A stretch of DNA of 64,000 bases from a bacterium (GTDB lineage: Bacteria > CAIWAD01). A program made the position numbers and the translations under genes. A model generated the notes under the pieces. The model searched no databases. It was not told the DNA's origin and was given only the letters and a program-made list of their open reading frames with translations. The stretch lies in NCBI GenBank assembly GCA_030685015.1, contig JAUXWS010000067.1:77397-141396 (forward strand), in the 5' to 3' direction. Positions 1 through 64,000 of this stretch are shown here, piece after piece. The number at the start of each line of letters is the position of its first letter. Within the stretch, counting starts at the first letter, position 1.

Positions 1-2
1 CC

Positions 3-308
3 TTCGACAAGGCCAAGGGCGCCCTGCTGGGACCGGACCAGTTCGCGCGGATGAAGGACGGCGTCCGCCTGGTGAACTGCAGCCGCGGCGGCGTGGTGGA
101 CGAGGCGGCGCTGCTGGCCGCCCTCGAGAGCGGCAAAGTGGCGGGGGCGGGCATCGACGTCTTCGCCGAGGAGCCCACCAGGAACCTGACCCTGGTGGGC
201 CACCCCAAGGTCAGCGTCACCCCGCACATCGGCGCGGAGACCAAGCAGGCCCAGACGCGCATCGGCGCCGAGGTGGTGGCCATCCTGTGCGAACGGCTGG
301 GGGGCTGA
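3..308 (+). CDS. serA: D-3-phosphoglycerate dehydrogenase, C-terminal part (5' end outside window)
   Basis: About 101 residues of the end of a D-isomer-specific 2-hydroxyacid dehydrogenase are present. The gene enters from the left edge already in frame. The Rossmann-domain segments NCSRGGVVDE, AGIDVFAEEP and TPHIGAET are visible; the last carries the catalytic His. SerA oxidises 3-phosphoglycerate to 3-phosphohydroxypyruvate, the first step of serine synthesis. The protein stops soon after this domain, so this is the short form without a C-terminal ACT domain. The next gene starts one base after the stop, which suggests an operon. The exact substrate within the family cannot be proved from this fragment. 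Confidence 0.8.
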   Translation, partial: FDKAKGALLGPDQFARMKDGVRLVNCSRGGVVDEAALLAALESGKVAGAGIDVFAEEPTRNLTLVGHPKVSVTPHIGAETKQAQTRIGAEVVAILCERLGG

Positions 309-309
309 G

Positions 310-1560
310 ATGGCGGTCTTCACGCCTTTCGAGGGTTTCCGGCCGCGGGCCGACCTGGCGGCCCGGGTCGCTTGCCGGCCCTATGACGTGCTGAGCAGCG
401 CCGAAGCGCGGGAGGAGGCCAGGGGCAATCCCCACACCTTCCTGCACGTGGACAAGTCGGAGATCGACCTGCCGGAGGAGATCGACCTCTACGACAACCG
501 CGTCTACGCCAAGGCGCGCGAGAACCTGGACCGCTTCATCGCCCAGGGCGTGCTGGTGCAGGACGATTGCGACTGCTTCTACATCTACCGCCAGCACATG
601 GACGGCCGGGTGCAGACGGGCCTGGTGGGCTGCTGCAGCGTGGACGACTACCTCCAGGACGTCATCCGCAAGCATGAACACACCCGCGCCGACAAGGAGA
701 AGGACCGCATCCGCCATGTGGACGAGTGCGACGCCAACGTCGGCCTCGTCTTTCTCACTTACCGCGGCCAGGCCCGCCTGGACCAGGTGACGGAGCAGTG
801 GACGACCGGGCATGCCCCTGTCTACGACTTCGAATCGGGCGGCGTGCGCCACCAGTGGTGGGTGCTGGACGACCCGCGCCTGCAGGCGGAGATCGCGGCC
901 GCCTTCGCCAAGGTGAAGCACCTCTACGTCGCCGACGGCCACCACCGCAGCGCCAGCGCCGCCAGAGTGGGCGAGCAGCGCCGGGCGGCCAATCCCCGGC
1001 ACACGGGTGACGAGGAGTACAACCGCTTCCTGGCCGTCTGTTTTCCAAGCGAGCAGCTGCACATCATGGATTACAACCGCTTGATCAAGGACCTGGGCGG
1101 CCGCACGTCGACGCAGTTCCTGGCGGAGCTGGAGCGGGCCTTCACGGTGGAGCCGGCCGGGGAGCGGGGCCAGCCCTTCCGCCCGGAGGAACGTGGCCAG
1201 TACGGCCTCTATCTTGAAGGCCGGTGGTACCGGCTGTCGGCGCGGCCGGAGGTGGTGCCCGCCGACGATCCCGTGGGGCGCCTGGATGTGGCCGTGCTGC
1301 AGGAGCACCTGCTGACCCGGATGCTGGGCATCACCGATCCGCGCACGGACAAGCGCCTGGACTTCGTGGGCGGGATCCGCGGCCTGGGAGAACTGGAGCG
1401 CCGCGTGGAAGAGGACGGCTTCGCCTGCGCCGTGGCCATGCATCCCACCGCCATCGACGACCTGATGGCGGTGGCTGATTCGGGCCAGGTGATGCCGCCC
1501 AAGAGCACGTGGTTCGAACCCAAGCTCTACAGCGGCCTGGTGGTGCACCGCCTCGGTTGA
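310..1560 (+). CDS. DUF1015 family protein
   Basis: A 416-residue cytoplasmic protein of the DUF1015 family (COG4198). Diagnostic features are the N-terminal FRPRADLAARVACRPYDVLS segment, in which the RPYDV pattern is typical, and the VADGHHRSASAA motif at about residues 206-217. The length matches the family. The biochemical role of DUF1015 is not established; genes of this family often lie beside serine biosynthesis genes, and here it starts one base after serA. No signal peptide or membrane segment is visible. The start is the first ATG after the serA stop. A strong hairpin follows the gene at 1595-1622, so serA and this gene probably end one transcript. Confidence 0.88.
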   Translation: MAVFTPFEGFRPRADLAARVACRPYDVLSSAEAREEARGNPHTFLHVDKSEIDLPEEIDLYDNRVYAKARENLDRFIAQGVLVQDDCDCFYIYRQHMDGRVQTGLVGCCSVDDYLQDVIRKHEHTRADKEKDRIRHVDECDANVGLVFLTYRGQARLDQVTEQWTTGHAPVYDFESGGVRHQWWVLDDPRLQAEIAAAFAKVKHLYVADGHHRSASAARVGEQRRAANPRHTGDEEYNRFLAVCFPSEQLHIMDYNRLIKDLGGRTSTQFLAELERAFTVEPAGERGQPFRPEERGQYGLYLEGRWYRLSARPEVVPADDPVGRLDVAVLQEHLLTRMLGITDPRTDKRLDFVGGIRGLGELERRVEEDGFACAVAMHPTAIDDLMAVADSGQVMPPKSTWFEPKLYSGLVVHRLG

Positions 1561-1594
1561 CCAGGCATGCCTCCTCATGCATGAATGAATCGAA

Positions 1595-1622
1595 GGATCG
1601 GGCGCCGCGAGGCGCCCGATCC
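1595..1622 (+). terminator. Strong hairpin after the DUF1015 gene
   Basis: A perfect 12-bp stem (GGATCGGGCGCC paired with GGCGCCCGATCC) closes a GCGA tetraloop 34 bases after the DUF1015 stop. There is no T-run after it, so intrinsic termination is likely but not certain. Confidence 0.6.
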
Positions 1623-1836
1623 TGTCCCGCAAGGCCGGCCGCCTCCCGACGCGCCTTGCCGCGACTTTCCTGCCAGGGGTGGAAAAAGCCGGGTGCGGCG
1701 GTCGGGAACAGACACATTCCCCTCGCCGCCTGACGCATTGGCCGGGGACGCCGTGCACCGGCGCCGGGTCGCCCCCCGGGAAGACTTCCCGTCGCAGTCT
1801 ATCCGTCAGGCGCTTCCTTTTTGATGGGTGTTCCAG

Positions 1837-3075
1837 ATGCCGCACTGCATGATGTCCTTGCTGATCCTGATGCTGATCCTGCCGGCGGGGGCCGATCTCC
1901 TGCCGTTGACCCGGGTGGTGCCGGGCGGCCTGTCCCCGGAGGACAGCCTCATCGTCGTCATGGACCGTTCCACGCCCGAGGGAAGTGGACTTGGGCGCGG
2001 CGAGCTGCTGATCCTCGCCCAGACCTGCCGCGGCGCCGTGGCCGGTACCTTGGCCACCCGCGGTTACACGCTGTTGTCGGAGGAGGCGACCCGCGCGGCC
2101 CGGCGCGGGTTGGGCCTGGAGGCGGATTCCTGCGGTGAGGAGGGCGAGCGGTTGCTGGCCCGGGAGCTTCAGGCGGATTGGCTGCTGACCCTGCGCGTGG
2201 ATCAGGCCGGGCCGCACTGGAGCGTGCAGGTCACGCTGCGCCGGGTCGCCGGCTGGATCCAGGTGGACGAGCGGACACGCCGCGGCACGGCCCGGCGCGA
2301 ACTGGGCCCCCTGCTGGAGGAGGCGGTGGGCGACCTCTTTGCCAGCCACCTGTTGCCAGGGGAGGACCGGGGTCGAGAATCCGTTGACCCTTCATTCGCG
2401 CGCCCCTTTTTCCGATCCCTGCTCGCCCGGCCCGACGCCGCCGGAAGCTCGTGGACCGGAACCGGCCGCCCCCCGACCAGACGCCGGCCGGGCCCTTCCG
2501 GCATCCGCAACCAGATCTATCTGGAGGCGGGATTCAGCCCGACCTTCTTCTATCCGCGCCCCAAGACACAGCAAGCCACGGGAACCGTCGCCTGGGGCGG
2601 CGGCCTGCGTCTCGCCGATCCCACCCGCTCGCGCTACGACCTGGTGCTGGATTGGTGGCGCGCCGACGAGGACGAGCTGGGCTACACCATGCTGCGGGCC
2701 CTGGCGGAGATCACGCCCCTGCATGTGGGGCCCATCTATCCTTACGTGAATGCGGGCTACCAGGTCATCAAGACCAACACCCGGCAGGATGAACGCCTGC
2801 TCTTGGGCGGCGCCGGCCTCGAGTTCCGCACCCGCGGCATGCTGGCCGTCGCCGGCGGCATGGATTTCATGAAGGATCGCAAGAGCAAGATCCGCTTCAG
2901 CTCCGTCAACCGCTGCTGGCACGCGGAACTGGCCCTGGCGGGAGCCAACTTCGGCCTGGGGGTCGTGGGCCTCTTCGGCGCCGACATCCGCTCCAACGCC
3001 TCCGTCTCGGCTCGGCTGCGCGTCTTCCACCAACGTGGCACGGGCCTGCCGGGCTGGCTGGGGCGCGGGCGTTAA
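1837..3075 (+). CDS. Secreted protein with predicted C-terminal outer-membrane barrel, unknown function
   Basis: About 412 residues and not a family I recognise. The N-terminus (MMSLLILMLILPAGA) looks like a signal peptide. Residues about 20-190 form a soluble domain, a low-complexity Pro/Arg linker follows near 200-225, and the last 180 residues alternate polar and aromatic positions (IYLEAGFSPTFFYPRPKT, YDLVLDWWRADE, VNRCWHAELALAGANFGLG) as in small outer-membrane barrels. ATG 1837 was chosen; GTG 1828 and ATG 1849 are in frame and equally possible, and no clear ribosome-binding site decides. It stands between a terminator-like hairpin and the RCC1 gene. Confidence 0.6.
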   Translation: MPHCMMSLLILMLILPAGADLLPLTRVVPGGLSPEDSLIVVMDRSTPEGSGLGRGELLILAQTCRGAVAGTLATRGYTLLSEEATRAARRGLGLEADSCGEEGERLLARELQADWLLTLRVDQAGPHWSVQVTLRRVAGWIQVDERTRRGTARRELGPLLEEAVGDLFASHLLPGEDRGRESVDPSFARPFFRSLLARPDAAGSSWTGTGRPPTRRRPGPSGIRNQIYLEAGFSPTFFYPRPKTQQATGTVAWGGGLRLADPTRSRYDLVLDWWRADEDELGYTMLRALAEITPLHVGPIYPYVNAGYQVIKTNTRQDERLLLGGAGLEFRTRGMLAVAGGMDFMKDRKSKIRFSSVNRCWHAELALAGANFGLGVVGLFGADIRSNASVSARLRVFHQRGTGLPGWLGRGR

Positions 3076-3158
3076 GTCGGGATCTGCGGCCTGACCAAGG
3101 GCCGCGGGCAGGGAGTTGATACATTGGGCCACCCCCCGCTTAGCGTCGAGGACCCGCC

Positions 3159-5207
3159 ATGACACGCCGAATCCAAGCTCTCGGAGCAGGGCTTTGCCTG
3201 CTTCTGGCCCCCCCCCTTGGAGCGCTTCCCGCCGGCCGCCTGGTCGGGTGGGGCGCCATGACCCAACCCATCGTGGAGCCAGGCACCCGCTACACGGCCG
3301 TGACCGCCGGTCCAGTGGGTGGCATGGCCCTGGACCGGCAGGGGCGTCCCGTCGGCTGGGGACACTTGCCGCCGGATTCCCCGCCCACCGAGCCGCTGGT
3401 GGCCGTTTCGGCGGGCGGTCGGCATGTTCTGGGCCTGACCGCCGCAGGCCGCGTGGTGGCCTGGGGAGACGACGGTCAGGGGCAGTGCCAGGCGCCCTCC
3501 AGTTCTGATTTCGTGGCCGTGGCGGCGGGCGGATTCCACAGCCTGGCCCTGCGCGGCGACGGCAGCGTGGCGGCCTGGGGCAGCAACCTGGACATGTATG
3601 GGGAGCCTTCCGGCCAGTGTGACGTGCCGGCACCAAACATGGATTTCGTCGCCATCGCGGCCGGGGCGGTGCACAGCCTGGGGCTGAAGCGGGACGGCAG
3701 CATTGTCGCCTGGGGGGCGAACACGGGTGATTTCTACTACCCCATCGATGATCCCGGCCAGTGCCTGGTTCCGGAGCCCAACGAGGGTTTCGTGGCCGTG
3801 GCCGCCGGCCACTTCCACAGCATGGGGCTGAAACAGGACGGCTCCATTGTCACCTGGGGATACTTCGACAGCACGGTCCATCCCGTGCCTGCGCCCAACA
3901 GCGGTTTTGTTGGCATCGCCGGCGGCCTTTTCCTCAACTTGGGGCTGCGGGCGGACGGCAGCCTGGTGCAGTGGGACTGGGGTGGGATGCCACGTCCAGT
4001 GCCGGACCCGGGGCCGGGCTTCACGGCCATCGCCGCCGGCGAGAACCATGCCCTGGCCCTGCGCTCCGATGGAACCCTGGTCGCCTGGGGGGACAATACC
4101 TTGGGGCAGTCCATGATTCCCGATCCGGCCCCGTCCCTGGTCGCCGTGTCCGCCGGGGGATTGAACGCCCTGGCCCTGGGCGAGGATGGCATCCTGCGGG
4201 GTTGGGGCCAGGCCATGGATTGGGTCGGCGGTCGTGTGCCCATGCCGCTGCCCCAACCCAACCAGCAGATCCGCGCTCTGGCCGCCGGTCCCACCCACAA
4301 TCTGGCCGTGGGCTTGGACGGGGTGGTGCGCTGCGGCGGCTGGGACTTTTTCGGCGAATGCAGCGTGCCGCCGCCCAACCAGGGCTATCTCGAGGTGGCG
4401 GCCGGCTGGCACTTCAGCCTTGGCCTGAGGGAGGGCGGCGTTGTTGAGGCCTGGGGCAACGACGATGAGGGGCAGTGCCAGGTGCCCGCCGCTGCCCAGA
4501 ACGCCGTGGCCCTGGCGGCTGGCTGGGCCCACGGCCTGGCCCTGCGCGGCGACGGCTCGATTGTCGCCTGGGGCGATGACGGCAACGGGCAGGGCCGGCC
4601 GCCGGAGGACAACAGGGGCTTCACGGCCATCGCGGCGGGGGCGTGGCACAACCTGGCGCTGCGCGATGATGGCTCGATCACGGCCTGGGGCGCCAGCCAT
4701 GCCGGCCAGTGCGCCGTGCCTGTACCCAATGAAGGGTTCGTGGCGGTGGCGGCCGGGGAGGACCACAGCGTCGGGTTGAAGGCGGACGGACGGGTGGTGG
4801 CCTGGGGGGCCAACGACCGTGGCCAATGTGCGGTGCCGGATCCCAGCGGCGGATACATGGCGATTGCGGCGGGCTGGGGCTTCACCGTGGCGCTGCGGGC
4901 GTCGGAGGCGGTGCCGCTGGCCCCGGTGACGGACCTGCGTGCCAGCTGGACGGTCGGCGGTCTGCGGCTGGACTGGTCGGCGCCGGCCACGGATGTCAAT
5001 GGTGCGGCGCCGGTGGTGGTTGAAGGCTACGAATTGCACGCCTCCAGCAGCCCCTGGTTCACGCCGCAGGCAGCGACACGGCTGGTCGTGCTGGCGGAGC
5101 CCGGTTGTTGGCTTCCGGCCGGCGCCTCGGGGCCGCCGGCGCAGTTTCTGCGGGTGGTCGCCCTTGGCCGCGGTCCCTGGCTGTCCCGCGCCGCCCAAGC
5201 TGAATGA
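3159..5207 (+). CDS. Secreted RCC1-repeat beta-propeller protein
   Basis: A 682-residue protein with an N-terminal signal peptide (LCLLLAPPLGALPA) and about 14 tandem RCC1-type repeats of 38-50 residues. The repeats have the pattern FVAVAAG..HSLALR.DGS.VAWG...GQC.VP. Fourteen repeats would fit two seven-bladed propellers. The last 90 or so residues (VTDLRASWTVGGLRLDWSAP) resemble a fibronectin type III-like domain. RCC1 propellers mostly mediate protein binding, so an extracellular binding role is inferred; no catalytic residues are evident. The start ATG has a GAGG ribosome-binding site 9 bases upstream. No T9SS sorting domain is seen at the C-terminus. Confidence 0.85.
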   Translation: MTRRIQALGAGLCLLLAPPLGALPAGRLVGWGAMTQPIVEPGTRYTAVTAGPVGGMALDRQGRPVGWGHLPPDSPPTEPLVAVSAGGRHVLGLTAAGRVVAWGDDGQGQCQAPSSSDFVAVAAGGFHSLALRGDGSVAAWGSNLDMYGEPSGQCDVPAPNMDFVAIAAGAVHSLGLKRDGSIVAWGANTGDFYYPIDDPGQCLVPEPNEGFVAVAAGHFHSMGLKQDGSIVTWGYFDSTVHPVPAPNSGFVGIAGGLFLNLGLRADGSLVQWDWGGMPRPVPDPGPGFTAIAAGENHALALRSDGTLVAWGDNTLGQSMIPDPAPSLVAVSAGGLNALALGEDGILRGWGQAMDWVGGRVPMPLPQPNQQIRALAAGPTHNLAVGLDGVVRCGGWDFFGECSVPPPNQGYLEVAAGWHFSLGLREGGVVEAWGNDDEGQCQVPAAAQNAVALAAGWAHGLALRGDGSIVAWGDDGNGQGRPPEDNRGFTAIAAGAWHNLALRDDGSITAWGASHAGQCAVPVPNEGFVAVAAGEDHSVGLKADGRVVAWGANDRGQCAVPDPSGGYMAIAAGWGFTVALRASEAVPLAPVTDLRASWTVGGLRLDWSAPATDVNGAAPVVVEGYELHASSSPWFTPQAATRLVVLAEPGCWLPAGASGPPAQFLRVVALGRGPWLSRAAQAE

Positions 5208-5271
5208 CGTGGTCCGGAATGATGGCGGGACTGCCGCCGCGCCCTCGCCTGCCACGAAACGGGAGATCCGC

Positions 5272-5838
5272 ATGCTGAGCTATCTGACCACGCGCCTACT
5301 GCCCTCCATCCTGATCTTCGCGGCGCTGCTGGGCGCGGCGCTGCTGGCAGACCTCCTGCTCCACTGGTCCGGCTTGGCCTGGGTCGGCCGCTGGCTGGGG
5401 CCTCTGGGCACGGGACTGCTGGCGGTCTCCTTCCTTCATTCACTCCGGCGCCGAAAACGGATCCGCATGGGCTCCCCCAAGGGCCTGTTACGGCTGCACG
5501 AGGTGCTGGGCTGGCTGGGCGGCCTGGTCCTGCTCGTGCATGGCGGGATTCACCTGAACGCAGTGATTCCCTGGCTGGCGCTGCTCGCCATGGTGGTCGT
5601 GGTGGCCAGCGGGCTCACAGGCAAGTTTCTGCTGGCAGAGGCGCGGGGCAGCGTGGCGGCGCGGCGCGGCGAGTTGGCGTCGCAGGGCCTCGAAGAAGCC
5701 GAGGTGGAGCGGCAGCTGATGGGCTTGGCCTTGTTGACGAGCGTCATGCAGCGCTGGCGAAGCATCCACATGCCGTTGACAATGACCTTCGCCGGCCTGG
5801 CCCTGGTGCACATCGTCCTCACCCTTTTGCTCTGGTGA
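5272..5838 (+). CDS. b-type cytochrome-like membrane protein
   Basis: A 188-residue protein with about four hydrophobic helices. His residues are placed for haem ligation: RLHEVLGW and VLLVHGGIHLN in one helix pair, and RSIHMPLTM and LALVHIVLT in the last helices. This pattern resembles ferric-reductase-like or cytochrome b561-like membrane proteins that pass electrons between quinone and periplasmic cytochromes. The open frame extends far upstream, but the ATG at 5272 has a GGGAG site and the upstream part overlaps the RCC1 gene, so the short start is used. The next gene, a decaheme cytochrome, begins 4 bases after the stop, so the two proteins probably work as one electron-transfer module. 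The assignment rests on His pattern and context. Confidence 0.72.
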   Translation: MLSYLTTRLLPSILIFAALLGAALLADLLLHWSGLAWVGRWLGPLGTGLLAVSFLHSLRRRKRIRMGSPKGLLRLHEVLGWLGGLVLLVHGGIHLNAVIPWLALLAMVVVVASGLTGKFLLAEARGSVAARRGELASQGLEEAEVERQLMGLALLTSVMQRWRSIHMPLTMTFAGLALVHIVLTLLLW

Positions 5839-5842
5839 CCTC

Positions 5843-6706
5843 ATGAATCGCAGCTTGCTCACTTTCCTCCTGGTTCTGATCGCAGCGTCGATCTTCGCAT
5901 GGACGGCTCCGGGACCAGCTTTACAGCCCGGCCGGCTGCTGGCGGCCCACGCCAACCTGCGCAACGAGTGCTTGGCCTGCCACGCCATCGGTCGAGGCGT
6001 CCAGCGGGACAAGTGCGCAGCATGTCACGCGCCGGACGGCATCGGCCTGAGAAACGCAGCCGGCATGGTACTGGCAGTTTCCCGGCCTGCTGTGCAGGGC
6101 TTGCACCAGCGCAGCGACAAGGTGTCGTGCGCCGTGTGCCATGCGGAGCACGCGGGTCGGCTGGGCGACAAGACCGCGGCACGCTTCTCCCATGACCGGC
6201 TTCCACGCGATCTCGCCGGTGACTGCGCGGCCTGCCACAACGGGCAAATTCCAGAAGATGCCCTGCACCATGATGTTGGAGGCAGTTGCGGGGATTGCCA
6301 CGGCATGGCGTCCTGGTCGCCGGCAGACTTCGACCATGCCCTGCTTGGTGCCGCGCCCGCTTGTGGAACCTGCCATCTCGCGGACAAGCCGGTCGATGAC
6401 CTTCACCGCACATTGGATCCTGTTGCCAATTGCACACCCTGCCACCGGACCAAGGCCTGGAAGCCCGCCGACTATGACCACACACCCTGGTTCCGCTTCG
6501 ACCGCAATCACCCGGCGCGCTGCGCGGACTGCCATATGCCGGGAAAGGGGTATCAGGACTACTCATGCACGGGCTGCCACATCCACAGCCCCGCACGTGT
6601 AGCCGCCGAGCACCGCAAAGAGGGCATCGTCGACTGGCGGAACTGCGTCGAATGCCACCGCAGCGGTGACGAGGACGAGGCGCGCGCCGCCAAGCATGAC
6701 AGGTAA
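5843..6706 (+). CDS. Decaheme c-type cytochrome
   Basis: A 287-residue exported protein with ten CxxCH haem-binding motifs: CLACH, CAACH, CAVCH, CAACH, CGDCH, CGTCH, CTPCH, CADCH, CTGCH and CVECH. Many additional His residues can serve as distal ligands. The N-terminus (MNRSLLTFLLVLIAASIFAW) is a signal peptide or membrane anchor. Such proteins move electrons across the periplasm. The gene directly follows the b-type membrane cytochrome, so quinol oxidation or reduction coupled to a periplasmic acceptor or donor is inferred. No catalytic site of a known multihaem reductase is recognisable, and the terminal acceptor is unknown. Confidence 0.92.
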   Translation: MNRSLLTFLLVLIAASIFAWTAPGPALQPGRLLAAHANLRNECLACHAIGRGVQRDKCAACHAPDGIGLRNAAGMVLAVSRPAVQGLHQRSDKVSCAVCHAEHAGRLGDKTAARFSHDRLPRDLAGDCAACHNGQIPEDALHHDVGGSCGDCHGMASWSPADFDHALLGAAPACGTCHLADKPVDDLHRTLDPVANCTPCHRTKAWKPADYDHTPWFRFDRNHPARCADCHMPGKGYQDYSCTGCHIHSPARVAAEHRKEGIVDWRNCVECHRSGDEDEARAAKHDR

Positions 6707-6875
6707 GGTGACAGGGAGGAAGGGCGCGATGACGACTGATCCCCTGCTGTTTATCAGAAGGATCCGTGATCGTGCGAGGTCTGCGTGGCATGAGATCGAT
6801 CAGTGTATGGGTTCCCTGACAGGTGTCCGACCCATGGGCGGGCACTACGGCGTTGGCTGCCACCCTCCGCCCACC

Positions 6876-7244
6876 CTACCCTTGTACGCGGCCATCGCCG
6901 CAGTGCGGGCAATTGTTCAAGCCGGGGGCCAGCCAGGAGCGGACGCCACAGGCGGGGCAACTGCCGCCCACCAGGCCACGCTCCGGCAGTGGGGATCCGA
7001 TGGTATCATCCTCTTGCCCGGCAAGGGATTCCACCAAGCCTGGGAGCTGCCCGAGGCAATCCTCGAGGGTGGCCCACATGGCCCAGACCTCCACTTCGTG
7101 GGAAACCAGGGGCTGCAGTCCCCCGTGGGTCTGGCCGCAACCCGGGCAGTGCGGTCCGCCCCCGCCACCCGGATCGCCGTCGCCCTCCAGGGCGAAGCGG
7201 GTCCGGCAAGCCGGGCAGCGGTAAGCGATCAGACTGGTCGTCAT
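6876..7244 (-). CDS. Small protein with two zinc-ribbon (CxxC) pairs
   Basis: A 122-residue protein with four CxxC motifs: YRCPACRTRF and HCPGCGQ in the N-terminal half, SCPACGVRSW and NCPHCGDG at the C-terminus. Together these can bind two zinc ions. The middle (residues about 45-85) is an acidic helical segment. The family is unknown; a nucleic-acid or protein contact role is only a guess. ATG 7244 is chosen because a GAGGTGG site sits 5 bases upstream; an in-frame TTG at 7277 is less likely. It is oriented opposite to its neighbours and lies between the cytochromes and the IS30 remnant. Confidence 0.6.
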   Translation of the reverse strand: MTTSLIAYRCPACRTRFALEGDGDPGGGGGPHCPGCGQTHGGLQPLVSHEVEVWAMWATLEDCLGQLPGLVESLAGQEDDTIGSPLPERGLVGGSCPACGVRSWLAPGLNNCPHCGDGRVQG

Positions 7245-7598
7245 GGGCCACCTCTCGACGCTGGGACGCGGAAGCAAGGTGGCGGGAGGCTGGGACGGCG
7301 GAGGTGATGGGCGTCACCATGGCTCGGTGAAGGTCAGCTTGGCCCATCTTCCGGCCAAGCTGTCGAGATCAGGCCGCGGGCCGCAGCGGCCCGGCGGGAG
7401 GGCGTCGATCGCCGAAGCGGCCCTGTGCGACGGGGAGGAAGCCTGCCCCCCAATCCGCGGCTCAGACGCGCAGGTCCTCCGACCCGCCATGCCTCCTTCG
7501 TCAATTCATTTGCCTACCCACATTGCAGTTATTGCACAGCAAAGTTCAAGCTCGGCCGACTCAAGAATCAAGTACAAAACTCATCGTAAGGTGTTGCC
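7245..7598. other. Intergenic stretch left of the IS30 remnant
   Basis: No gene is supported here. The last 100 bases (about 7500-7598) are clearly more AT-rich than the surroundings, which fits foreign DNA belonging to the insertion-sequence remnant that starts at 7599. I could not identify a terminal inverted repeat with confidence. Confidence 0.4.
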
Positions 7599-7810
7599 AT
7601 GGAAAGGACATACCAGCATCTTTCGCCTGAAGAACGCACCGTCATTTCCTGAAGCGTTCAGAGGGCAAAGGTCCTCGGGCCATTGGCCGAGTCCTGCACC
7701 GCGATCCCGGCACGATCAGCCGGGAGCTGAAGGGGAACACCTGGCTGACAAGCCCTATGACGCCAGGCGTGCGGGGCTGCGCGCATCGCCGGGACTTTGA
7801 TGCTGACATG
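7599..7810 (+). pseudogene. IS30-family transposase remnant, frameshifted and truncated
   Basis: Three reading frames together give the N-terminus of an IS30-type transposase. The first frame reads MERTYQHLSPEERTVIS from ATG 7599 and then stops. A second frame reads AIGRVLHRDPGTISRELKGN (helix-turn-helix) and continues to about 7810. A third frame reads PYDARRAGLRA. These match the usual IS30 order of LxxEER start, SxIA..L.R.PSTISREL.RN, then YxAxxA. At least two frameshifts are needed and the catalytic DDE domain is absent, so it is dead. It lies 48 bases upstream of the DGR target gene and marks foreign DNA at the left border. Confidence 0.72.
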
Positions 7811-7857
7811 AGTTGAGACTTGGGTTGGGAGTTGCACTGACCAAGGTTGGGGGTTGT

Positions 7858-8778
7858 ATGCGGATGACCATGCGCACGGTGTTGCCAACTGCCCTGCTGG
7901 GCGCCCTGCTCGCGGGATGCGGAGGGGGATCCTCCGAAACGAGCGCTCCGATCCTTGGCTTTGCTTCGAGCGAGCGCGGACCCCTGCCGGGCATGCGCTT
8001 CGTCAAGATCAAAGCGGGATCCTTCATGATGGGCAGCAGCAATGAAGAGATCGCCTACTGGCAGGCCCATCCCCCGGTGGAGGAGCTTGCATTCTTAAAG
8101 GTGACCCCTGCGGATTGGCGTACATGGGTGGCGGTCGAGGGACCACAGCATGAAGTGCGCGTCAGCACCTTCCAGCTGATGACGACGGAGGTGACGCAGG
8201 CCCAGTGGCAGGCCTTGATGGGCGACAATCCATCCTTCAACAAGGGTGGCGACTTGCCGGTGGAGCAGGTCAGTTGGCAGGATGTGCAGGGCTTTTTGGC
8301 TGAGATCAACCGTCGTGATTCGTCCTTTCACTATCGCCTGCCCACGGAGGCGGAGTGGGAGTACGCTTGCCGGGCGGGGTCGACCGGCTCCTGGAGCTGC
8401 GGCAATGACGAGGAGTCGCTGAAGGACATTGCCTGGTATTGGAGAACCAGTGGTGATGTGGTGCTGGGCGGCAACTGGGACGTAGGCCGCATCCGGTCCA
8501 ACAACCCCCGGACCCATCCCGTGGGGGCCAAGTCGCCCAATGCCTGGGGTCTGTACGACATGCACGGCAATGTCTGGGAGTGGTGCGCGGATTGGTACGG
8601 GCCCTACGCGGCGGAGGCGCAGCGGGATCCCACCGGCCCTTACAGCGGCTCCCGTCGCGTCTATCGGGGCGGCGACGCCGCCAGTGGCGCGGCGGGTCTG
8701 CGCGCAGCCTACCGCGACTTCCGGGGTGCCGAGCGACCGCGCCGGTGGCCTGGGTTTCCGTCTCTGCAGGACCGTTAA
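7858..8778 (+). CDS. DGR target: FGE/SUMF1-domain lipoprotein with 3' variable repeat (frameshifted end)
   Basis: A 306-residue lipoprotein. The signal peptide ends in LLGALLAGC, so Cys21 would be lipidated. An FGE-sulfatase (formylglycine-generating-enzyme-like) domain follows, with GMRFVKIKAGSFMMGS near residue 45, YRLPTEAEWEYACRAG near 160 and LYDMHGNVWEWCADWYG near 232. In DGRs this C-type-lectin-related fold carries the variable ligand-binding face. Residues from about 263 on are encoded by the variable repeat (8645-8776). Family members normally end LGFRLC..., but here the frame shifts after RDFRG and ends GFPSLQDR at 8778. Removing one G from the run at 8723-8726 restores GLGFRLCRTVNP and a stop at 8785. 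ATG 7858 begins the signal peptide. Confidence 0.9.
   Translation: MRMTMRTVLPTALLGALLAGCGGGSSETSAPILGFASSERGPLPGMRFVKIKAGSFMMGSSNEEIAYWQAHPPVEELAFLKVTPADWRTWVAVEGPQHEVRVSTFQLMTTEVTQAQWQALMGDNPSFNKGGDLPVEQVSWQDVQGFLAEINRRDSSFHYRLPTEAEWEYACRAGSTGSWSCGNDEESLKDIAWYWRTSGDVVLGGNWDVGRIRSNNPRTHPVGAKSPNAWGLYDMHGNVWEWCADWYGPYAAEAQRDPTGPYSGSRRVYRGGDAASGAAGLRAAYRDFRGAERPRRWPGFPSLQDR
8645..8776 (+). repeat. DGR variable repeat (VR)
   Basis: A 132-base segment at the 3' end of the FGE-domain gene, nearly identical in layout to the template repeat at 10751-10881. Aligned base by base, 18 substitutions fall opposite template adenines (to G, T or C). Three internal ones fall at other bases, and one lies in the 3' border after a shared 21-base stretch ending TCTCTGCAG. 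That stretch is the likely initiation-of-mutagenic-homing site. One extra G lies in the GGGG at 8723-8726. Confidence 0.93.
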
Positions 8779-8824
8779 CCCTTAGCTCTCTTACCCTCTT
8801 ACCCTTTGCTGCGATGGGCGGGGT

Positions 8825-8882
8825 GGTCGACCGGGCGCCGCCCGCCCGAGCGAAGCCGGGGCGAGGTGGCGCCCGGTCGACC
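8825..8882. repeat. 15-bp inverted repeat downstream of the VR
   Basis: GGTCGACCGGGCGCC at 8825-8839 is perfectly complementary to GGCGCCCGGTCGACC at 8868-8882, with 28 bases between. It starts 49 bases after the VR. In the Bordetella phage DGR a hairpin or cruciform just beyond the target repeat promotes retrohoming, so this may be the equivalent. It could also simply terminate transcription of the lipoprotein gene; no T-run follows. Confidence 0.7.
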
Positions 8883-8922
8883 GCGCGGGTGGACAGGATC
8901 GAGCTTTTCTTAGGAGTGACGT

Positions 8923-9438
8923 GTGACCGTGCGCATCATCACGATTCCCTTCGACCGGGAACGAGGGATTTTTCCAGAGGAGGAGTTGAATCGCTTCTGC
9001 GCGGCTCGCCAGGTGCTGCACAAACGGCCGGAGTTTTTCTCGCACCAGGGGCGTGCCTGGTGGACGGTGTGGTTGGAGGTCGAGGAGGTCGAACCGGGTC
9101 AATCGATTCCGGAAGGGCTGAATGCGGCCCAAGCAGGTATTTTGAAACGGTTGCGCGAGTGGCGCATGCAGGTCGCGGACAAGGCGGGTCTGCCCGCCTA
9201 CGTGGTGTTGACCAACCGGGAGCTTGAAGAGGTGGCCCGACGAAAACCCGGCACCCTGGAGGCGCTACGCGGCATCCATGGCTTGGGTCAGAAGAAGCTG
9301 GCCCGTTACGGCAAGGCCATCCTGGCCCTGGTGTCGGAGACGGGTCCGCCCACGCTCGAGGTCACGCAGGCAATGGACCGTGAACCGCCTGCTGAAGCTG
9401 AGCCACCCGCTGCCACGGAGACGGCTGAGCATGCATGA
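8923..9438 (+). CDS. HRDC-domain protein, DGR accessory
   Basis: A 171-residue soluble protein. Residues about 70-140 (ILKRLREWRMQVADKAGLPA, YVVLTNRELEEVARRKPGTL, IHGLGQKKLARYGKAILALV) form an HRDC domain, the helical nucleic-acid-binding module of RecQ helicases and RNase D. The N-terminal 65 residues resemble a small mixed domain of unknown type, and the C-terminal 25 residues are Pro/Ala/Glu-rich. HRDC proteins are known DGR accessory genes, probably contacting template RNA or target DNA. GTG 8923 has a TAGGAG site 6 bases upstream. The gene overlaps the Avd start by 8 bases, so translation is probably coupled. Confidence 0.85.
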   Translation: MTVRIITIPFDRERGIFPEEELNRFCAARQVLHKRPEFFSHQGRAWWTVWLEVEEVEPGQSIPEGLNAAQAGILKRLREWRMQVADKAGLPAYVVLTNRELEEVARRKPGTLEALRGIHGLGQKKLARYGKAILALVSETGPPTLEVTQAMDREPPAEAEPPAATETAEHA

Positions 9439-9772
9439 GGCCGCGCCGCTTCTGGAGCATTGGAATCGCTTCCTCGACTGGCTGCTGGATCGCCTGGAGC
9501 GCTTTCCCCGGGATGCGCGCTTCACCATCAGCCAGCGCATGGCCAACTTGGCCCTGGACGCCTTGGAGGCCATCATCGAGGCGGCCTACACCAAGGACCG
9601 TGTGCCCATTCTGCGCCGCCTGAATTTGATTCTGGAGAAGCTTCGCGTGATGGTGCGGATCAGCCATCGACGCCGCTACCTCAGCACGGACCAGTACGAA
9701 CATGCTGCCGAGAACCTGCTCACCATTGGCCGCATGGTCGGCGGTTGGTTGCGACATGCTGCCGCAGGGTGA
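9431..9772 (+). CDS. avd: Avd-like DGR accessory protein (four-helix bundle)
   Basis: A 113-residue, helix-rich, basic protein matching the bAvd/S23-like family: HWNRFLDWLLDRLERFPRDA, FTISQRMANLALDALEAIIE, RLNLILEKLRVMVRISHRRR and YEHAAENLLTIGRMVGGWLR give four amphipathic helices. In the Bordetella phage system Avd forms a pentamer that binds the reverse transcriptase and the template RNA and is needed for mutagenic cDNA synthesis. The length is close to the usual 110-130 residues. Start ATG 9431 overlaps the HRDC gene, and the RT gene starts inside its 3' end, so the three genes are tightly coupled. The MHEAAP start was chosen over an open frame that extends upstream because it fits the family and the overlap. 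Confidence 0.88.
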   Translation: MHEAAPLLEHWNRFLDWLLDRLERFPRDARFTISQRMANLALDALEAIIEAAYTKDRVPILRRLNLILEKLRVMVRISHRRRYLSTDQYEHAAENLLTIGRMVGGWLRHAAAG

Positions 9773-10832
9773 TTTGTTTAACCAGCTCGCGTCCTTCGCC
9801 TGGCTGCTGGAGGCATGGCGTCGAGTGCGGCGGGGAGCCGGCAAGACACGGGTATCCGTGGAATTCGAGTTCAATTTGGAGCAGGAGCTGCTCGACCTGC
9901 GCGATGAGCTGCGCAGCGGCACATGGAAGCCCGCAGGGTATCGTTACTTCACGATCAAGGAACCAAAGGAACGCTTGATCGCCGCGGCGCCCTTGCGCGA
10001 CCGCATCGTACACCACGCCGTGGTCGGGCTGCTGGAACCGATTTATGAGGAGCGTTTCATCGAAGACTCCTACGCGACGCGCAAGGGAAAGGGTATGCAC
10101 CTGGCAGTGTGCCGCGCCCAGGAGTTGGTGAGGCGGCATCGCTGGCATTTGAAGGTCGACATTCGCCAGTATTTCCCCAGCGTTGATCTGGATCGTCTCG
10201 GCCTGCAACTGCGCCAAGACATTGGTTCGGATCCCATCATCGATGTCCTGGAGCGCATCCTGCGCTGCGATCCGAGTCGACCCGGCCTGCCCATCGGCAA
10301 CCTGACCAGCCAGTTTCTCGCCAACGTCTACCTGAACGGGTTTGATCACTGGGTGCAGGATGAACTGCGTCCGGCAGGCTATGTGCGCTACATGGACGAC
10401 ATGGTCTTCTTTCATGACGATCGGTCCGCGCTGAAGAAAATGTTGCCGGAGGCGAGCGGGTGGTTGACCATGCAGCGCGGTCTGCGCTTGAAGGAATCGG
10501 CCACTCGAATCAACCAGCGGAACCACGGCCTGGGCTTCCTGGGTGTCAGGATCTTCCCGGAGTTGATCCGGGTGCGGAGAGAGAGCTTGCGTCGGTGTCT
10601 GCAGCGATTGTCGCGACGCGAGTGGCAATATCAATCAGGGTGGCTGTCCGAGGACGAGCTTGCCGTCTGTGCGCAGAGCGCCGTGGCGCACCTCGCACAC
10701 TGGAACAGCCATGCATTACGACGATCGATCTTCAAGGGCGATCATCATCGGCGGCTCCCATCGCGTCAATCGGGGCGGCGACTACACCAATGCCGCGGCG
10801 AATCTGCGCGCAGCCAACCGCGACAACAATGA
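9756..10832 (+). CDS. DGR reverse transcriptase
   Basis: A 358-residue reverse transcriptase. Motif A is LKVDIRQYFPSVD (about residue 130), the catalytic motif is YVRYMDDMVFF (YMDD at about 211-214), and the preceding motif reads LPIGNLTSQFLANVYL (about 178). The SQ in place of the QGxxxSP of group II introns and retroviruses marks the DGR clade. The enzyme copies template RNA with errors at adenines. ATG 9756 lies inside the avd 3' end. The last 27 codons (from 10751) lie inside the template repeat in another frame, so the C-terminal tail LPSRQSGRRLHQCRGESARS is read from template DNA and may be dispensable. Confidence 0.95.
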   Translation: MLPQGDLFNQLASFAWLLEAWRRVRRGAGKTRVSVEFEFNLEQELLDLRDELRSGTWKPAGYRYFTIKEPKERLIAAAPLRDRIVHHAVVGLLEPIYEERFIEDSYATRKGKGMHLAVCRAQELVRRHRWHLKVDIRQYFPSVDLDRLGLQLRQDIGSDPIIDVLERILRCDPSRPGLPIGNLTSQFLANVYLNGFDHWVQDELRPAGYVRYMDDMVFFHDDRSALKKMLPEASGWLTMQRGLRLKESATRINQRNHGLGFLGVRIFPELIRVRRESLRRCLQRLSRREWQYQSGWLSEDELAVCAQSAVAHLAHWNSHALRRSIFKGDHHRRLPSRQSGRRLHQCRGESARSQPRQQ

Positions 10833-10881
10833 GCCGAGCAACCGCGACAATGACCTGGGTTTCCGTCTCTGCAGCACCGTT
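10751..10881 (+). repeat. DGR template repeat (TR)
   Basis: A 131-base template matching the VR at 8645-8776. Read in the target-gene frame it encodes SHRVNRGGDYTNAAANLRAA followed by NRDNNEPSNRDNDLGFRLC. This contains eight Asn codons (AAC/AAT), the codon type that gives the widest amino-acid choice under adenine mutagenesis. It begins inside the RT gene and continues 49 bases past the RT stop. The 3' border differs from the VR (GCAGC versus GCAGG, GTTG versus GTTA), as expected for IMH* versus IMH. Confidence 0.94.
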
Positions 10882-10892
10882 GACGGGCTGAT

Positions 10893-10916
10893 TCGCAACC
10901 TCCATGGATGTTGCGA
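10893..10916 (+). other. Small hairpin just 3' of the TR
   Basis: TCGCAAC (10893-10899) pairs with GTTGCGA (10910-10916) around a 10-base loop. It sits 12 bases after the TR, where the Bordetella-type DGR RNA has a structured spacer that primes reverse transcription. Functional assignment is inference from position. Confidence 0.4.
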
Positions 10917-10990
10917 CCGTGTGGCTTGACCACGTTCCACCAGCGGTCCCGATGATCGTCCCGCCCTGCTGACATAGGCAGGCAAAGAGA

Positions 10991-11023
10991 GGCACCGGCT
11001 CTCAACATCAGAGGGTCGGTGCC
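10991..11023. terminator. Hairpin at the end of the DGR transcript
   Basis: GGCACCG (10991-10997) pairs with CGGTGCC (11017-11023), with an inner CTC/GAG pairing and a short T-containing tail (GATTTCC). It lies between the DGR and the convergent purB stop at 11091, so it could end transcripts from either side. Confidence 0.5.
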
Positions 11024-11090
11024 GATTTCCTCTCAAGGGTGTGCTCCAAGACCTGCTTGGTCCCGGTTGAGAACCTTCTGCAATCAGGGT

Positions 11091-12533
11091 TTACACCCTC
11101 AGGTCCTCCTCCTCGCCTTCCAGCGCCTCCCGATTGGCGTCCAGCAGGGGCTGGACCTCGCGGCGCAGGTAGTCCTCCACCTGGCCGGCGGCCCGGCCGG
11201 TGAAGGTGCGGGGATTGCAGAGCACGCGCAGGTCGGTCAGGGTGAAGGGAATGCTGGTGTCCTCGGCCAGCAGCTCGAGCAGGTTGTTGTCCAGCCCCTC
11301 CTCCTTGACCCGCCGGGCGGCGCGCATGGAAAGCTGGCGGATCGCCTCGTGCAGCTGCTGGCGGTCGCCGCCGCGCTTGACCCCCTCCATCAGGATGGTC
11401 TCCGTCGCCATGAAGGGCAGTTCCGCGTCCAGGCGGCGGCGGATCACCTCGGGGTAGACCACCAGTCCGCTGAACACGTTCTCGAGGATGAGCAGGACGG
11501 CGTCGGCGCACAGAAAAGCCTCGGGCACGACCAGCCGCTTCTGGGCGCTGTCGTCCAGGGTGCGCTCGAACCATTGGGTGGCGGCGGTCATGCCCACGCC
11601 CTGCGGATAGGCCATCAGCACCTTGGCCAGGCTGGCGGCCCGCTCGCAGCGCATGGGATTGCGCTTGTAGGCCATGGCGCTGCTGCCGATCTGCTCCTGC
11701 CCGAAGGGCTCCTCCACCTCCTTCAGGTGCTGCAGGAGGCGGATGTCCCCCGTGATGCGGTGCACGCTGCGCCCCAAACCGGCCAGCCAGTCCAGGATGC
11801 GGGCGTCCTCCTTGCGCGGGTAGGTCTGGCCGCACACGGCGTAGTCCCGGGGGAAGTCCATGCGCTCCAGGATGAGCTGATCCAGCTGGCGCACCTTCTC
11901 CTCGTCGCCGTCGAAGAGGGCCAGGAAGCTGGCCTGGGTGCCGGTGGTGCCTTTGCAGCCCAGGAAACGCAGGGTGGCGAGCCGGTGCTCCAGGTCCTCG
12001 AAGTCCAGCATCAGGTCTTGCAGCCAGAGGGCGGCCCGCTTGCCCACCGTGACGGGTTGGGCTGGCTGGAAATGGGTGAAGCCGAGGGTGGGCAGCTCCT
12101 TCCAGCGGTCGGCGAAGGCGGCGAGGCGGGCAATGACCCGCAGCAGGCGGCGTCGCAGCAGGCGCAGGGCCCCGCGCAGCTGGATGAGATCCGTGTTGTC
12201 GCCCACGTAGGCGCTGGTGGCCCCCAGGTGGATGATCCCCGCCGCCGCCGGACACTGCAGTCCCCAGGCGTGGACGTGGCTCATCACGTCGTGGCGGGTG
12301 ACGCGTTCCCGGGCCTCGGCCACCTCGTGGTTGATCTCCTCCGCGGTGGCGCGCAGCTCCTCCAGTTGCGCCTCCGTCACGGGCAGCCCCAGCTCCCGCT
12401 GGGCCTCGGCCAGGGCGATCCACAAACGCCGCCAGGTGCGGAACTTGGTCTCGGGACTGAACAGGCGGCTCATGGCGGCGCTGGCGTAGCGCTCCAGCAG
12501 CGGATTCTCGTAGCGGTCGCGCGCCCTCTCCAT
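11091..12533 (-). CDS. purB: Adenylosuccinate lyase
   Basis: A 480-residue fumarase/aspartase-superfamily enzyme. It cleaves adenylosuccinate to AMP and SAICAR to AICAR, both releasing fumarate, in purine synthesis. The family signature GSSAMAYKRNPMRCE is present, as are GATSAYVGDN and THFQPAQPVTVGKR (substrate-binding and catalytic His). The length matches the eukaryote-like PurB type (about 480 residues). The open frame extends 58 codons upstream, but MERARDRYENPLLERYASA is the normal family N-terminus, so ATG 12533 is used. It is convergent with the DGR and divergent from the gene at 12810. Confidence 0.95.
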   Translation of the reverse strand: MERARDRYENPLLERYASAAMSRLFSPETKFRTWRRLWIALAEAQRELGLPVTEAQLEELRATAEEINHEVAEARERVTRHDVMSHVHAWGLQCPAAAGIIHLGATSAYVGDNTDLIQLRGALRLLRRRLLRVIARLAAFADRWKELPTLGFTHFQPAQPVTVGKRAALWLQDLMLDFEDLEHRLATLRFLGCKGTTGTQASFLALFDGDEEKVRQLDQLILERMDFPRDYAVCGQTYPRKEDARILDWLAGLGRSVHRITGDIRLLQHLKEVEEPFGQEQIGSSAMAYKRNPMRCERAASLAKVLMAYPQGVGMTAATQWFERTLDDSAQKRLVVPEAFLCADAVLLILENVFSGLVVYPEVIRRRLDAELPFMATETILMEGVKRGGDRQQLHEAIRQLSMRAARRVKEEGLDNNLLELLAEDTSIPFTLTDLRVLCNPRTFTGRAAGQVEDYLRREVQPLLDANREALEGEEEDLRV

Positions 12534-12809
12534 CTGCAGCCCCCGTTTCTGGTCCAGTGCCTTGGCGTGCCGCGGCCTCTCCGTTCCACTCCCGGCGGGA
12601 AGGGGGCGTGAGGCCCGTTCAAGTTCGAAAACCCGGCGCAGAGGAGGGATGCCCGGGTGGGGGAAACTGGGGGGCGATGCGGTCGCGTGCACAAAGGAGG
12701 CGCCCAAGGGGACAATCCGACCCTTCGCATTTGCCCCGCCGATGGGACTTTCTGACCTTTCATCCCGCTGTCATTCCATGGTTTCGCCATAGCTCGGGGG
12801 ATTCCCTTG

Positions 12810-14469
<1,660 letters not shown>

Positions 14470-14470
<1 letters not shown>

Positions 14471-14844
14471 TGAACCGCATGCAGCGCGTCAAGCAGGCGC
14501 TCGCCTTTCTCCTTGGCCGGGCCGGAGGGGGGCGGGCGCCCCTGTCGCCGGCCCTGGGGCGAAGCTTGCTGGCCCTGGCGGCGGCGGGGGCCCTGGTGTG
14601 GTTCGTCCTGCGCGACCACGGCCTCCTGGATCACGCCCGCCTCCGCCGTGCGCTGGATTCACTGGATGCCCGCTCGCGGCACCTGGAGACGCAGATCGTC
14701 TGGTACCGCGAGCGCAACCGCCTGCTGCAGGCAGGCGATCCCTTCACCCTGGAGGAGGAGGCCCGCCGTCTGGGCATGGGCCGGCCGGGAGAGGAGCTGT
14801 TTCGCGTCGTGCTGCCGGAGGACACGGCCACCGCCAAGGAGTGA
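14470..14844 (+). CDS. FtsB/DivIC-like septum formation initiator
   Basis: A 124-residue protein with one membrane helix (LLALAAAGALVWFVL, about residues 34-48). A coiled-coil follows (LRRALDSLDARSRHLETQIV), then the short conserved end EEEARRLGMGRPGEELFRVV. This is the layout of FtsB/DivIC, which bridges FtsL and FtsQ in the divisome. The position straight after eno is typical of ftsB. The ATG overlaps the eno stop (ATGA). Confidence 0.85.
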
Positions 14845-14847
14845 GAC

Positions 14848-15507
14848 ATGGTCAAGCGCCTGCGCAACATCTTCATGACCGGCGTGCTCACCATCACGCC
14901 GGTGGCCATCTCGGTCATGGTGCTGGTGGGCATCTTCAACTGGCTGGACCAAGTGCTGGGCCAGATCATCCTGCGCATCCTGCGGGACATGGGCCTCCCC
15001 TACATCCCGGGGCTCGGATTCATCCTCCTCGCCCTCCTCATCCTCCTGGTCGGCCTCCTGACCCAGCACTACCTGGGCCGACAGGTGCTCCGGCTGGGCC
15101 AAGCCGTCGTCGAGCGCATCCCCTTCCTCAGCAAACTGGTGCGAGCCGTGCGCCAGATCATGGACTCCTTCGTCACCTCGAAGAGCGAACTCTTCCGCCA
15201 GGCCGTCCTGGTGGAGTATCCACGCCGGGGGACCTGGTGCGTCGGCTTCCTGACCCGGCGGGCCGGGGGCGAGGTGCGCGAGAAGCTGCGCCCGCAGCAG
15301 GACAACCGGCTGCTCTCCCTCTTCATCCCCACCACGCCCAACCCCACCAGCGGCGTGCTCATCTTCGTGCCCGAGGAGGACACCATCCTGCTGGAGATGA
15401 GCGTGGAGGAGGCCGTCAAGCTGGTGGTGTCGGGCGGCGCCCTCTTCAAACCGACGGGCTCCGATCCGGTGGGCCGGCGCGCCGCGGCCCCGCCACCGCA
15501 GGTGTGA
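14848..15507 (+). CDS. DUF502 family membrane protein
   Basis: A 219-residue protein. It has two N-terminal membrane helices (FMTGVLTITPVAISVMVLVG and IPGLGFILLALLILLVGLLT) with the DUF502 motif TGVLTITPVAIS. A soluble domain follows, with IPFLSKLVRAVRQIMDSF and LFIPTTPNPTSGVLIFVPEE; the PTTPNPTSG stretch is characteristic. The function is not known. It follows the FtsB-like gene by 3 bases and overlaps the next gene (GTGA), indicating an operon. Confidence 0.92.
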   Translation: MVKRLRNIFMTGVLTITPVAISVMVLVGIFNWLDQVLGQIILRILRDMGLPYIPGLGFILLALLILLVGLLTQHYLGRQVLRLGQAVVERIPFLSKLVRAVRQIMDSFVTSKSELFRQAVLVEYPRRGTWCVGFLTRRAGGEVREKLRPQQDNRLLSLFIPTTPNPTSGVLIFVPEEDTILLEMSVEEAVKLVVSGGALFKPTGSDPVGRRAAAPPPQV

Positions 15508-17444
15508 GCCGGACGGTGGGTCTCACGGCCAGCTCCCCCACGTCCGCACCTGCCACCGCGCCCTTGAGCCCGCGGCGGACGACCGGCCACGCGCCCACTC
15601 GATACCAACCCACTCGGCGTGGCTGGCTGCCCGGCCTGCTGCTGGCGGCCCTGGCCGGACTGGCCAGCAGCCGCCTGCCAGCCCTGGAACTACAGCACCA
15701 GGCCTTGCGGGGCCTGGAGGACCACAGTTCGCGCCTTATCCTCGGACACGCCCTGGCCGGACCCCGCGACAGCCTGCGGCTTGATCTGCGCGCCGAATGG
15801 CGGGGGGGCTACCGCGACTACAACCGGGACAGCCGCCGCCTCCTCGAGCAGGCCTCGCTGGACGGCACCCGCCGCCTGGACGGACCCTGGCGCCTGCGCT
15901 GGGCGGCCCGCCAGGCCCTCTTCAATGAGCGTCGCTCCCTGCGCGAAACGGTCTCCTCCTCGCTGGACCTCGGCCTGCGCCACGCCGGCCTCCTGGACGC
16001 CGAAGCGCTGGGAGGCTGGATGCAGGATCGCCGCCAGACCGGCTTCGACAGTGGCCCCCGTCTGCGCCTGGGACTGGGCGCCACCAGCCCGGGTGAGGAC
16101 GCAGGCCTGTCCGGGCGTGGCGACTGGCAGCTGGAGGCGCCGGGCCGGCGACGCAATCAGCGGCTGGATCTTGCCCTGCGCAGTGATTGGCAGGGTCAAG
16201 ACGGCACCGTCCATGAGGCGCGGCTGGCTCTGCGCGACCAGCGTGAGGACACCTTCCCCGATCCCTTGCGGGAAAGGCTGGAGCGCCGGCGCGGCCTGGA
16301 GATCACGCTGGAGGACCGCTTTCGGGGGCGGTTGGGCCGGCAGGCTCGTCTCGCCGCCGATCTGCGGGCCTGGAGCCGCAACCAGGATCGCCGGCCGCGG
16401 ACGGCGACCGACTCCCTCCTGGACACGCGGGGCTCGTTGCTCGACCGCGGCCTGGAACTGCGCACCGAGCCCTCTCTCACGCAGGGCGGCCTGGAATCAA
16501 GCATCGCCTACACCTTCCAACGCCAGCAACAGGATACCGAGTACGGACCCCTGAGCCGTCTCAGCCGCACCCTGAGCGACATCGCCCTCAACCGGCTGGA
16601 GGCGCGCCTGCTCTGGAGTCCGGCGGCGGACAGCCTGCTGGCCAGGGGCGCCGTGGAACTCCGGCGCCGCGACACGGATTTCACCGGCCCCGTGCGACGC
16701 GATCCCGACTACATGGACCAGGCCCGTCGCGAGGGTCACCTGCGCTGGAGCCACGCCCTGGGGGGCGGTTCCCTGGTTGCCCTCGAAGGCGGCCTCACCC
16801 TGGCCATCGAGCGGCACCAGCAATCGAGCCGCAGTCGGGCAAACTACCTCAACCGCACTTGGCGCAGCGCCGCCGAGCACCGCCTGGCACTGGGCGACTG
16901 GCGCCTGGCCGGGCGGGGCGTGCTGGTGGCCGACTACCGGCTTTACGATTTCGATGATCCCCTGCAACCGCGCAGCTGGATCCAACGGCGGCTCCTGCTG
17001 ACGGAGCGCGCCCGTCACCCGCTGCCCGTCCCCGACCGCCTGGACGGCTGGCGCCTGGCGGGCGAGCTGGGTGGGCGCTGGATGGAGGAGGACGGCGGCA
17101 GCTTCCTGCGCCAGGACGGCCGCGAACGCCTCTCCGATTCGGCGCAAGAGTGGCAGGCGGGGGGAGCGCTGGAAGGGCGGCGCGGCCGCTGGACCCTCAA
17201 ACCGGGCTGGGATTGGGTGGAGCGGCGGGACTGGCGCTGGTCGGCGGCCGAGGGGCGGCGGACAAGCCACCTGGTTCGGCATCTGCGGCGCCAGGGGCCG
17301 CTTCTCGCCGTGCAGCGTGTCGCCCCGGGTGGCCGCCTGGCCCTCAATCTGCAGTGGGAGTGGGTTCGCGACGGTGCGGGAGAGACGGTGCGCAGCCGCC
17401 GCAATGTGTGGGGTCGACTGGATTGGAGCTGGCATGGGCGCTGA
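15504..17444 (+). CDS. Predicted outer-membrane barrel protein, unknown
   Basis: About 646 residues. A long N-terminal stretch precedes a signal-like segment (RRGWLPGLLLAALAGLASSR). The remainder is rich in alternating short strands with Arg, Trp and Tyr (LRWAARQALFNERRSL, HLRWSHALGGGSLVALEGGL, LALNLQWEWVRDGAG) and ends in a terminal aromatic strand RLDWSWHGR. This resembles large outer-membrane barrels, but I cannot name a family. The GTG at 15504 overlaps the DUF502 stop and is the most economical start; the signal segment begins about 38 codons in, so a later start is possible. A GC-rich hairpin follows the stop. Confidence 0.6.
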   Translation: MSRTVGLTASSPTSAPATAPLSPRRTTGHAPTRYQPTRRGWLPGLLLAALAGLASSRLPALELQHQALRGLEDHSSRLILGHALAGPRDSLRLDLRAEWRGGYRDYNRDSRRLLEQASLDGTRRLDGPWRLRWAARQALFNERRSLRETVSSSLDLGLRHAGLLDAEALGGWMQDRRQTGFDSGPRLRLGLGATSPGEDAGLSGRGDWQLEAPGRRRNQRLDLALRSDWQGQDGTVHEARLALRDQREDTFPDPLRERLERRRGLEITLEDRFRGRLGRQARLAADLRAWSRNQDRRPRTATDSLLDTRGSLLDRGLELRTEPSLTQGGLESSIAYTFQRQQQDTEYGPLSRLSRTLSDIALNRLEARLLWSPAADSLLARGAVELRRRDTDFTGPVRRDPDYMDQARREGHLRWSHALGGGSLVALEGGLTLAIERHQQSSRSRANYLNRTWRSAAEHRLALGDWRLAGRGVLVADYRLYDFDDPLQPRSWIQRRLLLTERARHPLPVPDRLDGWRLAGELGGRWMEEDGGSFLRQDGRERLSDSAQEWQAGGALEGRRGRWTLKPGWDWVERRDWRWSAAEGRRTSHLVRHLRRQGPLLAVQRVAPGGRLALNLQWEWVRDGAGETVRSRRNVWGRLDWSWHGR

Positions 17445-17452
17445 GTCCTGGT

Positions 17453-17467
17453 GGCCCCGCCGGGGCC
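17453..17467 (+). terminator. Short GC hairpin after the barrel gene
   Basis: GGCCCC-GCC-GGGGCC directly follows the stop at 17444, with no T-run. It probably ends the eno-to-barrel transcript. Confidence 0.45.
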
Positions 17468-17920
17468 TCTCCCGGCGCCGGGTTATCTAAGTTGAGCGCC
17501 CCGCTGCCAAGTGGTTCGCCCGGGTGCGAGGCTGCCTGGACATGAAGGGGGGCGGAATGCGAGGCGGCGGACCGGCTGTGGTCCGCAGGGTACACCGCTT
17601 CGAAGAAGTTTCCCCGCGTGGCCCTGTACGGGGATCTTTCTGGAGAACCCAGCATTAACCCCGGGCGGGAGGGGGGCGGTGGGAGGGAATACCAACAAAT
17701 TTCGGAAAACAGTAGACTGGAGTTCGTCGATAGTGGGAGCCAGGCCATCCATTCCGCCTTCAGCGGCCCGCATCCAAGACAGGATGCGTGCCCATCCCAC
17801 AAGGACCCGCCGGGGGATCTCCCCGGCTCCAGCAGCGCGATGGATGCAAGCCCCCGCAGCAGCTAGGGCCCGACAGGTCCCGGCAGCGGGAAGATCCGCC
17901 GGTCGCGACGAGGGAAGGGG
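17468..17920. other. Gene-free region upstream of iscS
   Basis: About 450 bases without a credible gene. Open frames here are Arg/Pro/Gly-rich and look random. An AT-richer island at about 17690-17750 contains TAGACT (17713-17718), identical to the -10 box of the ffh promoter in this window, but no matching -35 box is seen. It probably contains the promoter for the iscS operon. Confidence 0.4.
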
Positions 17921-19072
17921 ATGAGAAAGGTCTTCCTCGACCACGCCTCCACCACGCCCCTGGATTCCCGCGTCCTGGCGGGCATGCTGCGCCTGGCCGG
18001 CGAAGCCTTCGGCAACCCGTCCAGCGGGCACCTCTTCGGACGGCGGGCGCGCGCCCTGCTGGACGACGCCGCCGATCAGGCGGCGGGCGTGATCGGCGCG
18101 GCGCGGCCCGAGGAGATCGTCTTCACAAGCGGCGGCACCGAGGCTGACAATCTGGCCTTGCGCGGTGTCCTGGCCGGCCTGCCCGCGGCCAGCTCCCTGG
18201 TCGTCTCCGCCGCCGACCATGCCGCCGTGCTGGACACGGCGGCGGACCTCGAGGCGGAGGGCCGGAGCGTGATCCGCCTGCCGGTGGACGGGCGTGGGCG
18301 GGTGGATCCCGAAAAGTTGGCGTGGGTGCTGGAGCAGGGGGGCGTGGGCCTCGTCAGCATCATCTGGGCCAACAACGAGCTGGGCTCCATCAATGAGCTG
18401 CCGGCCCTGGCCGGGCTGTGCCGACGGCACGGCGCGCCCTTCCACACCGACGCCGTGCAGGCCCTGGGACGACTGGCCGTGCGGGTGGACGAAGTCCCCA
18501 TCGATCTGCTCAGCGGCAGTGCCCACAAGTTCGGCGGCCCCAAGGGCGCGGGCTTCCTCTACGTGCGGCGCGGCACCGCCCTGCGGCCCCGGCAGACAGG
18601 GGGCCTGCAGCAAGGGGGGCGGCGCGGCGGCACCGAGAATGTGCCGGGCCTCGTCGGGCTGGGTCTGGCCATCGAGCTGGCCGAGAGCGGCCGCGTCGAG
18701 GCGGGGGTGCGGCTGCGCGCCCTGTCCCGCCGCCTGGGCGCGCGCCTGGCGGGGGCGCCCGGTCTGCGCCTCCTGGGCGACGGCGCCGCCGCGGACCAGC
18801 TGCCCGGCCATTTCTCCCTCTGCTTCGAGGAGGTGGAGGGCGAGGCCCTGCTCCTCTCCCTGGACCTGGACGGCATCGCCGTGAGCAGCGGCAGCGCCTG
18901 CCACACCGGCAGCATCGAGCCCAGCCATGTGCTGCTCGCCGCCGGGCTCAGCCGACGCCAGGCCAAGGGCACCATCCGCCTGGTGCTGGGACGCGATACG
19001 ACGGAGGAGGATCTGGACTACGCCGCCGCCCGCCTTCTGGAGCACGCCGCCCGCCTGCGGGGAACCCAGTGA
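17921..19072 (+). CDS. iscS: Cysteine desulfurase (IscS/NifS type)
   Basis: A 383-residue PLP enzyme that takes sulfur from cysteine to form an enzyme persulfide. N-terminal VFLDHASTTPLD, FTSGGTEADNLAL, the PLP-binding Lys in SGSAHKFGGPKGAG and the mobile-loop catalytic Cys in SSGSACHTGSIEPSHVL define group I (IscS/NifS). GGQQ-type GGLQQGGRRGGTENV is present. The next gene, mnmA, overlaps its stop and uses its sulfur for tRNA 2-thiolation, so the pair is a sulfur-relay operon. The ATG follows a GGGGATG context with an AAGGGG site. Confidence 0.95.
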   Translation: MRKVFLDHASTTPLDSRVLAGMLRLAGEAFGNPSSGHLFGRRARALLDDAADQAAGVIGAARPEEIVFTSGGTEADNLALRGVLAGLPAASSLVVSAADHAAVLDTAADLEAEGRSVIRLPVDGRGRVDPEKLAWVLEQGGVGLVSIIWANNELGSINELPALAGLCRRHGAPFHTDAVQALGRLAVRVDEVPIDLLSGSAHKFGGPKGAGFLYVRRGTALRPRQTGGLQQGGRRGGTENVPGLVGLGLAIELAESGRVEAGVRLRALSRRLGARLAGAPGLRLLGDGAAADQLPGHFSLCFEEVEGEALLLSLDLDGIAVSSGSACHTGSIEPSHVLLAAGLSRRQAKGTIRLVLGRDTTEEDLDYAAARLLEHAARLRGTQ

Positions 19073-20166
19073 GCCGCCGGGGGCGCGTGGTGGTGGCCAT
19101 GTCCGGCGGGGTGGACAGCGCCGTGGCCGCCGCCCTGCTTGTGGAGCAGGGCCACGAGGTGGTCGGCCTCACCATGAAGCTGCACGGTCATCTCGACACG
19201 GGAACCGTGACGGCCGAGCGGGGTTGCTGCGACCTGCGCGCCTACAGCGACGCCCGCCGCGTCTGCGACCGCCTGGGCATTCCCCACCAGGTGGTCGATC
19301 TGTCCGCCGAGTTCCGCCGCGACGTGATGGACGTCTTCGCCTCCGAGTATTTCGCCGGCCGCACGCCCAACCCCTGCGTCCTCTGCAACACGCGCCTCAA
19401 GTGGGAGCACCTCTGGCAGAGGGCCGCGCAGGTCGAGGCGGAGGCGATCGCCACCGGCCACTACGCCCGCGTGGAGCGGGAAGGGGCGGCTTGGGTCCTG
19501 CGGCGCGCCGCCTCGCGCGACAAGGACCAGAGCTACGCGCTGTGGGGCATCCAGCGGGAGCGTCTCGCCCGCACCCTCTTCCCGTTGGGCGGGCTGGAGA
19601 AGGCCCAGGTGCGCGATTTGGCGCGCGGCCTGGGTCTGAGCGTGGCCGACAAGGCGGAGAGCCAGGACATCTGTTTCGTGCCGGACGGCGACCATGTCCG
19701 CTTCTTGCGCCACCACGATCCGGTGGCCGCCGCTGCCGCCGGCGGCGGCGAGGTGGTGGGGCCGGACGGCGCGGTGCTGGGCCGCCACGACGGGGTGGCG
19801 GCCTACACGGTGGGTCAGCGGCGGGGCCTCGGCCTGGCCTTGGGCCGGCCCCACTATGTCAGCCGCATCGATGCCGCCACGGGGCGTGTCCACTTGGCGA
19901 AGGAGCAGGATCTTTACCAGTCGATGCTCACGGCCGACGGTCTCAACTGGCTGGTGCAAGAGCCGGGCGGGGAGCTGTCCTGCCAGGCCGCCATCCGTTA
20001 CCGTGATCCGGGCAGCCCCTGTTTGGTGAGGGTGCGGGAAGGCGTGGCCGAGGTGCGCTTCGCCCGGCCGCGGCGGGCCATCGCGCCCGGGCAGTGTGTG
20101 GTGTTCTACCAGGGCGACCAGGTGCTGGGCGGCGGCTGGATCCGCTCCGCCCGGGACTCCGCCTGA
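19069..20166 (+). CDS. mnmA: tRNA-specific 2-thiouridylase MnmA
   Basis: A 365-residue ATP-dependent enzyme that thiolates U34 of Glu, Gln and Lys tRNAs. Visible: the PP-loop VAMSGGVDSAVAAALL, the first catalytic Cys in NPCVLCNTRLKW, ATGHYARV, DKDQSYALWGI, the second catalytic Cys in ESQDICFVPDGDH, and the C-terminal YTVGQRRGLGLA and PGQCVVFYQGDQVLGGGWI. The GTG start at 19069 overlaps the iscS stop; MSRRGRVVVAMSGG is the normal N-terminus. The upstream continuation of the open frame lies within iscS and is not used. Confidence 0.96.
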   Translation: MSRRGRVVVAMSGGVDSAVAAALLVEQGHEVVGLTMKLHGHLDTGTVTAERGCCDLRAYSDARRVCDRLGIPHQVVDLSAEFRRDVMDVFASEYFAGRTPNPCVLCNTRLKWEHLWQRAAQVEAEAIATGHYARVEREGAAWVLRRAASRDKDQSYALWGIQRERLARTLFPLGGLEKAQVRDLARGLGLSVADKAESQDICFVPDGDHVRFLRHHDPVAAAAAGGGEVVGPDGAVLGRHDGVAAYTVGQRRGLGLALGRPHYVSRIDAATGRVHLAKEQDLYQSMLTADGLNWLVQEPGGELSCQAAIRYRDPGSPCLVRVREGVAEVRFARPRRAIAPGQCVVFYQGDQVLGGGWIRSARDSA

Positions 20167-20177
20167 GGGAGGTTGCG

Positions 20178-20990
20178 ATGTCGAAGGAAGGACGGGGCCG
20201 CGCCCTCACCACCACCGGCCTGCGCCGGATGAAGGAAAAGGGCGAGCGCATCGTCGCCCTCACCGCCTACGACGCCCTCTTCGCGCGGCTGGAGGACCAG
20301 GCCGGCGTGGACCTCATCCTGGTGGGGGACAGCGTGGGCATGGTTTACGGCGGGCGCCCCGACACCCTGGCCGTGACCGTCGAGCAGATGGTCTACCACA
20401 CGGCCTGCGTGCGCCGCGGCGTGGAGCGGGCCCTCCTTGTCACCGACATGCCCTTCCTCAGCGTGCAGGGGAACGCGGACGAGGCCCTGCGTCACTGCGG
20501 CCGCATGCTGGCCGAGGGCGGGGCCCAGGCCGTCAAGGTGGAGGGCTGCCGCCCGGTGCTGGAGACGATCCGCCGCCTGGTGGACTGCGGCATCCCCGTC
20601 ATGGGCCACCTGGGGCTGATCCCCCAGAGCATCCACCGCCTGGGCGGGTGGGGGCAGCGCGGCCGGGGCGCCGCCGAGGCGGAGCGGCTCTTCAAGGAGG
20701 CGCGCCTGCTGGAAGAGGCGGGCTGTTTCTCCCTGGTGCTGGAGAAGGTGGAACCGGGCCTGGCCGCCCGCATCACGGCCTCCCTGGCCATTCCCGTCAT
20801 CGGCATCGGCAGCGGATCGGATTGCGACGGCCAGGTGCTGGTCAACATGGACATGCTGGGGCTCTATGAGGAACTGCAGCCTGCCTTCGCGCGCCGCTTC
20901 GCTTCCCTGGCCGCCGAGGTGCGCGCCGCGGTGGAGGCCTACGGCCTGGCGGTGCGGGAGGGGAACTTCCCGGGACCGGAGGAGATTTGA
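20178..20990 (+). CDS. panB: 3-methyl-2-oxobutanoate hydroxymethyltransferase
   Basis: A 270-residue PanB, which makes ketopantoate from alpha-ketoisovalerate and methylene-tetrahydrofolate in pantothenate/CoA synthesis. Motifs: ALTAYDALFARL, LVGDSVGMVYGG (metal and substrate binding), VTDMPFLSVQG, VKVEGCRP and MGHLGLIPQSIHRLGG, with GIGSGSDCDGQVLVNMDMLG near the end. Length and residues are standard. ATG 20178 has a GGGAGG site and follows mnmA by 11 bases; panC follows. Confidence 0.97.
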   Translation: MSKEGRGRALTTTGLRRMKEKGERIVALTAYDALFARLEDQAGVDLILVGDSVGMVYGGRPDTLAVTVEQMVYHTACVRRGVERALLVTDMPFLSVQGNADEALRHCGRMLAEGGAQAVKVEGCRPVLETIRRLVDCGIPVMGHLGLIPQSIHRLGGWGQRGRGAAEAERLFKEARLLEEAGCFSLVLEKVEPGLAARITASLAIPVIGIGSGSDCDGQVLVNMDMLGLYEELQPAFARRFASLAAEVRAAVEAYGLAVREGNFPGPEEI

Positions 20991-21065
20991 GGGCCTTCGC
21001 CGGACGCGACGGCCGTCCGCCGGAGACCCACGGGCAGTTGGGATGACCAGGCAAGGGAGCACGCG

Positions 21066-21962
21066 GTGGAGCTGCTGACCAGCATCCGGGAGATGCAGAG
21101 CCACGCCGGTGGACTGGAGCGCCAGGGCCGGCGCATCGGCCTGGTCCCCACCATGGGCTATCTGCACGAGGGCCACCTCTCCCTGGTGCGGGCCCTGCGC
21201 GGGCGCTGTGACAGCCTGTGGCTGAGCAGCTTCGTCAACCCCGCCCAGTTCGGGCCCGCCGAGGATCTGGAGCGCTACCCACGCGACCTGGAGCGCGACC
21301 TGGCCCTTTGCCGCGAGGCGGGCGTGGACGGCGTGCTGGCGCCGGCGGCGGCCGAGGTCTACCCGCCCGGCTTCTCCACCTGGGTGACGCCCGGTCCCGT
21401 CGCCGACCGCTACTGCGGCGCCACGCGGCCGGGCCACTTCCGCGGCGTGCTCAGCATCGTGCTAAGGCTCTTCCTGTGGACGCGCTGCCGGGTCGCCGCC
21501 TTCGGGGCCAAGGACGCCCAGCAGCTCTGGCTGATCCGGCGCATGATCCGTGACCTGGATCTGGAGGTGGAGGTGGTGGAGGGCGCCACCCTGCGCGAGG
21601 CGGACGGCCTGGCCATGAGCAGCCGCAACGTCCACCTGGGACCGGAGGATCGCCGCAGCGCCCTGGCCATCAGTCGCGCCCTGCGCCTGGGGCGCGACGC
21701 CCTCGCGGCCGGGGCCGGGGCCGGGCACGCCCTGGATCTGATGAGGGCGGAGCTGGACCGCGAAGCCGCGCTGACCCTCGACTACCTGCATGTGGCCGAC
21801 TGGTCGACCCTGGGCTCCCTGGCCGGGGTTCCGGAGCGGCCCCAATGGCGCGAGGCGCCGGACGGAGGCGGGGAGCGCGAACTGGTGCTGCTGGCGGCGG
21901 CCCGGGTGGGCGCCGTGCGCCTCATCGACAACATGCGGGTGACGACCAAGCACGGGGATTGA
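21066..21962 (+). CDS. panC: Pantothenate synthetase
   Basis: A 298-residue PanC, joining pantoate and beta-alanine with ATP. Motifs: LVPTMGYLHEGHLSLV (HIGH-like nucleotide site), SSFVNPAQFGPAEDLERYPR, GHFRGVLSIVLRLFLW, FGAKDAQQLWLIRRM and the KMSKS-like SSRNVHLGPEDR. It starts with GTG 21066 behind a GGGAG site. It follows panB in the same pathway by 75 bases and precedes a nucleotidyltransferase by 19 bases. Confidence 0.96.
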   Translation: MELLTSIREMQSHAGGLERQGRRIGLVPTMGYLHEGHLSLVRALRGRCDSLWLSSFVNPAQFGPAEDLERYPRDLERDLALCREAGVDGVLAPAAAEVYPPGFSTWVTPGPVADRYCGATRPGHFRGVLSIVLRLFLWTRCRVAAFGAKDAQQLWLIRRMIRDLDLEVEVVEGATLREADGLAMSSRNVHLGPEDRRSALAISRALRLGRDALAAGAGAGHALDLMRAELDREAALTLDYLHVADWSTLGSLAGVPERPQWREAPDGGGERELVLLAAARVGAVRLIDNMRVTTKHGD

Positions 21963-21981
21963 AAGTCAGGAAAGGAAGGCC

Positions 21982-22752
21982 GTGGCACTGGAACTCTCGG
22001 TCATCGTCCTCGCCGCCGGCAAGGGCACGCGCATGAAATCGGACCTGGCCAAGGTGCTGCACCCCTGCCTGGGCCGGCCCCTCATCGACTGGGTGCTGGA
22101 CCAGGCCGACGCGGTGGGGGCCCGCCATCAGGTGGTGGTGGTGGGGCATCAGCGGGAGGCGGTGATGGCCGCCGTGGGCGCCCGGGGGGTCACCTTCGCC
22201 GTCCAGGCGGAGCAGAGGGGCACGGGACATGCTGTACAGATGTGTCGGGAGGCCATGGCCGGGCACGGGGGGGATGTCCTCGTTTTGTCGGGAGACGTGC
22301 CCCTGCTGGGGGCCGACACCCTCCGGGCCCTGCGTCGGCACCACGAGGACGGGGGCTGCGCCGCCACGGTCCTGACCGCCATCTTCGCCGATCCCACCGG
22401 CTACGGACGCATCCTGCGCGACGCCGCCGGCCGCGTCGCCCGCATCGTGGAGCACAAGGACGCCAGCGAGGAGGAGCGTGGCGTGTCCGAGATCAACTCG
22501 GGCATCTACCTTTTCAACACGGAGCGCCTCTTCGCCTGCATCGACCGCCTGCGGCCGGACAACGCCCAGGGGGAATTGTACCTGACGGACATCATCCGCT
22601 TCCTGGTGGAGGACGACCTGCCCGTCTCCGCCCTGCCGACGGAGGATCCGGCCGAGATCCATGGCATCAACACAGTGGAGCAGCTGGCCGCGGTGGAGGC
22701 CGAGCTGAGGCGCCGCGCCGGCGGCGGGAACCGTCAAAAAGCGCTATCATGA
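21982..22752 (+). CDS. GlmU-like sugar-nucleotide pyrophosphorylase domain protein
   Basis: A 256-residue nucleotidyltransferase that looks like the N-terminal half of GlmU: VIVLAAGKGTRMKSDLAKVL (nucleotide-binding loop), QRGTGHAVQ, LSGDVPLLG, GYGRILRDA, EINSGIYLF and QGELYLTDII. GlmU makes UDP-N-acetylglucosamine. The C-terminal left-handed beta-helix acetyltransferase domain is absent; the protein ends after the pyrophosphorylase domain. So the acetyl transfer must be done elsewhere, or the substrate differs. GTG 21982 follows an AAAGGAAGG site. Confidence 0.88.
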   Translation: MALELSVIVLAAGKGTRMKSDLAKVLHPCLGRPLIDWVLDQADAVGARHQVVVVGHQREAVMAAVGARGVTFAVQAEQRGTGHAVQMCREAMAGHGGDVLVLSGDVPLLGADTLRALRRHHEDGGCAATVLTAIFADPTGYGRILRDAAGRVARIVEHKDASEEERGVSEINSGIYLFNTERLFACIDRLRPDNAQGELYLTDIIRFLVEDDLPVSALPTEDPAEIHGINTVEQLAAVEAELRRRAGGGNRQKALS

Positions 22753-22778
22753 ACACTGTCAACGAGAAGGAGTTCCGC

Positions 22779-23261
22779 ATGACCGGTCAGAACATCATGC
22801 GGGGCCTGCTGGTCGCGCTGTTGGCGCTGGCCGCGCACGCCCAATTCAAGGATCGGGCCGAGGTCCAGCCCCTGGCGGGCATGGTCCTCCAACCTGGCGT
22901 GGGCCTCAACCTGCAGGGGCCCTTGCTCGACCCGAACCGCCTGCAGATCCGCCAGTCCGTCGAGATGGGTTTTGCCAGCGGCGGAGGCGGCGCCGTCGGC
23001 GCCGGCCTTTACCTCAACCAATTGGACTATCAGCTGTCCAGCACCCTGGACATGAGGGTCGAGGTGGGGGTCAACAGCATCTTCCACAACAGTGTGATGC
23101 CCGGCGCCACCGGCCAGAACCTGGTGGGCGGGGCCGAACTGCGCTGGCGCCCCACCGACGACCTGGAGATGCGCCTGTCCGCCTCGCGCGGGCTGGCGCC
23201 GCGCCGCTCCTGGCCGGGTGGCTGGTCCTCGCCCATGGACGGCTGGGGCTTCACCGAGTGA
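22779..23261 (+). CDS. Small secreted protein with barrel-like sequence, unknown
   Basis: About 160 residues with an N-terminal signal peptide (MRGLLVALLALAAHAQ). The remainder, such as GAGLYLNQLDYQLSSTLDMR and GGAELRWRPTDDLEMRLSAS, looks like a set of membrane beta strands. ATG 22779 is preferred because AAGGAG sits 6 bases upstream; an in-frame ATG at 22749 is possible and would overlap the previous gene. It ends with a Trp/Gly-rich tail. No family is recognised. Confidence 0.65.
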   Translation: MTGQNIMRGLLVALLALAAHAQFKDRAEVQPLAGMVLQPGVGLNLQGPLLDPNRLQIRQSVEMGFASGGGGAVGAGLYLNQLDYQLSSTLDMRVEVGVNSIFHNSVMPGATGQNLVGGAELRWRPTDDLEMRLSASRGLAPRRSWPGGWSSPMDGWGFTE

Positions 23262-23285
23262 TCCAGCGCACGAGAGCCTGATTCC

Positions 23286-23951
23286 ATGTCCATCCGTCGT
23301 ACCGCCGCCTCTTCATCCGGCTCCCACGGTGCGGGGGGAGCTTTTTGGACCTCCCTTGCCGCCTGGAGCGCCCTGGTGATCGGCCTGGCCAACCTCGCCT
23401 TCATCATGTTCCTGTGGAACCGATTGCCCGTCAAGGATCTGGAGGACGAGGCGGGAGACCTGCTCCAGCGTGGGCAGGCCATGGTGGAGGACGTGGCGGA
23501 TCGCTTGCCGGAGTCCGCCCCGGAGAGGGGGGGGGAGCCGGCCCCGGCCGTCGCCACAGGGACATTGGCCGGCCGGGAGGAGCCCCTCAGCCCGGCGCCG
23601 CCCACCGAGGCGGAGGCCCAGGCCCAGGCGGCCCCCGAGGACGCCCGTCCGGGCATCCGCCTGCAAGTATTGAACGGAACCGGCGTGCGGCTGGTGGCGG
23701 CCCAGGCCGCCGATGGCCTGCGCCGCTTGCGCTACGACGTCCGCGAGACGGGCAACGCCCGCGAGCCATTGGACAAGACGCGCATCGTCAGCCGGGTGAA
23801 GGATCCGGCGCCCTCCCTCCGGCTGGCCCAGGACCTGGGCCTCTCCTCCGCCCGGATCAGCTATGCCGCCGATCCCAACCTGGTGGACGTGGATCTGACC
23901 CTGATCATGGGAGCCGACTACCGCAAGCTGCCCGTCATGGGCAAACGATGA
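23286..23951 (+). CDS. LytR C-terminal domain protein with one membrane anchor
   Basis: A 221-residue protein. One membrane helix lies at about residues 22-44 (LAAWSALVIGLANLAFIMFL), followed by a Pro/Ala/Glu-rich spacer. A C-terminal LytR_C-like domain follows (IRLQVLNGTGVRLVAAQAAD, then LRRLRYDV and DLTLIMGADYRKLPV). Such domains occur at the C-terminus of LytR-CpsA-Psr wall ligases and alone in Gram-negatives; the role here is unknown. It ends 10 bases before rsfS, an arrangement common in many bacteria. Confidence 0.78.
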   Translation: MSIRRTAASSSGSHGAGGAFWTSLAAWSALVIGLANLAFIMFLWNRLPVKDLEDEAGDLLQRGQAMVEDVADRLPESAPERGGEPAPAVATGTLAGREEPLSPAPPTEAEAQAQAAPEDARPGIRLQVLNGTGVRLVAAQAADGLRRLRYDVRETGNAREPLDKTRIVSRVKDPAPSLRLAQDLGLSSARISYAADPNLVDVDLTLIMGADYRKLPVMGKR

Positions 23952-23961
23952 GGACCAGGAC

Positions 23962-24399
23962 GTGAAAGGCATCCACCTGGCGCGACGCATCGCGCGGATG
24001 GCGTGGGCCAAGAAGGCCGAGGACGTGGTGATCCTGGATCTGCGGGGCCTGACGGACACGACGGATTTCTTCGTGATCTCCACCGGCCAGGTGGGCATGC
24101 ACGTGCGGGCGATCACCGACTTCGTCATGGACCAAGCCCGCGACCTGGGCGAGCGGGCCCATGTCTCGGAGAAGGACTCCGACGAGTGGATGGTGGTCGA
24201 CTTCGTGGACGTCATCTTCCACTGCTTCCAACCGCAGAAGCGCCGCCACTACAACCTGGAGCGGCTGTGGTGCGACGCCCTGCGCCTGGAGGTGGACCCC
24301 GCCTCGGGCACGGCCGGCACCCTCAAGGCGGCGCGCGAGGATCTGGAGCGGCGCCGCAGCCAGCCCGCGCGCAAGCGCCAGCCGGCCCGGCGCGCCTGA
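23962..24399 (+). CDS. rsfS: Ribosomal silencing factor RsfS
   Basis: A 145-residue RsfS/Iojap protein. It binds uL14 on the large ribosomal subunit and blocks subunit joining under starvation. Family segments: KKAEDVVILDLRGLTDTTDF, FVISTGQVGMHVRAI, EKDSDEWMVVDFVDVIFHCF and RRHYNLERLWCDA. A basic tail (RRRSQPARKRQPARRA) extends beyond the usual end. GTG start; a GAGG site lies 8 bases upstream. Confidence 0.93.
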   Translation: MKGIHLARRIARMAWAKKAEDVVILDLRGLTDTTDFFVISTGQVGMHVRAITDFVMDQARDLGERAHVSEKDSDEWMVVDFVDVIFHCFQPQKRRHYNLERLWCDALRLEVDPASGTAGTLKAAREDLERRRSQPARKRQPARRA

Positions 24400-24453
24400 G
24401 CCCGGCCGCCCTTCCCTGCAATCACCAGGCAATCAGTCCGGCCGGGAGATGAC

Positions 24454-25368
24454 ATGCCGCAGGAGATACTGGTCGTTGGCTCCACCGCCCTGGACAGCAT
24501 CGAGACGGCCCATGGCCGCGTCCAGGAGGTCCTGGGCGGCAGCGCTTTCTACTTCGCCGCCGCCGCCGCCCGCTACGCGCCGGTCCTGGTGGTGGGCGTG
24601 GTGGGGGAGGATTTCCCCCGGGCCAGCCTGGAGCCGCTGAGGGAGCTGGGCGTCTCGCTGGACGGCCTCGAGAACGTGCCCGGCCGCACCTTCCGTTGGG
24701 GCGGGCGCTATCACGACGACCTGATCGGCCGCGACACGCTCTTCACCGAGCTGGGCGTTTTCCAGGAGTTCCGGCCGCGCATCCCGGCCGCCGCCCGGCG
24801 CCGCCCCGTGCTCTTCCTGGCCAACATCCAGCCCAGCCTGCAACTGGACGTGCTGGATCAGATGGAGGCCCCCGCCCTCGTCGTCACCGACACGATGAAC
24901 CTGTGGATCGACATGGCCCTGCCCGACCTGGTCCGCGTCATCGCGCGCAGCCACATCCTCATTGTCAACGACGAGGAGGCCCGCCAGATCACGGGCCGGC
25001 GCGCCCTCCTGCCCGCCATGCGGGCCCTGCAGGCGATGGGGCCGCGCACGGTGGTGGTGAAGAAGGGCGAGCACGGCGCCCTCATGGGGCACGGGGAGCG
25101 CCTCTTCGCCGCCCCGGCCCTTCCCCTCGAGCAGGTGGTGGACCCCACGGGGGCGGGCGACACCTTCGCCGGCGGCTTCGTCGGCTCCCTGGCCGCCGAC
25201 GGACGGGTGGACGACGAGACGCTGCGCCGCGCCGTCATCCGCGGCTCGGCCCTGGCCAGCTTCAGTGTCGAGGCCTTCAGTCTCGACCGTCTGCTGGCCG
25301 TCACCCCCGGTCAACTGGCGGAGCGCCTGGCCCGCTTCACCGACCTCACGAGCTACTCGCTGACGTGA
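24454..25368 (+). CDS. PfkB-family carbohydrate kinase
   Basis: A 304-residue ribokinase-type kinase. The C-terminal signature DPTGAGDTFAGGFVGSL carries the catalytic Asp and the anion hole; VVVKKGEHGALM precedes it, and LGGSAFYFAAAAARY is the N-terminal substrate region. The substrate cannot be told from the sequence. The mtnA gene begins on its last stop base, suggesting a shared pathway; one possibility is phosphorylation of 5-methylthioribose or a related pentose. A GGGAG site precedes the ATG. Confidence 0.88.
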   Translation: MPQEILVVGSTALDSIETAHGRVQEVLGGSAFYFAAAAARYAPVLVVGVVGEDFPRASLEPLRELGVSLDGLENVPGRTFRWGGRYHDDLIGRDTLFTELGVFQEFRPRIPAAARRRPVLFLANIQPSLQLDVLDQMEAPALVVTDTMNLWIDMALPDLVRVIARSHILIVNDEEARQITGRRALLPAMRALQAMGPRTVVVKKGEHGALMGHGERLFAAPALPLEQVVDPTGAGDTFAGGFVGSLAADGRVDDETLRRAVIRGSALASFSVEAFSLDRLLAVTPGQLAERLARFTDLTSYSLT

Positions 25369-26441
25369 TGGAAGCGCTGCATTGGCGGGACGGCGCCCTC
25401 GAGATCATCGATCAGCGCCTGCTGCCCGACCGCCGGGAGAGCCGCCGCCTGGAGACGGTGGCCGCCCTGGCCGAAGCCATCGCCGTCCTGGCCCTGCGCG
25501 GCGCGCCCGCCCTGGGCCTGGCCGGCGCCTGGGGCGTGGCCCTCGCCTGCCGCGAGGCCGGCTCCGGCACCCGGCCCGACTATCGGCAGCGGGTGCGCGA
25601 CTTGGCCCGGCAGGTGGCGGAGGCGCGCCCCACCGCCGTCAATCTGGCCTGGGGCGTGGCCCAGGTCCTGGACCGGCTGGAGGGACGGCCCGCGCTCGAG
25701 TGGGCCGGGCGGGCCGAGGAGGAGGCGCGGCGCCTGCACGAGGCGGACCGCGCCGCCGGCCGCGCCATGGGACGGCTGGGCGCCGATCTCATCCGTCCGG
25801 GGGGCCGCTACCTGACGCACTGCAACGCCGGACCGCTGGCCACGGGCGGGGTGGGCACGGCCCTGGCCGTCTTTATCGAGGCGCGCCGCCGCGGCCTGGA
25901 TTTCGAGGTGCTGGTGGACGAGACGCGACCCCTGCTGCAAGGCGCCCGCCTCACCATGCCGGAGCTGGCCGAGGCGGGGGTGCGCGCCCGTCTCATCGCG
26001 GATTCGATGGCGGCCTTCGCCATGCGTCGCCTGGGGGTGGACGGCGTCTTCGTGGGGGCGGACCGCATCGCGGCCAACGGGGACACGGCCAACAAGGTGG
26101 GCAGCTATGGCCTGGCGCTGGCGGCCAAAGCCCACGGCGTGCCTTTCCGGGTGGTGGCTCCCCTTTCCACCATCGACCCGGCCTGCCCGGACGGGGAGGC
26201 CATTCCCATCGAAGAACGGGATGGGGCCGAGCTGCTGGGCCACGGGTCCTGCCGCTGGGCGCCGCGGGACGCCGCCACATGGAACCCCGCCTTTGATGTG
26301 GTGCCCGCGGACTTGATTCAAGATATTGTGACGGAAGCCGGCCTGCTGCGCGCGCCCTTTGCCGGAAGCATCCGGGACGCGCTGGACACGCAGCGACGGG
26401 CGGCGGCCGATGGCACCTGTGCAAGGGAGACGGATTCATGA
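25368..26441 (+). CDS. mtnA: S-methyl-5-thioribose-1-phosphate isomerase
   Basis: A 357-residue MtnA of the eIF2B-alpha-like family, converting 5-methylthioribose-1-phosphate to the ribulose phosphate in methionine salvage. Motifs: LRGAPALGLAGAWGVAL, THCNAGPLATGGVGTAL (catalytic Cys), VLVDETRPLLQGARLT and GADRIAANGDTANKVGSYGL (catalytic Asp), followed by APLSTIDPACPDG. These favour MtnA over the related ribose-1,5-bisphosphate isomerase. The start overlaps the kinase stop and its own stop overlaps the next ATG. Confidence 0.93.
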   Translation: MEALHWRDGALEIIDQRLLPDRRESRRLETVAALAEAIAVLALRGAPALGLAGAWGVALACREAGSGTRPDYRQRVRDLARQVAEARPTAVNLAWGVAQVLDRLEGRPALEWAGRAEEEARRLHEADRAAGRAMGRLGADLIRPGGRYLTHCNAGPLATGGVGTALAVFIEARRRGLDFEVLVDETRPLLQGARLTMPELAEAGVRARLIADSMAAFAMRRLGVDGVFVGADRIAANGDTANKVGSYGLALAAKAHGVPFRVVAPLSTIDPACPDGEAIPIEERDGAELLGHGSCRWAPRDAATWNPAFDVVPADLIQDIVTEAGLLRAPFAGSIRDALDTQRRAAADGTCARETDS

Positions 26442-27628
26442 GAAAGCATATGGTCCCGGGCGTCCTGGCGACGCTCCTGGCTCTGTTGTTGATGAACTGC
26501 GCGGCGATGGCGGGCAAATCCATGGAGCTGCGCAGCGCCAACACCTACTTCAACCAGGGGGACGTCAAGCAGGCCCTCGATTGGTACGAGAAGGCGGATG
26601 CGAAGGGCACGGGCGAGGCTCAGGTCTACGCCCGCCTGGTGGAGATCTACGCCGAACAGAAGCGCTGGCCGGAGATGAGCCGCGCCTTCGCCAAGATCGA
26701 CCAGTGCCTTGACAAGGAGAAGGACAGGAGCAAGTACAAGGAAGAGGCCTCCATCGTCATCGACCAGCTGTGGATGGGCCTGTGGAACGGATCCATCGAG
26801 CAGACGCATCTGGCCGAGGAGAACCTGGCGGCGGGGGACAGCGCGGCGGTGGTGGACCATTTCCGCCAGGCGCGCGACCGCATCGCCACGGCGCTGGAGA
26901 TCCTGCCCGACCACGTGGAGTTCCACAAGCGGATGGGGGATCTCTACATCACGGAGTTCAACTCCCTGCACGCCGACCAGGAAGGCTTCCCCCTGCTGCA
27001 GAAGGCCGCGGAGTCCTACGCCCAGCTGGTGGCGGCCTACCCGGACTCGGTCGATTACGCCATCGTCCTGACGCAGCTGCACTACAACTCGCGCCATTAC
27101 GACCAGGCCCGCGCCACGGTCGACGAGGCGCTGCGGCACAACAAGGGCAACGCCGACCTGCTCAATTACGCCGGCAAGGTGCGCATCCAGCAGGGCCTGG
27201 CCCTCAAGGACGCCGAAGGAGCTGTCCCGCCCGAGGGGCGCCGCCTCATGAGCGAGGCGATCACCTTCCTGGACGATGCCATCGAACTCGACCCGAACGA
27301 TCCCATGCTGGTCTACAACCTGGCCCTCCTCTATCGGGACATGGAGGAACCCCACCAGGCGATCAAGACCTTCAACCGCATCGAGGCGCTGGCCGGAGAC
27401 CGCCCGGACCTGCTCTTCGACAGCTGGTACTCCATGGCCGTCCTCTATTTCCAGGATCTGCCGGAAGAGGAGCAGGATCCCGCCAAGGCGGCGGAATACT
27501 TCGAGAAGTGCCTGGGCCTGCAGCCGGACAACGCCGGTCTCAAGTTCAACCTGGGTGTCTCCCTGATCCGCACGGGCGACAAGGACAAGATCGTCCGGGG
27601 CAAGGCCTTGATGTCCGACGGTCAATAG
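26438..27628 (+). CDS. TPR-repeat exported protein, possible lipoprotein
   Basis: A 396-residue protein with a signal peptide (GVLATLLALLLMNC). A Cys at residue 21 follows LLMN, which is a poor lipobox, so lipidation is uncertain. The remainder is helical with tetratricopeptide repeats: ANTYFNQGDVKQALDWYEKA, VYARLVEIYAEQKRWPEMSR and LVYNLALLYRDMEEPHQAIK are clear units, with a last one before the end (AAEYFEKCLGLQPDNAGLKF). TPRs are protein-binding scaffolds; a periplasmic scaffold role is inferred. The ATG overlaps the mtnA stop and has an AAGGGAGA site. Confidence 0.86.
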   Translation: MRKHMVPGVLATLLALLLMNCAAMAGKSMELRSANTYFNQGDVKQALDWYEKADAKGTGEAQVYARLVEIYAEQKRWPEMSRAFAKIDQCLDKEKDRSKYKEEASIVIDQLWMGLWNGSIEQTHLAEENLAAGDSAAVVDHFRQARDRIATALEILPDHVEFHKRMGDLYITEFNSLHADQEGFPLLQKAAESYAQLVAAYPDSVDYAIVLTQLHYNSRHYDQARATVDEALRHNKGNADLLNYAGKVRIQQGLALKDAEGAVPPEGRRLMSEAITFLDDAIELDPNDPMLVYNLALLYRDMEEPHQAIKTFNRIEALAGDRPDLLFDSWYSMAVLYFQDLPEEEQDPAKAAEYFEKCLGLQPDNAGLKFNLGVSLIRTGDKDKIVRGKALMSDGQ

Positions 27629-27709
27629 ACAGGAACCACAGGCGGAAGCGGCGCGGCACGGCGGGAGGACCGCCGGCCGCGCATCCGCGTTGAAGAGGTG
27701 CCGTCACCC

Positions 27710-28441
27710 ATGACGCCCCGCGCCGGCCGCGCATCCCAGCGGCCCGACCTTCCCCGCCACGTGGCCATCATCATGGATGGCAACGGACGCTGGGCCCGCA
27801 CCCGGGGCATGAACCGGGTGGCCGGCCACCGCGAGGGGATCCACTCCGTCCGCGAGGTGGTGGAGGTCTGTGGCGAGCTGGGCATCCAGGTGCTCACCCT
27901 CTACACCTTCAGCTCCGAGAACTGGCGGCGCCCGCCCATGGAGGTGCGCGCCCTGATGAGCCTCCTCATGCGCACCATCAGCGCCGAGGCGGACCGCCTC
28001 CACGCCAACAAGGTCCAGGTGCGGGCCATGGGCTGCCTGGAGGACCTGCCGGTCCGGGCGCGCCAGGGCATGGAGCAGGCCATCGCCCTCACCCGCCACA
28101 ACGAGGGGCTCATCCTCAACCTGGCCCTCTCCTACGGCGCGCGGCAGGAGATCCTCCGCGCCGTCAACCGCCTGTTGGCGGAAGGGGTCGAGACGGTGGA
28201 CGAGGCGGCCTTCGCCGCGCGGCTCTTCACGGCCGGCCTGCCCGACCCCGACCTGCTCATCCGCACGGGCGGCGAGTACCGCCTCTCCAACTTCATGCTC
28301 TGGCAACTGGCCTACACCGAGCTCTACATCAGCGACAAGCTCTGGCCCGAGTTCCGCCGGGAGGAACTGGAGCGGGCCCTGGCCGCCTATGCCGGTCGGG
28401 AGCGGCGCTTCGGCCGCACTTCGGAGCAGCTTCAGCCATGA
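27710..28441 (+). CDS. uppS: Undecaprenyl diphosphate synthase
   Basis: A 243-residue cis-prenyltransferase that makes the C55 lipid carrier for cell-wall synthesis. HVAIIMDGNGRWARTRGMNR contains the catalytic Asp; GHREGIHSVREVV, LYTFSSENWRRP, NLALSYGARQEIL, LIRTGGEYRLSNFMLWQLAY and the C-terminal YAGRERRFG motif are standard. ATG 27710 is preferred; GTG 27698 is in frame but sits directly on its GAAGAG site. The tamB-like gene starts in its stop codon. Confidence 0.96.
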   Translation: MTPRAGRASQRPDLPRHVAIIMDGNGRWARTRGMNRVAGHREGIHSVREVVEVCGELGIQVLTLYTFSSENWRRPPMEVRALMSLLMRTISAEADRLHANKVQVRAMGCLEDLPVRARQGMEQAIALTRHNEGLILNLALSYGARQEILRAVNRLLAEGVETVDEAAFAARLFTAGLPDPDLLIRTGGEYRLSNFMLWQLAYTELYISDKLWPEFRREELERALAAYAGRERRFGRTSEQLQP

Positions 28442-31400
28442 GGCCACGGCGCTGGATCCTGGTCCTGGCGCTGGTTCCCGCACTAAGCATCCTGGGATTT
28501 CTGGCCGCCTGGCACCTGCTGGATCTGGACGAGCACCTGCGGCGGGACCTGCTCGCCCGCCTCGAGGCGCGCGGACTGGAGGACGTGGCGCTGCGGGAGC
28601 TGCACCCCGCCTGGGTGGGGCTGGACCTGCGCGGCCTGGCCTTCACCTTGCCGGGAGGCGGTCTGCGCCTGGAAAGCCGCTCGGCCCGCCTGCGCCTGGG
28701 GCCGCTTTCCTGGCTCAAATCGCCGGCCCGCCTGCTGGCCGCGCTGGAGTGGGTGGAAGTGGCGGACTTCTCCCTCCGGGCCGACAGCCTGCTCCTGGCC
28801 CGGCGGGAGGCCGCCCCCGGCCAAGCCGACTGGCTCCCCTGGCTGAAGCAGCACGCCTCCACCCTCGCCCAGTTGCCGGAGATCCGGCTCCGTGGGGGAA
28901 GGATCCTCTGGCAGGGTTCCGCCGGGGATGATCTGGTCCTGGTGGAGGATCTGGAAGGCCTGGTCATCCGCCGCGGCCAGGTGCAGGAGCTGCTGCTGCG
29001 CAGCCGCCTGCTCGGCAACCGCCACCAAGCCTTCCACGCCGGCATGGAGCTGGACCCCGCCGCCCTCGACGGCAGCTTCCATCTCACCCTGGACAGTCTG
29101 CGCCAGTCGACGCGGCCCTCCGCCTGGCTGCCCGGCGTGGAGGAGTTCACCTGGCGCGGCTCGCTGGACATGGGCGGACGGCTGCGCGCCGGGAGCTTGG
29201 ATTCCCTGGCCGGCCACGGCGACCTGGTGTTGGAGGAGATGCGGCTGGCCGCGGGCGGCACCCTGCGGGGGGCGTGCGCCTTGCAGGTCGGCGCCGACAG
29301 CCTGCGTCTCAAGGATGGGCGGCTGGTCTGGCAGGAACAGGACTTTGAGTTCCAAGCGGCCCTGCCCTGGCGGCTGGAGGGATCCGCCGGCTGGCTGCGC
29401 GCGGCGGGCCTGGACCTGGGCCGGATGGGGGCCGGGGCGGGCATCACCGCGGCGGGCGCCTGGCCCGCGCTGGACGGACAGCTGGACCTGCTTGCCCGCG
29501 GTCGCTGGCAGAAGGAGCCCCGCGTGGAGCTGGCCTTGCGGGCGCGGGGTCTTGGACTGGCGGGAAAGGCCTTGGGCGAAGCTGAGCTGGACGGCAGCTG
29601 GGTGCCCGGCCGCCTGGTCCTGGACCGGCTGTGGTGGCAGCACGGGCCGGGTCTGCAGGCAAGAGGCAGGGCCGTCCTGGCGGGTCGGGGCGACGCCCTG
29701 GCCGTTGAACTGGGGGCGAGCCTGGCCGTTGAGCTGGACAGCCTGCCGCGCCTGCGCGGCCTCCTGGCCGACAGCGTGCGGGCCGACCTGCGCCTGGACC
29801 TGCGCGCGGAGCGGGGCGGAAAAGGGTGGCGGCTGAGCTCGGGAGGCACGACGGGCGGCCTCAGCCGGGCGGGCTTGCCCTTGCTCGATGTGCAAGGCGG
29901 GCTGGTCGCGGGTCAATTGATGGACGGCCACCTGCCCGAGGGCGAACTCGACTTGAGGCGGCCGGGAGGCGGATCCCTGGGCCGCCTGCAGTGGCTGGAC
30001 GGCGCGGCACGCCGCTGGGAGGCGGAGCTGGCCGTGCAAGGCGGCATCCTGGGTGGGCTGCTGGGATTGCGCACCTTCCAGTTGCCGGAGGACCTGGCGG
30101 GCCTGATCCGCCTGGAGGGCGCCGGGCTGCAGACGGAGGCCCACGCTGATCTGGCGCTGCGTGGCCGGCGCGCCGTGCTGGATGGACAGCTGGCCTGGTC
30201 GGACAGCCTCCGCACGCTGGAGGCCGACCTGGCGCTGGAGGGCTGGCGCGGCAGCCGGCTGGAGGGCCGCCTGCGGGCGTCCCTGGCGGGCCGGCGGCTG
30301 GACTTGCTGGTCTTTCGCCTGGAAGGCATGGACCTGAGCGGCTGGCTGGATCTGGACGAGCGGCGCTACATGGCCGAGCTGGTGGCGGACGATCTGCCGC
30401 TGGCCCCTTTCTGGGACTTGCTCATGGAGGATCCCGCCCCGGCGGATCCGGGCATCCTTAGCCTGCTGGCCGCCGGCGAGGGCAGCCTGGACAGCCTGGG
30501 CTTCCGGGGCGGCCTGGAGTGGCGCCAGCGTCTGCTGGACCGCCATGGCCGGCTGTGGGCGGACCTGACGGTGGACCGCCAGGTGGCCCGCCTGGAACGG
30601 GGCAGCCTGAGCCTGGACGGCGTGGAATGGGCCAGCCTGGACCTCTTCTGGAGCCTGGGCCAGGGGCCGCGCGAACTGCTGCTGCAGTTGTTGAATCGCG
30701 ACCTGGGCGAACTGGGCGCGGCCGGCCGGCCCTTCTGGCTGAGGGGAAGAGCCACCGGCCACCTGCGGGTCGATTTCGCGGCGGGCCGCAACAGGGGGCT
30801 GGAAGGCAGGCTCCAGGTGGCGGAGCCGCGACTGGGCGGTCTCACCTTCGACGAGCTGAGCCTCAGCCTGTCACGCGGGACCACGCCCGGACGCATTTCC
30901 CTGGACAGCCTGGTGCTGGCCCGCGGCGGCGCGGCTCCGCTCCGGCTGGACCTGCGGGGCGACCTGCCCTTCGGCGCCGGCGAGCTGGACCTGGACCTGT
31001 CCATCGTCGGCGATCTGCTCCATCCACTGACCGTCACCTCGTCGGGCACCCCGTCCCGCTTTTTCCACCATGCCTCGGGACGGGGAGATCTGCGCCTGGG
31101 CCTGGGCGGCGGCCTGCTGGAGCCGCAGATACGCGATGGGCGCCTCGAACTGCGCCGGGGCAGTCTGGGGATGGCCTCGGTCTTCCGGCGGGTGCGCGAC
31201 CTGGAGGCCCGCCTGGAGATCCAGGGTGGCCGGCTGGTGATCGAGCGCTGCGATGCGAGGGTGGGCGACACGCGCCTGCGCATCGGCAACACCTGGGAAG
31301 CGGTGGCGGACGGACATGCCCTTGATTCCTGGGCGCTGGAGCGGCCTGAGCTGGATCTGGGGGTGCTGGTGCTGGAGACCCTGGATCCGCGCGGACAACC

Positions 31401-32631
31401 GGGAGCCATTGAGCTGAACCTGCCGGGATTGATGGAGCCGGACTGGAGCGCCCGGGTCGTCCTGCTGGGTGCGGCGGCGGGCGAACGATTCTTCGTGGCC
31501 GGACCGATGGAGCGGCCCCAGGTCCGCGGCCGGGCCCAGGTGGACCACGCCGAGTTCACCTATCCCTTCATCAAGGGCGACGAAGCGCCCACCCCCCTGC
31601 TGGCCGCCACCATCTCCCTGCTCAACTCCATCGAGTGGGACCTCGCCCTGCAGGGCGGACGCAACATCAACTACTGGCGCAAGCTGCAGGGCTTCGACGA
31701 CACGCCCGTGATGGACCTGGTCAAGGGCTATCTGGACCGCATCACGCTGGACCTCTATCTCGATCCCACCATCCAGCCCCTGCGCATCACGGGACAGATC
31801 GACGACGAGAGCTTCCGTCTGGCGGGCGACATCACCTGCTCGCGCGGCACCGTCCTCTTCCTTGACAAGGATTTCGAGGTGGAGGAGGCCGGCCTCAGTT
31901 TCGACGCCTCAACCCTGTTGCCCGTGGTCTGGGGCCGGGCCGTGCACAACGTGATGCGGGCGACGGACGACCCCGGCCTGCAGTCCCTCTTCAGCCAGGA
32001 TGCCCGCCAGGTGGGCCTCCAGTTCAGTGCCGAGGACGAGTTGGGCAACCGCCAACTGCGCGGACGATGGGACGAGATCCGGGTGGAGCTGGTGGGCGGG
32101 CAGTCCCAGGGCCAGGATGTCTTCACCCGCGGCCAGGAGGAATTGCTGGTGGAGATGGGGCTCAACCCTTATGATCCCGGCGCCTCCATCGAGTCCCTCC
32201 TGCCCGATGTGGTGGCCGGATTCTGGGAGATCCCGCTGCGCCCGATCGAGAGCCGCATCCGTCGCCGGCTGGGGTTGGACGAGGTGCGCATCTTCCTGCC
32301 CGTGTTGCGCAACACGGTGGAGGAATTGCTCTCGGCCCAGAGCACGCAGGAGCGGGTGAGCCAATCCTACCTCGACTATCTGCAGGGGACGCGCGTCATC
32401 CTGGGCAAGACGGTCAGCCGGCGCACCTTCGCCAGCTGGACGGGGCAGCTGGTGGCCTCGACCCCGGTGGAGGGACGCAGCCTGGTGCGGGTCTTCCAGC
32501 GCTGCAACCTGAACTACGAGGTGAGCCGCAACCTCAGCCTCACGGGGGAGCTGGTCTTCGACCCGCTGCGCGAGGCGGGGGCCCTGCGTGGGGATCCCCG
32601 CGTCCTTCTGCACTACCGGCAGCGCTACTAG
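28438..32631 (+). CDS. tamB: TamB-like translocation/assembly protein (DUF490/AsmA-like)
   Basis: A 1397-residue protein anchored by one N-terminal helix (WILVLALVPALSILGFLAAW). Long repetitive beta-helical sequence follows, with AsmA-like strands (LELRRGSLGMASVFRRVRDL and many RLDL/LEGRL units). The conserved TamB C-terminal domain (roughly residues 1000-1397) includes VDHAEFTYPFIKG, YLDRITLDLYLDP, ITCSRGTVLFLDKDFEVEEA and LNYEVSRNLSLTGELVFDP. TamB-type proteins bridge inner and outer membranes and carry phospholipids or help barrel assembly. The length is typical. The start overlaps uppS by 4 bases. Confidence 0.9.
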   Translation: MRPRRWILVLALVPALSILGFLAAWHLLDLDEHLRRDLLARLEARGLEDVALRELHPAWVGLDLRGLAFTLPGGGLRLESRSARLRLGPLSWLKSPARLLAALEWVEVADFSLRADSLLLARREAAPGQADWLPWLKQHASTLAQLPEIRLRGGRILWQGSAGDDLVLVEDLEGLVIRRGQVQELLLRSRLLGNRHQAFHAGMELDPAALDGSFHLTLDSLRQSTRPSAWLPGVEEFTWRGSLDMGGRLRAGSLDSLAGHGDLVLEEMRLAAGGTLRGACALQVGADSLRLKDGRLVWQEQDFEFQAALPWRLEGSAGWLRAAGLDLGRMGAGAGITAAGAWPALDGQLDLLARGRWQKEPRVELALRARGLGLAGKALGEAELDGSWVPGRLVLDRLWWQHGPGLQARGRAVLAGRGDALAVELGASLAVELDSLPRLRGLLADSVRADLRLDLRAERGGKGWRLSSGGTTGGLSRAGLPLLDVQGGLVAGQLMDGHLPEGELDLRRPGGGSLGRLQWLDGAARRWEAELAVQGGILGGLLGLRTFQLPEDLAGLIRLEGAGLQTEAHADLALRGRRAVLDGQLAWSDSLRTLEADLALEGWRGSRLEGRLRASLAGRRLDLLVFRLEGMDLSGWLDLDERRYMAELVADDLPLAPFWDLLMEDPAPADPGILSLLAAGEGSLDSLGFRGGLEWRQRLLDRHGRLWADLTVDRQVARLERGSLSLDGVEWASLDLFWSLGQGPRELLLQLLNRDLGELGAAGRPFWLRGRATGHLRVDFAAGRNRGLEGRLQVAEPRLGGLTFDELSLSLSRGTTPGRISLDSLVLARGGAAPLRLDLRGDLPFGAGELDLDLSIVGDLLHPLTVTSSGTPSRFFHHASGRGDLRLGLGGGLLEPQIRDGRLELRRGSLGMASVFRRVRDLEARLEIQGGRLVIERCDARVGDTRLRIGNTWEAVADGHALDSWALERPELDLGVLVLETLDPRGQPGAIELNLPGLMEPDWSARVVLLGAAAGERFFVAGPMERPQVRGRAQVDHAEFTYPFIKGDEAPTPLLAATISLLNSIEWDLALQGGRNINYWRKLQGFDDTPVMDLVKGYLDRITLDLYLDPTIQPLRITGQIDDESFRLAGDITCSRGTVLFLDKDFEVEEAGLSFDASTLLPVVWGRAVHNVMRATDDPGLQSLFSQDARQVGLQFSAEDELGNRQLRGRWDEIRVELVGGQSQGQDVFTRGQEELLVEMGLNPYDPGASIESLLPDVVAGFWEIPLRPIESRIRRRLGLDEVRIFLPVLRNTVEELLSAQSTQERVSQSYLDYLQGTRVILGKTVSRRTFASWTGQLVASTPVEGRSLVRVFQRCNLNYEVSRNLSLTGELVFDPLREAGALRGDPRVLLHYRQRY

Positions 32632-32730
32632 CAGCCTGTCGGGCTTGGACCTTCAGCTGGTGGCAAGCGGGGCGGGCGATGGCATCCGCAGCCACGCTGT
32701 CAATGGGAATCAAAAGGAAGGGGATGACGG

Positions 32731-32970
32731 ATGAACCATCACGGACCGATCCGCCTGGAGCTTGAAGAGAAGACCTACGCCTTCTGCACCTGCGGGCGCA
32801 GCCAGAACCTGCCCTTCTGCGACGGCGCCCACAAGGGCTCGGAGGACCGCCCCCTGCTGCACGCCTGCGAGCGCGCCGGGGCCGTGGTCGTCTGCGGCTG
32901 CCGACGGAGCGGCAAGTTCCCCTGGTGCGACGGCAGCCACCGCCCCGCCGGCGCTACCCCGGACGTCTGA
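32731..32970 (+). CDS. Double CDGSH iron-sulfur protein
   Basis: A 79-residue protein with two CDGSH-type motifs: CTCGRSQNLPFCDGAH (residues about 19-34) and CGCRRSGKFPWCDGSH (about 55-70). Each can bind one 2Fe-2S cluster through three Cys and one His. Tandem-motif small proteins of this type form a known bacterial class; they act in redox or cluster transfer, with no fixed pathway. It stands alone, 99 bases after tamB, behind an AAAGGAAGGGG site, and faces a convergent lipoprotein gene. Confidence 0.95.
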   Translation: MNHHGPIRLELEEKTYAFCTCGRSQNLPFCDGAHKGSEDRPLLHACERAGAVVVCGCRRSGKFPWCDGSHRPAGATPDV

Positions 32971-32991
32971 GCGGGTCCACCTCGAATGAGC

Positions 32992-33012
32992 GGGGGGCCG
33001 CCGCGGCCCCCC
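32992..33012. terminator. Hairpin between convergent genes
   Basis: GGGGGGCCG and CGGCCCCCC form a perfect 9-bp stem around CCG, between the CDGSH gene and the convergent lipoprotein gene. There is no clear T-run on either side; it may serve both strands. Confidence 0.6.
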
Positions 33013-33027
33013 TGATTGTGCTGCCGG

Positions 33028-33834
33028 CTAGTTGCGCGTGATGTCCACCACGCCGTTTGTGACCTGCACCGTCTGCATCGTGCCCACGTTCATGGCGGTG
33101 AAACTGAAGGTGCCTGCGATGTGGGTGGCCGTGACCGTGGAGAGGGTCAGCGTGCCCTCGGCCAGGGCCATGACTGTGGTGAACAGGACGGTGGGCGTGG
33201 CCGTGTCCGGCACGTAGATGGCCATGTTGCTGGTGCCCAGCGGATAGGTCCCGGGCTGGTCGCCCATCACGTTGAACTGCAGCTGGCGGGTGCCGCCGTT
33301 GCCCCAAAAGGCCAGGATGCCGCTGTCGCTGCCGCCGTAGATGAAGGTGCTGAACGTCATCGCCGTGCCTCCCACGGTGGCGCTCAGCGTGCCGCTCCAG
33401 AGATCGCCCGTGCCGCCGAAGTCGTAGTCGTCGCAACTGACCATGGCATTGATCCGCGTGTAGGCGGTGGGGCCGCCCTGCGGATCGATGATGGTGAGGG
33501 TATTGCCGCTGTGGGCGTAGGCCATGACCCAGGTCAGGCTGCCCATGGTGCTGTGGATGCTGTCCTCGTCGGCCGTCCAGGACCCGTTGAAGCTCATGCA
33601 CTCCTCGTCCACGTAATCCGCCATCACGTTGACCCAGGTGCCATTGCTGTTGATCTGCAGGGTCTGTTGGGAGACAGTCGTGCTGCCCTGCATCTCCGTG
33701 TACTGCCAGACGCCCGTCGGTGCGCTGCCGCCGCCGTTGTCGTCGTCGCTGTCGCTCTCGCAGCCTGCCAGGAGCAGGCTCGTCACCAACAGCAAAGTGC
33801 CGACGCCCCTGCCCAATCCCTTCAAGAGTTCCAT
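33028..33834 (-). CDS. Lipoprotein with beta-rich domains, unknown
   Basis: A 268-residue lipoprotein. The signal peptide ends LLLVTSLLLAGC with Cys25, followed by an Asp-rich linker (ESDSDDDNGGG). Residues about 38-125 resemble a lipocalin-like small domain (GVWQYTEMQGS, SFNGSWTADEDSIHSTMGS). The C-terminal half (AMTFSTFIYGG, LQFNVMGDQPGTYPLG, IAGTFSFTAMN) resembles surface lipoprotein domains common in Bacteroidetes, such as DUF6252-like. The start ATG 33834 is the one just before the signal peptide; an upstream open extension is not credible. The function is unknown. Confidence 0.72.
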   Translation of the reverse strand: MELLKGLGRGVGTLLLVTSLLLAGCESDSDDDNGGGSAPTGVWQYTEMQGSTTVSQQTLQINSNGTWVNVMADYVDEECMSFNGSWTADEDSIHSTMGSLTWVMAYAHSGNTLTIIDPQGGPTAYTRINAMVSCDDYDFGGTGDLWSGTLSATVGGTAMTFSTFIYGGSDSGILAFWGNGGTRQLQFNVMGDQPGTYPLGTSNMAIYVPDTATPTVLFTTVMALAEGTLTLSTVTATHIAGTFSFTAMNVGTMQTVQVTNGVVDITRN

Positions 33835-33909
33835 GATGGCTCCATGATCTGGTGTGTGGTGCTTGCCCCCACGTGCTTCGTCCACGGGGTGGCCATGGGT
33901 CATTGTAAC

Positions 33910-34056
33910 TCAGGTCGATGACACCGTCCATCGGCTGGACGCCCACAACTCCCGGCTTGCGCCGGTGCTGCCGAAGATGTTGTCGTCCCCGTCGACCAGG
34001 GTCGCGATGAAGGCGAAGCTCGCGTTCCCCGTCCGGTTCCACACCCTGGCCGCCAT
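33910..34056 (-). CDS. Possible 48-residue ORF, low confidence
   Basis: The gap between the two minus-strand genes holds one short frame with a protein-like composition (VWNRTGNASFAFIATLVDGD, then DNIFGSTGA). It has no clear ribosome-binding site and no known family. It may be a remnant of a longer gene or chance. Apart from this and the terminator at 34109-34134 I see nothing in 33835-34157. Confidence 0.2.
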   Translation of the reverse strand: MAARVWNRTGNASFAFIATLVDGDDNIFGSTGASRELWASSRWTVSST

Positions 34057-34108
34057 GTCACCTATCGGCAGGTCTCGTCCCTGCGGCACGGGACCCGCGG
34101 GGAGATGA

Positions 34109-34134
34109 AAAGGCCGCCCCTGCGGGCGGCCTTT
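34109..34134 (-). terminator. Intrinsic terminator of the large C25-like gene
   Basis: An 11-bp perfect stem (AAAGGCCGCCC with GGGCGGCCTTT) with a 4-base loop lies 24 bases after the stop of the minus-strand gene. On that strand it is followed by TTTTC, fitting an intrinsic terminator. Confidence 0.8.
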
Positions 34135-34157
34135 GGCGAGTTGCCGTCGGAGGATGG

Positions 34158-37100
34158 CTATTTCATCAACATCAGCTTCAGTTCGTCGCGCGTACCGCCC
34201 GCCTCCAGCACGGCCAGGTAGAGGCCGGAGGCTTGCCGTCCCGCATCCCAGGCGGCCTGGTGCTGGCCGGCGGGAAGAACGGCGCCGTTGATGAGGCGGG
34301 CCACCTCCTGCCCCAGCAGATTGTACAAGGTCAAGCGCACCGGGCCGGCCTGGGCCAGGCTGAAGGAGATGCGCGTGCCGGGGTTGAAGGGGTTGGGCCA
34401 GGCGCCGGCCAGGGCCGTGCTCAGAGGCTGCTCGCCTCCGCCCGCCACCTCGTTGCCACTGACCTCCATCGAAACCGGGATCGTCACCTGCATGTTGTCC
34501 AGGTCGTTGCAGGTCAGAAGCAGGCCAGTGCTGTAGACGCCGTTGGGCAGCGGGAAGCCCGGCACGGTGGTGAACTGGAAGTGCACATAGGTGGAATCCC
34601 CACCCGCCACCAGTCCGTTGGTCGGACCCAGGGTCTCCACCCAGGCCGGGGGTGTCAGGCGCACGGCCCAGGGAATGCTGGCCGAGACATCCTGGTCATG
34701 GATGAAGGTGAAGCCTTCCACGCCGGCCTGGCCTTGCAGACCACAAGTGCCGCTCTGATTGTAGGGGTAGATGCCACCGCCCACGTGGCCGATCTGGATG
34801 GTCACCTCGCCGTTCGCCTTCATCACGATCTGGGCCTTGATCGGACCCCCGCTGATGAAGGGGTTGAAGTGGGGCACCATGTCCCAGCCGACGATGAGCG
34901 AATCCTGCTGGTTGGTCCAGTACCACACCGCCATGGGATTGTTCGGGTCCGGCTTGAGGTCGTCCCACCAGGCCGCCACCATGTGGGCGGGGGCGGCCAG
35001 GGCGGGCAGTTCGATGTTGCCGGAGCCGGCCGACTGCGCCCCGAAGACGATGAAGCCGTTGGGGCTGACCCGCACCTGGTCGAAGGACGCGCCGTACAGG
35101 TACTGGAGGTAACCCAGCGGGAGAGACTCGCTCATGGTGTCGTGGTCGACGAAGGTGATGGGCATGCGCTGGTCTGGCGACAGCCAGTTGTAGACGGGGC
35201 CGCCGTCCTCTGTGTTGTCCTTCCAGATGTAGCCGAAGGCGTCCGGCCCGCCCGTGTCGCGGCTGGCCAATCCGCCGTCCACCAGCGCGGCGCTCCAAAT
35301 GAGGGGCAGCTGCCCGTCGTTGCGGATGAGCAGGCTGTCGGCGCCGGGAGTGCCCGATTGCAGCTCCACCATCACTTCGGCGGCACCCAGGACCAGTTCG
35401 GGCGGCGTGAGGGAGCTGGCCGCCGAGGTGGTGAAGAAGACGGCCGTGCCGCTGGCGGGGGTGCGCATGGTGGAGGCGTTGTTCTGGACGTTGCGCAGGG
35501 TCATGCCACGAAGGCTGGTGTGGTCCTTGATGCCGATGGAGCAGTAGTCGAAGTCCGTGCCGGCGCTCTGATTGTCGTTGAAGGTGTTGTACTGGAAGAG
35601 GAAAGGCCCGTCCCCCGTCATCGTGGGATGGAAGAGGGGATCGAGCAGGATCAGCTGGAAGGTGTTGGGCCCGCCGTTGTTGGGGTTCATGGGCAGGTTG
35701 TGCCAGGTGATGACGAAGCGGTGGTGGACCTCGTCGAACCAGGTCCAGACGCCCGCCGCGCCCGTGGTCAGGTGGTCGTCCCACATGGGGGCGATCATGG
35801 CGTCCGGCCCCATGCCGCTGGGCAGGTAATGGTTGCGGAAATCCACCTCGCCGAACCCGCTGTCATCGAAACTGATGAATCCGTTGGAGCAGACCATCGC
35901 CGAGGTGTAGGTGAGTCCGTAGTAGGTGAAGGGGAAGGGCAGGTTCACTCGACGCGACTGGTCCTGCTCGTTGCCGTTGTCATTGAGGGGGACCTCGATG
36001 CCCTGGCCGCCCTCGGAGGGGACGATGGGCACCCAGCTGTAGGTGGGCGCCATGTCGTAGGTGTTGTCCAGGTTCTCGAAGGCCCAATAGCCGTAGCCGT
36101 CCGGGCCGGTGGGATCGCCCAGGGCGGGAGTGCCCACCACGGCCAGCAGCTCGCTGCTGCCGGTGGCGCCGTCGGAGGTGCTCCAGGTCAGGCCCAGGGG
36201 CAGTTGGTAGCCGATCATGGTGGTCGTGTTCACCAGGATGTTGAAGTCCACCGTGGCCGTGCCGCCGGGCGCGAGATCGCCGGCCGCCTGGGGCGGACTG
36301 GCCACCTGGCCGTAATAGGCGTTGTTGCTGGCAAGGCCCACCAGCAGATCCTCCGCCGTGCGCGAACCCACGTTCTGCAGGTGCAGACGCAAGGGGCGGG
36401 TCTCGCCTGGAGCCAGCGGCCCGCCCGGCGTGCTGGTGGAGACCAGCGAAGGCAGCGGCGCCGCCACAGGCAGCCAGGCCGAGCGCGTCAGGCTCACTGG
36501 TCCCGTCAGGGTCAGCATGAGCGGAACCAGGTCGCCGTCGGTCAGGCCGGAGGCGGGGCTGAGGGCGATGCCCTCGATCGTGGTCAGGGCGCCGGGCGCC
36601 AGGTTCGGCAGGGTCTGGGGCGGAGCCACCAGCGAGCCGAAGCGCGGGGCCAGGCTGAAGGTGATGGTCTCGCCGTTCAAGGCCTGGGTGCCGACGTTGG
36701 TCAAGGTGAGGGAGACCGCCTGATTGGAAGCTCCCGGAAGCAGGGTACCGGGCCCGGAAATGGAATGGCCGGTGACGGCCAGGTCGGTGTCGACCTGGGC
36801 CACCGTCAGGTCCAGCAGCTGGGGCACATGGCGATGGTGCGTGGCCGTCACTTTCAGCACACCGACCTGCAGACCGGTGAGGGGCAGGAGGACCTGGCCG
36901 GCCGCATCGGTGAGCAGGGCGATTTGCAGCAGCTGCCCACCGCCCTGATTCTGGTACGCGCAGAGGGCCACGTCCTTGACTGGCTGCCCGCCCGAGGTGA
37001 CGGTGAGCGCCAGGTGGTCCGTGCCGACGCCCAGCGTGGAGGGCAAGCCGGCAACGGCGAGGGGGGCCGGCACGCCGGCCCATTGGCAGGTGCCGGGGTC

Positions 37101-38798
37101 GCCCATCAGGTTGCCCCAGTTGGCGAAGTTGGAGGCGCTGCCCTGGTCGCCGGGGGGCAGGGTCTGGTACAATTCGTACTTGCCCTGGAGCAGGCAGGCG
37201 CCGATCTCCGGGATGTCATGCTCCAGCAGGCCGGAGTAATAGCCGCCCACCACCACGTTGTTGTAGCGGGTGTGGGTGCTGGCCGTGGCGAAGCCCATGG
37301 CGGCCACGGCGCCGCCCGGCGTGGCGGCGCTGCCCGCCATGAGGAAGACCTCCGAGGCGTCGTCGGCCCCACCGTTGAAGTCGCCCGTGGAGCAGGTGAA
37401 GATGGTGGCCACCGGCGTACGCGGCCCCTGGGACAGGTTGAGGACGGCGTTGTAGTCCAGCCCGTCCATCCCGATGTAGCCGCGGTAATTGTAGAAGCTG
37501 ATGCCGGAATTGAACCAGCTGATGATCTGCGAGGAGTTGACGCAGAAGTTGGTGTCGATGTCGTCGTAGCCGCGCCGGCTGACCAGCTCGGCGGCGATGT
37601 TGCGGCTGAGGATCTTCATGGAGAGGGCGCAGAAGCTGGCCCCCACGTGCAGGCTGGCGTGGGTCAGCCAGCTGTCGTTGTCCAGGTAGGGCGTGCTCTC
37701 GTAGGTGACGATCTTGTTGCAGATGGCTGAAAGCTGCGCCGCGTTGTCGCAGGTGAGGCGGCCCACCGCCACGTCGCCCAGGATGTCGTTGCCCACGATT
37801 TTGGCGTAGTAGTGGTCGTAGGAGCCGCTGTCGGTGGGCAGGGCGTAGGTGCCGTCCGTGTCGCCCACCAGCAGGACGAAGTCCACCGGGTCGGCGCCGT
37901 TGTACTCGGCGATGATCCGGTTGCGGATGCTGGTCGTGTTGAAGGTGATGTCCGCGCTGCTGACCACGGTCACCTTGTGCCCGCGGCGGCGCTTCCACTC
38001 GATCAGGTTCTGCAGTGCCGCCACGCCCAGGGCCTGGGTGTTGGCGAAGACGAGGTAATGGCCGGGCAGCCGGCCCGGATTGAAGGCGGTTACCTCCATC
38101 GCTTCCACGTCGTCGGCAAGGGCGGAGATGAGCTGGGGCCGGATCATCTGCTGGAGCACGGGAGTCGGGTCGTTGAGCGGACCGCTGCCCGCGTTGACCA
38201 GGTTCTCCCCCTCGAACTCGAAGCGGACCCGCAGGTGGCGCAGATAGCGGCCCTCGCCGGTCAGCGGGTTGACCTGGACCGGGTAGAAGCCGGCCTTGAC
38301 CACGCGGGCGTCCCGCATGAGCATGGGCTCGTCCAGCTCCCACAAGCGGCCGGGGAACTCGGCGTCCACCTGGTAGACGTCCTCGTCCTCGAGCCAGGCC
38401 AGGGGCAGCTCGGAGCGGGTGTCATGGAAGCGCTCCTGGTTGGGCATGGGATTCAGGCCGTGCAAGGGCACGAAATCCGCCTCCAGCACCGTCACCTGCA
38501 CATCGCTGCGGTCCGGAATGCGGATCAGTTTGTAGTAGGCGGGGAGATCGGGCGCGCCAGCCAGGCCGACAAAACCCGAACCCGGCATCTCAAGCCTGTC
38601 CCAATCAACCCGGCCCAGTCTCTCGCGGCTCAGCTCGAGCGGGGGGAAGTCCAGGTCGACAATCAGGCCACCTTGCTCACTTCGGGTGGAACGGGCCTGG
38701 ACCCCGGCCAGGGCCTCAGAGTAGATCCCGACCAGGAGCAGGACCGCCGCCAGGGCCGCGATGCCGCGGCCCAACACAGTGCGGGCGCACAAGAACAT
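34158..38798 (-). CDS. Large secreted C25 (gingipain-like) peptidase-domain protein with T9SS sorting domain
   Basis: A 1546-residue exported protein: signal peptide (GIAALAAVLLLVGIYSEALA), a propeptide-like region, and a C25 domain at about 240-590 (FANTQALGVAALQNLIEWKR, DFVLLVGDTDGTYALP, VAVGRLTCDNAAQL). The nucleophile Cys is kept in IFTCSTGDFNGG, but the GHG motif with the catalytic His reads YRGYIG. CARDB-like Ig domains follow, then two modules with FPFTYYGLTYTSAMVCSNGF and FDQVRVSPNGFIVFG. The C-terminal type A sorting domain has WPNPFNPGTRISFSL, LTLYNLLGQEVARL and SGLYLAVLEAGG. ATG 38798 has a GGAG site; GTG 38825 is a weaker alternative. Proteolytic activity is uncertain. Confidence 0.85.
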   Translation of the reverse strand: MFLCARTVLGRGIAALAAVLLLVGIYSEALAGVQARSTRSEQGGLIVDLDFPPLELSRERLGRVDWDRLEMPGSGFVGLAGAPDLPAYYKLIRIPDRSDVQVTVLEADFVPLHGLNPMPNQERFHDTRSELPLAWLEDEDVYQVDAEFPGRLWELDEPMLMRDARVVKAGFYPVQVNPLTGEGRYLRHLRVRFEFEGENLVNAGSGPLNDPTPVLQQMIRPQLISALADDVEAMEVTAFNPGRLPGHYLVFANTQALGVAALQNLIEWKRRRGHKVTVVSSADITFNTTSIRNRIIAEYNGADPVDFVLLVGDTDGTYALPTDSGSYDHYYAKIVGNDILGDVAVGRLTCDNAAQLSAICNKIVTYESTPYLDNDSWLTHASLHVGASFCALSMKILSRNIAAELVSRRGYDDIDTNFCVNSSQIISWFNSGISFYNYRGYIGMDGLDYNAVLNLSQGPRTPVATIFTCSTGDFNGGADDASEVFLMAGSAATPGGAVAAMGFATASTHTRYNNVVVGGYYSGLLEHDIPEIGACLLQGKYELYQTLPPGDQGSASNFANWGNLMGDPGTCQWAGVPAPLAVAGLPSTLGVGTDHLALTVTSGGQPVKDVALCAYQNQGGGQLLQIALLTDAAGQVLLPLTGLQVGVLKVTATHHRHVPQLLDLTVAQVDTDLAVTGHSISGPGTLLPGASNQAVSLTLTNVGTQALNGETITFSLAPRFGSLVAPPQTLPNLAPGALTTIEGIALSPASGLTDGDLVPLMLTLTGPVSLTRSAWLPVAAPLPSLVSTSTPGGPLAPGETRPLRLHLQNVGSRTAEDLLVGLASNNAYYGQVASPPQAAGDLAPGGTATVDFNILVNTTTMIGYQLPLGLTWSTSDGATGSSELLAVVGTPALGDPTGPDGYGYWAFENLDNTYDMAPTYSWVPIVPSEGGQGIEVPLNDNGNEQDQSRRVNLPFPFTYYGLTYTSAMVCSNGFISFDDSGFGEVDFRNHYLPSGMGPDAMIAPMWDDHLTTGAAGVWTWFDEVHHRFVITWHNLPMNPNNGGPNTFQLILLDPLFHPTMTGDGPFLFQYNTFNDNQSAGTDFDYCSIGIKDHTSLRGMTLRNVQNNASTMRTPASGTAVFFTTSAASSLTPPELVLGAAEVMVELQSGTPGADSLLIRNDGQLPLIWSAALVDGGLASRDTGGPDAFGYIWKDNTEDGGPVYNWLSPDQRMPITFVDHDTMSESLPLGYLQYLYGASFDQVRVSPNGFIVFGAQSAGSGNIELPALAAPAHMVAAWWDDLKPDPNNPMAVWYWTNQQDSLIVGWDMVPHFNPFISGGPIKAQIVMKANGEVTIQIGHVGGGIYPYNQSGTCGLQGQAGVEGFTFIHDQDVSASIPWAVRLTPPAWVETLGPTNGLVAGGDSTYVHFQFTTVPGFPLPNGVYSTGLLLTCNDLDNMQVTIPVSMEVSGNEVAGGGEQPLSTALAGAWPNPFNPGTRISFSLAQAGPVRLTLYNLLGQEVARLINGAVLPAGQHQAAWDAGRQASGLYLAVLEAGGTRDELKLMLMK

Positions 38799-38959
38799 AT
38801 CCACTCCGGCTGCTTGGGCTCCCACCCCGGTTCCGGGCGGGAGGGCTAGTGTGCTGTCAGCCTGTACCGCAGGCTGGGGCTTGACGCCACGAAGTTGGCA
38901 AGCGATCGCAAGAATCGTACCATGCCCCGCGCTTTGTTTTGAACTTGACAGGAGTATTC

Positions 38960-39799
38960 ATGATTTCGACATGGCTCTACGCCGTGGGCAGCGTGCTGGT
39001 GGTCAGCGGCGTCTCCCTGGTGGGCGTGTTGACCCTGGGCCTGGGGATGGCCCGGTTGCGAAAACTGCTGCTGATCCTGGTCAGTTTGTCGGTGGGCACC
39101 CTGTTCGGCAGCACCTTTTTCCACCTGCTGCCCGAGGCCTTTGCCAACCAGGGTTTTGGTCCCGCGGTGCCCGCCTGGACCATCGCCGGCATCCTCCTCT
39201 TCTTCATCCTGGAGAAGTTCATCCACTGGCGTCATTGCCACGTGCCACCCTCGGCGGACCACCCGCATCCGGTGGTGTTCATGAACTTCGTGGGGGATGC
39301 CCTGCACAATTTCGTTGACGGCATCCTGATCGGGGCCGCCTTCCTCGTCTCCGTCCCCACCGGCATCACCACGAGCGTGGCTGTCCTGGCCCACGAGATC
39401 CCCCAGGAGATCGGAGACTTCGGCACCCTCGTCTGGGGTGGCCTGAGTGTGAAAAAGGCATTGATATTCAATTACTTAAGTGCATTGTCGGCCTTGCTGG
39501 GGGTGGTCCTGGTCCTGACCCTGGGGCCGCATGTGCAAGGCATCGAGGCGCAGATCCTGCCGTTGACGGCGGGCGGCTTCATCTATATCGCCGGCAGCGA
39601 CCTCATCCCCGAGCTACACAAGAATGCAGGGGGACGCGCCTCGGCCATGCAATTGGCGGCCATCGTGGTCGGCCTGGCCATCATGTTCGCCCTCACCCAT
39701 TTCCTGGGGCATCAGCATACGCATTCGATCGATTGCGATCACGATCACGGTGCCCTGATGCTTCATCCCGTCATGACGGTTAACCAGCTGAACTGTTAA
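38960..39799 (+). CDS. ZIP-family divalent metal transporter
   Basis: A 279-residue inner-membrane protein with about eight helices. Metal-site motifs are GDALHNFVDGILIG (HNxxDG in helix 4) and AHEIPQEIGDFG (HExPQExGD in helix 5), typical of ZIP transporters of the ZupT/GufA kind that import zinc, iron or manganese. A His-rich stretch between helices 3 and 4 (HWRHCHVPPSADHPH) and a His/Asp-rich C-terminus (GHQHTHSIDCDHDHG) may bind metal. ATG 38960 has an AGGAG site. It is divergent from the C25-like gene. Confidence 0.93.
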   Translation: MISTWLYAVGSVLVVSGVSLVGVLTLGLGMARLRKLLLILVSLSVGTLFGSTFFHLLPEAFANQGFGPAVPAWTIAGILLFFILEKFIHWRHCHVPPSADHPHPVVFMNFVGDALHNFVDGILIGAAFLVSVPTGITTSVAVLAHEIPQEIGDFGTLVWGGLSVKKALIFNYLSALSALLGVVLVLTLGPHVQGIEAQILPLTAGGFIYIAGSDLIPELHKNAGGRASAMQLAAIVVGLAIMFALTHFLGHQHTHSIDCDHDHGALMLHPVMTVNQLNC

Positions 39800-40017
39800 G
39801 AGAGCCTGACAGCCTGTTGCCTACACGGGACGGGACATGGCGGCAAGCCTGCCTTGCGGTCGGTTCCGGAAAGATCCTACGCAGCCGGTGGACGCTTTTG
39901 GAACTGGCAAGGTCCGATTATCTTGCCCCGCGCTGGCATGATGGATGCTGGCCCCTGGCCGCTTCGCATGTGAAGGTATCCTCAACTGGTCCGGCTGATC
40001 GGTGGAAAGGAGCAGCC

Positions 40018-43000
40018 ATGCCTCGTCGCCTGCTGGTTCGGGTCTTGTCCGGCACCTTGCTTCTGCTGGCCGGACACAGCGCCGTCGAGGCGGATGTCGA
40101 CGGGCCCTTCCCGGCCCGCTGGGTGGCGGGTCAGGCCGCGGGTCCCGCCCTGACCTGGGATCTGCTGGCCGAGGATGCGGCCGGCCTCACTCTGCGGCTG
40201 GACATCCACTGGGTCGACCTGCGCGCCGGGGAGGCGGGCGCCTCCTTCCACATCCCGGGCGAAGGCTGGTCGGGCGGACCGGGCGATCCGGACCTGCCCG
40301 CCCTCAGCCGCCTGCTGGCCGCTCCCGGCGACGCCGCGGCGGAGCTGCAAGTGCTGGACCTGGCCACCGTCAGCCGCTTCGACCTGCGGCCGCTTCCCCG
40401 TCCCGCCCCCCGATCGGAGCATCCCGAGGCCTTGCCCGAGGCGGCAGGCGTCCTCTCCGCCGTCCATGCGGAGGGCCAAGCCTGGCCCCCCCACTGGGTC
40501 CTGGCGGGTGAGAGCCATCTCTGGCTGGGCCAGCGCGTGCAGGCCCTGGATGTCCACCCCCTGCGTTGGCATCCAAGGGAGGATCGCCTGGAGCTGCTGC
40601 AATCCTTGACCGTGCGGATCGCCTGGCAGCGTGGCCGGCTGCCCGCACCCGCTCCCCGCCCTAATTTCCCCGAGGCGGAGCGTCTCCTGCGGGGACGGAC
40701 CCTCAACCCGGACAGCCCCTGGCTGGAGAGGGCCGATCGCATGGGTGGGGACGGACGGCCCGGCAGCTATCTGGTGGTCGCGCCCGACGCGGCCCTGCCC
40801 TATCTGGCGGAGTGGATCCTTTGGAAGCGTCGCCAGGGACACGAGGTACGCGTGCTGGCCGAGAGCGCCATCGGCGGCCAGGAGACATCCACCGCCCAGC
40901 TGCGCGCCGCCATCCAGGCGGAGTTCAGCGCCGCGCCCTTCGAGTACCTGCTGCTGGTGGGGGACACCGACCGCTATCCTGATTCCACCGAACTGTCCTG
41001 GAACCTGGCCACCGATTTCGTGGCAGGCGGACAGTACGCCGAGAGCGGGTGGGCCGGCCGCTGCGGCGGCAGTTATTGCATCGCCACCGACCACCCCTTC
41101 TCCCTGCAGGAGGGCAGCGACTACTTCGCCGACCTGCTGGTGGGCCGCTGGTCGGTGGACACGGCCAACGACCTGGCCAAGATCGTCCGCCGCTCCGTGG
41201 ACTACGAGGCGGCCCCCTTCCTGGATTTCGGTCCGGATTGGCTGCAGCGCGGCCTGATGATCTACGACGTGGCGGACGCCGCCAGCCGGCGCGAGACCAA
41301 GCTGGCCATCCGCGACCTGCTGGAGCAGGAGTTGGGCTACACCCAGGTGGACACCATCCGCAACCACTATTGGGACGCCCCTGTCTCGCCGGAACTGGTC
41401 CGCCAGCGGGTCAACAACGGCGTGGGCATCATCAATTACCGGGGCTATGGCTTCCGCCACCAGTGGTACGGACCGACCTTCGGCACCAGCCATGTGGCCA
41501 CCTTGAACAATGTGGGGCGCTGGCCCCTCGTCTGCTCCATCGTCTGCGGCGGCGGTGATTTCGCCTCCGTGGGCACCGACCCCAGTTTCGGCGAAGCCTG
41601 GCTGCGCGCCGGCTCCAATCCCAGCGAGCCCACGGGGGCGATCGGCTTCATCGGACCCACCGAGCTGGACACGCACACGGAATGGAACAACGCCATCGAC
41701 GAGGGCATCTTCAACGGCCTTGCCCGACAAGGCCTGCGCAGCCTGGGGGCCTTGCTGGACGCGGGCAAGCTGGAGCTCTGGCGCGCCTATCCCAACGCCC
41801 GCAACTGGGGCCAGCCCACCTACAGCGTGCCCTTCTACTTCCATGCCTACAACCTGCAGGGGGATCCCGGCCTGCAACTGCGCACGGCGCCGCCGCGCGC
41901 GCTGGCCTGCCAGACCCCCGACACCCTGGCGACGGGCCTGGCCGGCTGGGAGCTGGAGGTGGCGGCGGCGGACGGTCATCCCCTGGAGGAATTGCGCGGC
42001 TGCCTCCATCATGAGGAGCTGGATCTGGCCCTGACGGCGCGCGCCGACGAGGCGGGCCGCCTGCGCTTCGCCATGGACCACCTGGCCGAGGGTCTGCCCG
42101 CCGGCGTCTGGACGCTGACCTTGTGGGGGGAGGATCTCCTGCCCCTGCAGCGGACCTTGATCGCCGCGGTCCGGCCCAGCCTGCTGCGCCTGCTGACCTG
42201 GTCGGTGGCCGAGGAGGTGGAGGACGGCCTCTTCCGGCCGGGGGAATGGCTCGCCCTGCGGCCCCGCCTGGTGGAGAACGGCAGCGCGGGTTGGCCGGAG
42301 ACGCGCCTGCTGGAGCTGGCCACCCCCGCCGGCGGCCTGGAGATCCTGGGCGCCGGCGCCCCCATCGGGCCCACGGCGCCGGGACAAGTGCTGGAACCAC
42401 TGGCGGGGCTGGAATTCCGCCTGGAGGAAGGCACGCCCTTCGGCGAGTCGCTGCCCATCGACCTCAGGTTGGACGGTCAGCTGCTGGGGCGAGTGGCGGT
42501 CCTGCCCTCGCGCCCATCCTTCCAACTGACGGCCCTGGAGGTGGTGGAGGGCTCGCTGGAACCCGGTGCCACCGGCCAGCTGCGCCTTCAGCTGCGGGGC
42601 CAGGGCCTGCCCTTCGCCGGCACCTTGCGCGCCCGCCTCGGCTGCTTCCACGACGCCGTGGGCGTGACGGCGGACTCCGCCCTCCTGATCGCCCCGGCCC
42701 CCGACAGCAGTGCCTGGGTGGAGGGATTCCAGGTGGTGGTGGATGCCGCGGCGCGACGGGGAAGCCTCGCCACCTTTGAACTGGGTCTCTGGCCGGAGGG
42801 GCCGGGGCGGATGGTCGAGCTGCTGCACGGGCAATTGCCCCTGGGCGACCTGCGTCTGGTGGATCCGGTGGGACCGGACGCCGGCGGCTACCTGGCCATC
42901 CACAGCGGCGACGAGCACGAGCAGGCGCCCCTCCACATCTGGGAGAGCATCTCCGCCACCGGGCAGGAGCTGGCGGTGGCGGACTGGTCCGATCCGTGGA

Positions 43001-43863
43001 CGGACAATCCCGACGGCGTCTCCCGTGTCCTGCCGCTGCCCTTCCCCTTCCGCTACTACGGGGAGGAGTTCACCGAAGCCACGGTCTGCACCAACGGCTG
43101 GCTGGCCTTGGGCGACCAGGCCCACCTCTACACGGCGCTCAACACGCCCATTCCGGCGGCGCAGGGGCCCTCCGCCATGATCGCCCCCTTCTGGACCGAC
43201 CTGGTGAACTCCAACGGCGGCGCCCAGCTCTTCGGCCGCCTCTACCATGAAGCGCGGCCGGAGGAGGGCCTCTTCATCGTTGAATGGAACCATTTCCGCC
43301 CGGTGGGCAGCTCGTCCAACCTGGACTTCCAGCTCGTCCTGCGCGATCCCGCCCTCTGGCCCACGGCCAACGGCAACGGTGAGATCCTCGTCCACTACCG
43401 CGACATCGCCCTCGTCAGCGACCACAACGGGGTGACGGTGGGCATCGAGGCGCCCGACGAGCAAAGCGGCCTGCTTTATGGCTGCAACAACCAGTGGGCG
43501 GCGGGAGCGCAGCCGCTGGCGGACGGCCACTCGCTTCTCTTCACGCCGGCGGTGCTGGACCAGAACACGGTGGCGGCGCCGCACCCCGCCTCGCCCCTGC
43601 TCCTGGGCGTCCATCCCAATCCCTTCAACCCGGTGACGCGGCTAAGCCTGGAGCTGCCCGTCGCGGCGCAGATCCGCTGGCGCCTGAGCAACCTGCGGGG
43701 GCAAACCGTGCGGGAGCAGGCCTGGGAGGCCCGCCCGGCGGGGCGGCTGGAGGCGGTGATCGATGGCGCGCGCCTGGCCAGCGGCGTCTACCTGCTGGAG
43801 GCGGAATGGCGGGCGGGCGGCCAGGGAGGCCGGGTGGCGGAGAAGCTGCTGCTGCTGCGCTGA
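40018..43863 (+). CDS. Second secreted C25 peptidase-domain protein with T9SS sorting domain
   Basis: A 1281-residue exported protein with a signal peptide (SGTLLLLAGHSAVEA). The C25 domain spans about residues 245-625: YLVVAPDAALPYLAEWILWK, YLLLVGDTDRYPD and INYRGYGFRHQWYG; the nucleophile Cys is kept in SIVCGGGDF. As in its paralogue at 34158-38798, Tyr replaces the catalytic His of GHG. One FPFRYYGEEF...CTNGWLALGD module lies near 1010-1050. The end is a sorting domain: HPNPFNPVTRLSLEL, WRLSNLRGQTV and SGVYLLEAEWRAGG. ATG 40018 follows AAAGGAG. The long frame upstream has no support. Confidence 0.85.
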   Translation: MPRRLLVRVLSGTLLLLAGHSAVEADVDGPFPARWVAGQAAGPALTWDLLAEDAAGLTLRLDIHWVDLRAGEAGASFHIPGEGWSGGPGDPDLPALSRLLAAPGDAAAELQVLDLATVSRFDLRPLPRPAPRSEHPEALPEAAGVLSAVHAEGQAWPPHWVLAGESHLWLGQRVQALDVHPLRWHPREDRLELLQSLTVRIAWQRGRLPAPAPRPNFPEAERLLRGRTLNPDSPWLERADRMGGDGRPGSYLVVAPDAALPYLAEWILWKRRQGHEVRVLAESAIGGQETSTAQLRAAIQAEFSAAPFEYLLLVGDTDRYPDSTELSWNLATDFVAGGQYAESGWAGRCGGSYCIATDHPFSLQEGSDYFADLLVGRWSVDTANDLAKIVRRSVDYEAAPFLDFGPDWLQRGLMIYDVADAASRRETKLAIRDLLEQELGYTQVDTIRNHYWDAPVSPELVRQRVNNGVGIINYRGYGFRHQWYGPTFGTSHVATLNNVGRWPLVCSIVCGGGDFASVGTDPSFGEAWLRAGSNPSEPTGAIGFIGPTELDTHTEWNNAIDEGIFNGLARQGLRSLGALLDAGKLELWRAYPNARNWGQPTYSVPFYFHAYNLQGDPGLQLRTAPPRALACQTPDTLATGLAGWELEVAAADGHPLEELRGCLHHEELDLALTARADEAGRLRFAMDHLAEGLPAGVWTLTLWGEDLLPLQRTLIAAVRPSLLRLLTWSVAEEVEDGLFRPGEWLALRPRLVENGSAGWPETRLLELATPAGGLEILGAGAPIGPTAPGQVLEPLAGLEFRLEEGTPFGESLPIDLRLDGQLLGRVAVLPSRPSFQLTALEVVEGSLEPGATGQLRLQLRGQGLPFAGTLRARLGCFHDAVGVTADSALLIAPAPDSSAWVEGFQVVVDAAARRGSLATFELGLWPEGPGRMVELLHGQLPLGDLRLVDPVGPDAGGYLAIHSGDEHEQAPLHIWESISATGQELAVADWSDPWTDNPDGVSRVLPLPFPFRYYGEEFTEATVCTNGWLALGDQAHLYTALNTPIPAAQGPSAMIAPFWTDLVNSNGGAQLFGRLYHEARPEEGLFIVEWNHFRPVGSSSNLDFQLVLRDPALWPTANGNGEILVHYRDIALVSDHNGVTVGIEAPDEQSGLLYGCNNQWAAGAQPLADGHSLLFTPAVLDQNTVAAPHPASPLLLGVHPNPFNPVTRLSLELPVAAQIRWRLSNLRGQTVREQAWEARPAGRLEAVIDGARLASGVYLLEAEWRAGGQGGRVAEKLLLLR

Positions 43864-43910
43864 GGATTCAGGCGGGAGGAGCCGCCCCGGGAGCGTCCTG
43901 CGGGCTCCGC

Positions 43911-44131
43911 CTAGTGGACCGATTCTCGTGAGATGACGGATGATGAAGTGCAAAGGCCGTCCAGCGCAAGGCGCCCGCGCCGCTGGCGCAGTGGGGCTGC
44001 GTCAAGGCGCGGCAACGCAGCGATGGGCGGCCTGGGCGCTTCCCGTAGGGTTTGCGAGGTTACCGACGTTCCATCTCCCATGCATTTTGCAGCAAACAGC
44101 ATCCGGCAGATCACGGGAATTGGTCCACTAG
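43911..44131. mobile_element. MITE-like element with terminal inverted repeats
   Basis: A 221-base segment bounded by CTAGTGGACC and its exact complement GGTCCACTAG. The inner ends continue the match imperfectly: ACCGATTCTCGTGA on the left, ACCAATTCCCGTGA on the right read inward. There is no coding capacity. CTAG or TA at both borders could be the target duplication. It lies between the second C25 gene and the pduO gene and ends just before the latter's ribosome-binding site. Confidence 0.6.
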
Positions 44132-44145
44132 CGGGAGACTAGGTC

Positions 44146-44760
44146 TTGGTACGCTTGACCCGCATCACGACCAAAGGCGGCGACGCCGGCCACACCAGCC
44201 TGGGTGACGGCCGGCGCGTGCCCAAGCACGACCTCCGGGTGGAGGCCTACGGCGAGGTGGACGAAGTCAACGCCGTGCTCGGCCTCGCCCTGATGGAGCT
44301 TGAACGGGACACGTCCCTGCCCTCGTCCCGCCGCGAGGCCCTCATGGAACACCTGAGGCATCTGCAGAACGACCTCTTCGATCTGGGGGCCGACCTCTGT
44401 GTGCCGGGGGCGGCCGGCGAGCGGCTGCGCATCCCGCCGGACCAGGTGGCCCGGCTGGAGGGCTGGATCGCCGCATGGAACGCCGAGCTGCCGGCCCTGG
44501 CCAGTTTCGTCCTGCCGGCCGGACCGCCCGCCACCTGCCAGCTGCATCACGCCCGCACCGTCTGCCGACGGGCGGAGCGGGCCTTCCATCGCCTGCGGGA
44601 GAGCCTGGAAGCCGCTGCAACACCGGGCGCCGGGCAAGTGCATGAAGTGGTGAACCCGTTGGCGGGGGTCTACCTCAACCGCCTCTCGGACCTGCTCTTC
44701 GTCATGGCGCGGGCCGCGGCGGGGGCGGAGGGCGAACGGCTCTGGCGGCCGGGGGGGTGA
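44146..44760 (+). CDS. pduO: PduO-type ATP:cob(I)alamin adenosyltransferase
   Basis: A 204-residue enzyme making adenosylcobalamin. N-terminal TTKGGDAGHTSLGDGRRV is the ATP-binding loop, EAYGEVDEVNAVLGLAL follows, and the C-terminal NRLSDLLFVMARAA is standard; the cobalamin-side residues lie in the RxxCRRAER region (TVCRRAERAFHRL). The start is TTG 44146: a stop codon sits in frame two codons earlier, GGGAG lies 8 bases upstream, and VRLTRITTKGGD is the family N-terminus. A MITE-like element ends immediately upstream and may supply or disturb its promoter. Confidence 0.92.
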   Translation: MVRLTRITTKGGDAGHTSLGDGRRVPKHDLRVEAYGEVDEVNAVLGLALMELERDTSLPSSRREALMEHLRHLQNDLFDLGADLCVPGAAGERLRIPPDQVARLEGWIAAWNAELPALASFVLPAGPPATCQLHHARTVCRRAERAFHRLRESLEAAATPGAGQVHEVVNPLAGVYLNRLSDLLFVMARAAAGAEGERLWRPGG

Positions 44761-44793
44761 TCCGCGTGGACAGGCTCCCCGCCAGTCCGCCGC

Positions 44794-45507
44794 TCACTCC
44801 GGCAGGTGGATGCGCAGCCCGCCCGCGGCCAGGGTGTCCAGCCCGAGCGGACCGCTGGCGGCCAGCCAGCCGTCTGTCCCCGCCACATGGACGCGCACGC
44901 GCCGCTCCAGCTCCCAGCTGCCCAGGGTCAGCCCGGCCGGATTGACCAGGGTGAAGGTCAGATCGTGGCGGAAGGGAAGCTGGCTCTCGGCGATCTGGAA
45001 GGAGCCGTCGGCCGCCGTCACGGCCTGCACGCGCCAGGGTGCGCCGGCTTCGTGGGGATCGGGATTGACCAGCGATAGATAGCCGAAACGCTGGCCCAGC
45101 GCCACCAGGCTGAGCAGGTAGACATCCGCCGGCAGCAATTCGCCCGCCCGGTCCCGCAGGTCCCACTGGATGGTGTTGAGGCCCGCCGGGCGCAGGGTGT
45201 CCAGCAAGGTGTCCAGCACGACGCCGCTCTCCGCCTCGTGGACCGTGATGATGGCGTGGCCGGCGGCGGGCAGGTGGAAGCGGATGGGCGAGGAGCTGCC
45301 GCCGGCGGCGTTGGCGATGAGCGTGTCGCCCGCTTCACTGGGATAGGGCAGTTCGAGGCTGACCAGGATTCCCAGCCCGGCCGCGCCTGCGCCGTCGGCG
45401 GTCAGCACCCGGCCCTGGATGGCGGGGGCGGGCGGCGACAGGGCCTCATCCTCGCAGGACAACAACAGGATGGTCAGCGCCAGTGGCAGGAGTCGTCCCA
45501 GGCCCAT
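44794..45507 (-). CDS. Lipoprotein with Ig-like repeats, unknown
   Basis: A 237-residue lipoprotein. The signal peptide LLPLALTILLLSC precedes an acidic start. A carboxypeptidase-regulatory-like segment follows (AIQGRVLTADGAGAAGLGIL), then a FlgD-Ig-like segment (NTIQWDLRDRAGELLPADVY) and a last beta-rich region. ATG 45507 is preferred because GGGAGG precedes it; ATG 45519 is also in frame. It lies 35 bases after the CDF transporter gene on the same strand and may be co-transcribed. No specific role is known. Confidence 0.7.
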   Translation of the reverse strand: MGLGRLLPLALTILLLSCEDEALSPPAPAIQGRVLTADGAGAAGLGILVSLELPYPSEAGDTLIANAAGGSSSPIRFHLPAAGHAIITVHEAESGVVLDTLLDTLRPAGLNTIQWDLRDRAGELLPADVYLLSLVALGQRFGYLSLVNPDPHEAGAPWRVQAVTAADGSFQIAESQLPFRHDLTFTLVNPAGLTLGSWELERRVRVHVAGTDGWLAASGPLGLDTLAAGGLRIHLPE

Positions 45508-45542
45508 GCATCCTCCCATCCGATTTGCTCCATGGACCAGGA

Positions 45543-46448
45543 CTATCGATCCAGATACTGGTCCTGGAAGGAGGCGGGTTCGTCCAGGGGCTCCAGATGC
45601 GTGAAGACCGTGCTGCCGGTCAGCACGGCGCGGATCTCGGCCTCGATCTCCTCCACCAGTTCGTGCCCCCGACAGACGGTCCAATGACCGGGCACGAGGA
45701 CGTGGACGCTGATGAAGCGCCGCCCGGCCGCCTGTCGGGTCAACAGGGCGTGGAACTGGAAGCCCTTCGCCTCGTAGCGGGCCAGCACCTCCAGGATCCG
45801 CTCCCGCTCCTCGGTGGGGATGACCCCGTCCATCAGACCCAGGATGGCGCCATGGAGCAGTTTGTAGCCGGTCCACAGGATGTTGGCGGCCACGGCCAGG
45901 GCCAGGAGGGGGTCCAGCACGCGCCAGCCGGTGAGCGCCACGGCGCCCACGCCGACGATGACGCCGACGCTGGTCCAGACATCGGTCATAAGATGCTTGC
46001 CATCGGCCTCCAAGGTGATGGATCGATGCACACGGCCGGCCTTGAGCAGCACACGCGCCACCGCCAGATTGATGCCCATGGCCACCGCCGAGACGAGCAG
46101 GCCGGCGCCCACCAGCTCCAGGTCGCGGGGCGCCAGCAGACGCAGCACCGCCGCCCAGCCGATGGCCAGGGCCGCGCCCGTGATGAGCAGGCCCTCCACG
46201 CCGGAGGCGAAGTACTCGGCCTTGCTGTGCCCGTAGTCATGGTGCTCGTCGGGGGGGAGGGCGGCAACGCCCAGCATGATGAGGGCGAAGATGCCGCCCG
46301 CCAGGTTGACCAGGGACTCCAGCGCGTCGGACAGCAGACCGACGGAGCCGGTCAGTTTCCAGGCGACACCCTTGATCAGGATGGTCGCCACCGCCGCGGC
46401 GATGGAAAGCCACGCGTAGCGCTTCAGGTGGCGGCGGTCAGCGCTCAT
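45543..46448 (-). CDS. Cation diffusion facilitator (CDF) metal exporter
   Basis: A 301-residue inner-membrane antiporter that exports Zn, Fe or similar divalent ions. Six helices are visible. The metal-site residues lie in LLSDALESLVNLAGG (helix 2) and HLMTDVWTSVGVIVG (helix 5, HxxxD). DYGHSKAEYFASGVEG is the usual loop. The C-terminal cytoplasmic domain contains HALLTRQAAGRRFISVHVLV and ends near HLEPLDEP. ATG 46448 gives the standard N-terminus (RRHLKRYAWLSIAAAVATIL). A further open frame upstream is not used. Confidence 0.94.
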   Translation of the reverse strand: MSADRRHLKRYAWLSIAAAVATILIKGVAWKLTGSVGLLSDALESLVNLAGGIFALIMLGVAALPPDEHHDYGHSKAEYFASGVEGLLITGAALAIGWAAVLRLLAPRDLELVGAGLLVSAVAMGINLAVARVLLKAGRVHRSITLEADGKHLMTDVWTSVGVIVGVGAVALTGWRVLDPLLALAVAANILWTGYKLLHGAILGLMDGVIPTEERERILEVLARYEAKGFQFHALLTRQAAGRRFISVHVLVPGHWTVCRGHELVEEIEAEIRAVLTGSTVFTHLEPLDEPASFQDQYLDR

Positions 46449-46734
46449 CGGGGACGGAATCCTCGGCTTGACGGGTTGGCGCACTCGGTCCAGCCTGCGC
46501 CAAGGTGACGATTTTCCCTTGGTCGCGCCCGTCGCCGCAAGCCTGGCCGCTCCGCCGGGCGGCGCCCATGATCCGCGGCTTCGACACCAGGCCGGCCCGC
46601 GCCGTGATGGATGGCGCTTCCGGTCAACCAGGCCAAAGGCCGCCACCTGACATAGACGTGGATCTCCCGGGGCGGCGGATCCCCATCTTGGCCGCCGTCT
46701 GATCCAAAGCCCGACGGGGCGGAAGGGAGGCCTC

Positions 46735-47478
46735 CTGAGCCTGGAACACTCACAGCGGCAGTTCCGGCAAGCCCTGACCCGCTACGAGACGGATCCCTTC
46801 TACCGCCGCCTGGGCCATCTCGTCTCCGGCCTTGTGCTGGCCGGGCAGGCGGCCCTGCTGGCCCACACGCTGGCCCGGCCCCTGGACTGGGCCGGGGGCC
46901 TGGCCGCCTTCCTGCTCGCCTATGTGCTGGCCGACCTCCTCAACGGCCTCATCCACCTGGCCATGGACCATTGCGCGCGCTACTCGGGCTGGACCGGACC
47001 GCTCGTGGCCGCCTTCCACCTCCACCACCGCACACCGCGCTACCAGGACAAGGCGCTGTGGCGCGTCTATGTCCATGAAAGCGGTTTCAAGCTGTGGTTG
47101 CCCGCCTTCCAGGCAGGGATCCTCCTCCTCATTTGGAACCCCGGCCTGCCGCCCTTCCTGCTGCGCGTGCTGGCCCTCTGCGCCGTCCTCTCCAGCTGGG
47201 CGGAGCTCTCCCACTATCTGTGCCACAACCGGCGCGGTCGCCTCTTGAATCTGCTGGCGCGCTGCGGCCTGCTGCTGGACATGCGCCGCCACGCCCGCCA
47301 CCATCGCGAGGACAACTGCTCCTACGCCTTCCTCAACGGCTGGACCAATCCCCTCATCGACCTGGTGGCCCGCCGCTGCTTTCCCGGCTACAAACAGGGC
47401 ACGGACCTGCATTACCAGGACAGCGGGCAAGGTGGCGCCCCGGTCCGTGAAATGGATGGACCGCCCGGGGGCGGCTGA
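46735..47478 (+). CDS. CarF/TMEM189 (Kua)-type lipid desaturase, probable CTG start
   Basis: A membrane protein of about 247 residues with the His clusters of the TMEM189/CarF domain: GLIHLAMDH, AAFHLHHRTPRYQ, ELSHYLCHN and RRHARHHREDNCSYAFLNGW with TNPLID. CarF and human PEDS1 convert plasmanyl to plasmenyl lipids (plasmalogens) with a di-iron centre. Coding quality extends upstream of the first GTG (46834) through SQRQFRQALTRYETDPFYRR, yet no ATG, GTG or TTG occurs there. A GGGAGG at 46725-46730 points to CTG 46735 (or 46741). If GTG 46834 is used, the protein has 214 residues and loses the first helix region. Confidence 0.78.
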   Translation: MSLEHSQRQFRQALTRYETDPFYRRLGHLVSGLVLAGQAALLAHTLARPLDWAGGLAAFLLAYVLADLLNGLIHLAMDHCARYSGWTGPLVAAFHLHHRTPRYQDKALWRVYVHESGFKLWLPAFQAGILLLIWNPGLPPFLLRVLALCAVLSSWAELSHYLCHNRRGRLLNLLARCGLLLDMRRHARHHREDNCSYAFLNGWTNPLIDLVARRCFPGYKQGTDLHYQDSGQGGAPVREMDGPPGGG

Positions 47479-47496
47479 GCCGGGGCCGGCCTACGC

Positions 47497-48975
47497 CTAT
47501 TTCGCCACCACCACGCGTCGGATCGCCTGGGCACCGGTGTCCAGGTGCCGCAGCCGCGCCAGGTAGACGCCGGAAGCCACGACGGGCGTCCAGGGCAGGT
47601 GATGGCGGCCCGCGCCCAGCATGCCCTGGTGGAGCGTGGCCACCCGCTGGCCGAGCAGGTTCAGCAGATCAAGTTCCACCTGGCCGGGGAGGGCGAGGTC
47701 GAAGGAGAGGGTGAGGAGGGGGTTGCAGGGATTGGGCCAGGCCGCCAGCGCCCACTGGGGTTGACGCTCCCGGCGCGGCGGCAGGCTGGTCTCCTGGGGG
47801 ATCAGATCGACGATGACGCCCTCCAGCACGGTCAGGTTGTAGGGCATCTCGTCGGGCAGCAGGTACCAGCCGTCGTAAGGGCCGCCCCAGCCGAAGTTGA
47901 GGTGGAAAAAGCCGTCCGAGTTCCAGCCGTCCACCACCACGTTGTGGCCGGCGTTCCAGGTGGGGGTCACCACCGCCAGATGGGCCGGATGGCCGTTCAT
48001 CATGTTCTGCGCCAGGATGCTGTAGACGGCCGCGTTGGACGGACCCAACAGCCGGGCCTCCCCGTAACCGAAGCGTTGCCACGCCGTGAAGGCCTGGTTG
48101 ACGCCGAAGGTCCCCGAGCCCTGCGGGTGGTAGACCTGGCGGGCCGCCACGCCGCAGGCGAAGACAAGGGCCGCCTTGTCGGTGACGGTCAGGCTCGTGC
48201 CGGCGGCCCAGTGGGCGTCCAGCGTGTCCAGGTGCGTGTTCAGGTCGGGGAAGCGGGGGAAGTCGTAGCTCTCCCAGGCGTCGTCGATCCAGTACTGATT
48301 GCCGCCGTAGTTGTGGTAGTAGCGGTCGCCCGCCTCGAAGCGCGTGCCACGCGTGTCGCGATGCAGGGTGAGCAGCTGGGCCATGGCCACGGCGGGGCAG
48401 CCGGCCACGCTGCGATTGCCGGACACGGCGTCCAGCGGGCAGAATGCGTTGTAGGGAGCCCCCTGGCCCCAGCGGACCTCGATCCAGCCGCCGGTGGAGG
48501 TGCTGCCCTCGGGCGGCCAATAGTCGGTCCGTTCCCCCTCCCGCGCCGCACCGGTGCGCAGCCGCTGCCACTCCGCCCGCCGCGCCCGCCGGACCGGCTC
48601 CGCCACCAGCTCCAGGTGCGCCTTCCGGCCGGCCAGATCGGCCTCGATGAGGTCCAGCAGCGGATTGAGGGCCGGGTCCAGCGCGCCGAACCCGGCCTGC
48701 CGGGAGTAGGCGAGCACGGGCGGCAGGCGCTCGTCGGCGGACACCACCACGTAGCCGGTGGGGGAGAGGCGGACGACGTGGGCCAGGCCCGAGGGGGTGG
48801 CGTCCACATCCTGGATCGACCAGCCCTGGCCGTGGCCGGGCTGGTCAAGCAGATGCCGCTGGGCCGTCAGCCTGGCCAGGTCGGATGTGACCGGGCGCGG
48901 CAGGGCCAGTCCGGGCAGGGCCAGCAGGAACAGGGCGGACGCGACAAGACGAAGAATCCACATGGCTGTCCTCAT
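47497..48975 (-). CDS. Secreted C10-family (streptopain-like) cysteine peptidase with T9SS sorting domain
   Basis: A 492-residue exported peptidase: signal peptide (LVASALFLLALPGLALP), an inhibitory propeptide at about 27-125 (including GYVVVSADERLPPVLAYS), then the C10 catalytic domain. The nucleophile is Cys193 in SVAGCPAVAMAQLL and the catalytic His is His344 in NAGHNVVVDGWN; FHLNFGWGGPYDGWY is the conserved end. The C-terminal sorting domain reads AWPNPCNPLLTLSFDLAL, LDLLNLLGQRVATLH and SGVYLARLRH. Both catalytic residues are intact, in contrast to the two C25 proteins nearby. Start ATG 48975; ATG 48963 is an alternative. Confidence 0.9.
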   Translation of the reverse strand: MRTAMWILRLVASALFLLALPGLALPRPVTSDLARLTAQRHLLDQPGHGQGWSIQDVDATPSGLAHVVRLSPTGYVVVSADERLPPVLAYSRQAGFGALDPALNPLLDLIEADLAGRKAHLELVAEPVRRARRAEWQRLRTGAAREGERTDYWPPEGSTSTGGWIEVRWGQGAPYNAFCPLDAVSGNRSVAGCPAVAMAQLLTLHRDTRGTRFEAGDRYYHNYGGNQYWIDDAWESYDFPRFPDLNTHLDTLDAHWAAGTSLTVTDKAALVFACGVAARQVYHPQGSGTFGVNQAFTAWQRFGYGEARLLGPSNAAVYSILAQNMMNGHPAHLAVVTPTWNAGHNVVVDGWNSDGFFHLNFGWGGPYDGWYLLPDEMPYNLTVLEGVIVDLIPQETSLPPRRERQPQWALAAWPNPCNPLLTLSFDLALPGQVELDLLNLLGQRVATLHQGMLGAGRHHLPWTPVVASGVYLARLRHLDTGAQAIRRVVVAK

Positions 48976-49156
48976 CAGGTTGGAGCGGTCTCGCGGGCAG
49001 GGCGCCGGTGGACCGGCCACCCCGCCGGGATGCCTGAATATGTTAATGGATTGCCATGCCGGCGCGCCGCGGGCGACGCCAGACCGTCTCTGGCCCAGAA
49101 GCGGAAGCGTGAACGACGGAGGATCCTGGCCCTTGCATGTGCGCGCTTCATCGTCT

Positions 49157-49179
49157 ATTTTGCATTTGTTTTGCAAAAT
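49157..49179. promoter_or_regulatory. AT-rich palindrome at the start of the DUF4143 ATPase gene
   Basis: ATTTTGCA (49157-49164) and TGCAAAAT (49172-49179) form an inverted repeat with 7 bases between, in otherwise GC-rich DNA. It ends 13 bases before the ATG used for the ATPase. It may be an operator or a recognition site of the protein itself; this is inference. Confidence 0.5.
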
Positions 49180-49191
49180 GGACGATGGACA

Positions 49192-50415
49192 ATGGAAATG
49201 GTTGACCGTCATCTGCAAACGGCCGTTCGGCGCGTCAGCGAGCAGTTTCCCGTGGTCCTGGTCACGGGGGCCAGACAGGTGGGCAAGACGACCTTGCTGC
49301 GACACGCCGCCTCGGCGGACCGGCGTTACGTGAGCTTGGACGATCCTCTGCTGCTGGAACAGGCCCGCCGCGAACCCGAGCTGTTTCTGGAGCGCTATCC
49401 CGGGGACTTGCTCCTCGACGAGATCCAATACGCGCCGGGCCTGTTGCCCCTGATCAAGCAGCGAGTGGATGCCGACGCCCGGCCCGGACGCTACTGGCTC
49501 ACAGGTTCGCAGCCCTTCCACCTGATGCGCGGCGTGTCCGAATCCCTCGCCGGGCGCGTGGCCGTGCTGCAACTTCATGGACTGTCGGCGGCGGAACTGG
49601 ACGGACGGCCCTGCGGGCCCTTCTTGCCTCCTTCCGCGTTGGACCTCGGCGACTGGCGCAAGGCGCCGCCGCCCCTCGCCCTGCCAGAGCTCTACCGTCG
49701 CATCTTCCTGGGCAGCTTCCCCGCGCTGGCGCTGGGCCAAGTGCAGGATCGCGACATCTTCTACGGAAGCTACCTGCAGACCTATTTGCTGCGCGACCTG
49801 CGCGACCTGGCCCAGGTCGGGGATCTGACCGCCTTCCTGCGCTTCCTGAAGGCGGTGGCGGCACGGACCGCCCAGTTGCTGAACCTGAGCGACCTGGCGC
49901 GGGACGCGGACGTGGCCGTCAACACCGCCAAAGCCTGGCTGTCGATCCTGGAAAGCATCGGGTTGGTGCTGCTGCTGGATTCCTGGCACAGCAACCGCAC
50001 CAAGCGGCTGGTCAAAGCGCCCAAACTGCACATGCTGGACACGGGCCTGTGCGCCCACCTGGCCGGCTGGAGCAGCCCCGAGACCCTGGAAGCGGGCGCC
50101 ATGTCCGGCCCGATCCTGGAGAGCTGGGTGGTGGGCGAGATCCTGCGCAGCTGGCGGCACCATGGGCGGGAGGGCCGCCTCCACCACTTCCGCGACAAGG
50201 ACCAAGTGGAAGTGGACCTGCTCATCGAGCAGGACGGGCAACTGCATCCGGTGGAGGTCAAGAAGAGCGCCCGCCCGGTCCCGGACGACGTCAAGGCCTT
50301 CCGGCGCCTGGCCGCCCTGGGGTTGCCGCTGGGACCGGGCGCCCTGGTCTGCCTCTGCGCGGAGGCCATGCCCCTGGGCAGCGGCGCAACCGCCCTGCCT
50401 GCCGGAGGTCTGTAG
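49192..50415 (+). CDS. AAA-type ATPase with DUF4143 C-terminal domain
   Basis: A 407-residue protein. The Walker A is VTGARQVGKTTLLR (about residues 25-38), Walker B is LLLDEIQYAPGLL (about 80), sensor 1 is YWLTGSQ, and the DUF4143 region contains LLRDLRDL and KAPKLHMLDTGLCAHL. The end, EVDLLIEQDGQLHPVEVKKS, has a nuclease-fold-like D...E-x-K pattern. This abundant family has no settled function; it is often compared with mobile or toxin-like accessory genes. Start ATG 49192 (or 49198). A shortened, frameshifted relative lies at 62529-62866, also preceded by a palindrome. Confidence 0.92.
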   Translation: MEMVDRHLQTAVRRVSEQFPVVLVTGARQVGKTTLLRHAASADRRYVSLDDPLLLEQARREPELFLERYPGDLLLDEIQYAPGLLPLIKQRVDADARPGRYWLTGSQPFHLMRGVSESLAGRVAVLQLHGLSAAELDGRPCGPFLPPSALDLGDWRKAPPPLALPELYRRIFLGSFPALALGQVQDRDIFYGSYLQTYLLRDLRDLAQVGDLTAFLRFLKAVAARTAQLLNLSDLARDADVAVNTAKAWLSILESIGLVLLLDSWHSNRTKRLVKAPKLHMLDTGLCAHLAGWSSPETLEAGAMSGPILESWVVGEILRSWRHHGREGRLHHFRDKDQVEVDLLIEQDGQLHPVEVKKSARPVPDDVKAFRRLAALGLPLGPGALVCLCAEAMPLGSGATALPAGGL

Positions 50416-50495
50416 CGGGCGCCCGCGTCCGGGTGGTGAATGGGTCGGCGGGATGCCGGGAAGTCCTGTCCCGCTCACCTTTTCCGCCGCTTTCC

Positions 50496-50524
50496 TTGAA
50501 TCAACAGATCGCCAATGCTAGACT
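50496..50524 (+). promoter_or_regulatory. Sigma-70-like promoter of the ffh operon
   Basis: TTGAAT (50496-50501), 17 bases, then TAGACT (50519-50524). Spacing is ideal and both boxes are near consensus. The predicted transcription start is about 25 bases upstream of the ffh start codon. Confidence 0.7.
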
Positions 50525-50554
50525 CTCGGGTTTCCGTTTTCGGAGATGACGGGC

Positions 50555-51970
50555 ATGCTGGACGCTCTGCAGGAGCGCTTCGACGGAATTCTGCGCAGCC
50601 TCAAGGGGCAGGCGAAGATTTCCGGGAGCAACATCGACGAAGCTGTCCGGGAGATCCGGCGCGCCCTGCTGGAGGCGGACGTCAGCGTCCAGGTGGCGCG
50701 GGATTTCGTCGCCCGCGTGTCCGAGGAGGCCAAGGGCGCCGAGGTGCTCAAGGGCGTGCTGCCCGGCCAGCAGTTCGTCAAGATCGTCCATGACCAGCTG
50801 ACGGCCCTATTGGGCGGCGAGCACCAGCCCATCGCCTTCGCCAAGGACGGACCCACGATCATCATGATGGTGGGACTGCAGGGCAGCGGCAAGACGACCT
50901 CCGCCGCCAAGCTGGCGCACCTGCTCAAGCGCCGGATGGGTCGCCGGCCCTTCCTGGTGGCCGCCGACATCTACCGGCCCGCCGCCGTGGAGCAGCTGGC
51001 CGTGCTGGGGCGGGAGTTGGACGTGCCGGTCTTCCGGCCGGTGGACAACGACGCCCTGCGGACGGCGCACGAGGGCCTGGCCGAGGCTCGGCGCGGCCGC
51101 TTTGACACCGTCATCCTGGACACGGCCGGCCGTCTGCACATCGACGACGGCATGATGCAGGAGCTGGAGCGGATCCGGGCGGAGCTGAATCCCCACGAGA
51201 TCCTCTTCGTCGCCGACGCCATGATCGGCCAGGACGCCGTGCGCGCGGCGCGGGACTTCCACCAGCGCCTGGCCTTCCACGGCGTGGTGCTGACCAAGCT
51301 GGACGGCGACACGCGCGGCGGCGCCGCCATGAGCATCCGCGCCGTGACGGGCGCCCCGGTGAAGTTCACGGGCGTGGGCGAGAAGCTGGACGCCCTCGAA
51401 CCCTTCCATCCCGAGCGCCTGGCCCAGCGCATCCTGGGCATGGGCGACGTGGTGGGCCTGGTGGAGAAGGTCCAGGAGCAGGTCGAGCGCCAGGACGCGG
51501 AGCGGATGGCCGCCCGCATGGCGCGGGCCGAGTTCGACCTGGAGGACTTCCTCTCCCAGCTGCAGATGATCAAGCGGCTGGGTCCGCTGGAGGGCCTGCT
51601 CAAGATGATCCCGGGCGTCGGGTCCAAGCTCAAGGACATGGACCTGGACGCCGGGCAGCTGACGCGCACGGAGGCGATCATCCAGTCGATGACCCTGCGC
51701 GAGCGCCAGCAGCCGGCCATCATCAACGGCAGCCGCAAGGCGCGCATCGCACGCGGCTCCGGGGTGAAGGAGAACGACGTGGGTCTGCTCCTGCACCAGT
51801 ACGAGCAGATGAAGGGCATGATGAAGCAGATGGGCGGAATGGGGATCTTCGGCGGCATGAGTCCCCGGCGGGGGGCGGCCGAGGCCAGGTCCCAGCCCCA
51901 GGTCAACCCCGTCTCGGCCGGATTCGCCGCCCGGCGGGCGCAGAAGAAGACAGGCAAGAAGAAACGATAG
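50555..51970 (+). CDS. ffh: Signal recognition particle protein Ffh
   Basis: A 471-residue SRP54 GTPase for co-translational targeting of membrane proteins. N domain: [21 protein letters not shown] domain: [15 protein letters not shown] (G1), [24 protein letters not shown] (G3), [14 protein letters not shown] (G4) and [18 protein letters not shown] (G5). M domain: methionine-rich end with [17 protein letters not shown] 50555 is chosen because the GGAG site is 9 bases upstream; ATG 50546 lies too close to it. It heads the ffh-rpsP-rimM-trmD-rplS operon. Confidence 0.97.
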
Positions 51971-51986
51971 TTCGAAGGAGGCTGCC

Positions 51987-52481
51987 GTGGCAGTCAAGTT
52001 GCGTCTGACCCGCATGGGTCGCAAGAAGCGCCCCTTCTACCGCATCGTGGCGGTGGACTCCCGCGTGCGCCGGGACGGCCAGTACATCGAGGCGCTGGGC
52101 ACCTACAACCCGCTCACCAACCCGGCCACCCTCGAGGTGGACCAGGCGGCCGCCATGAAGTGGCTGGAGACGGGCGCGCAGCCCACGGACACGGTGCGCA
52201 GCCTGCTCTCCAAGGCCGGCGTCCTTCTGGCCCACGATCTCACCCGCCGCGGCGCCAGCGCCGAGCAGGTGGCGGAGAAAGTGGAAGCCCACCAGGACCG
52301 TCACGCCGGGAAGAACCGGCAGGTCCTGGAGACCAAGCGCCGCGCCGAGGAGGCCGCCCGCAAGGCCCAGGCCGAGGCCGCCCGCAAGGCCGCCGATGAG
52401 AAGGCCGCCGCGGCCGCCGCCGCCAAGGCCGAGGCGGAGGCTGCCGCCAGCGAAGCGACGGAAGCCGCCGAGGGCGAGTAG
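51987..52481 (+). CDS. rpsP: 30S ribosomal protein bS16 with long Ala/Lys/Glu tail
   Basis: A 164-residue bS16. The first 80 or so residues are the normal protein ([33 protein letters not shown]). After a short linker the C-terminal half is a charged, alanine-rich helix ([20 protein letters not shown]). Such extensions occur in some phyla; the tail may reach out from the subunit surface. The GTG start follows GAAGGAGG. It is in the usual place between ffh and rimM. Confidence 0.97.
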
Positions 52482-52505
52482 CGCCCTCGACAGGCCACCA
52501 GCGCC

Positions 52506-53084
52506 GTGCAGGACCACGTGGACATCGGCTGGGTCTCCCGGCCCCGCGGGCTGCGCGGCGATGTGTGGCTGGCCGCCTTCAGCGACGATCCGGAGCGCCT
52601 GCTCACGCTGAAGGAGTTCCGCCTGCTGACCAAGGACGGGCCGCGCCTGTTGCGCCTGGCCGGCGGCCAGTGCCTGGGAGGGCGGCTGTCCCTGCTCTTT
52701 GAGGGGATCGCGGACCGCACGGCGGCCGAGACGATCTGCGGCCACATGCTGCAGATCCATCGCCGCGACCTGCCGCCCCTGGCCGAGGACGAGGTCTTCC
52801 TGGCCGACCTCATCGGCCTGGAGGCCCGCCTGCCGGGCGGCGCCGTGGTGGGCCGGGTCGAGAGCGTGCTCGAGTTGCCGGCCGGACCGGTGCTCGAGAT
52901 CCGCGCCGGTGGCCGGGAGGCCCTCGTGCCCTTCCACCGCCGCTTCGTGCCGCGCCTGGAGCTTTCCCAGGGCTGGATGGAGCTGGACGTGCCGGAGGGA
53001 CTGATTCCGGAGGAGATGCTGGGGTCGGGTGCGGCGGGGGAGAACCCCCATCCCGGCCTTCCCCCTGGGAGGGGGAAGGGATGA
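52506..53084 (+). CDS. rimM: 16S rRNA processing protein RimM
   Basis: A 192-residue assembly factor for the head of the 30S subunit. IGWVSRPRGLRGDVWLAAFS is the N-terminal beta-barrel signature; the PRC-barrel follows with EVFLADLIGLEARLPGGAVV and EALVPFHRRFVPRLEL. The last 20 residues (GAAGENPHPGLPPGRGKG) extend past the usual end and look non-conserved. The GTG start is at 52506. It overlaps trmD by 4 bases. Confidence 0.95.
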   Translation: MQDHVDIGWVSRPRGLRGDVWLAAFSDDPERLLTLKEFRLLTKDGPRLLRLAGGQCLGGRLSLLFEGIADRTAAETICGHMLQIHRRDLPPLAEDEVFLADLIGLEARLPGGAVVGRVESVLELPAGPVLEIRAGGREALVPFHRRFVPRLELSQGWMELDVPEGLIPEEMLGSGAAGENPHPGLPPGRGKG

Positions 53085-53800
53085 TCATCGACATCGTCAC
53101 GCTCTTTCCCGAGATGTTCGACGGCCCCCTCGACGAGTCCATCGTCAAGCGGGCCCGGCAGAAGGGACTGGTGGAGATCCGCCTCCACGACCTGAGGGAA
53201 TGGACGCGGGACAAGCACCGCAAGGCCGACGACGAGATGTTCGGCGGCGGGGCCGGGCTGGTGATGAAGCCCGAGCCGCTCTTTCACTGTCATGACGAGT
53301 TGCTGGCCCGCGCCCGCGCCCACCGGCCCGGTGCGGCCAAGCCCCTGGTCGTGCTGACCAGTCCGCAAGGGCGCCTGCTCTCCCAGGCCCTGGCGCGCCG
53401 GCTGGCCGCCGACACCGGGCATCTCGTGGTGGTGTGCGGGCATTACAAGGGCGTGGACGAGCGCTTCGTCGAACGCTGCGTCGACCTGGAGCTGAGCATC
53501 GGGGACTACGTGCTGAGCGGCGGGGAACTGCCCGCCATGGTGCTGGTGGACGCCCTGGTGCGGCTCTTGCCGGGCGCCATGAACAGCGCCGAGTCCGCCG
53601 AGACGGACTCGCTGGAGGACGGACTGCTGGACGCCCCCGTCTACACGCGCCCCGCGGAGTTCCGCGGCATGGCCGTGCCCGGGGTGCTGCTCGGCGGCCA
53701 TCATGCGCAGATCGAATCCTGGCGCGCCGCGCAGCGCCTGGAGCGGACGCGCCGCAAGCGCCCCGATCTGCTGGAAGGACAATCAAAGGACGAAGGATAG
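53081..53800 (+). CDS. trmD: tRNA (guanine-37-N1)-methyltransferase
   Basis: A 239-residue SPOUT-class methyltransferase using S-adenosylmethionine. IVTLFPEMFDGPLDESIVKR, RKADDEMFGGGAGLVMKPEP, VVVCGHYKGVDERFVE and the knot region ELSIGDYVLSGGELPAM are standard. The C-terminal YTRPAEFRGMAVPGVLLGGH is also standard. ATG 53081 overlaps the rimM stop and has GGGGAAGGG just before it. Confidence 0.97.
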   Translation: MIIDIVTLFPEMFDGPLDESIVKRARQKGLVEIRLHDLREWTRDKHRKADDEMFGGGAGLVMKPEPLFHCHDELLARARAHRPGAAKPLVVLTSPQGRLLSQALARRLAADTGHLVVVCGHYKGVDERFVERCVDLELSIGDYVLSGGELPAMVLVDALVRLLPGAMNSAESAETDSLEDGLLDAPVYTRPAEFRGMAVPGVLLGGHHAQIESWRAAQRLERTRRKRPDLLEGQSKDEG

Positions 53801-53812
53801 GAGAAGGCGATC

Positions 53813-54160
53813 ATGAGCCTGCTGAAGAGTGGCTTCGAACCCGAGCTGCGCACCGACCTGCCCGAGTTCACGGTGGGTGATGCGGTGGACGTGCATGTCC
53901 GCATCATCGAGGGCAACAAGGAGCGGATCCAGATCTACTCGGGCGTCGTGATCGCCCGCCACGGCGGCAACAGCGCCACGGCCACCTACACGGTGCGCAA
54001 GGCGCTCAAGGGTTTCGGCGTGGAGAGGATCTTCCCCCTGCACAGCCCGAAAATCGAGAAGCTGGTGGTGAAGCGGTCCGGCCGCGTGCGCCGCGCCCGC
54101 CTCTACTTCCTGCGGACCCGCAGCGGCAAGGCCGCCCGCCTGCGCGAGCGGACCAGCTGA
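53813..54160 (+). CDS. rplS: 50S ribosomal protein bL19
   Basis: A 115-residue bL19. FTVGDAVDVHVRIIEGNKER, IQIYSGVVIARHGG, FGVERIFPLHSPKIEKLVV and RVRRARLYFLRTRSGKAARL are the family's conserved blocks. The start ATG follows AGGAGAAGG. It is the last gene of the ffh operon; a terminator-like hairpin follows 13 bases after the stop. Confidence 0.97.
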   Translation: MSLLKSGFEPELRTDLPEFTVGDAVDVHVRIIEGNKERIQIYSGVVIARHGGNSATATYTVRKALKGFGVERIFPLHSPKIEKLVVKRSGRVRRARLYFLRTRSGKAARLRERTS

Positions 54161-54173
54161 ACCCTGCCGCGCC

Positions 54174-54193
54174 AGGCCCCGTCGGCGGGGCCT
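54174..54193 (+). terminator. Hairpin after rplS
   Basis: AGGCCCCG and CGGGGCCT pair around TCGG, 13 bases after the rplS stop. The 8-bp GC stem has no T-run, like other hairpins in this genome. Confidence 0.6.
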
Positions 54194-54234
54194 CCGGCCT
54201 GATCCGGACCCGCCGGCCGCCAGGGGGAGCACCA

Positions 54235-56301
54235 ATGGCGAGCGCCGACCGAGGAGAATCCTGGCCCGCCCTGTCCGGGTGGAGCATGGTGCTTCTGCTG
54301 TCGGCGCTTGTTGTGTTCCCGCCGGCCGCGAGGGCCCAGGACAAGCCGGCCCTGCCCCCGCCTCCCGCCCTGGTGGAAGAGGACAGCCTGGGCCGATCCG
54401 CCCGGCCGGCCGCCACGGAGGAGACGCAGGGCCTTTCGCCCCGCCCTGCCGCGATGCCCGACAGCCTGGGCGGTCTGGCCGACAGCCTGACAACCGCGGC
54501 GGACTCGGCCGCTGCCCGCTCTGTCCTGAGCCGGGCCTGGAGCCGCTTCTGGCGCCGCCCCGCCCACTGGCCGGCCCCCGCCCGCCTGCATCCGCCCAAC
54601 CGCCGTCCCCTGCCGACCCCCGCCGCCCCGCCCGACCGCCCGGCCGAGGATCTGGCCGATGGGCTGCTGCCCCTGGCCGCCGGTCTGCTCTACGACCAGG
54701 CCCACCTAGGCCATCGCCAGCTGCTGGCCCTGGACGGCCTGCGGCCCGGCGCCTCGACCCTGGAGCTGGACGGCCTGGATCTGGCCAGCCGCATCAGCGG
54801 CCTGGCCGACTTGAATCTGGTCGCCGGCGGGCTGGTCGAGGAAGGAAGGACCGCGGCCTGGGAGCGGCTGGGCAACCGGCCGGGGGGCGCCCTCGCTTTC
54901 CACAGCCTGCGCGCCACGGACGACAGCGTGTTGACGCGCCTCCGCTGGGCGGACGGTTTCCTCGGCCTCATCACGGTGGAGGGGGATTTCCGCCGACCCG
55001 TGCTGGGCGGGCGGGCCACCCTGGCCTCCCGCCAGAGCTACACCCACGAGCGGGTGCCGGGGGCCCACTACCGCGGCAACCTCTTCCTCTGGAACTGGGA
55101 CCGGCCGCTGGGGGAGAGGTGGCTGCTGCAACTGGACCAGCGCCTGCTCCACGACCGCAGCGAGATCCTGGACTTCGACCGGAGCCAGCGGCGCCTGGAC
55201 CAGAGCCTGCTGCGCGGCCGCGTGACACGCCTGTTGACTGATCAGAGCGCCCTGGGACTGGACCTGTGGCGGCGGGAGGACCGCCTGGGCTTCCAGCGTC
55301 TGGCGCGCGTGGATGATCGCGAGACCCTGCGGGGCGCCACCCTGCACCTGGACCGCAGCTGGGCGGGAGGCGGCTGGCGCGTCGTGAGCGGCCTGGAGCG
55401 GCAGGAGCTGAGCGCCGGGTCCTGGCGGATGGAGCGCGGCGTCGCGCGCCTGGCCGGCCGCGCCGCCTGGACCATTCCCAGCAGCCTCGGCCGCCTGGTC
55501 CTGGAGCCGGCCGGCGAGCTGCGCCGCTTCACGGGGGACGACCTGCGGGGCTGGTCCTTGGGCGGGCACGCCGGCCTGCAGCGCGGGGAGGGTTGGGGCG
55601 ACCTCATCCTCCAGGCGGGCCAACTGCCTCCCACGCCCGAGCAGTTGCATTTGACGCGGCTGCCGGCGCAGCAGGACGCCATGATCGATCCCTGGCTGCG
55701 CGAGGCCGCGCTGCCCCTTCTCCCCGACTCCACCCTGGGCGGCAGCCGCTGGCTGCGGCAGGAGCTGCGGCTGGGCACGAGGCTGGCGGAGGGAAGGCTG
55801 CCGCTCAGCCTGCGGGTCTGGCGCGTGGCGCTGGCCGACGACCCGCGGGCCGCCCCGGCCACCGACAGCAGCTGGATCTGGCGCGGCGAGGACCACGTCA
55901 ACTGGGGCGTGCAGCTCTTCGCCGACCTCGCCCTCACGCCCCGCTGGCGCCTGCGCACGGCCCAGGGCTGGTTCATGGACAGCCGCGGGCTGGTCTCCCG
56001 CGAGTTTCCATCCTACCTGCTGGACGGCGCCCTCACCCATGAACGGCGCCTGTTCGGCGAGGAACTGCTCGTGCAGGTCACGGCGGGTCTCCATCACGAG
56101 CATGGCGGCGTCGATGCCCAGGGCAGGGCGCTCTGGGAGATGCCCGAGTTCTGGCTCAAGGCCGAGGCCACCCGCGGCCGCTTCACCCTCTGGTGGGCGC
56201 TGCGCAATCCCTTCAGCCTGGCGGAGAACCAGCGGGTGGAGGGCCGCCCCCTGCACGGCCACGAGGAGTGGCTGGGCATCCGCTGGGGCTTTGTCGACTG
56301 A
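54235..56301 (+). CDS. Predicted TonB-dependent-receptor-like outer-membrane barrel
   Basis: A 688-residue protein with a signal peptide (SMVLLLSALVVFPPAARAQ), then a Pro/Ala-rich spacer to about residue 135. A plug-like segment follows (LRPGASTLELDGLDLASRIS, NLVAGGLVEEGRTAAWERLG), then a long barrel-like region of alternating strands. The end WLKAEATRGRFTLWWALRNP, with a last aromatic strand LGIRWGFVD, is like TonB-dependent receptors. No TonB box is certain and the ligand is unknown. It starts 74 bases after rplS behind an AGGGGGAG site. Confidence 0.68.
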   Translation: MASADRGESWPALSGWSMVLLLSALVVFPPAARAQDKPALPPPPALVEEDSLGRSARPAATEETQGLSPRPAAMPDSLGGLADSLTTAADSAAARSVLSRAWSRFWRRPAHWPAPARLHPPNRRPLPTPAAPPDRPAEDLADGLLPLAAGLLYDQAHLGHRQLLALDGLRPGASTLELDGLDLASRISGLADLNLVAGGLVEEGRTAAWERLGNRPGGALAFHSLRATDDSVLTRLRWADGFLGLITVEGDFRRPVLGGRATLASRQSYTHERVPGAHYRGNLFLWNWDRPLGERWLLQLDQRLLHDRSEILDFDRSQRRLDQSLLRGRVTRLLTDQSALGLDLWRREDRLGFQRLARVDDRETLRGATLHLDRSWAGGGWRVVSGLERQELSAGSWRMERGVARLAGRAAWTIPSSLGRLVLEPAGELRRFTGDDLRGWSLGGHAGLQRGEGWGDLILQAGQLPPTPEQLHLTRLPAQQDAMIDPWLREAALPLLPDSTLGGSRWLRQELRLGTRLAEGRLPLSLRVWRVALADDPRAAPATDSSWIWRGEDHVNWGVQLFADLALTPRWRLRTAQGWFMDSRGLVSREFPSYLLDGALTHERRLFGEELLVQVTAGLHHEHGGVDAQGRALWEMPEFWLKAEATRGRFTLWWALRNPFSLAENQRVEGRPLHGHEEWLGIRWGFVD

Positions 56302-56463
56302 TTCCCGCCACCACGCGCCACGCCTTCGAGCGGGGGACGCTCAATGGTCCCGCGGATGAAGGCCACCTCGGCGCTGGCTGCCATGGTGGAACGGGGGCCA
56401 ATGTACCACGGCGCCAGGCCCGCGCACCTGGCAAAGGGCCAGCGTTAAGGGTTCATCAGTGGC

Positions 56464-57669
56464 TCAGCAGCCACCACCGGCTTTCTTCCTCCGCGCCGTG
56501 CCACTTCCGGCTGCCGGCGGCGCCGCCGCGACGGGGGCCGCCTCGCTTCCGCTGAACCAGGCGGCGATCTGCGCCCGGCGCAGGGCGCGCTCGCGCTCGG
56601 AGGTCGAGGCGTCGGCGGCCGGGGTGGGCCGCGGCTCCTGCACCTCCCGCCGCCAGGCCTCCATCCCGCCGTCCAGCCAGTAGTAGTCGAGGGTGCGGGG
56701 CCAAGCCTCCGGCACGGCTGCCTCCTCGCCCACCTCCCCGATGAGCAGGACGCGCGTCCCCGTCGGCGCCTCGCCCACCTGCGGCGGCGGCAGGGCGGGA
56801 TCGGCCACGGCCAGCGCGCCGGGGATGGCCGCCTCGGCACCGGCGGAGTGGCGCAGGTCCAGCAGCAGCCAGCCGGCCTCGCGCTGGATGAGGAGTTCGG
56901 CCAGATCGCTGGCCGCCATGATGCGGGGCGGGTCGGGCGAGGCGGGGGCGGGCGGGGCGGCGGGCGTCAGTCCGGCCGCCAGGCAGAGCAGGGCGAGGCT
57001 CCCGGCCAGCACGAACTTGCCGCGGCGGTCGGGGACGGGGGTGGACTCCCGGCCGCTGTCGGAGCCGGCCGCCCGGCGCCGTGCGACGAGGGCCTCCACC
57101 CGTTCGGCGGCGATGAAGCAGCCCAGCGCCATCAGCACCACGGCCAGGGCCAGCCAGGGTGCGGGCAGGCCGAACAGGTCGTGGAGCAGGAGGGTGCCGG
57201 CGGCGGGAGCCGTGTAGAAGGCCTTGAGGAAGGGCAGGGTCTCCAGCCCCACGCCGAAGAGCAGGGTGCCCAGGAAGACGCCGCCCAGGGCGTAGAGGGC
57301 GTCGAGCTTGCCCGAGGCGAGGGAGACGAAGCCCGTGCCCGGACAAAGACCGCTGATGATGAATCCGGCGCCCAGCAGGAAACCGCCCGCCAGCTGCGGC
57401 CCGAGGAAGGTGGGGTTGATCCACACCTGGGAGAGGTCCACCAGGCCCCAGGCGGCCAGGGCGTAGAGCCCGCTCATGGCCGTGATGATGGCCGTGAACA
57501 TCACCTTGAAGACGGTCATGTCATGGAGATAGAACTGGGCGGCCAGCTTGCGCGCGTTGCCGAAACCGGCTCGCTCCAGCGCGAAGCCGAAGAGGAAGCC
57601 GATGGCGAGGGCGCTGAGCAGTCCGCCCTCCGCGCCCAGGGCGTTCTGGGGGACGAGGGGCAGGTTCAT
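56464..57669 (-). CDS. YeeE/YedE-type sulfur transporter half fused to rhodanese-like domain
   Basis: A 401-residue membrane protein. The first 200 or so residues are a YeeE/YedE (sulf_transp) half with FGFALERAGFGNARKLAAQF and SGLCPGTGFVSLASGKLDAL, whose Cys is the family's sulfur-handling residue. After a further membrane helix (FVLAGSLALLCLAAGL) comes a rhodanese-like domain (WLLLDLRHSAGAEAAIPGAL, YYWLDGGMEAWRREV). Its usual active-site Cys loop reads LLIGEVGEEA, so it lacks the sulfurtransferase Cys. The C-terminus is RRKKAGGGC. It is the last gene of the minus-strand sulfur operon and overlaps the previous half by 4 bases. Confidence 0.87.
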   Translation of the reverse strand: MNLPLVPQNALGAEGGLLSALAIGFLFGFALERAGFGNARKLAAQFYLHDMTVFKVMFTAIITAMSGLYALAAWGLVDLSQVWINPTFLGPQLAGGFLLGAGFIISGLCPGTGFVSLASGKLDALYALGGVFLGTLLFGVGLETLPFLKAFYTAPAAGTLLLHDLFGLPAPWLALAVVLMALGCFIAAERVEALVARRRAAGSDSGRESTPVPDRRGKFVLAGSLALLCLAAGLTPAAPPAPASPDPPRIMAASDLAELLIQREAGWLLLDLRHSAGAEAAIPGALAVADPALPPPQVGEAPTGTRVLLIGEVGEEAAVPEAWPRTLDYYWLDGGMEAWRREVQEPRPTPAADASTSERERALRRAQIAAWFSGSEAAPVAAAPPAAGSGTARRKKAGGGC

Positions 57670-58175
57670 GTCCACTGCCTCCTCATCAGGCGGGCCAGGG
57701 CGTAGCCGCCGGCGAAGACCATCATCATGAAGGCCCAGCTGCCGGCCGCCAGGCTGGCGCCGCCGCTGAGGGCCTGCCCGCTGGTGCAGCCGCGGCCCAG
57801 TCCGGCGGCGATGCCCATGATCGTGCCGCCCACCAGGGCGAAGAGCCAGCGCCGGCGCACGCTGATGCGCGGCCCGCGCACCGTCTCGGCCTTGAGCCGG
57901 CCGGCGCTGAGGGCGCCGATGAAGCCGCCCAGGAAGAGGCCCGCCACTTCCACCACCAGCCAGTCGCGCAGGGGCTGTCCGCCCTGCACATAGCGCCCGA
58001 AGGCCTCGCTCCGCTCCGTCCAGGCCGGCGCCACCAACTCGCAAGCGCCCGCCAGCACCCGTTTGGGGAAGGCGCTGGCGCCCAGGCCCTGTCCGGCCAC
58101 GACGAAGGCGGCGAGCAGGGCCAGGCCCAGCACGAAGCCGGCCAGGTAGGGATTCCAATAGGGTCGTGCCGTCAT
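57666..58175 (-). CDS. YeeE/YedE-type sulfur transporter half
   Basis: A 169-residue membrane protein with about four helices and the family motif GLGRGCTSGQALSGGA. It begins MTARPYWNPYLAGFVLGLAL, typical of split YeeE/YedE genes that import thiosulfate or related sulfur compounds. The other half follows with a 4-base overlap. The ATG at 58175 follows a GGGAGG site. It sits 80 bases downstream of the NrfD gene in the sulfur operon. Confidence 0.9.
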   Translation of the reverse strand: MTARPYWNPYLAGFVLGLALLAAFVVAGQGLGASAFPKRVLAGACELVAPAWTERSEAFGRYVQGGQPLRDWLVVEVAGLFLGGFIGALSAGRLKAETVRGPRISVRRRWLFALVGGTIMGIAAGLGRGCTSGQALSGGASLAAGSWAFMMMVFAGGYALARLMRRQWT

Positions 58176-58255
58176 GGCCCAGCCTCCCACTTCGCCGCAG
58201 AGAGTCGCGGCTCAACATCCCGGGCGCGACGGGCTCCCGCCGCGGCCCGACTCAC

Positions 58256-59221
58256 TCATTTCAACAGGGCCGTCACCTGCTCCACCCAGCGGGATTCCTG
58301 CCCGGCGAAGACCAGGATCCAGCGCAGGCTGAAACCGCCCGCCAGCACCAGCAGGGCGGTGGCGCGGCCGGGCGGCAGTCCGTGGCGGCGCTCGATGAGC
58401 GCGGCGGCCAGCGGCGCCAGCAGGCCCGTGGCCACCACCAGGGTCCAGAAGGCCGCCGTCCAGGGTCCGCCCAGGATGAGGGCGAGGGCTTGGCGGCCCG
58501 CCTCGCCGCCCACGGCCAGGCCGATCATCCAAAGGGCGAGCAGGCCGATCTCCCCGCCGATCAGTCCCAGGTCGGCGCGGCCCAGCCACTGTCGCTCCCC
58601 TTCCGCCAGCCTGAAGAGCAGGAGGAAAGCCGCGCCCGTGGAAAGGCCGGAGACGAGGAAGAGCGGACCCAGCAGCGCGCTGTTCCAGAGGGGCCGCGCG
58701 CTGGAGGCCGCCAGCAGGATCCCTGTGTAGAGGCCCAGCAGCACGCCGGTGAGGATGCTGAGGCGGGCGAAGAGGGGGCGGGCGCGCAGGCTCCAGTCGG
58801 CGAGGCCGCGCAGCCATCGTCCCGGCAGGAAGCGGCGCCACTGCTCGCGCCGCGCGGCGGGGAGTCCGGCCCAGGCGAAATGGGCGGCCACCGGGTAGAC
58901 GAGGAGCAGGATCCAGGCGCCCCAGCTCATGGGGGTCTGCGGACGCAGGATGAGGTAGAAGCGCCAAGCGTTCCAGCGGTTGGCCAGGTCGAGGAAGAGG
59001 CAGAGCATGCCGGCGCTGATGAGGAGCAGGCTGGTCCAGGGCAGCCAGCGCAGGGCGGGGCTGGCCTCCTCGTCCGGGTGGCGCAGCCGCCGGAGGCCGG
59101 TGAGGATCATGATGCCGGCCGCGACGCCTCCCAGGAAGAGGTAGAGGGCCACCTCGCCGTGCCAGGCGTGGAGCAGCGGGTCGATGCCAGGGTTGGCGCG
59201 GGTGGTGCTTGTCTCCAGCAC
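58256..59221 (-). CDS. NrfD/PsrC-type quinone-linked membrane subunit
   Basis: A 321-residue polytopic membrane protein. The start (WHGEVALYLFLGGVAAGIMI) and the conserved LDLANRWNAWRFYLILRPQT with PMSWGAWILLLVYP identify the NrfD/PsrC family, which binds quinone and passes electrons to or from the FeS subunit. About eight helices are visible. It starts 9 bases after the FeS gene, in the order expected for Psr/Phs enzymes. Confidence 0.93.
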   Translation of the reverse strand: MLETSTTRANPGIDPLLHAWHGEVALYLFLGGVAAGIMILTGLRRLRHPDEEASPALRWLPWTSLLLISAGMLCLFLDLANRWNAWRFYLILRPQTPMSWGAWILLLVYPVAAHFAWAGLPAARREQWRRFLPGRWLRGLADWSLRARPLFARLSILTGVLLGLYTGILLAASSARPLWNSALLGPLFLVSGLSTGAAFLLLFRLAEGERQWLGRADLGLIGGEIGLLALWMIGLAVGGEAGRQALALILGGPWTAAFWTLVVATGLLAPLAAALIERRHGLPPGRATALLVLAGGFSLRWILVFAGQESRWVEQVTALLK

Positions 59222-59230
59222 GGGCGCCTC

Positions 59231-59779
59231 CTATGTCAGGTAGTATTGCCGGGGCCGGGTGCCGGCGCCGGGCTTGAGCACGTGCCAGTCCCGCGTGCGC
59301 AGCAGGCGCGACAGCTCGCTGTCCGGATCCGCCAGGTCCCCGAAGACGATGGAGGAGGTGGGGCAGATTTCCTGGCAGCTGGTGGTGGCCAGGCCTGCGG
59401 CGCGGCGGTGGGCGCAGAAGCTGCACTTGTCCACCGTGCCGTGGCGCGGATCCACGAAGCGCGCGTCGTAGGGGCAGGCCGTCATGCAGGCCTTGCAGCC
59501 CGAGCACTTGTCCCGCGTCACCTGCACCGTGCCGTCCTCGGCGTAGTGGGAGGAGCCGGTGGGACAGGCCCGCACGCAGGGCGCGCGGTCGCAGTGGTTG
59601 CAACGCTCGCTGCGGATGGTCATGGCCAGGTCGGGGAAGGAGCCGCGCGTCTCGGTCACGATCCAGTCCCGCACATGGCCCTCCGCCACGTCGTTCTCCG
59701 TCTGGCAGCCGACAACGCAGGCGGCGCAGCCCACGCAGGTGCGGGTGTCCACGGCCATGGCCGGGCGCGGGCCGCTCAC
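59231..59779 (-). CDS. 4Fe-4S electron-transfer subunit (PsrB/NrfC type)
   Basis: A 182-residue ferredoxin-like protein with four cysteine clusters: CVGCAACVVGC, CNHCDRAPCVRACP, CSGCKACMTACPY and CSFCAHR...CQEICP. It can hold four 4Fe-4S centres linking the molybdenum subunit to the membrane NrfD subunit. GTG 59779 overlaps the upstream stop (GTGA); ATG 59758 (MAVDTRTCVGC) is the alternative and fits the family start. No signal sequence is present, so export with the Tat substrate is inferred. Confidence 0.93.
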   Translation of the reverse strand: MSGPRPAMAVDTRTCVGCAACVVGCQTENDVAEGHVRDWIVTETRGSFPDLAMTIRSERCNHCDRAPCVRACPTGSSHYAEDGTVQVTRDKCSGCKACMTACPYDARFVDPRHGTVDKCSFCAHRRAAGLATTSCQEICPTSSIVFGDLADPDSELSRLLRTRDWHVLKPGAGTRPRQYYLT

Positions 59780-62013
59780 GCGTCGCCCCCGCCCGCCGCC
59801 GCGGCGACGCCCTCGGAGGGCACGAGGGTGACGAAGTTCACGTTCATGCCCGTTCCTCCCATGATGGGGTCGGTGCGGCTGCGGCTGATCAGCTCGGCGC
59901 TGTCGATGCCGCGCCCGAAGACGAAGCGCAGGCCCTTGGCCCGCCGCCCGTAGCCGTGCACGATGTAGACGGCGTCCGGCCGGATGCGCTCGGTCAGCTT
60001 GACCGGCGCGTCGAAAGTGGAGAGCACGCCGTCCTGGTTCTGCAGGCGGACGCGGTCCCCCTCCTTCAGGCTCCAGCGCGCCGCCGCCCGGCGGTTCACC
60101 CACACCTCGTTCTCGCGGTAGGTGGTGGAGAGGAGGCGGTTGTTGGTGGTGCGTCCGAAGCTGTGGGTGGGCGCCCGGCCGAAGAGGAGGCGGAACCAGC
60201 CGGCGGGCGGGTCGCCGTGGTCGGTGTAGACGGGCATGGGGTCGAAGCCGAGGGCGGCCAGGGTGGCGGAGTAGAGTTCGATGCGGCCGGAGTCGGTGGG
60301 GAAGTCGGCCGGCGCCCCCTCCTCGAAGTAGAGCGGCTGGGGCGGCCCCAGGGCGACGCCCTCCTCCTGCAGCTGCTCGCAGGACAAGCCGGCGGCGGCG
60401 ACGCGGGCCTTGGCGTAGTCCATGGAATCCGCCCAGGGGAAGTGCTCGGCCAGGCCCATGCGGGCGGCCAGCCCGCGGGCGATCCACCAGCCCGGCTTGC
60501 TGTCGTGGAGCGGGGGCACCACCTCCTGGCGCACGGCGACGAAGGGCTGGCGCCAGGGCGGGGCGTGCAGGTCGTCGCAGCGCTCCAGGTAGGTGGCCTC
60601 GGGCAGCACGATGTCCGACCAGCCGCAGATCTCGGCGGGGAGGACGTCCACCGTGACGAGGAAGTCCAGGCGCTGGATCGCCTCGTGGACGCGGGCCGGC
60701 GCGGGCAGGGTGGTGGGCAGGTTGCTGCCGTAGACCATCCAGGCGCGCAGGTTGCGGCCCTGCAGCCCCGGCACGGTGGCGTCGCAGAGGCCCTGGGCCA
60801 GCACCTCGTCGGCCAGCGGGTAGTGGCTGGGGGCCGGCTTGTCCAGCGCCTCGCCGTTGGACGGCGGCTTGCGCGCGCCCGGGTAGCCGGGCAATTCCAA
60901 TCGAGACGGGATGAAGAAGCCGCCCCGCCGGCCCCAGCTGCCCAGCAGGGCGCCCAGGATGGCAATGGCGCGGCTGCGCTGGGTGTCGTCGCCGTACCAG
61001 GTGACGTGGCGGCCGGGGTGGACCAGGGTGGCGGGGGCGGCCCCGGCCATGAGACGGGCTGTCTCGCGGATGAGGGCCGGCTCGATGCCGGTGCGCGGGT
61101 AGGCCCACTCCGGACTGAAGGGCGCCACGTGGGCCTTCAGCTGCTCGAAGCCCGTGGTGTGGCGCTCCACGTAGGTGGCGTCGTGGCGGTTCTCGCCGAT
61201 GATGACGTGCATCCAAGCCAGGAGCAGGGCGAGGTCGCTGCCGGGACGGATGGGCAGCCAGTGCCGCGCCTTGGAGGCGGCCACCGAGAAGCGGGGATCC
61301 ACCACGATGAGGTCGGCCCCGCCCCGGATGGCGGCGGCGAAGTCCTGCACCTGGGTGTTGTGCATGTTCTCGCCCAGGTGGCTGCCGATGAGGACGAGGC
61401 AGCGCGTGTGCTCCAGGTCCGTCACCTCGGGGGACCCCACGCCGTGGCCGTAGGTGAGGGTGAAGCCCACGTCGCGCGGACCGCGGCACTGGGCGTAGCT
61501 GGGCGCCGCGATGTTGGGACAGCCCGCCGCCGTGAAGAGCTGCTTCATCCAGTTGGCGCCCCAGCCATGGTAGAAGAGGCCCAGCGCCCCGGCGCCGTGC
61601 TCGGCGATGATGCGGTTGAAGTGGTGGGCCGTCTCGTCCAGGGCCTCGTCCCAGGAGATGGCCGCGAACTCCTGCCCGCCCCGCTTGCTGACCCGGCGCA
61701 GGGGCGTCTTGAGGCGGTCGGGGTCGTAGAGCAGGCCCGTGCCGCCGGCGCCCCGCGGGCAGAGCCGCCCCCGGGAGAGGGGATGGCGCGGGTTGCCCTT
61801 GAGCTTGGTGACGCGCCCGTCCTTGACGTGGGCCAGCACGCCGCACCTCCAGAAGCACAGCTCGCAGAAGGTGGGCACCACGCGCTCGCCCTCGGTGGCG
61901 GGATCCTCCACCGGGTCCGCGTAGTGCCCGTACCAGTTGCTGCCCAGGCCGCCCAGCACGGCCGCCCCTGCCGCCCCCGCCGCGCTGATGCGGATGAAAT
62001 CGCGGCGCTTCAT
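59776..62013 (-). CDS. Molybdopterin oxidoreductase, Psr/Phs (polysulfide/thiosulfate reductase) type
   Basis: A 745-residue catalytic subunit. The Tat signal MKRRDFIRISAAGAAGAAVL is clear. The first 4Fe-4S site is CELCFWRC, completed by the Cys in GRLCPRG. A candidate molybdenum ligand Cys lies in SYAQCRGPRDVG. The remaining cofactor-binding segments (SHLGENMHNTQ, VVDPRFSVAASKARHWL, VYGSNLPTT) and the C-terminal dinucleotide-binding domain are present. It is periplasmic by its Tat signal. The substrate may be polysulfide, thiosulfate or tetrathionate; the sequence does not decide. It overlaps the ArsR gene by 4 bases. Confidence 0.93.
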   Translation of the reverse strand: MKRRDFIRISAAGAAGAAVLGGLGSNWYGHYADPVEDPATEGERVVPTFCELCFWRCGVLAHVKDGRVTKLKGNPRHPLSRGRLCPRGAGGTGLLYDPDRLKTPLRRVSKRGGQEFAAISWDEALDETAHHFNRIIAEHGAGALGLFYHGWGANWMKQLFTAAGCPNIAAPSYAQCRGPRDVGFTLTYGHGVGSPEVTDLEHTRCLVLIGSHLGENMHNTQVQDFAAAIRGGADLIVVDPRFSVAASKARHWLPIRPGSDLALLLAWMHVIIGENRHDATYVERHTTGFEQLKAHVAPFSPEWAYPRTGIEPALIRETARLMAGAAPATLVHPGRHVTWYGDDTQRSRAIAILGALLGSWGRRGGFFIPSRLELPGYPGARKPPSNGEALDKPAPSHYPLADEVLAQGLCDATVPGLQGRNLRAWMVYGSNLPTTLPAPARVHEAIQRLDFLVTVDVLPAEICGWSDIVLPEATYLERCDDLHAPPWRQPFVAVRQEVVPPLHDSKPGWWIARGLAARMGLAEHFPWADSMDYAKARVAAAGLSCEQLQEEGVALGPPQPLYFEEGAPADFPTDSGRIELYSATLAALGFDPMPVYTDHGDPPAGWFRLLFGRAPTHSFGRTTNNRLLSTTYRENEVWVNRRAAARWSLKEGDRVRLQNQDGVLSTFDAPVKLTERIRPDAVYIVHGYGRRAKGLRFVFGRGIDSAELISRSRTDPIMGGTGMNVNFVTLVPSEGVAAAAGGGDA

Positions 62014-62321
62014 GGGGCGCTCCGCCCGTCCCCGGCGTGGACGAGGTCGCACATGGCGTCCAGCATGCGGGCCAGCACCTGGCCTTGGGCGCTGAGGCGC
62101 AGCTCCGCCCCCTGGCGGACGCCCGCCACCAGGCCGCAGGCGCGCAGGGGCTCGAGCAGGCGGGCCACGCTGGACTGGGGCAGGCCCAGCTCCTCCACCA
62201 GATGCTTCTGGCTGGGGCACTCGCCCTCCATCAGCTGGCAGGCGATGCGCAGGCGCTGGGGGTGGCCCAGGGCCTTGAAGACCTCCGCTGCGCGACGGAT
62301 CTCCTCGACAGTGCGTTGCAT
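62010..62321 (-). CDS. ArsR-family regulator of the sulfur operon
   Basis: A 103-residue winged-helix repressor: EVFKALGHPQRLRIACQLME, then the recognition helix region ELGLPQSSVARLLEPLRACG. Cys28 (RLRIACQL) and Cys91 (LDAMCDLV) lie where persulfide-sensing ArsR proteins of the SqrR/BigR kind have their two Cys, so sensing of sulfane sulfur is plausible. The arsenic-site CVC motif is absent. ATG 62321 is preferred (GAGG 6 bases upstream); ATG 62333 is in frame. It is the first gene of the operon and overlaps the molybdoenzyme start. Confidence 0.85.
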   Translation of the reverse strand: MQRTVEEIRRAAEVFKALGHPQRLRIACQLMEGECPSQKHLVEELGLPQSSVARLLEPLRACGLVAGVRQGAELRLSAQGQVLARMLDAMCDLVHAGDGRSAP

Positions 62322-62366
62322 GGGCGGCCTCATGATCGAACCCGGATAATCGGATATGCGGGAGGG

Positions 62367-62395
62367 AGGATAGGATTTGCCGGAACGATTGTCAA
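62367..62395 (-). promoter_or_regulatory. Sigma-70-like promoter of the sulfur operon
   Basis: On the minus strand TTGACA (62395-62390), 17 bases, TATCCT (62372-62367). The start site would be about 35 bases upstream of the arsR ATG. The -35 box is half of a TGTCAA-GGGA-TTGACA inverted repeat (62390-62405). Downstream, CGGATAATCGGATA (62344-62357) holds two CGGATA-like units that could be an operator. Confidence 0.7.
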
Positions 62396-62500
62396 GGGAT
62401 TGACAGGAAGAGGGTGCGCAGGGGTGACGCTTCGGTTCTGCCTGCCCGTCCCGTCCGCGCTGAAGCTCCACAGGCGATGCAGGGAAGAATTGCTTGCATG

Positions 62501-62541
62501 TTCGCCACGGCGTGGCGAATAACACGCCATGATTTGGCGAA
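62501..62541. promoter_or_regulatory. Palindromes at the start of the decayed DUF4143 gene
   Basis: TTCGCCACG and CGTGGCGAA (62501-62519) form a 9-bp inverted repeat around one base. A second repeat, CGCCA-TGATT-TGGCG (62525-62539), straddles the ATG. The unit TGGCGAA occurs twice. This resembles the palindrome before the intact DUF4143 gene at 49157-49179 in position but not in sequence. Confidence 0.45.
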
Positions 62542-62866
62542 ACATCACATCCGCCGTGGAGCAGGCCCTGGCCGACACGCCCGTCCTGTTCCTGATCGGG
62601 GCCCGGCAAACGGGCAAGAGCACGCTGGCCCGCGCCGTCGCCGAAGGGCGCCAGGGACGTACCTGCCCCTGGAGGTGAAGGCGGCGGACACCGTGCAGGG
62701 GGCCGACCTGCGCGGACTCAAGACCCTGCGCGACCAGCTGGGCGGGCGCCTGGCGCGGGGTGTGCTGCTCCACGGGGGCCGGGATGTCGTCCCTCTGGGC
62801 GAACGCCTGTGTGCCCTGCCCCAGGCCCATCTCTGGCAGACGCCGGCGCCGCCCCCGGAGTCCTGA
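62529..62866 (+). pseudogene. DUF4143-type ATPase with large internal deletion and frameshift
   Basis: The first frame reads the N-terminus of an AAA/DUF4143 ATPase, including the Walker A FLIGARQTGKSTLARAVAEG, and stops at about 62679. A second frame then reads the typical C-terminus of the same family: LPLEVKAADTVQGADLRGLK, LGGRLARGVLLHGG and VVPLGERLCALP. The middle (Walker B, sensor and DUF4143 core, roughly 270 residues) is missing. It is therefore a decayed relative of the intact gene at 49192-50415. Confidence 0.8.
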
Positions 62867-63072
62867 GGCGCCCGGGAGACACGGGCAGAGCGCCCCTGGC
62901 CGCACTATCTCGAACCCTGCCATTTTTCTGTTGCAGGACTGCCGGGGCTTCTGCATGCTCTGGGGACCGGGGAGAGGCAGCTTGCCCATTGGGTGCGCCG
63001 AATCCGGGGGGAGATTCAAGTCGATTCACCGACAGATTGCATAATCAGAAGTTCGGCGGACTGGAGACTGCA

Positions 63073-63837
63073 ATGCTGAAGGTCGCTTTCATCTCCAACC
63101 GGCATCCGGCAGATTCTGACTTCACCATCCTTCTCAGCCTCATGATGCGGGCGGGCTGGGTGGTGAATCCCACGGTGAGCGAAGGACTCGCCTTGGTTCT
63201 GCGAGACGGAGTCCCTGTTTCGGACGATGCGGGAACGCCCAGCCTGGTGGCTTCTGGCCATGGCTCTGCCCACACGGTTTACCTCCGCGCTATTCCGGAT
63301 CGCAACCATCCCGAGGAAGCCATCGACAGGTTCCGTGGCCTCGGTTTCGAACTCGCCTGCGTCCGTGGAGCCAATCTCCACTTGGGCAAGATCCGCCTCT
63401 CCAATAGAAATCACCCGGATTCGAAGTTTGATGTAGTCGTTGAGAAGGTGCGGTTCCCCGACGGCATCTGGGGCGGGTGCGGCGAGATGGTCGTCGAGCG
63501 ACTTGAAGCCTCGTCGCCATTCGCGCTGTGCCCAGAGAGCGGCGGCTTCCTTCCCCTCCTGACCGCCCCGCTCGAATGTCGGCTCGAGCCCCCGGAAACG
63601 CATCCATTCGGTCTTGCGAGGCGTCCGTTCAGTTTCGCGGGTGTCGCCTGGCGACCTACACCCCGCGTTCTCTTTGCCTGCGACATGTTCAGCGACCGCA
63701 TGATTCACAAGGGTGAGAACGCCGTTCTGCTCCGCCACCTGCTGTCAGAGTGCGTTGCTGCCCATCTGGATGGCGAGATGCGGAGAATCGCCCTCGGGGT
63801 CCTTTCGGCAACGCCTCTGCAAGAGGGTGACGGATGA
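63073..63837 (+). CDS. Hypothetical protein, unknown
   Basis: A 254-residue soluble protein without signal peptide or membrane segment. LKVAFISNRHPADSDFTILL begins the protein. NRNHPDSKFDVVVEKVRF and a Cys-containing middle (SSPFALCPESGGFLPLLTAP) follow, and the C-terminus holds RVLFACDMFSDRMIHKGENA. I do not recognise a family. ATG 63073 has a GGAG site 7 bases upstream. It lies between two pieces of decayed mobile or accessory DNA and has less extreme codon bias than the housekeeping genes, so it may have been acquired by transfer. Confidence 0.6.
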   Translation: MLKVAFISNRHPADSDFTILLSLMMRAGWVVNPTVSEGLALVLRDGVPVSDDAGTPSLVASGHGSAHTVYLRAIPDRNHPEEAIDRFRGLGFELACVRGANLHLGKIRLSNRNHPDSKFDVVVEKVRFPDGIWGGCGEMVVERLEASSPFALCPESGGFLPLLTAPLECRLEPPETHPFGLARRPFSFAGVAWRPTPRVLFACDMFSDRMIHKGENAVLLRHLLSECVAAHLDGEMRRIALGVLSATPLQEGDG

Positions 63838-63849
63838 AGTTCGCCGACG

Positions 63850-64000
63850 GGCCGCCGAACACTGCTGGCCAACATCTATCTGCATACGCTGGATACGATG
63901 TGGCAGCAGAAGCACGGGGACGTGGGTCGCCTGGTTCGTTACTGCGACGATTTCGTGATCGTGTGTGCCTCCCGCCGCCTGGCGGAACAGGCCCAGACGA
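63850..64000 (+). pseudogene. Reverse-transcriptase fragment (group II intron type), 5'-truncated, runs off the window
   Basis: From about 63862 one frame reads LLANIYLHTLDTMWQQKHG, then RLVRYCDDFVIVCASRRLAE. This is the core of a group II intron-type reverse transcriptase with the YCDD catalytic motif. The normal upstream motif (GTPQGGVxSP) is missing: the sequence before LLANI is not RT-like. So the gene is broken at its 5' side, at or near the end of the preceding gene. The 3' part lies beyond the window. Confidence 0.75.

Follow-up and report, generated by a model that had tools for sequence, protein, structure and literature searches.

The 3.2-kb cassette on the + strand of the window (the whole stretch of DNA analysed, 64 kb in length) is, judged from its sequence, a genuine diversity-generating retroelement (DGR), a well-known kind of system. 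Its gene order is target-HRDC-avd-RT-TR, and the assignment to this class is supported by the adenine-specific TR/VR differences, a reverse transcriptase (RT) with the SQ motif that falls in the DGR clade, Avd, an IMH-type difference and a hairpin. The proposed explanation as a whole, a chromosomal DGR of an HRDC-bearing subgroup that would diversify an FGE lipoprotein, is given a probability of about 95%. The first-pass annotation had called the DGR complete, and the target with VR, the HRDC gene, avd, a DGR-type RT and the TR were each confirmed; the word needs qualifying because the target VR is frameshifted in this assembly. As it had also suggested, the cassette is apparently new in this lineage, its kind being already known. 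Absent from that annotation were the extra base in the VR, the overlap of TR and RT, the non-adenine substitutions, a second cassette and a third VR family. An Rfam search of the 64-kb window gave no match.

The TR/VR pair, the target frame and the hairpin

The target gene (7858..8778, + strand) encodes an FGE-sulfatase / C-type-lectin-like domain (Pfam PF03781, E 1.4e-42) and is a lipoprotein by the lipobox LLAGC read from its ORF. The VR (8645..8780) lies at the 3' end of the gene, and the FGE-sulfatase domain reaches the VR end. In the 134-nt alignment with the TR (about 10751..10885), 23 substitutions were found, 18 of them at the 29 template adenines (hypergeometric p = 7.9e-11), and the count and coordinates given in the first-pass annotation proved correct. 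The five non-adenine substitutions (T10783G, C10793G, T10830G, C10875G and G10882A), three in the VR body and two near the VR 3' end, exceed those of most panel pairs. The IMH-type VR 3' end, CTGGGTTTCCGTCTCTGCAGGACCGTT (8750..8776), differs from its IMH* counterpart at the TR 3' end (10855..10881) by the change of TR C10875 to VR G8770, which converts Ser to Arg; a similar S/N/K to R change at the VR 3' end was seen in many panel TR/VR pairs.

One extra VR base was placed at 8719, its exact position being ambiguous within 8719-8727 (TTCCGGGGT vs TR AACAATGA). The TR frame reads ...NDLGFRLCST, the assembled VR ...RWPGFPSLQDR* and the other frame of the VR GFRLCRTVNP*. The assembled target ends in WPGFPSLQDR and not in GFRLCRTVNP, with the last conserved FGE strand lost. 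The TR (TR1) and the TR of the second cassette (TR2) align without gaps, indicating that the indel arose on the VR side, and fresh homing would restore the target protein because the TR keeps the frame. A frameshifted VR is uncommon, not unique: about 4 of roughly 70 panel TR/VR pairs, judged by eye from translations, have one (the second VR of L027 at 8692-8814, L036, L056 and L058).

A hairpin or cruciform lies 3' of the VR (8823..8885), with perfect outer arms of 15 bp (8825-8839/8868-8882), the tip GC[GAA]GC and a stability z of -4.66 vs shuffles. Its 12-nt core, CCCGAGCGAAGC, has only 3 copies in the 3.6-Mb genome, each within a DGR cassette or next to a DGR target; the other copies, on contig C88 between VR and HRDC and on contig C86 upstream of HRDC, differ in their outer arms, and the target on contig C52 is without the core. 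A hairpin with a GRNA tetraloop like those of phage DGRs was not seen here, the tip of the strong hairpin being a GAA triloop, and G(R)NA-loop hairpins beat shuffles in part of the RT clade only. A stem-structure requirement has been shown for the BPP-1 DGR (PMC3240598), which the hairpin 3' of the VR would fit by analogy, though its tip is GAA rather than GRNA.

Further VR genes, the locus in relatives and the origin of the frameshift

A second cassette, HRDC2-avd2-RT2-TR2, was found on contig C86 (L004, 8930-10979, - strand), where the contig end truncates its target. RT2 is 61% identical to the window RT, and its ORF runs right through TR2, which lies inside it. Two dispersed FGE-target VRs match TR2. 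The one at C88:30580-30704 (L006/L015) has 26/27 substitutions at adenine and a frame-shifting 4-nt gap; the one at C52:3218-3344 (L007/L016) is in frame. On these alignments the second cassette is more adenine-pure than the window cassette. A truncated HRDC copy lies 3' of the C88 VR and has 394 nt in common with C86 at 95% identity.

A third VR family comprises five FGE genes (L136, L141, L146, L151 and L153; one on C41, two on C90 and two on C28). Upstream of the VR these genes are mostly only 27-35% identical, the C41/C90 trio reaching 63-74%. Their last 40-odd codons have a common skeleton, in which 13/21 variable codons carry an invariant third C; such NNC codons would be the mark expected of AAC templates. 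Neither a template for this family nor a matching RT was found in the assembly. L146 has an in-frame TGA inside its VR, and 3/8 of the VR genes found in the genome have a frameshift or stop within the VR. A single genome, from a lineage with few sampled members (5 genomes examined for the phylum), thus carries two DGRs and eight VR-bearing genes.

At the same place, a congener (G001) has a cytochrome gene, an FGE lipoprotein, an ATPase and purB, and at this locus it is without HRDC, avd, RT and TR. Its FGE lipoprotein is 46% identical to the target up to the VR, and the VR-equivalent of this ortholog matches the TRs no better than other FGE genes do, so the ortholog may or may not once have served as a DGR target. 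Searches of four further genomes from the phylum, two congeners among them, found neither Avd nor a DGR RT at E 1e-30. Gain in this species and loss in the relatives would fit these comparisons alike. A prophage or plasmid origin was rejected: the relatives found in phages, plasmids and IMG/VR show only about 25-42% identity, and the genes nearby are chromosomal ones with housekeeping roles (e.g. purB). Just upstream of the target (window 7601-7790) lies a broken, transposase-like remnant, IS30-like by inspection, in which a helix-turn-helix was recognised (HTH_38, E 1e-8), and window 3159-5207 encodes, on the same strand, an RCC1-repeat protein with a signal-peptide-like start.

That the frameshift stems from misassembly of a hypervariable region, the real target being intact, is a serious possibility that falls a little short of even odds. 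The genome is a draft of 105 contigs, assembly is difficult where the VR population is mixed, and the C88 VR in the same genome likewise has a frame-breaking gap; however, the VR is otherwise clean and stays close to the TR, and similar indels occur in other assemblies. RT slippage that lengthens or shortens AAC repeats by multiples of three has been discussed for DGRs (PMC12875486), and the 1-nt VR insertion here goes beyond such changes.

The cassette may be resting or decaying, because its target is frameshifted and non-adenine substitutions are more numerous than in most panel pairs. A recently silenced DGR, with its machinery intact in sequence, homing stopped and the VR (possibly also the TR) gathering ordinary mutations, is a possibility that we hold tentatively and place under even odds. 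It would account for the frameshift together with the three non-adenine changes in the VR body, for the lower adenine content of TR1 (29 A over 134 columns vs 38 A over 129 in TR2) and for the complete absence of the cassette from congeners, but the RT, Avd and HRDC ORFs are open with intact motifs, and the panel pairs with frameshifted VRs show that such a break also occurs elsewhere. Because the template keeps the frame, frame-breaking VR alleles could also be a regular product of homing that reversibly switches surface lipoproteins off, which we consider very unlikely. The frameshifted VRs raise the question of how often homing yields null targets.

Reverse transcriptase and accessory proteins

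The RT (9756..10832) carries the motifs IGNLTSQ (SQ motif) and YMDD. Its best PDB match was 8ub7_A (E 2.4e-44), which we take to be the RT of the BPP-1 DGR, and group II intron RTs matched at about 1e-18 or weaker. In a tree of 67 RTs, a sample drawn by similarity to this RT that does not cover all DGRs, the enzyme was placed among DGR RTs and split 100/100 from five group II RTs, in agreement with the DGR type assigned in the first-pass annotation; a position beyond the DGR clade, which that annotation had named as grounds for rejection, was not observed. Its sister was RT2, and both belong to a 25-row clade (100/99) that takes in all the HRDC-bearing cassettes given a place in the tree. HRDC was not detected in two clade members: L034 is cut by a contig start, and in L033 none was found. 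Group II, retron and DRT identities were ruled out by profile cut-offs, PDB scores and the tree. That the RT belongs to a group II intron or a defence system and stands beside a chance repeat is so improbable that the idea can be set aside: group II and DRT models do give secondary matches, but the NCBIfam matches are far below their cut-offs (group II 135 bits vs 300), and the SQ motif, Avd, the adenine-specific repeat and the RT tree argue for a DGR.

The neighbouring HRDC, avd and RT ORFs share overlaps of a few bases. The TR overlaps the RT end by 82 nt, with the RT stop falling within the TR; for most of the clade members in which a TR/VR pair is present, the TR start lies 4-47 nt past the RT stop. 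The avd gene (accessory variability determinant, 9431..9772) was identified by NCBIfam DivGenRetAVD NF033474 at 101.6 bits vs a curated cut-off of 80, with further matches to PF22296 and phrog_3206.

The HRDC accessory protein (8923..9438) consists of an N-terminal beta-alpha-beta-beta domain (residues 1-57) and an HRDC domain (residues 70-137; PF00570, E 4.8e-22). In a structure model with pLDDT 85, the HRDC domain resembles the HRDC domain of E. coli RecQ (1wud, Z 14.3). The N-terminal domain (window 8923-9093) is conserved throughout 20 aligned HRDC proteins and matches no Pfam family, and a PDB fold search, with the domain modelled as part of the whole protein, returned weak, generic alpha/beta matches only. 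The HRDC gene was present in 21 panel loci, with avd found alongside in 19. Because a single RT clade contains every HRDC-bearing cassette in the tree, HRDC and avd appear to go stably together in one RT lineage within this sample. This supports a stable association of HRDC with one RT clade and makes the role of HRDC testable.

Proposed mechanism and comparison with known DGRs

By analogy with known DGRs, the RT with Avd would reverse-transcribe the TR transcript, misincorporating at template adenines, and the cDNA would replace the VR at the 3' end of the FGE lipoprotein gene, with guidance from the IMH and the adjacent downstream hairpin. HRDC probably helps to open or anneal DNA, and the diversified product is probably a surface-exposed ligand-binding face.

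The cassette resembles the BPP-1 DGR (mtd-avd-TR-brt) in its RT, Avd, adenine-specific TR/VR pair, IMH and downstream hairpin. It differs in being chromosomal, in the TR lying 3' of the RT and overlapping it, in the extra HRDC gene, in the FGE lipoprotein target and in the long hairpin with a GAA tip. An HRDC accessory gene overlapping its neighbour and dispersed targets are also features of the Treponema denticola DGR (PMC4891356), where HRDC sits between the TR and the RT, overlapping the latter, whereas the order here is target-HRDC-avd-RT-TR with avd also present. The overlap of the TR with the end of the RT ORF is a recorded layout, structural group 3 of DiGReF, in a paper with no mention of HRDC (PMC3521204). 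The order HRDC-avd-RT-TR is common to the cassettes of Go_SlDig_bin_48 (L017), Saprospiraceae (L018, L022) and Magnetococcales (L024), whose RTs are 43-49% identical to the window RT and belong to the same clade; their TRs start about 12-23 nt past the RT stop, whereas the TR here starts inside the RT ORF.
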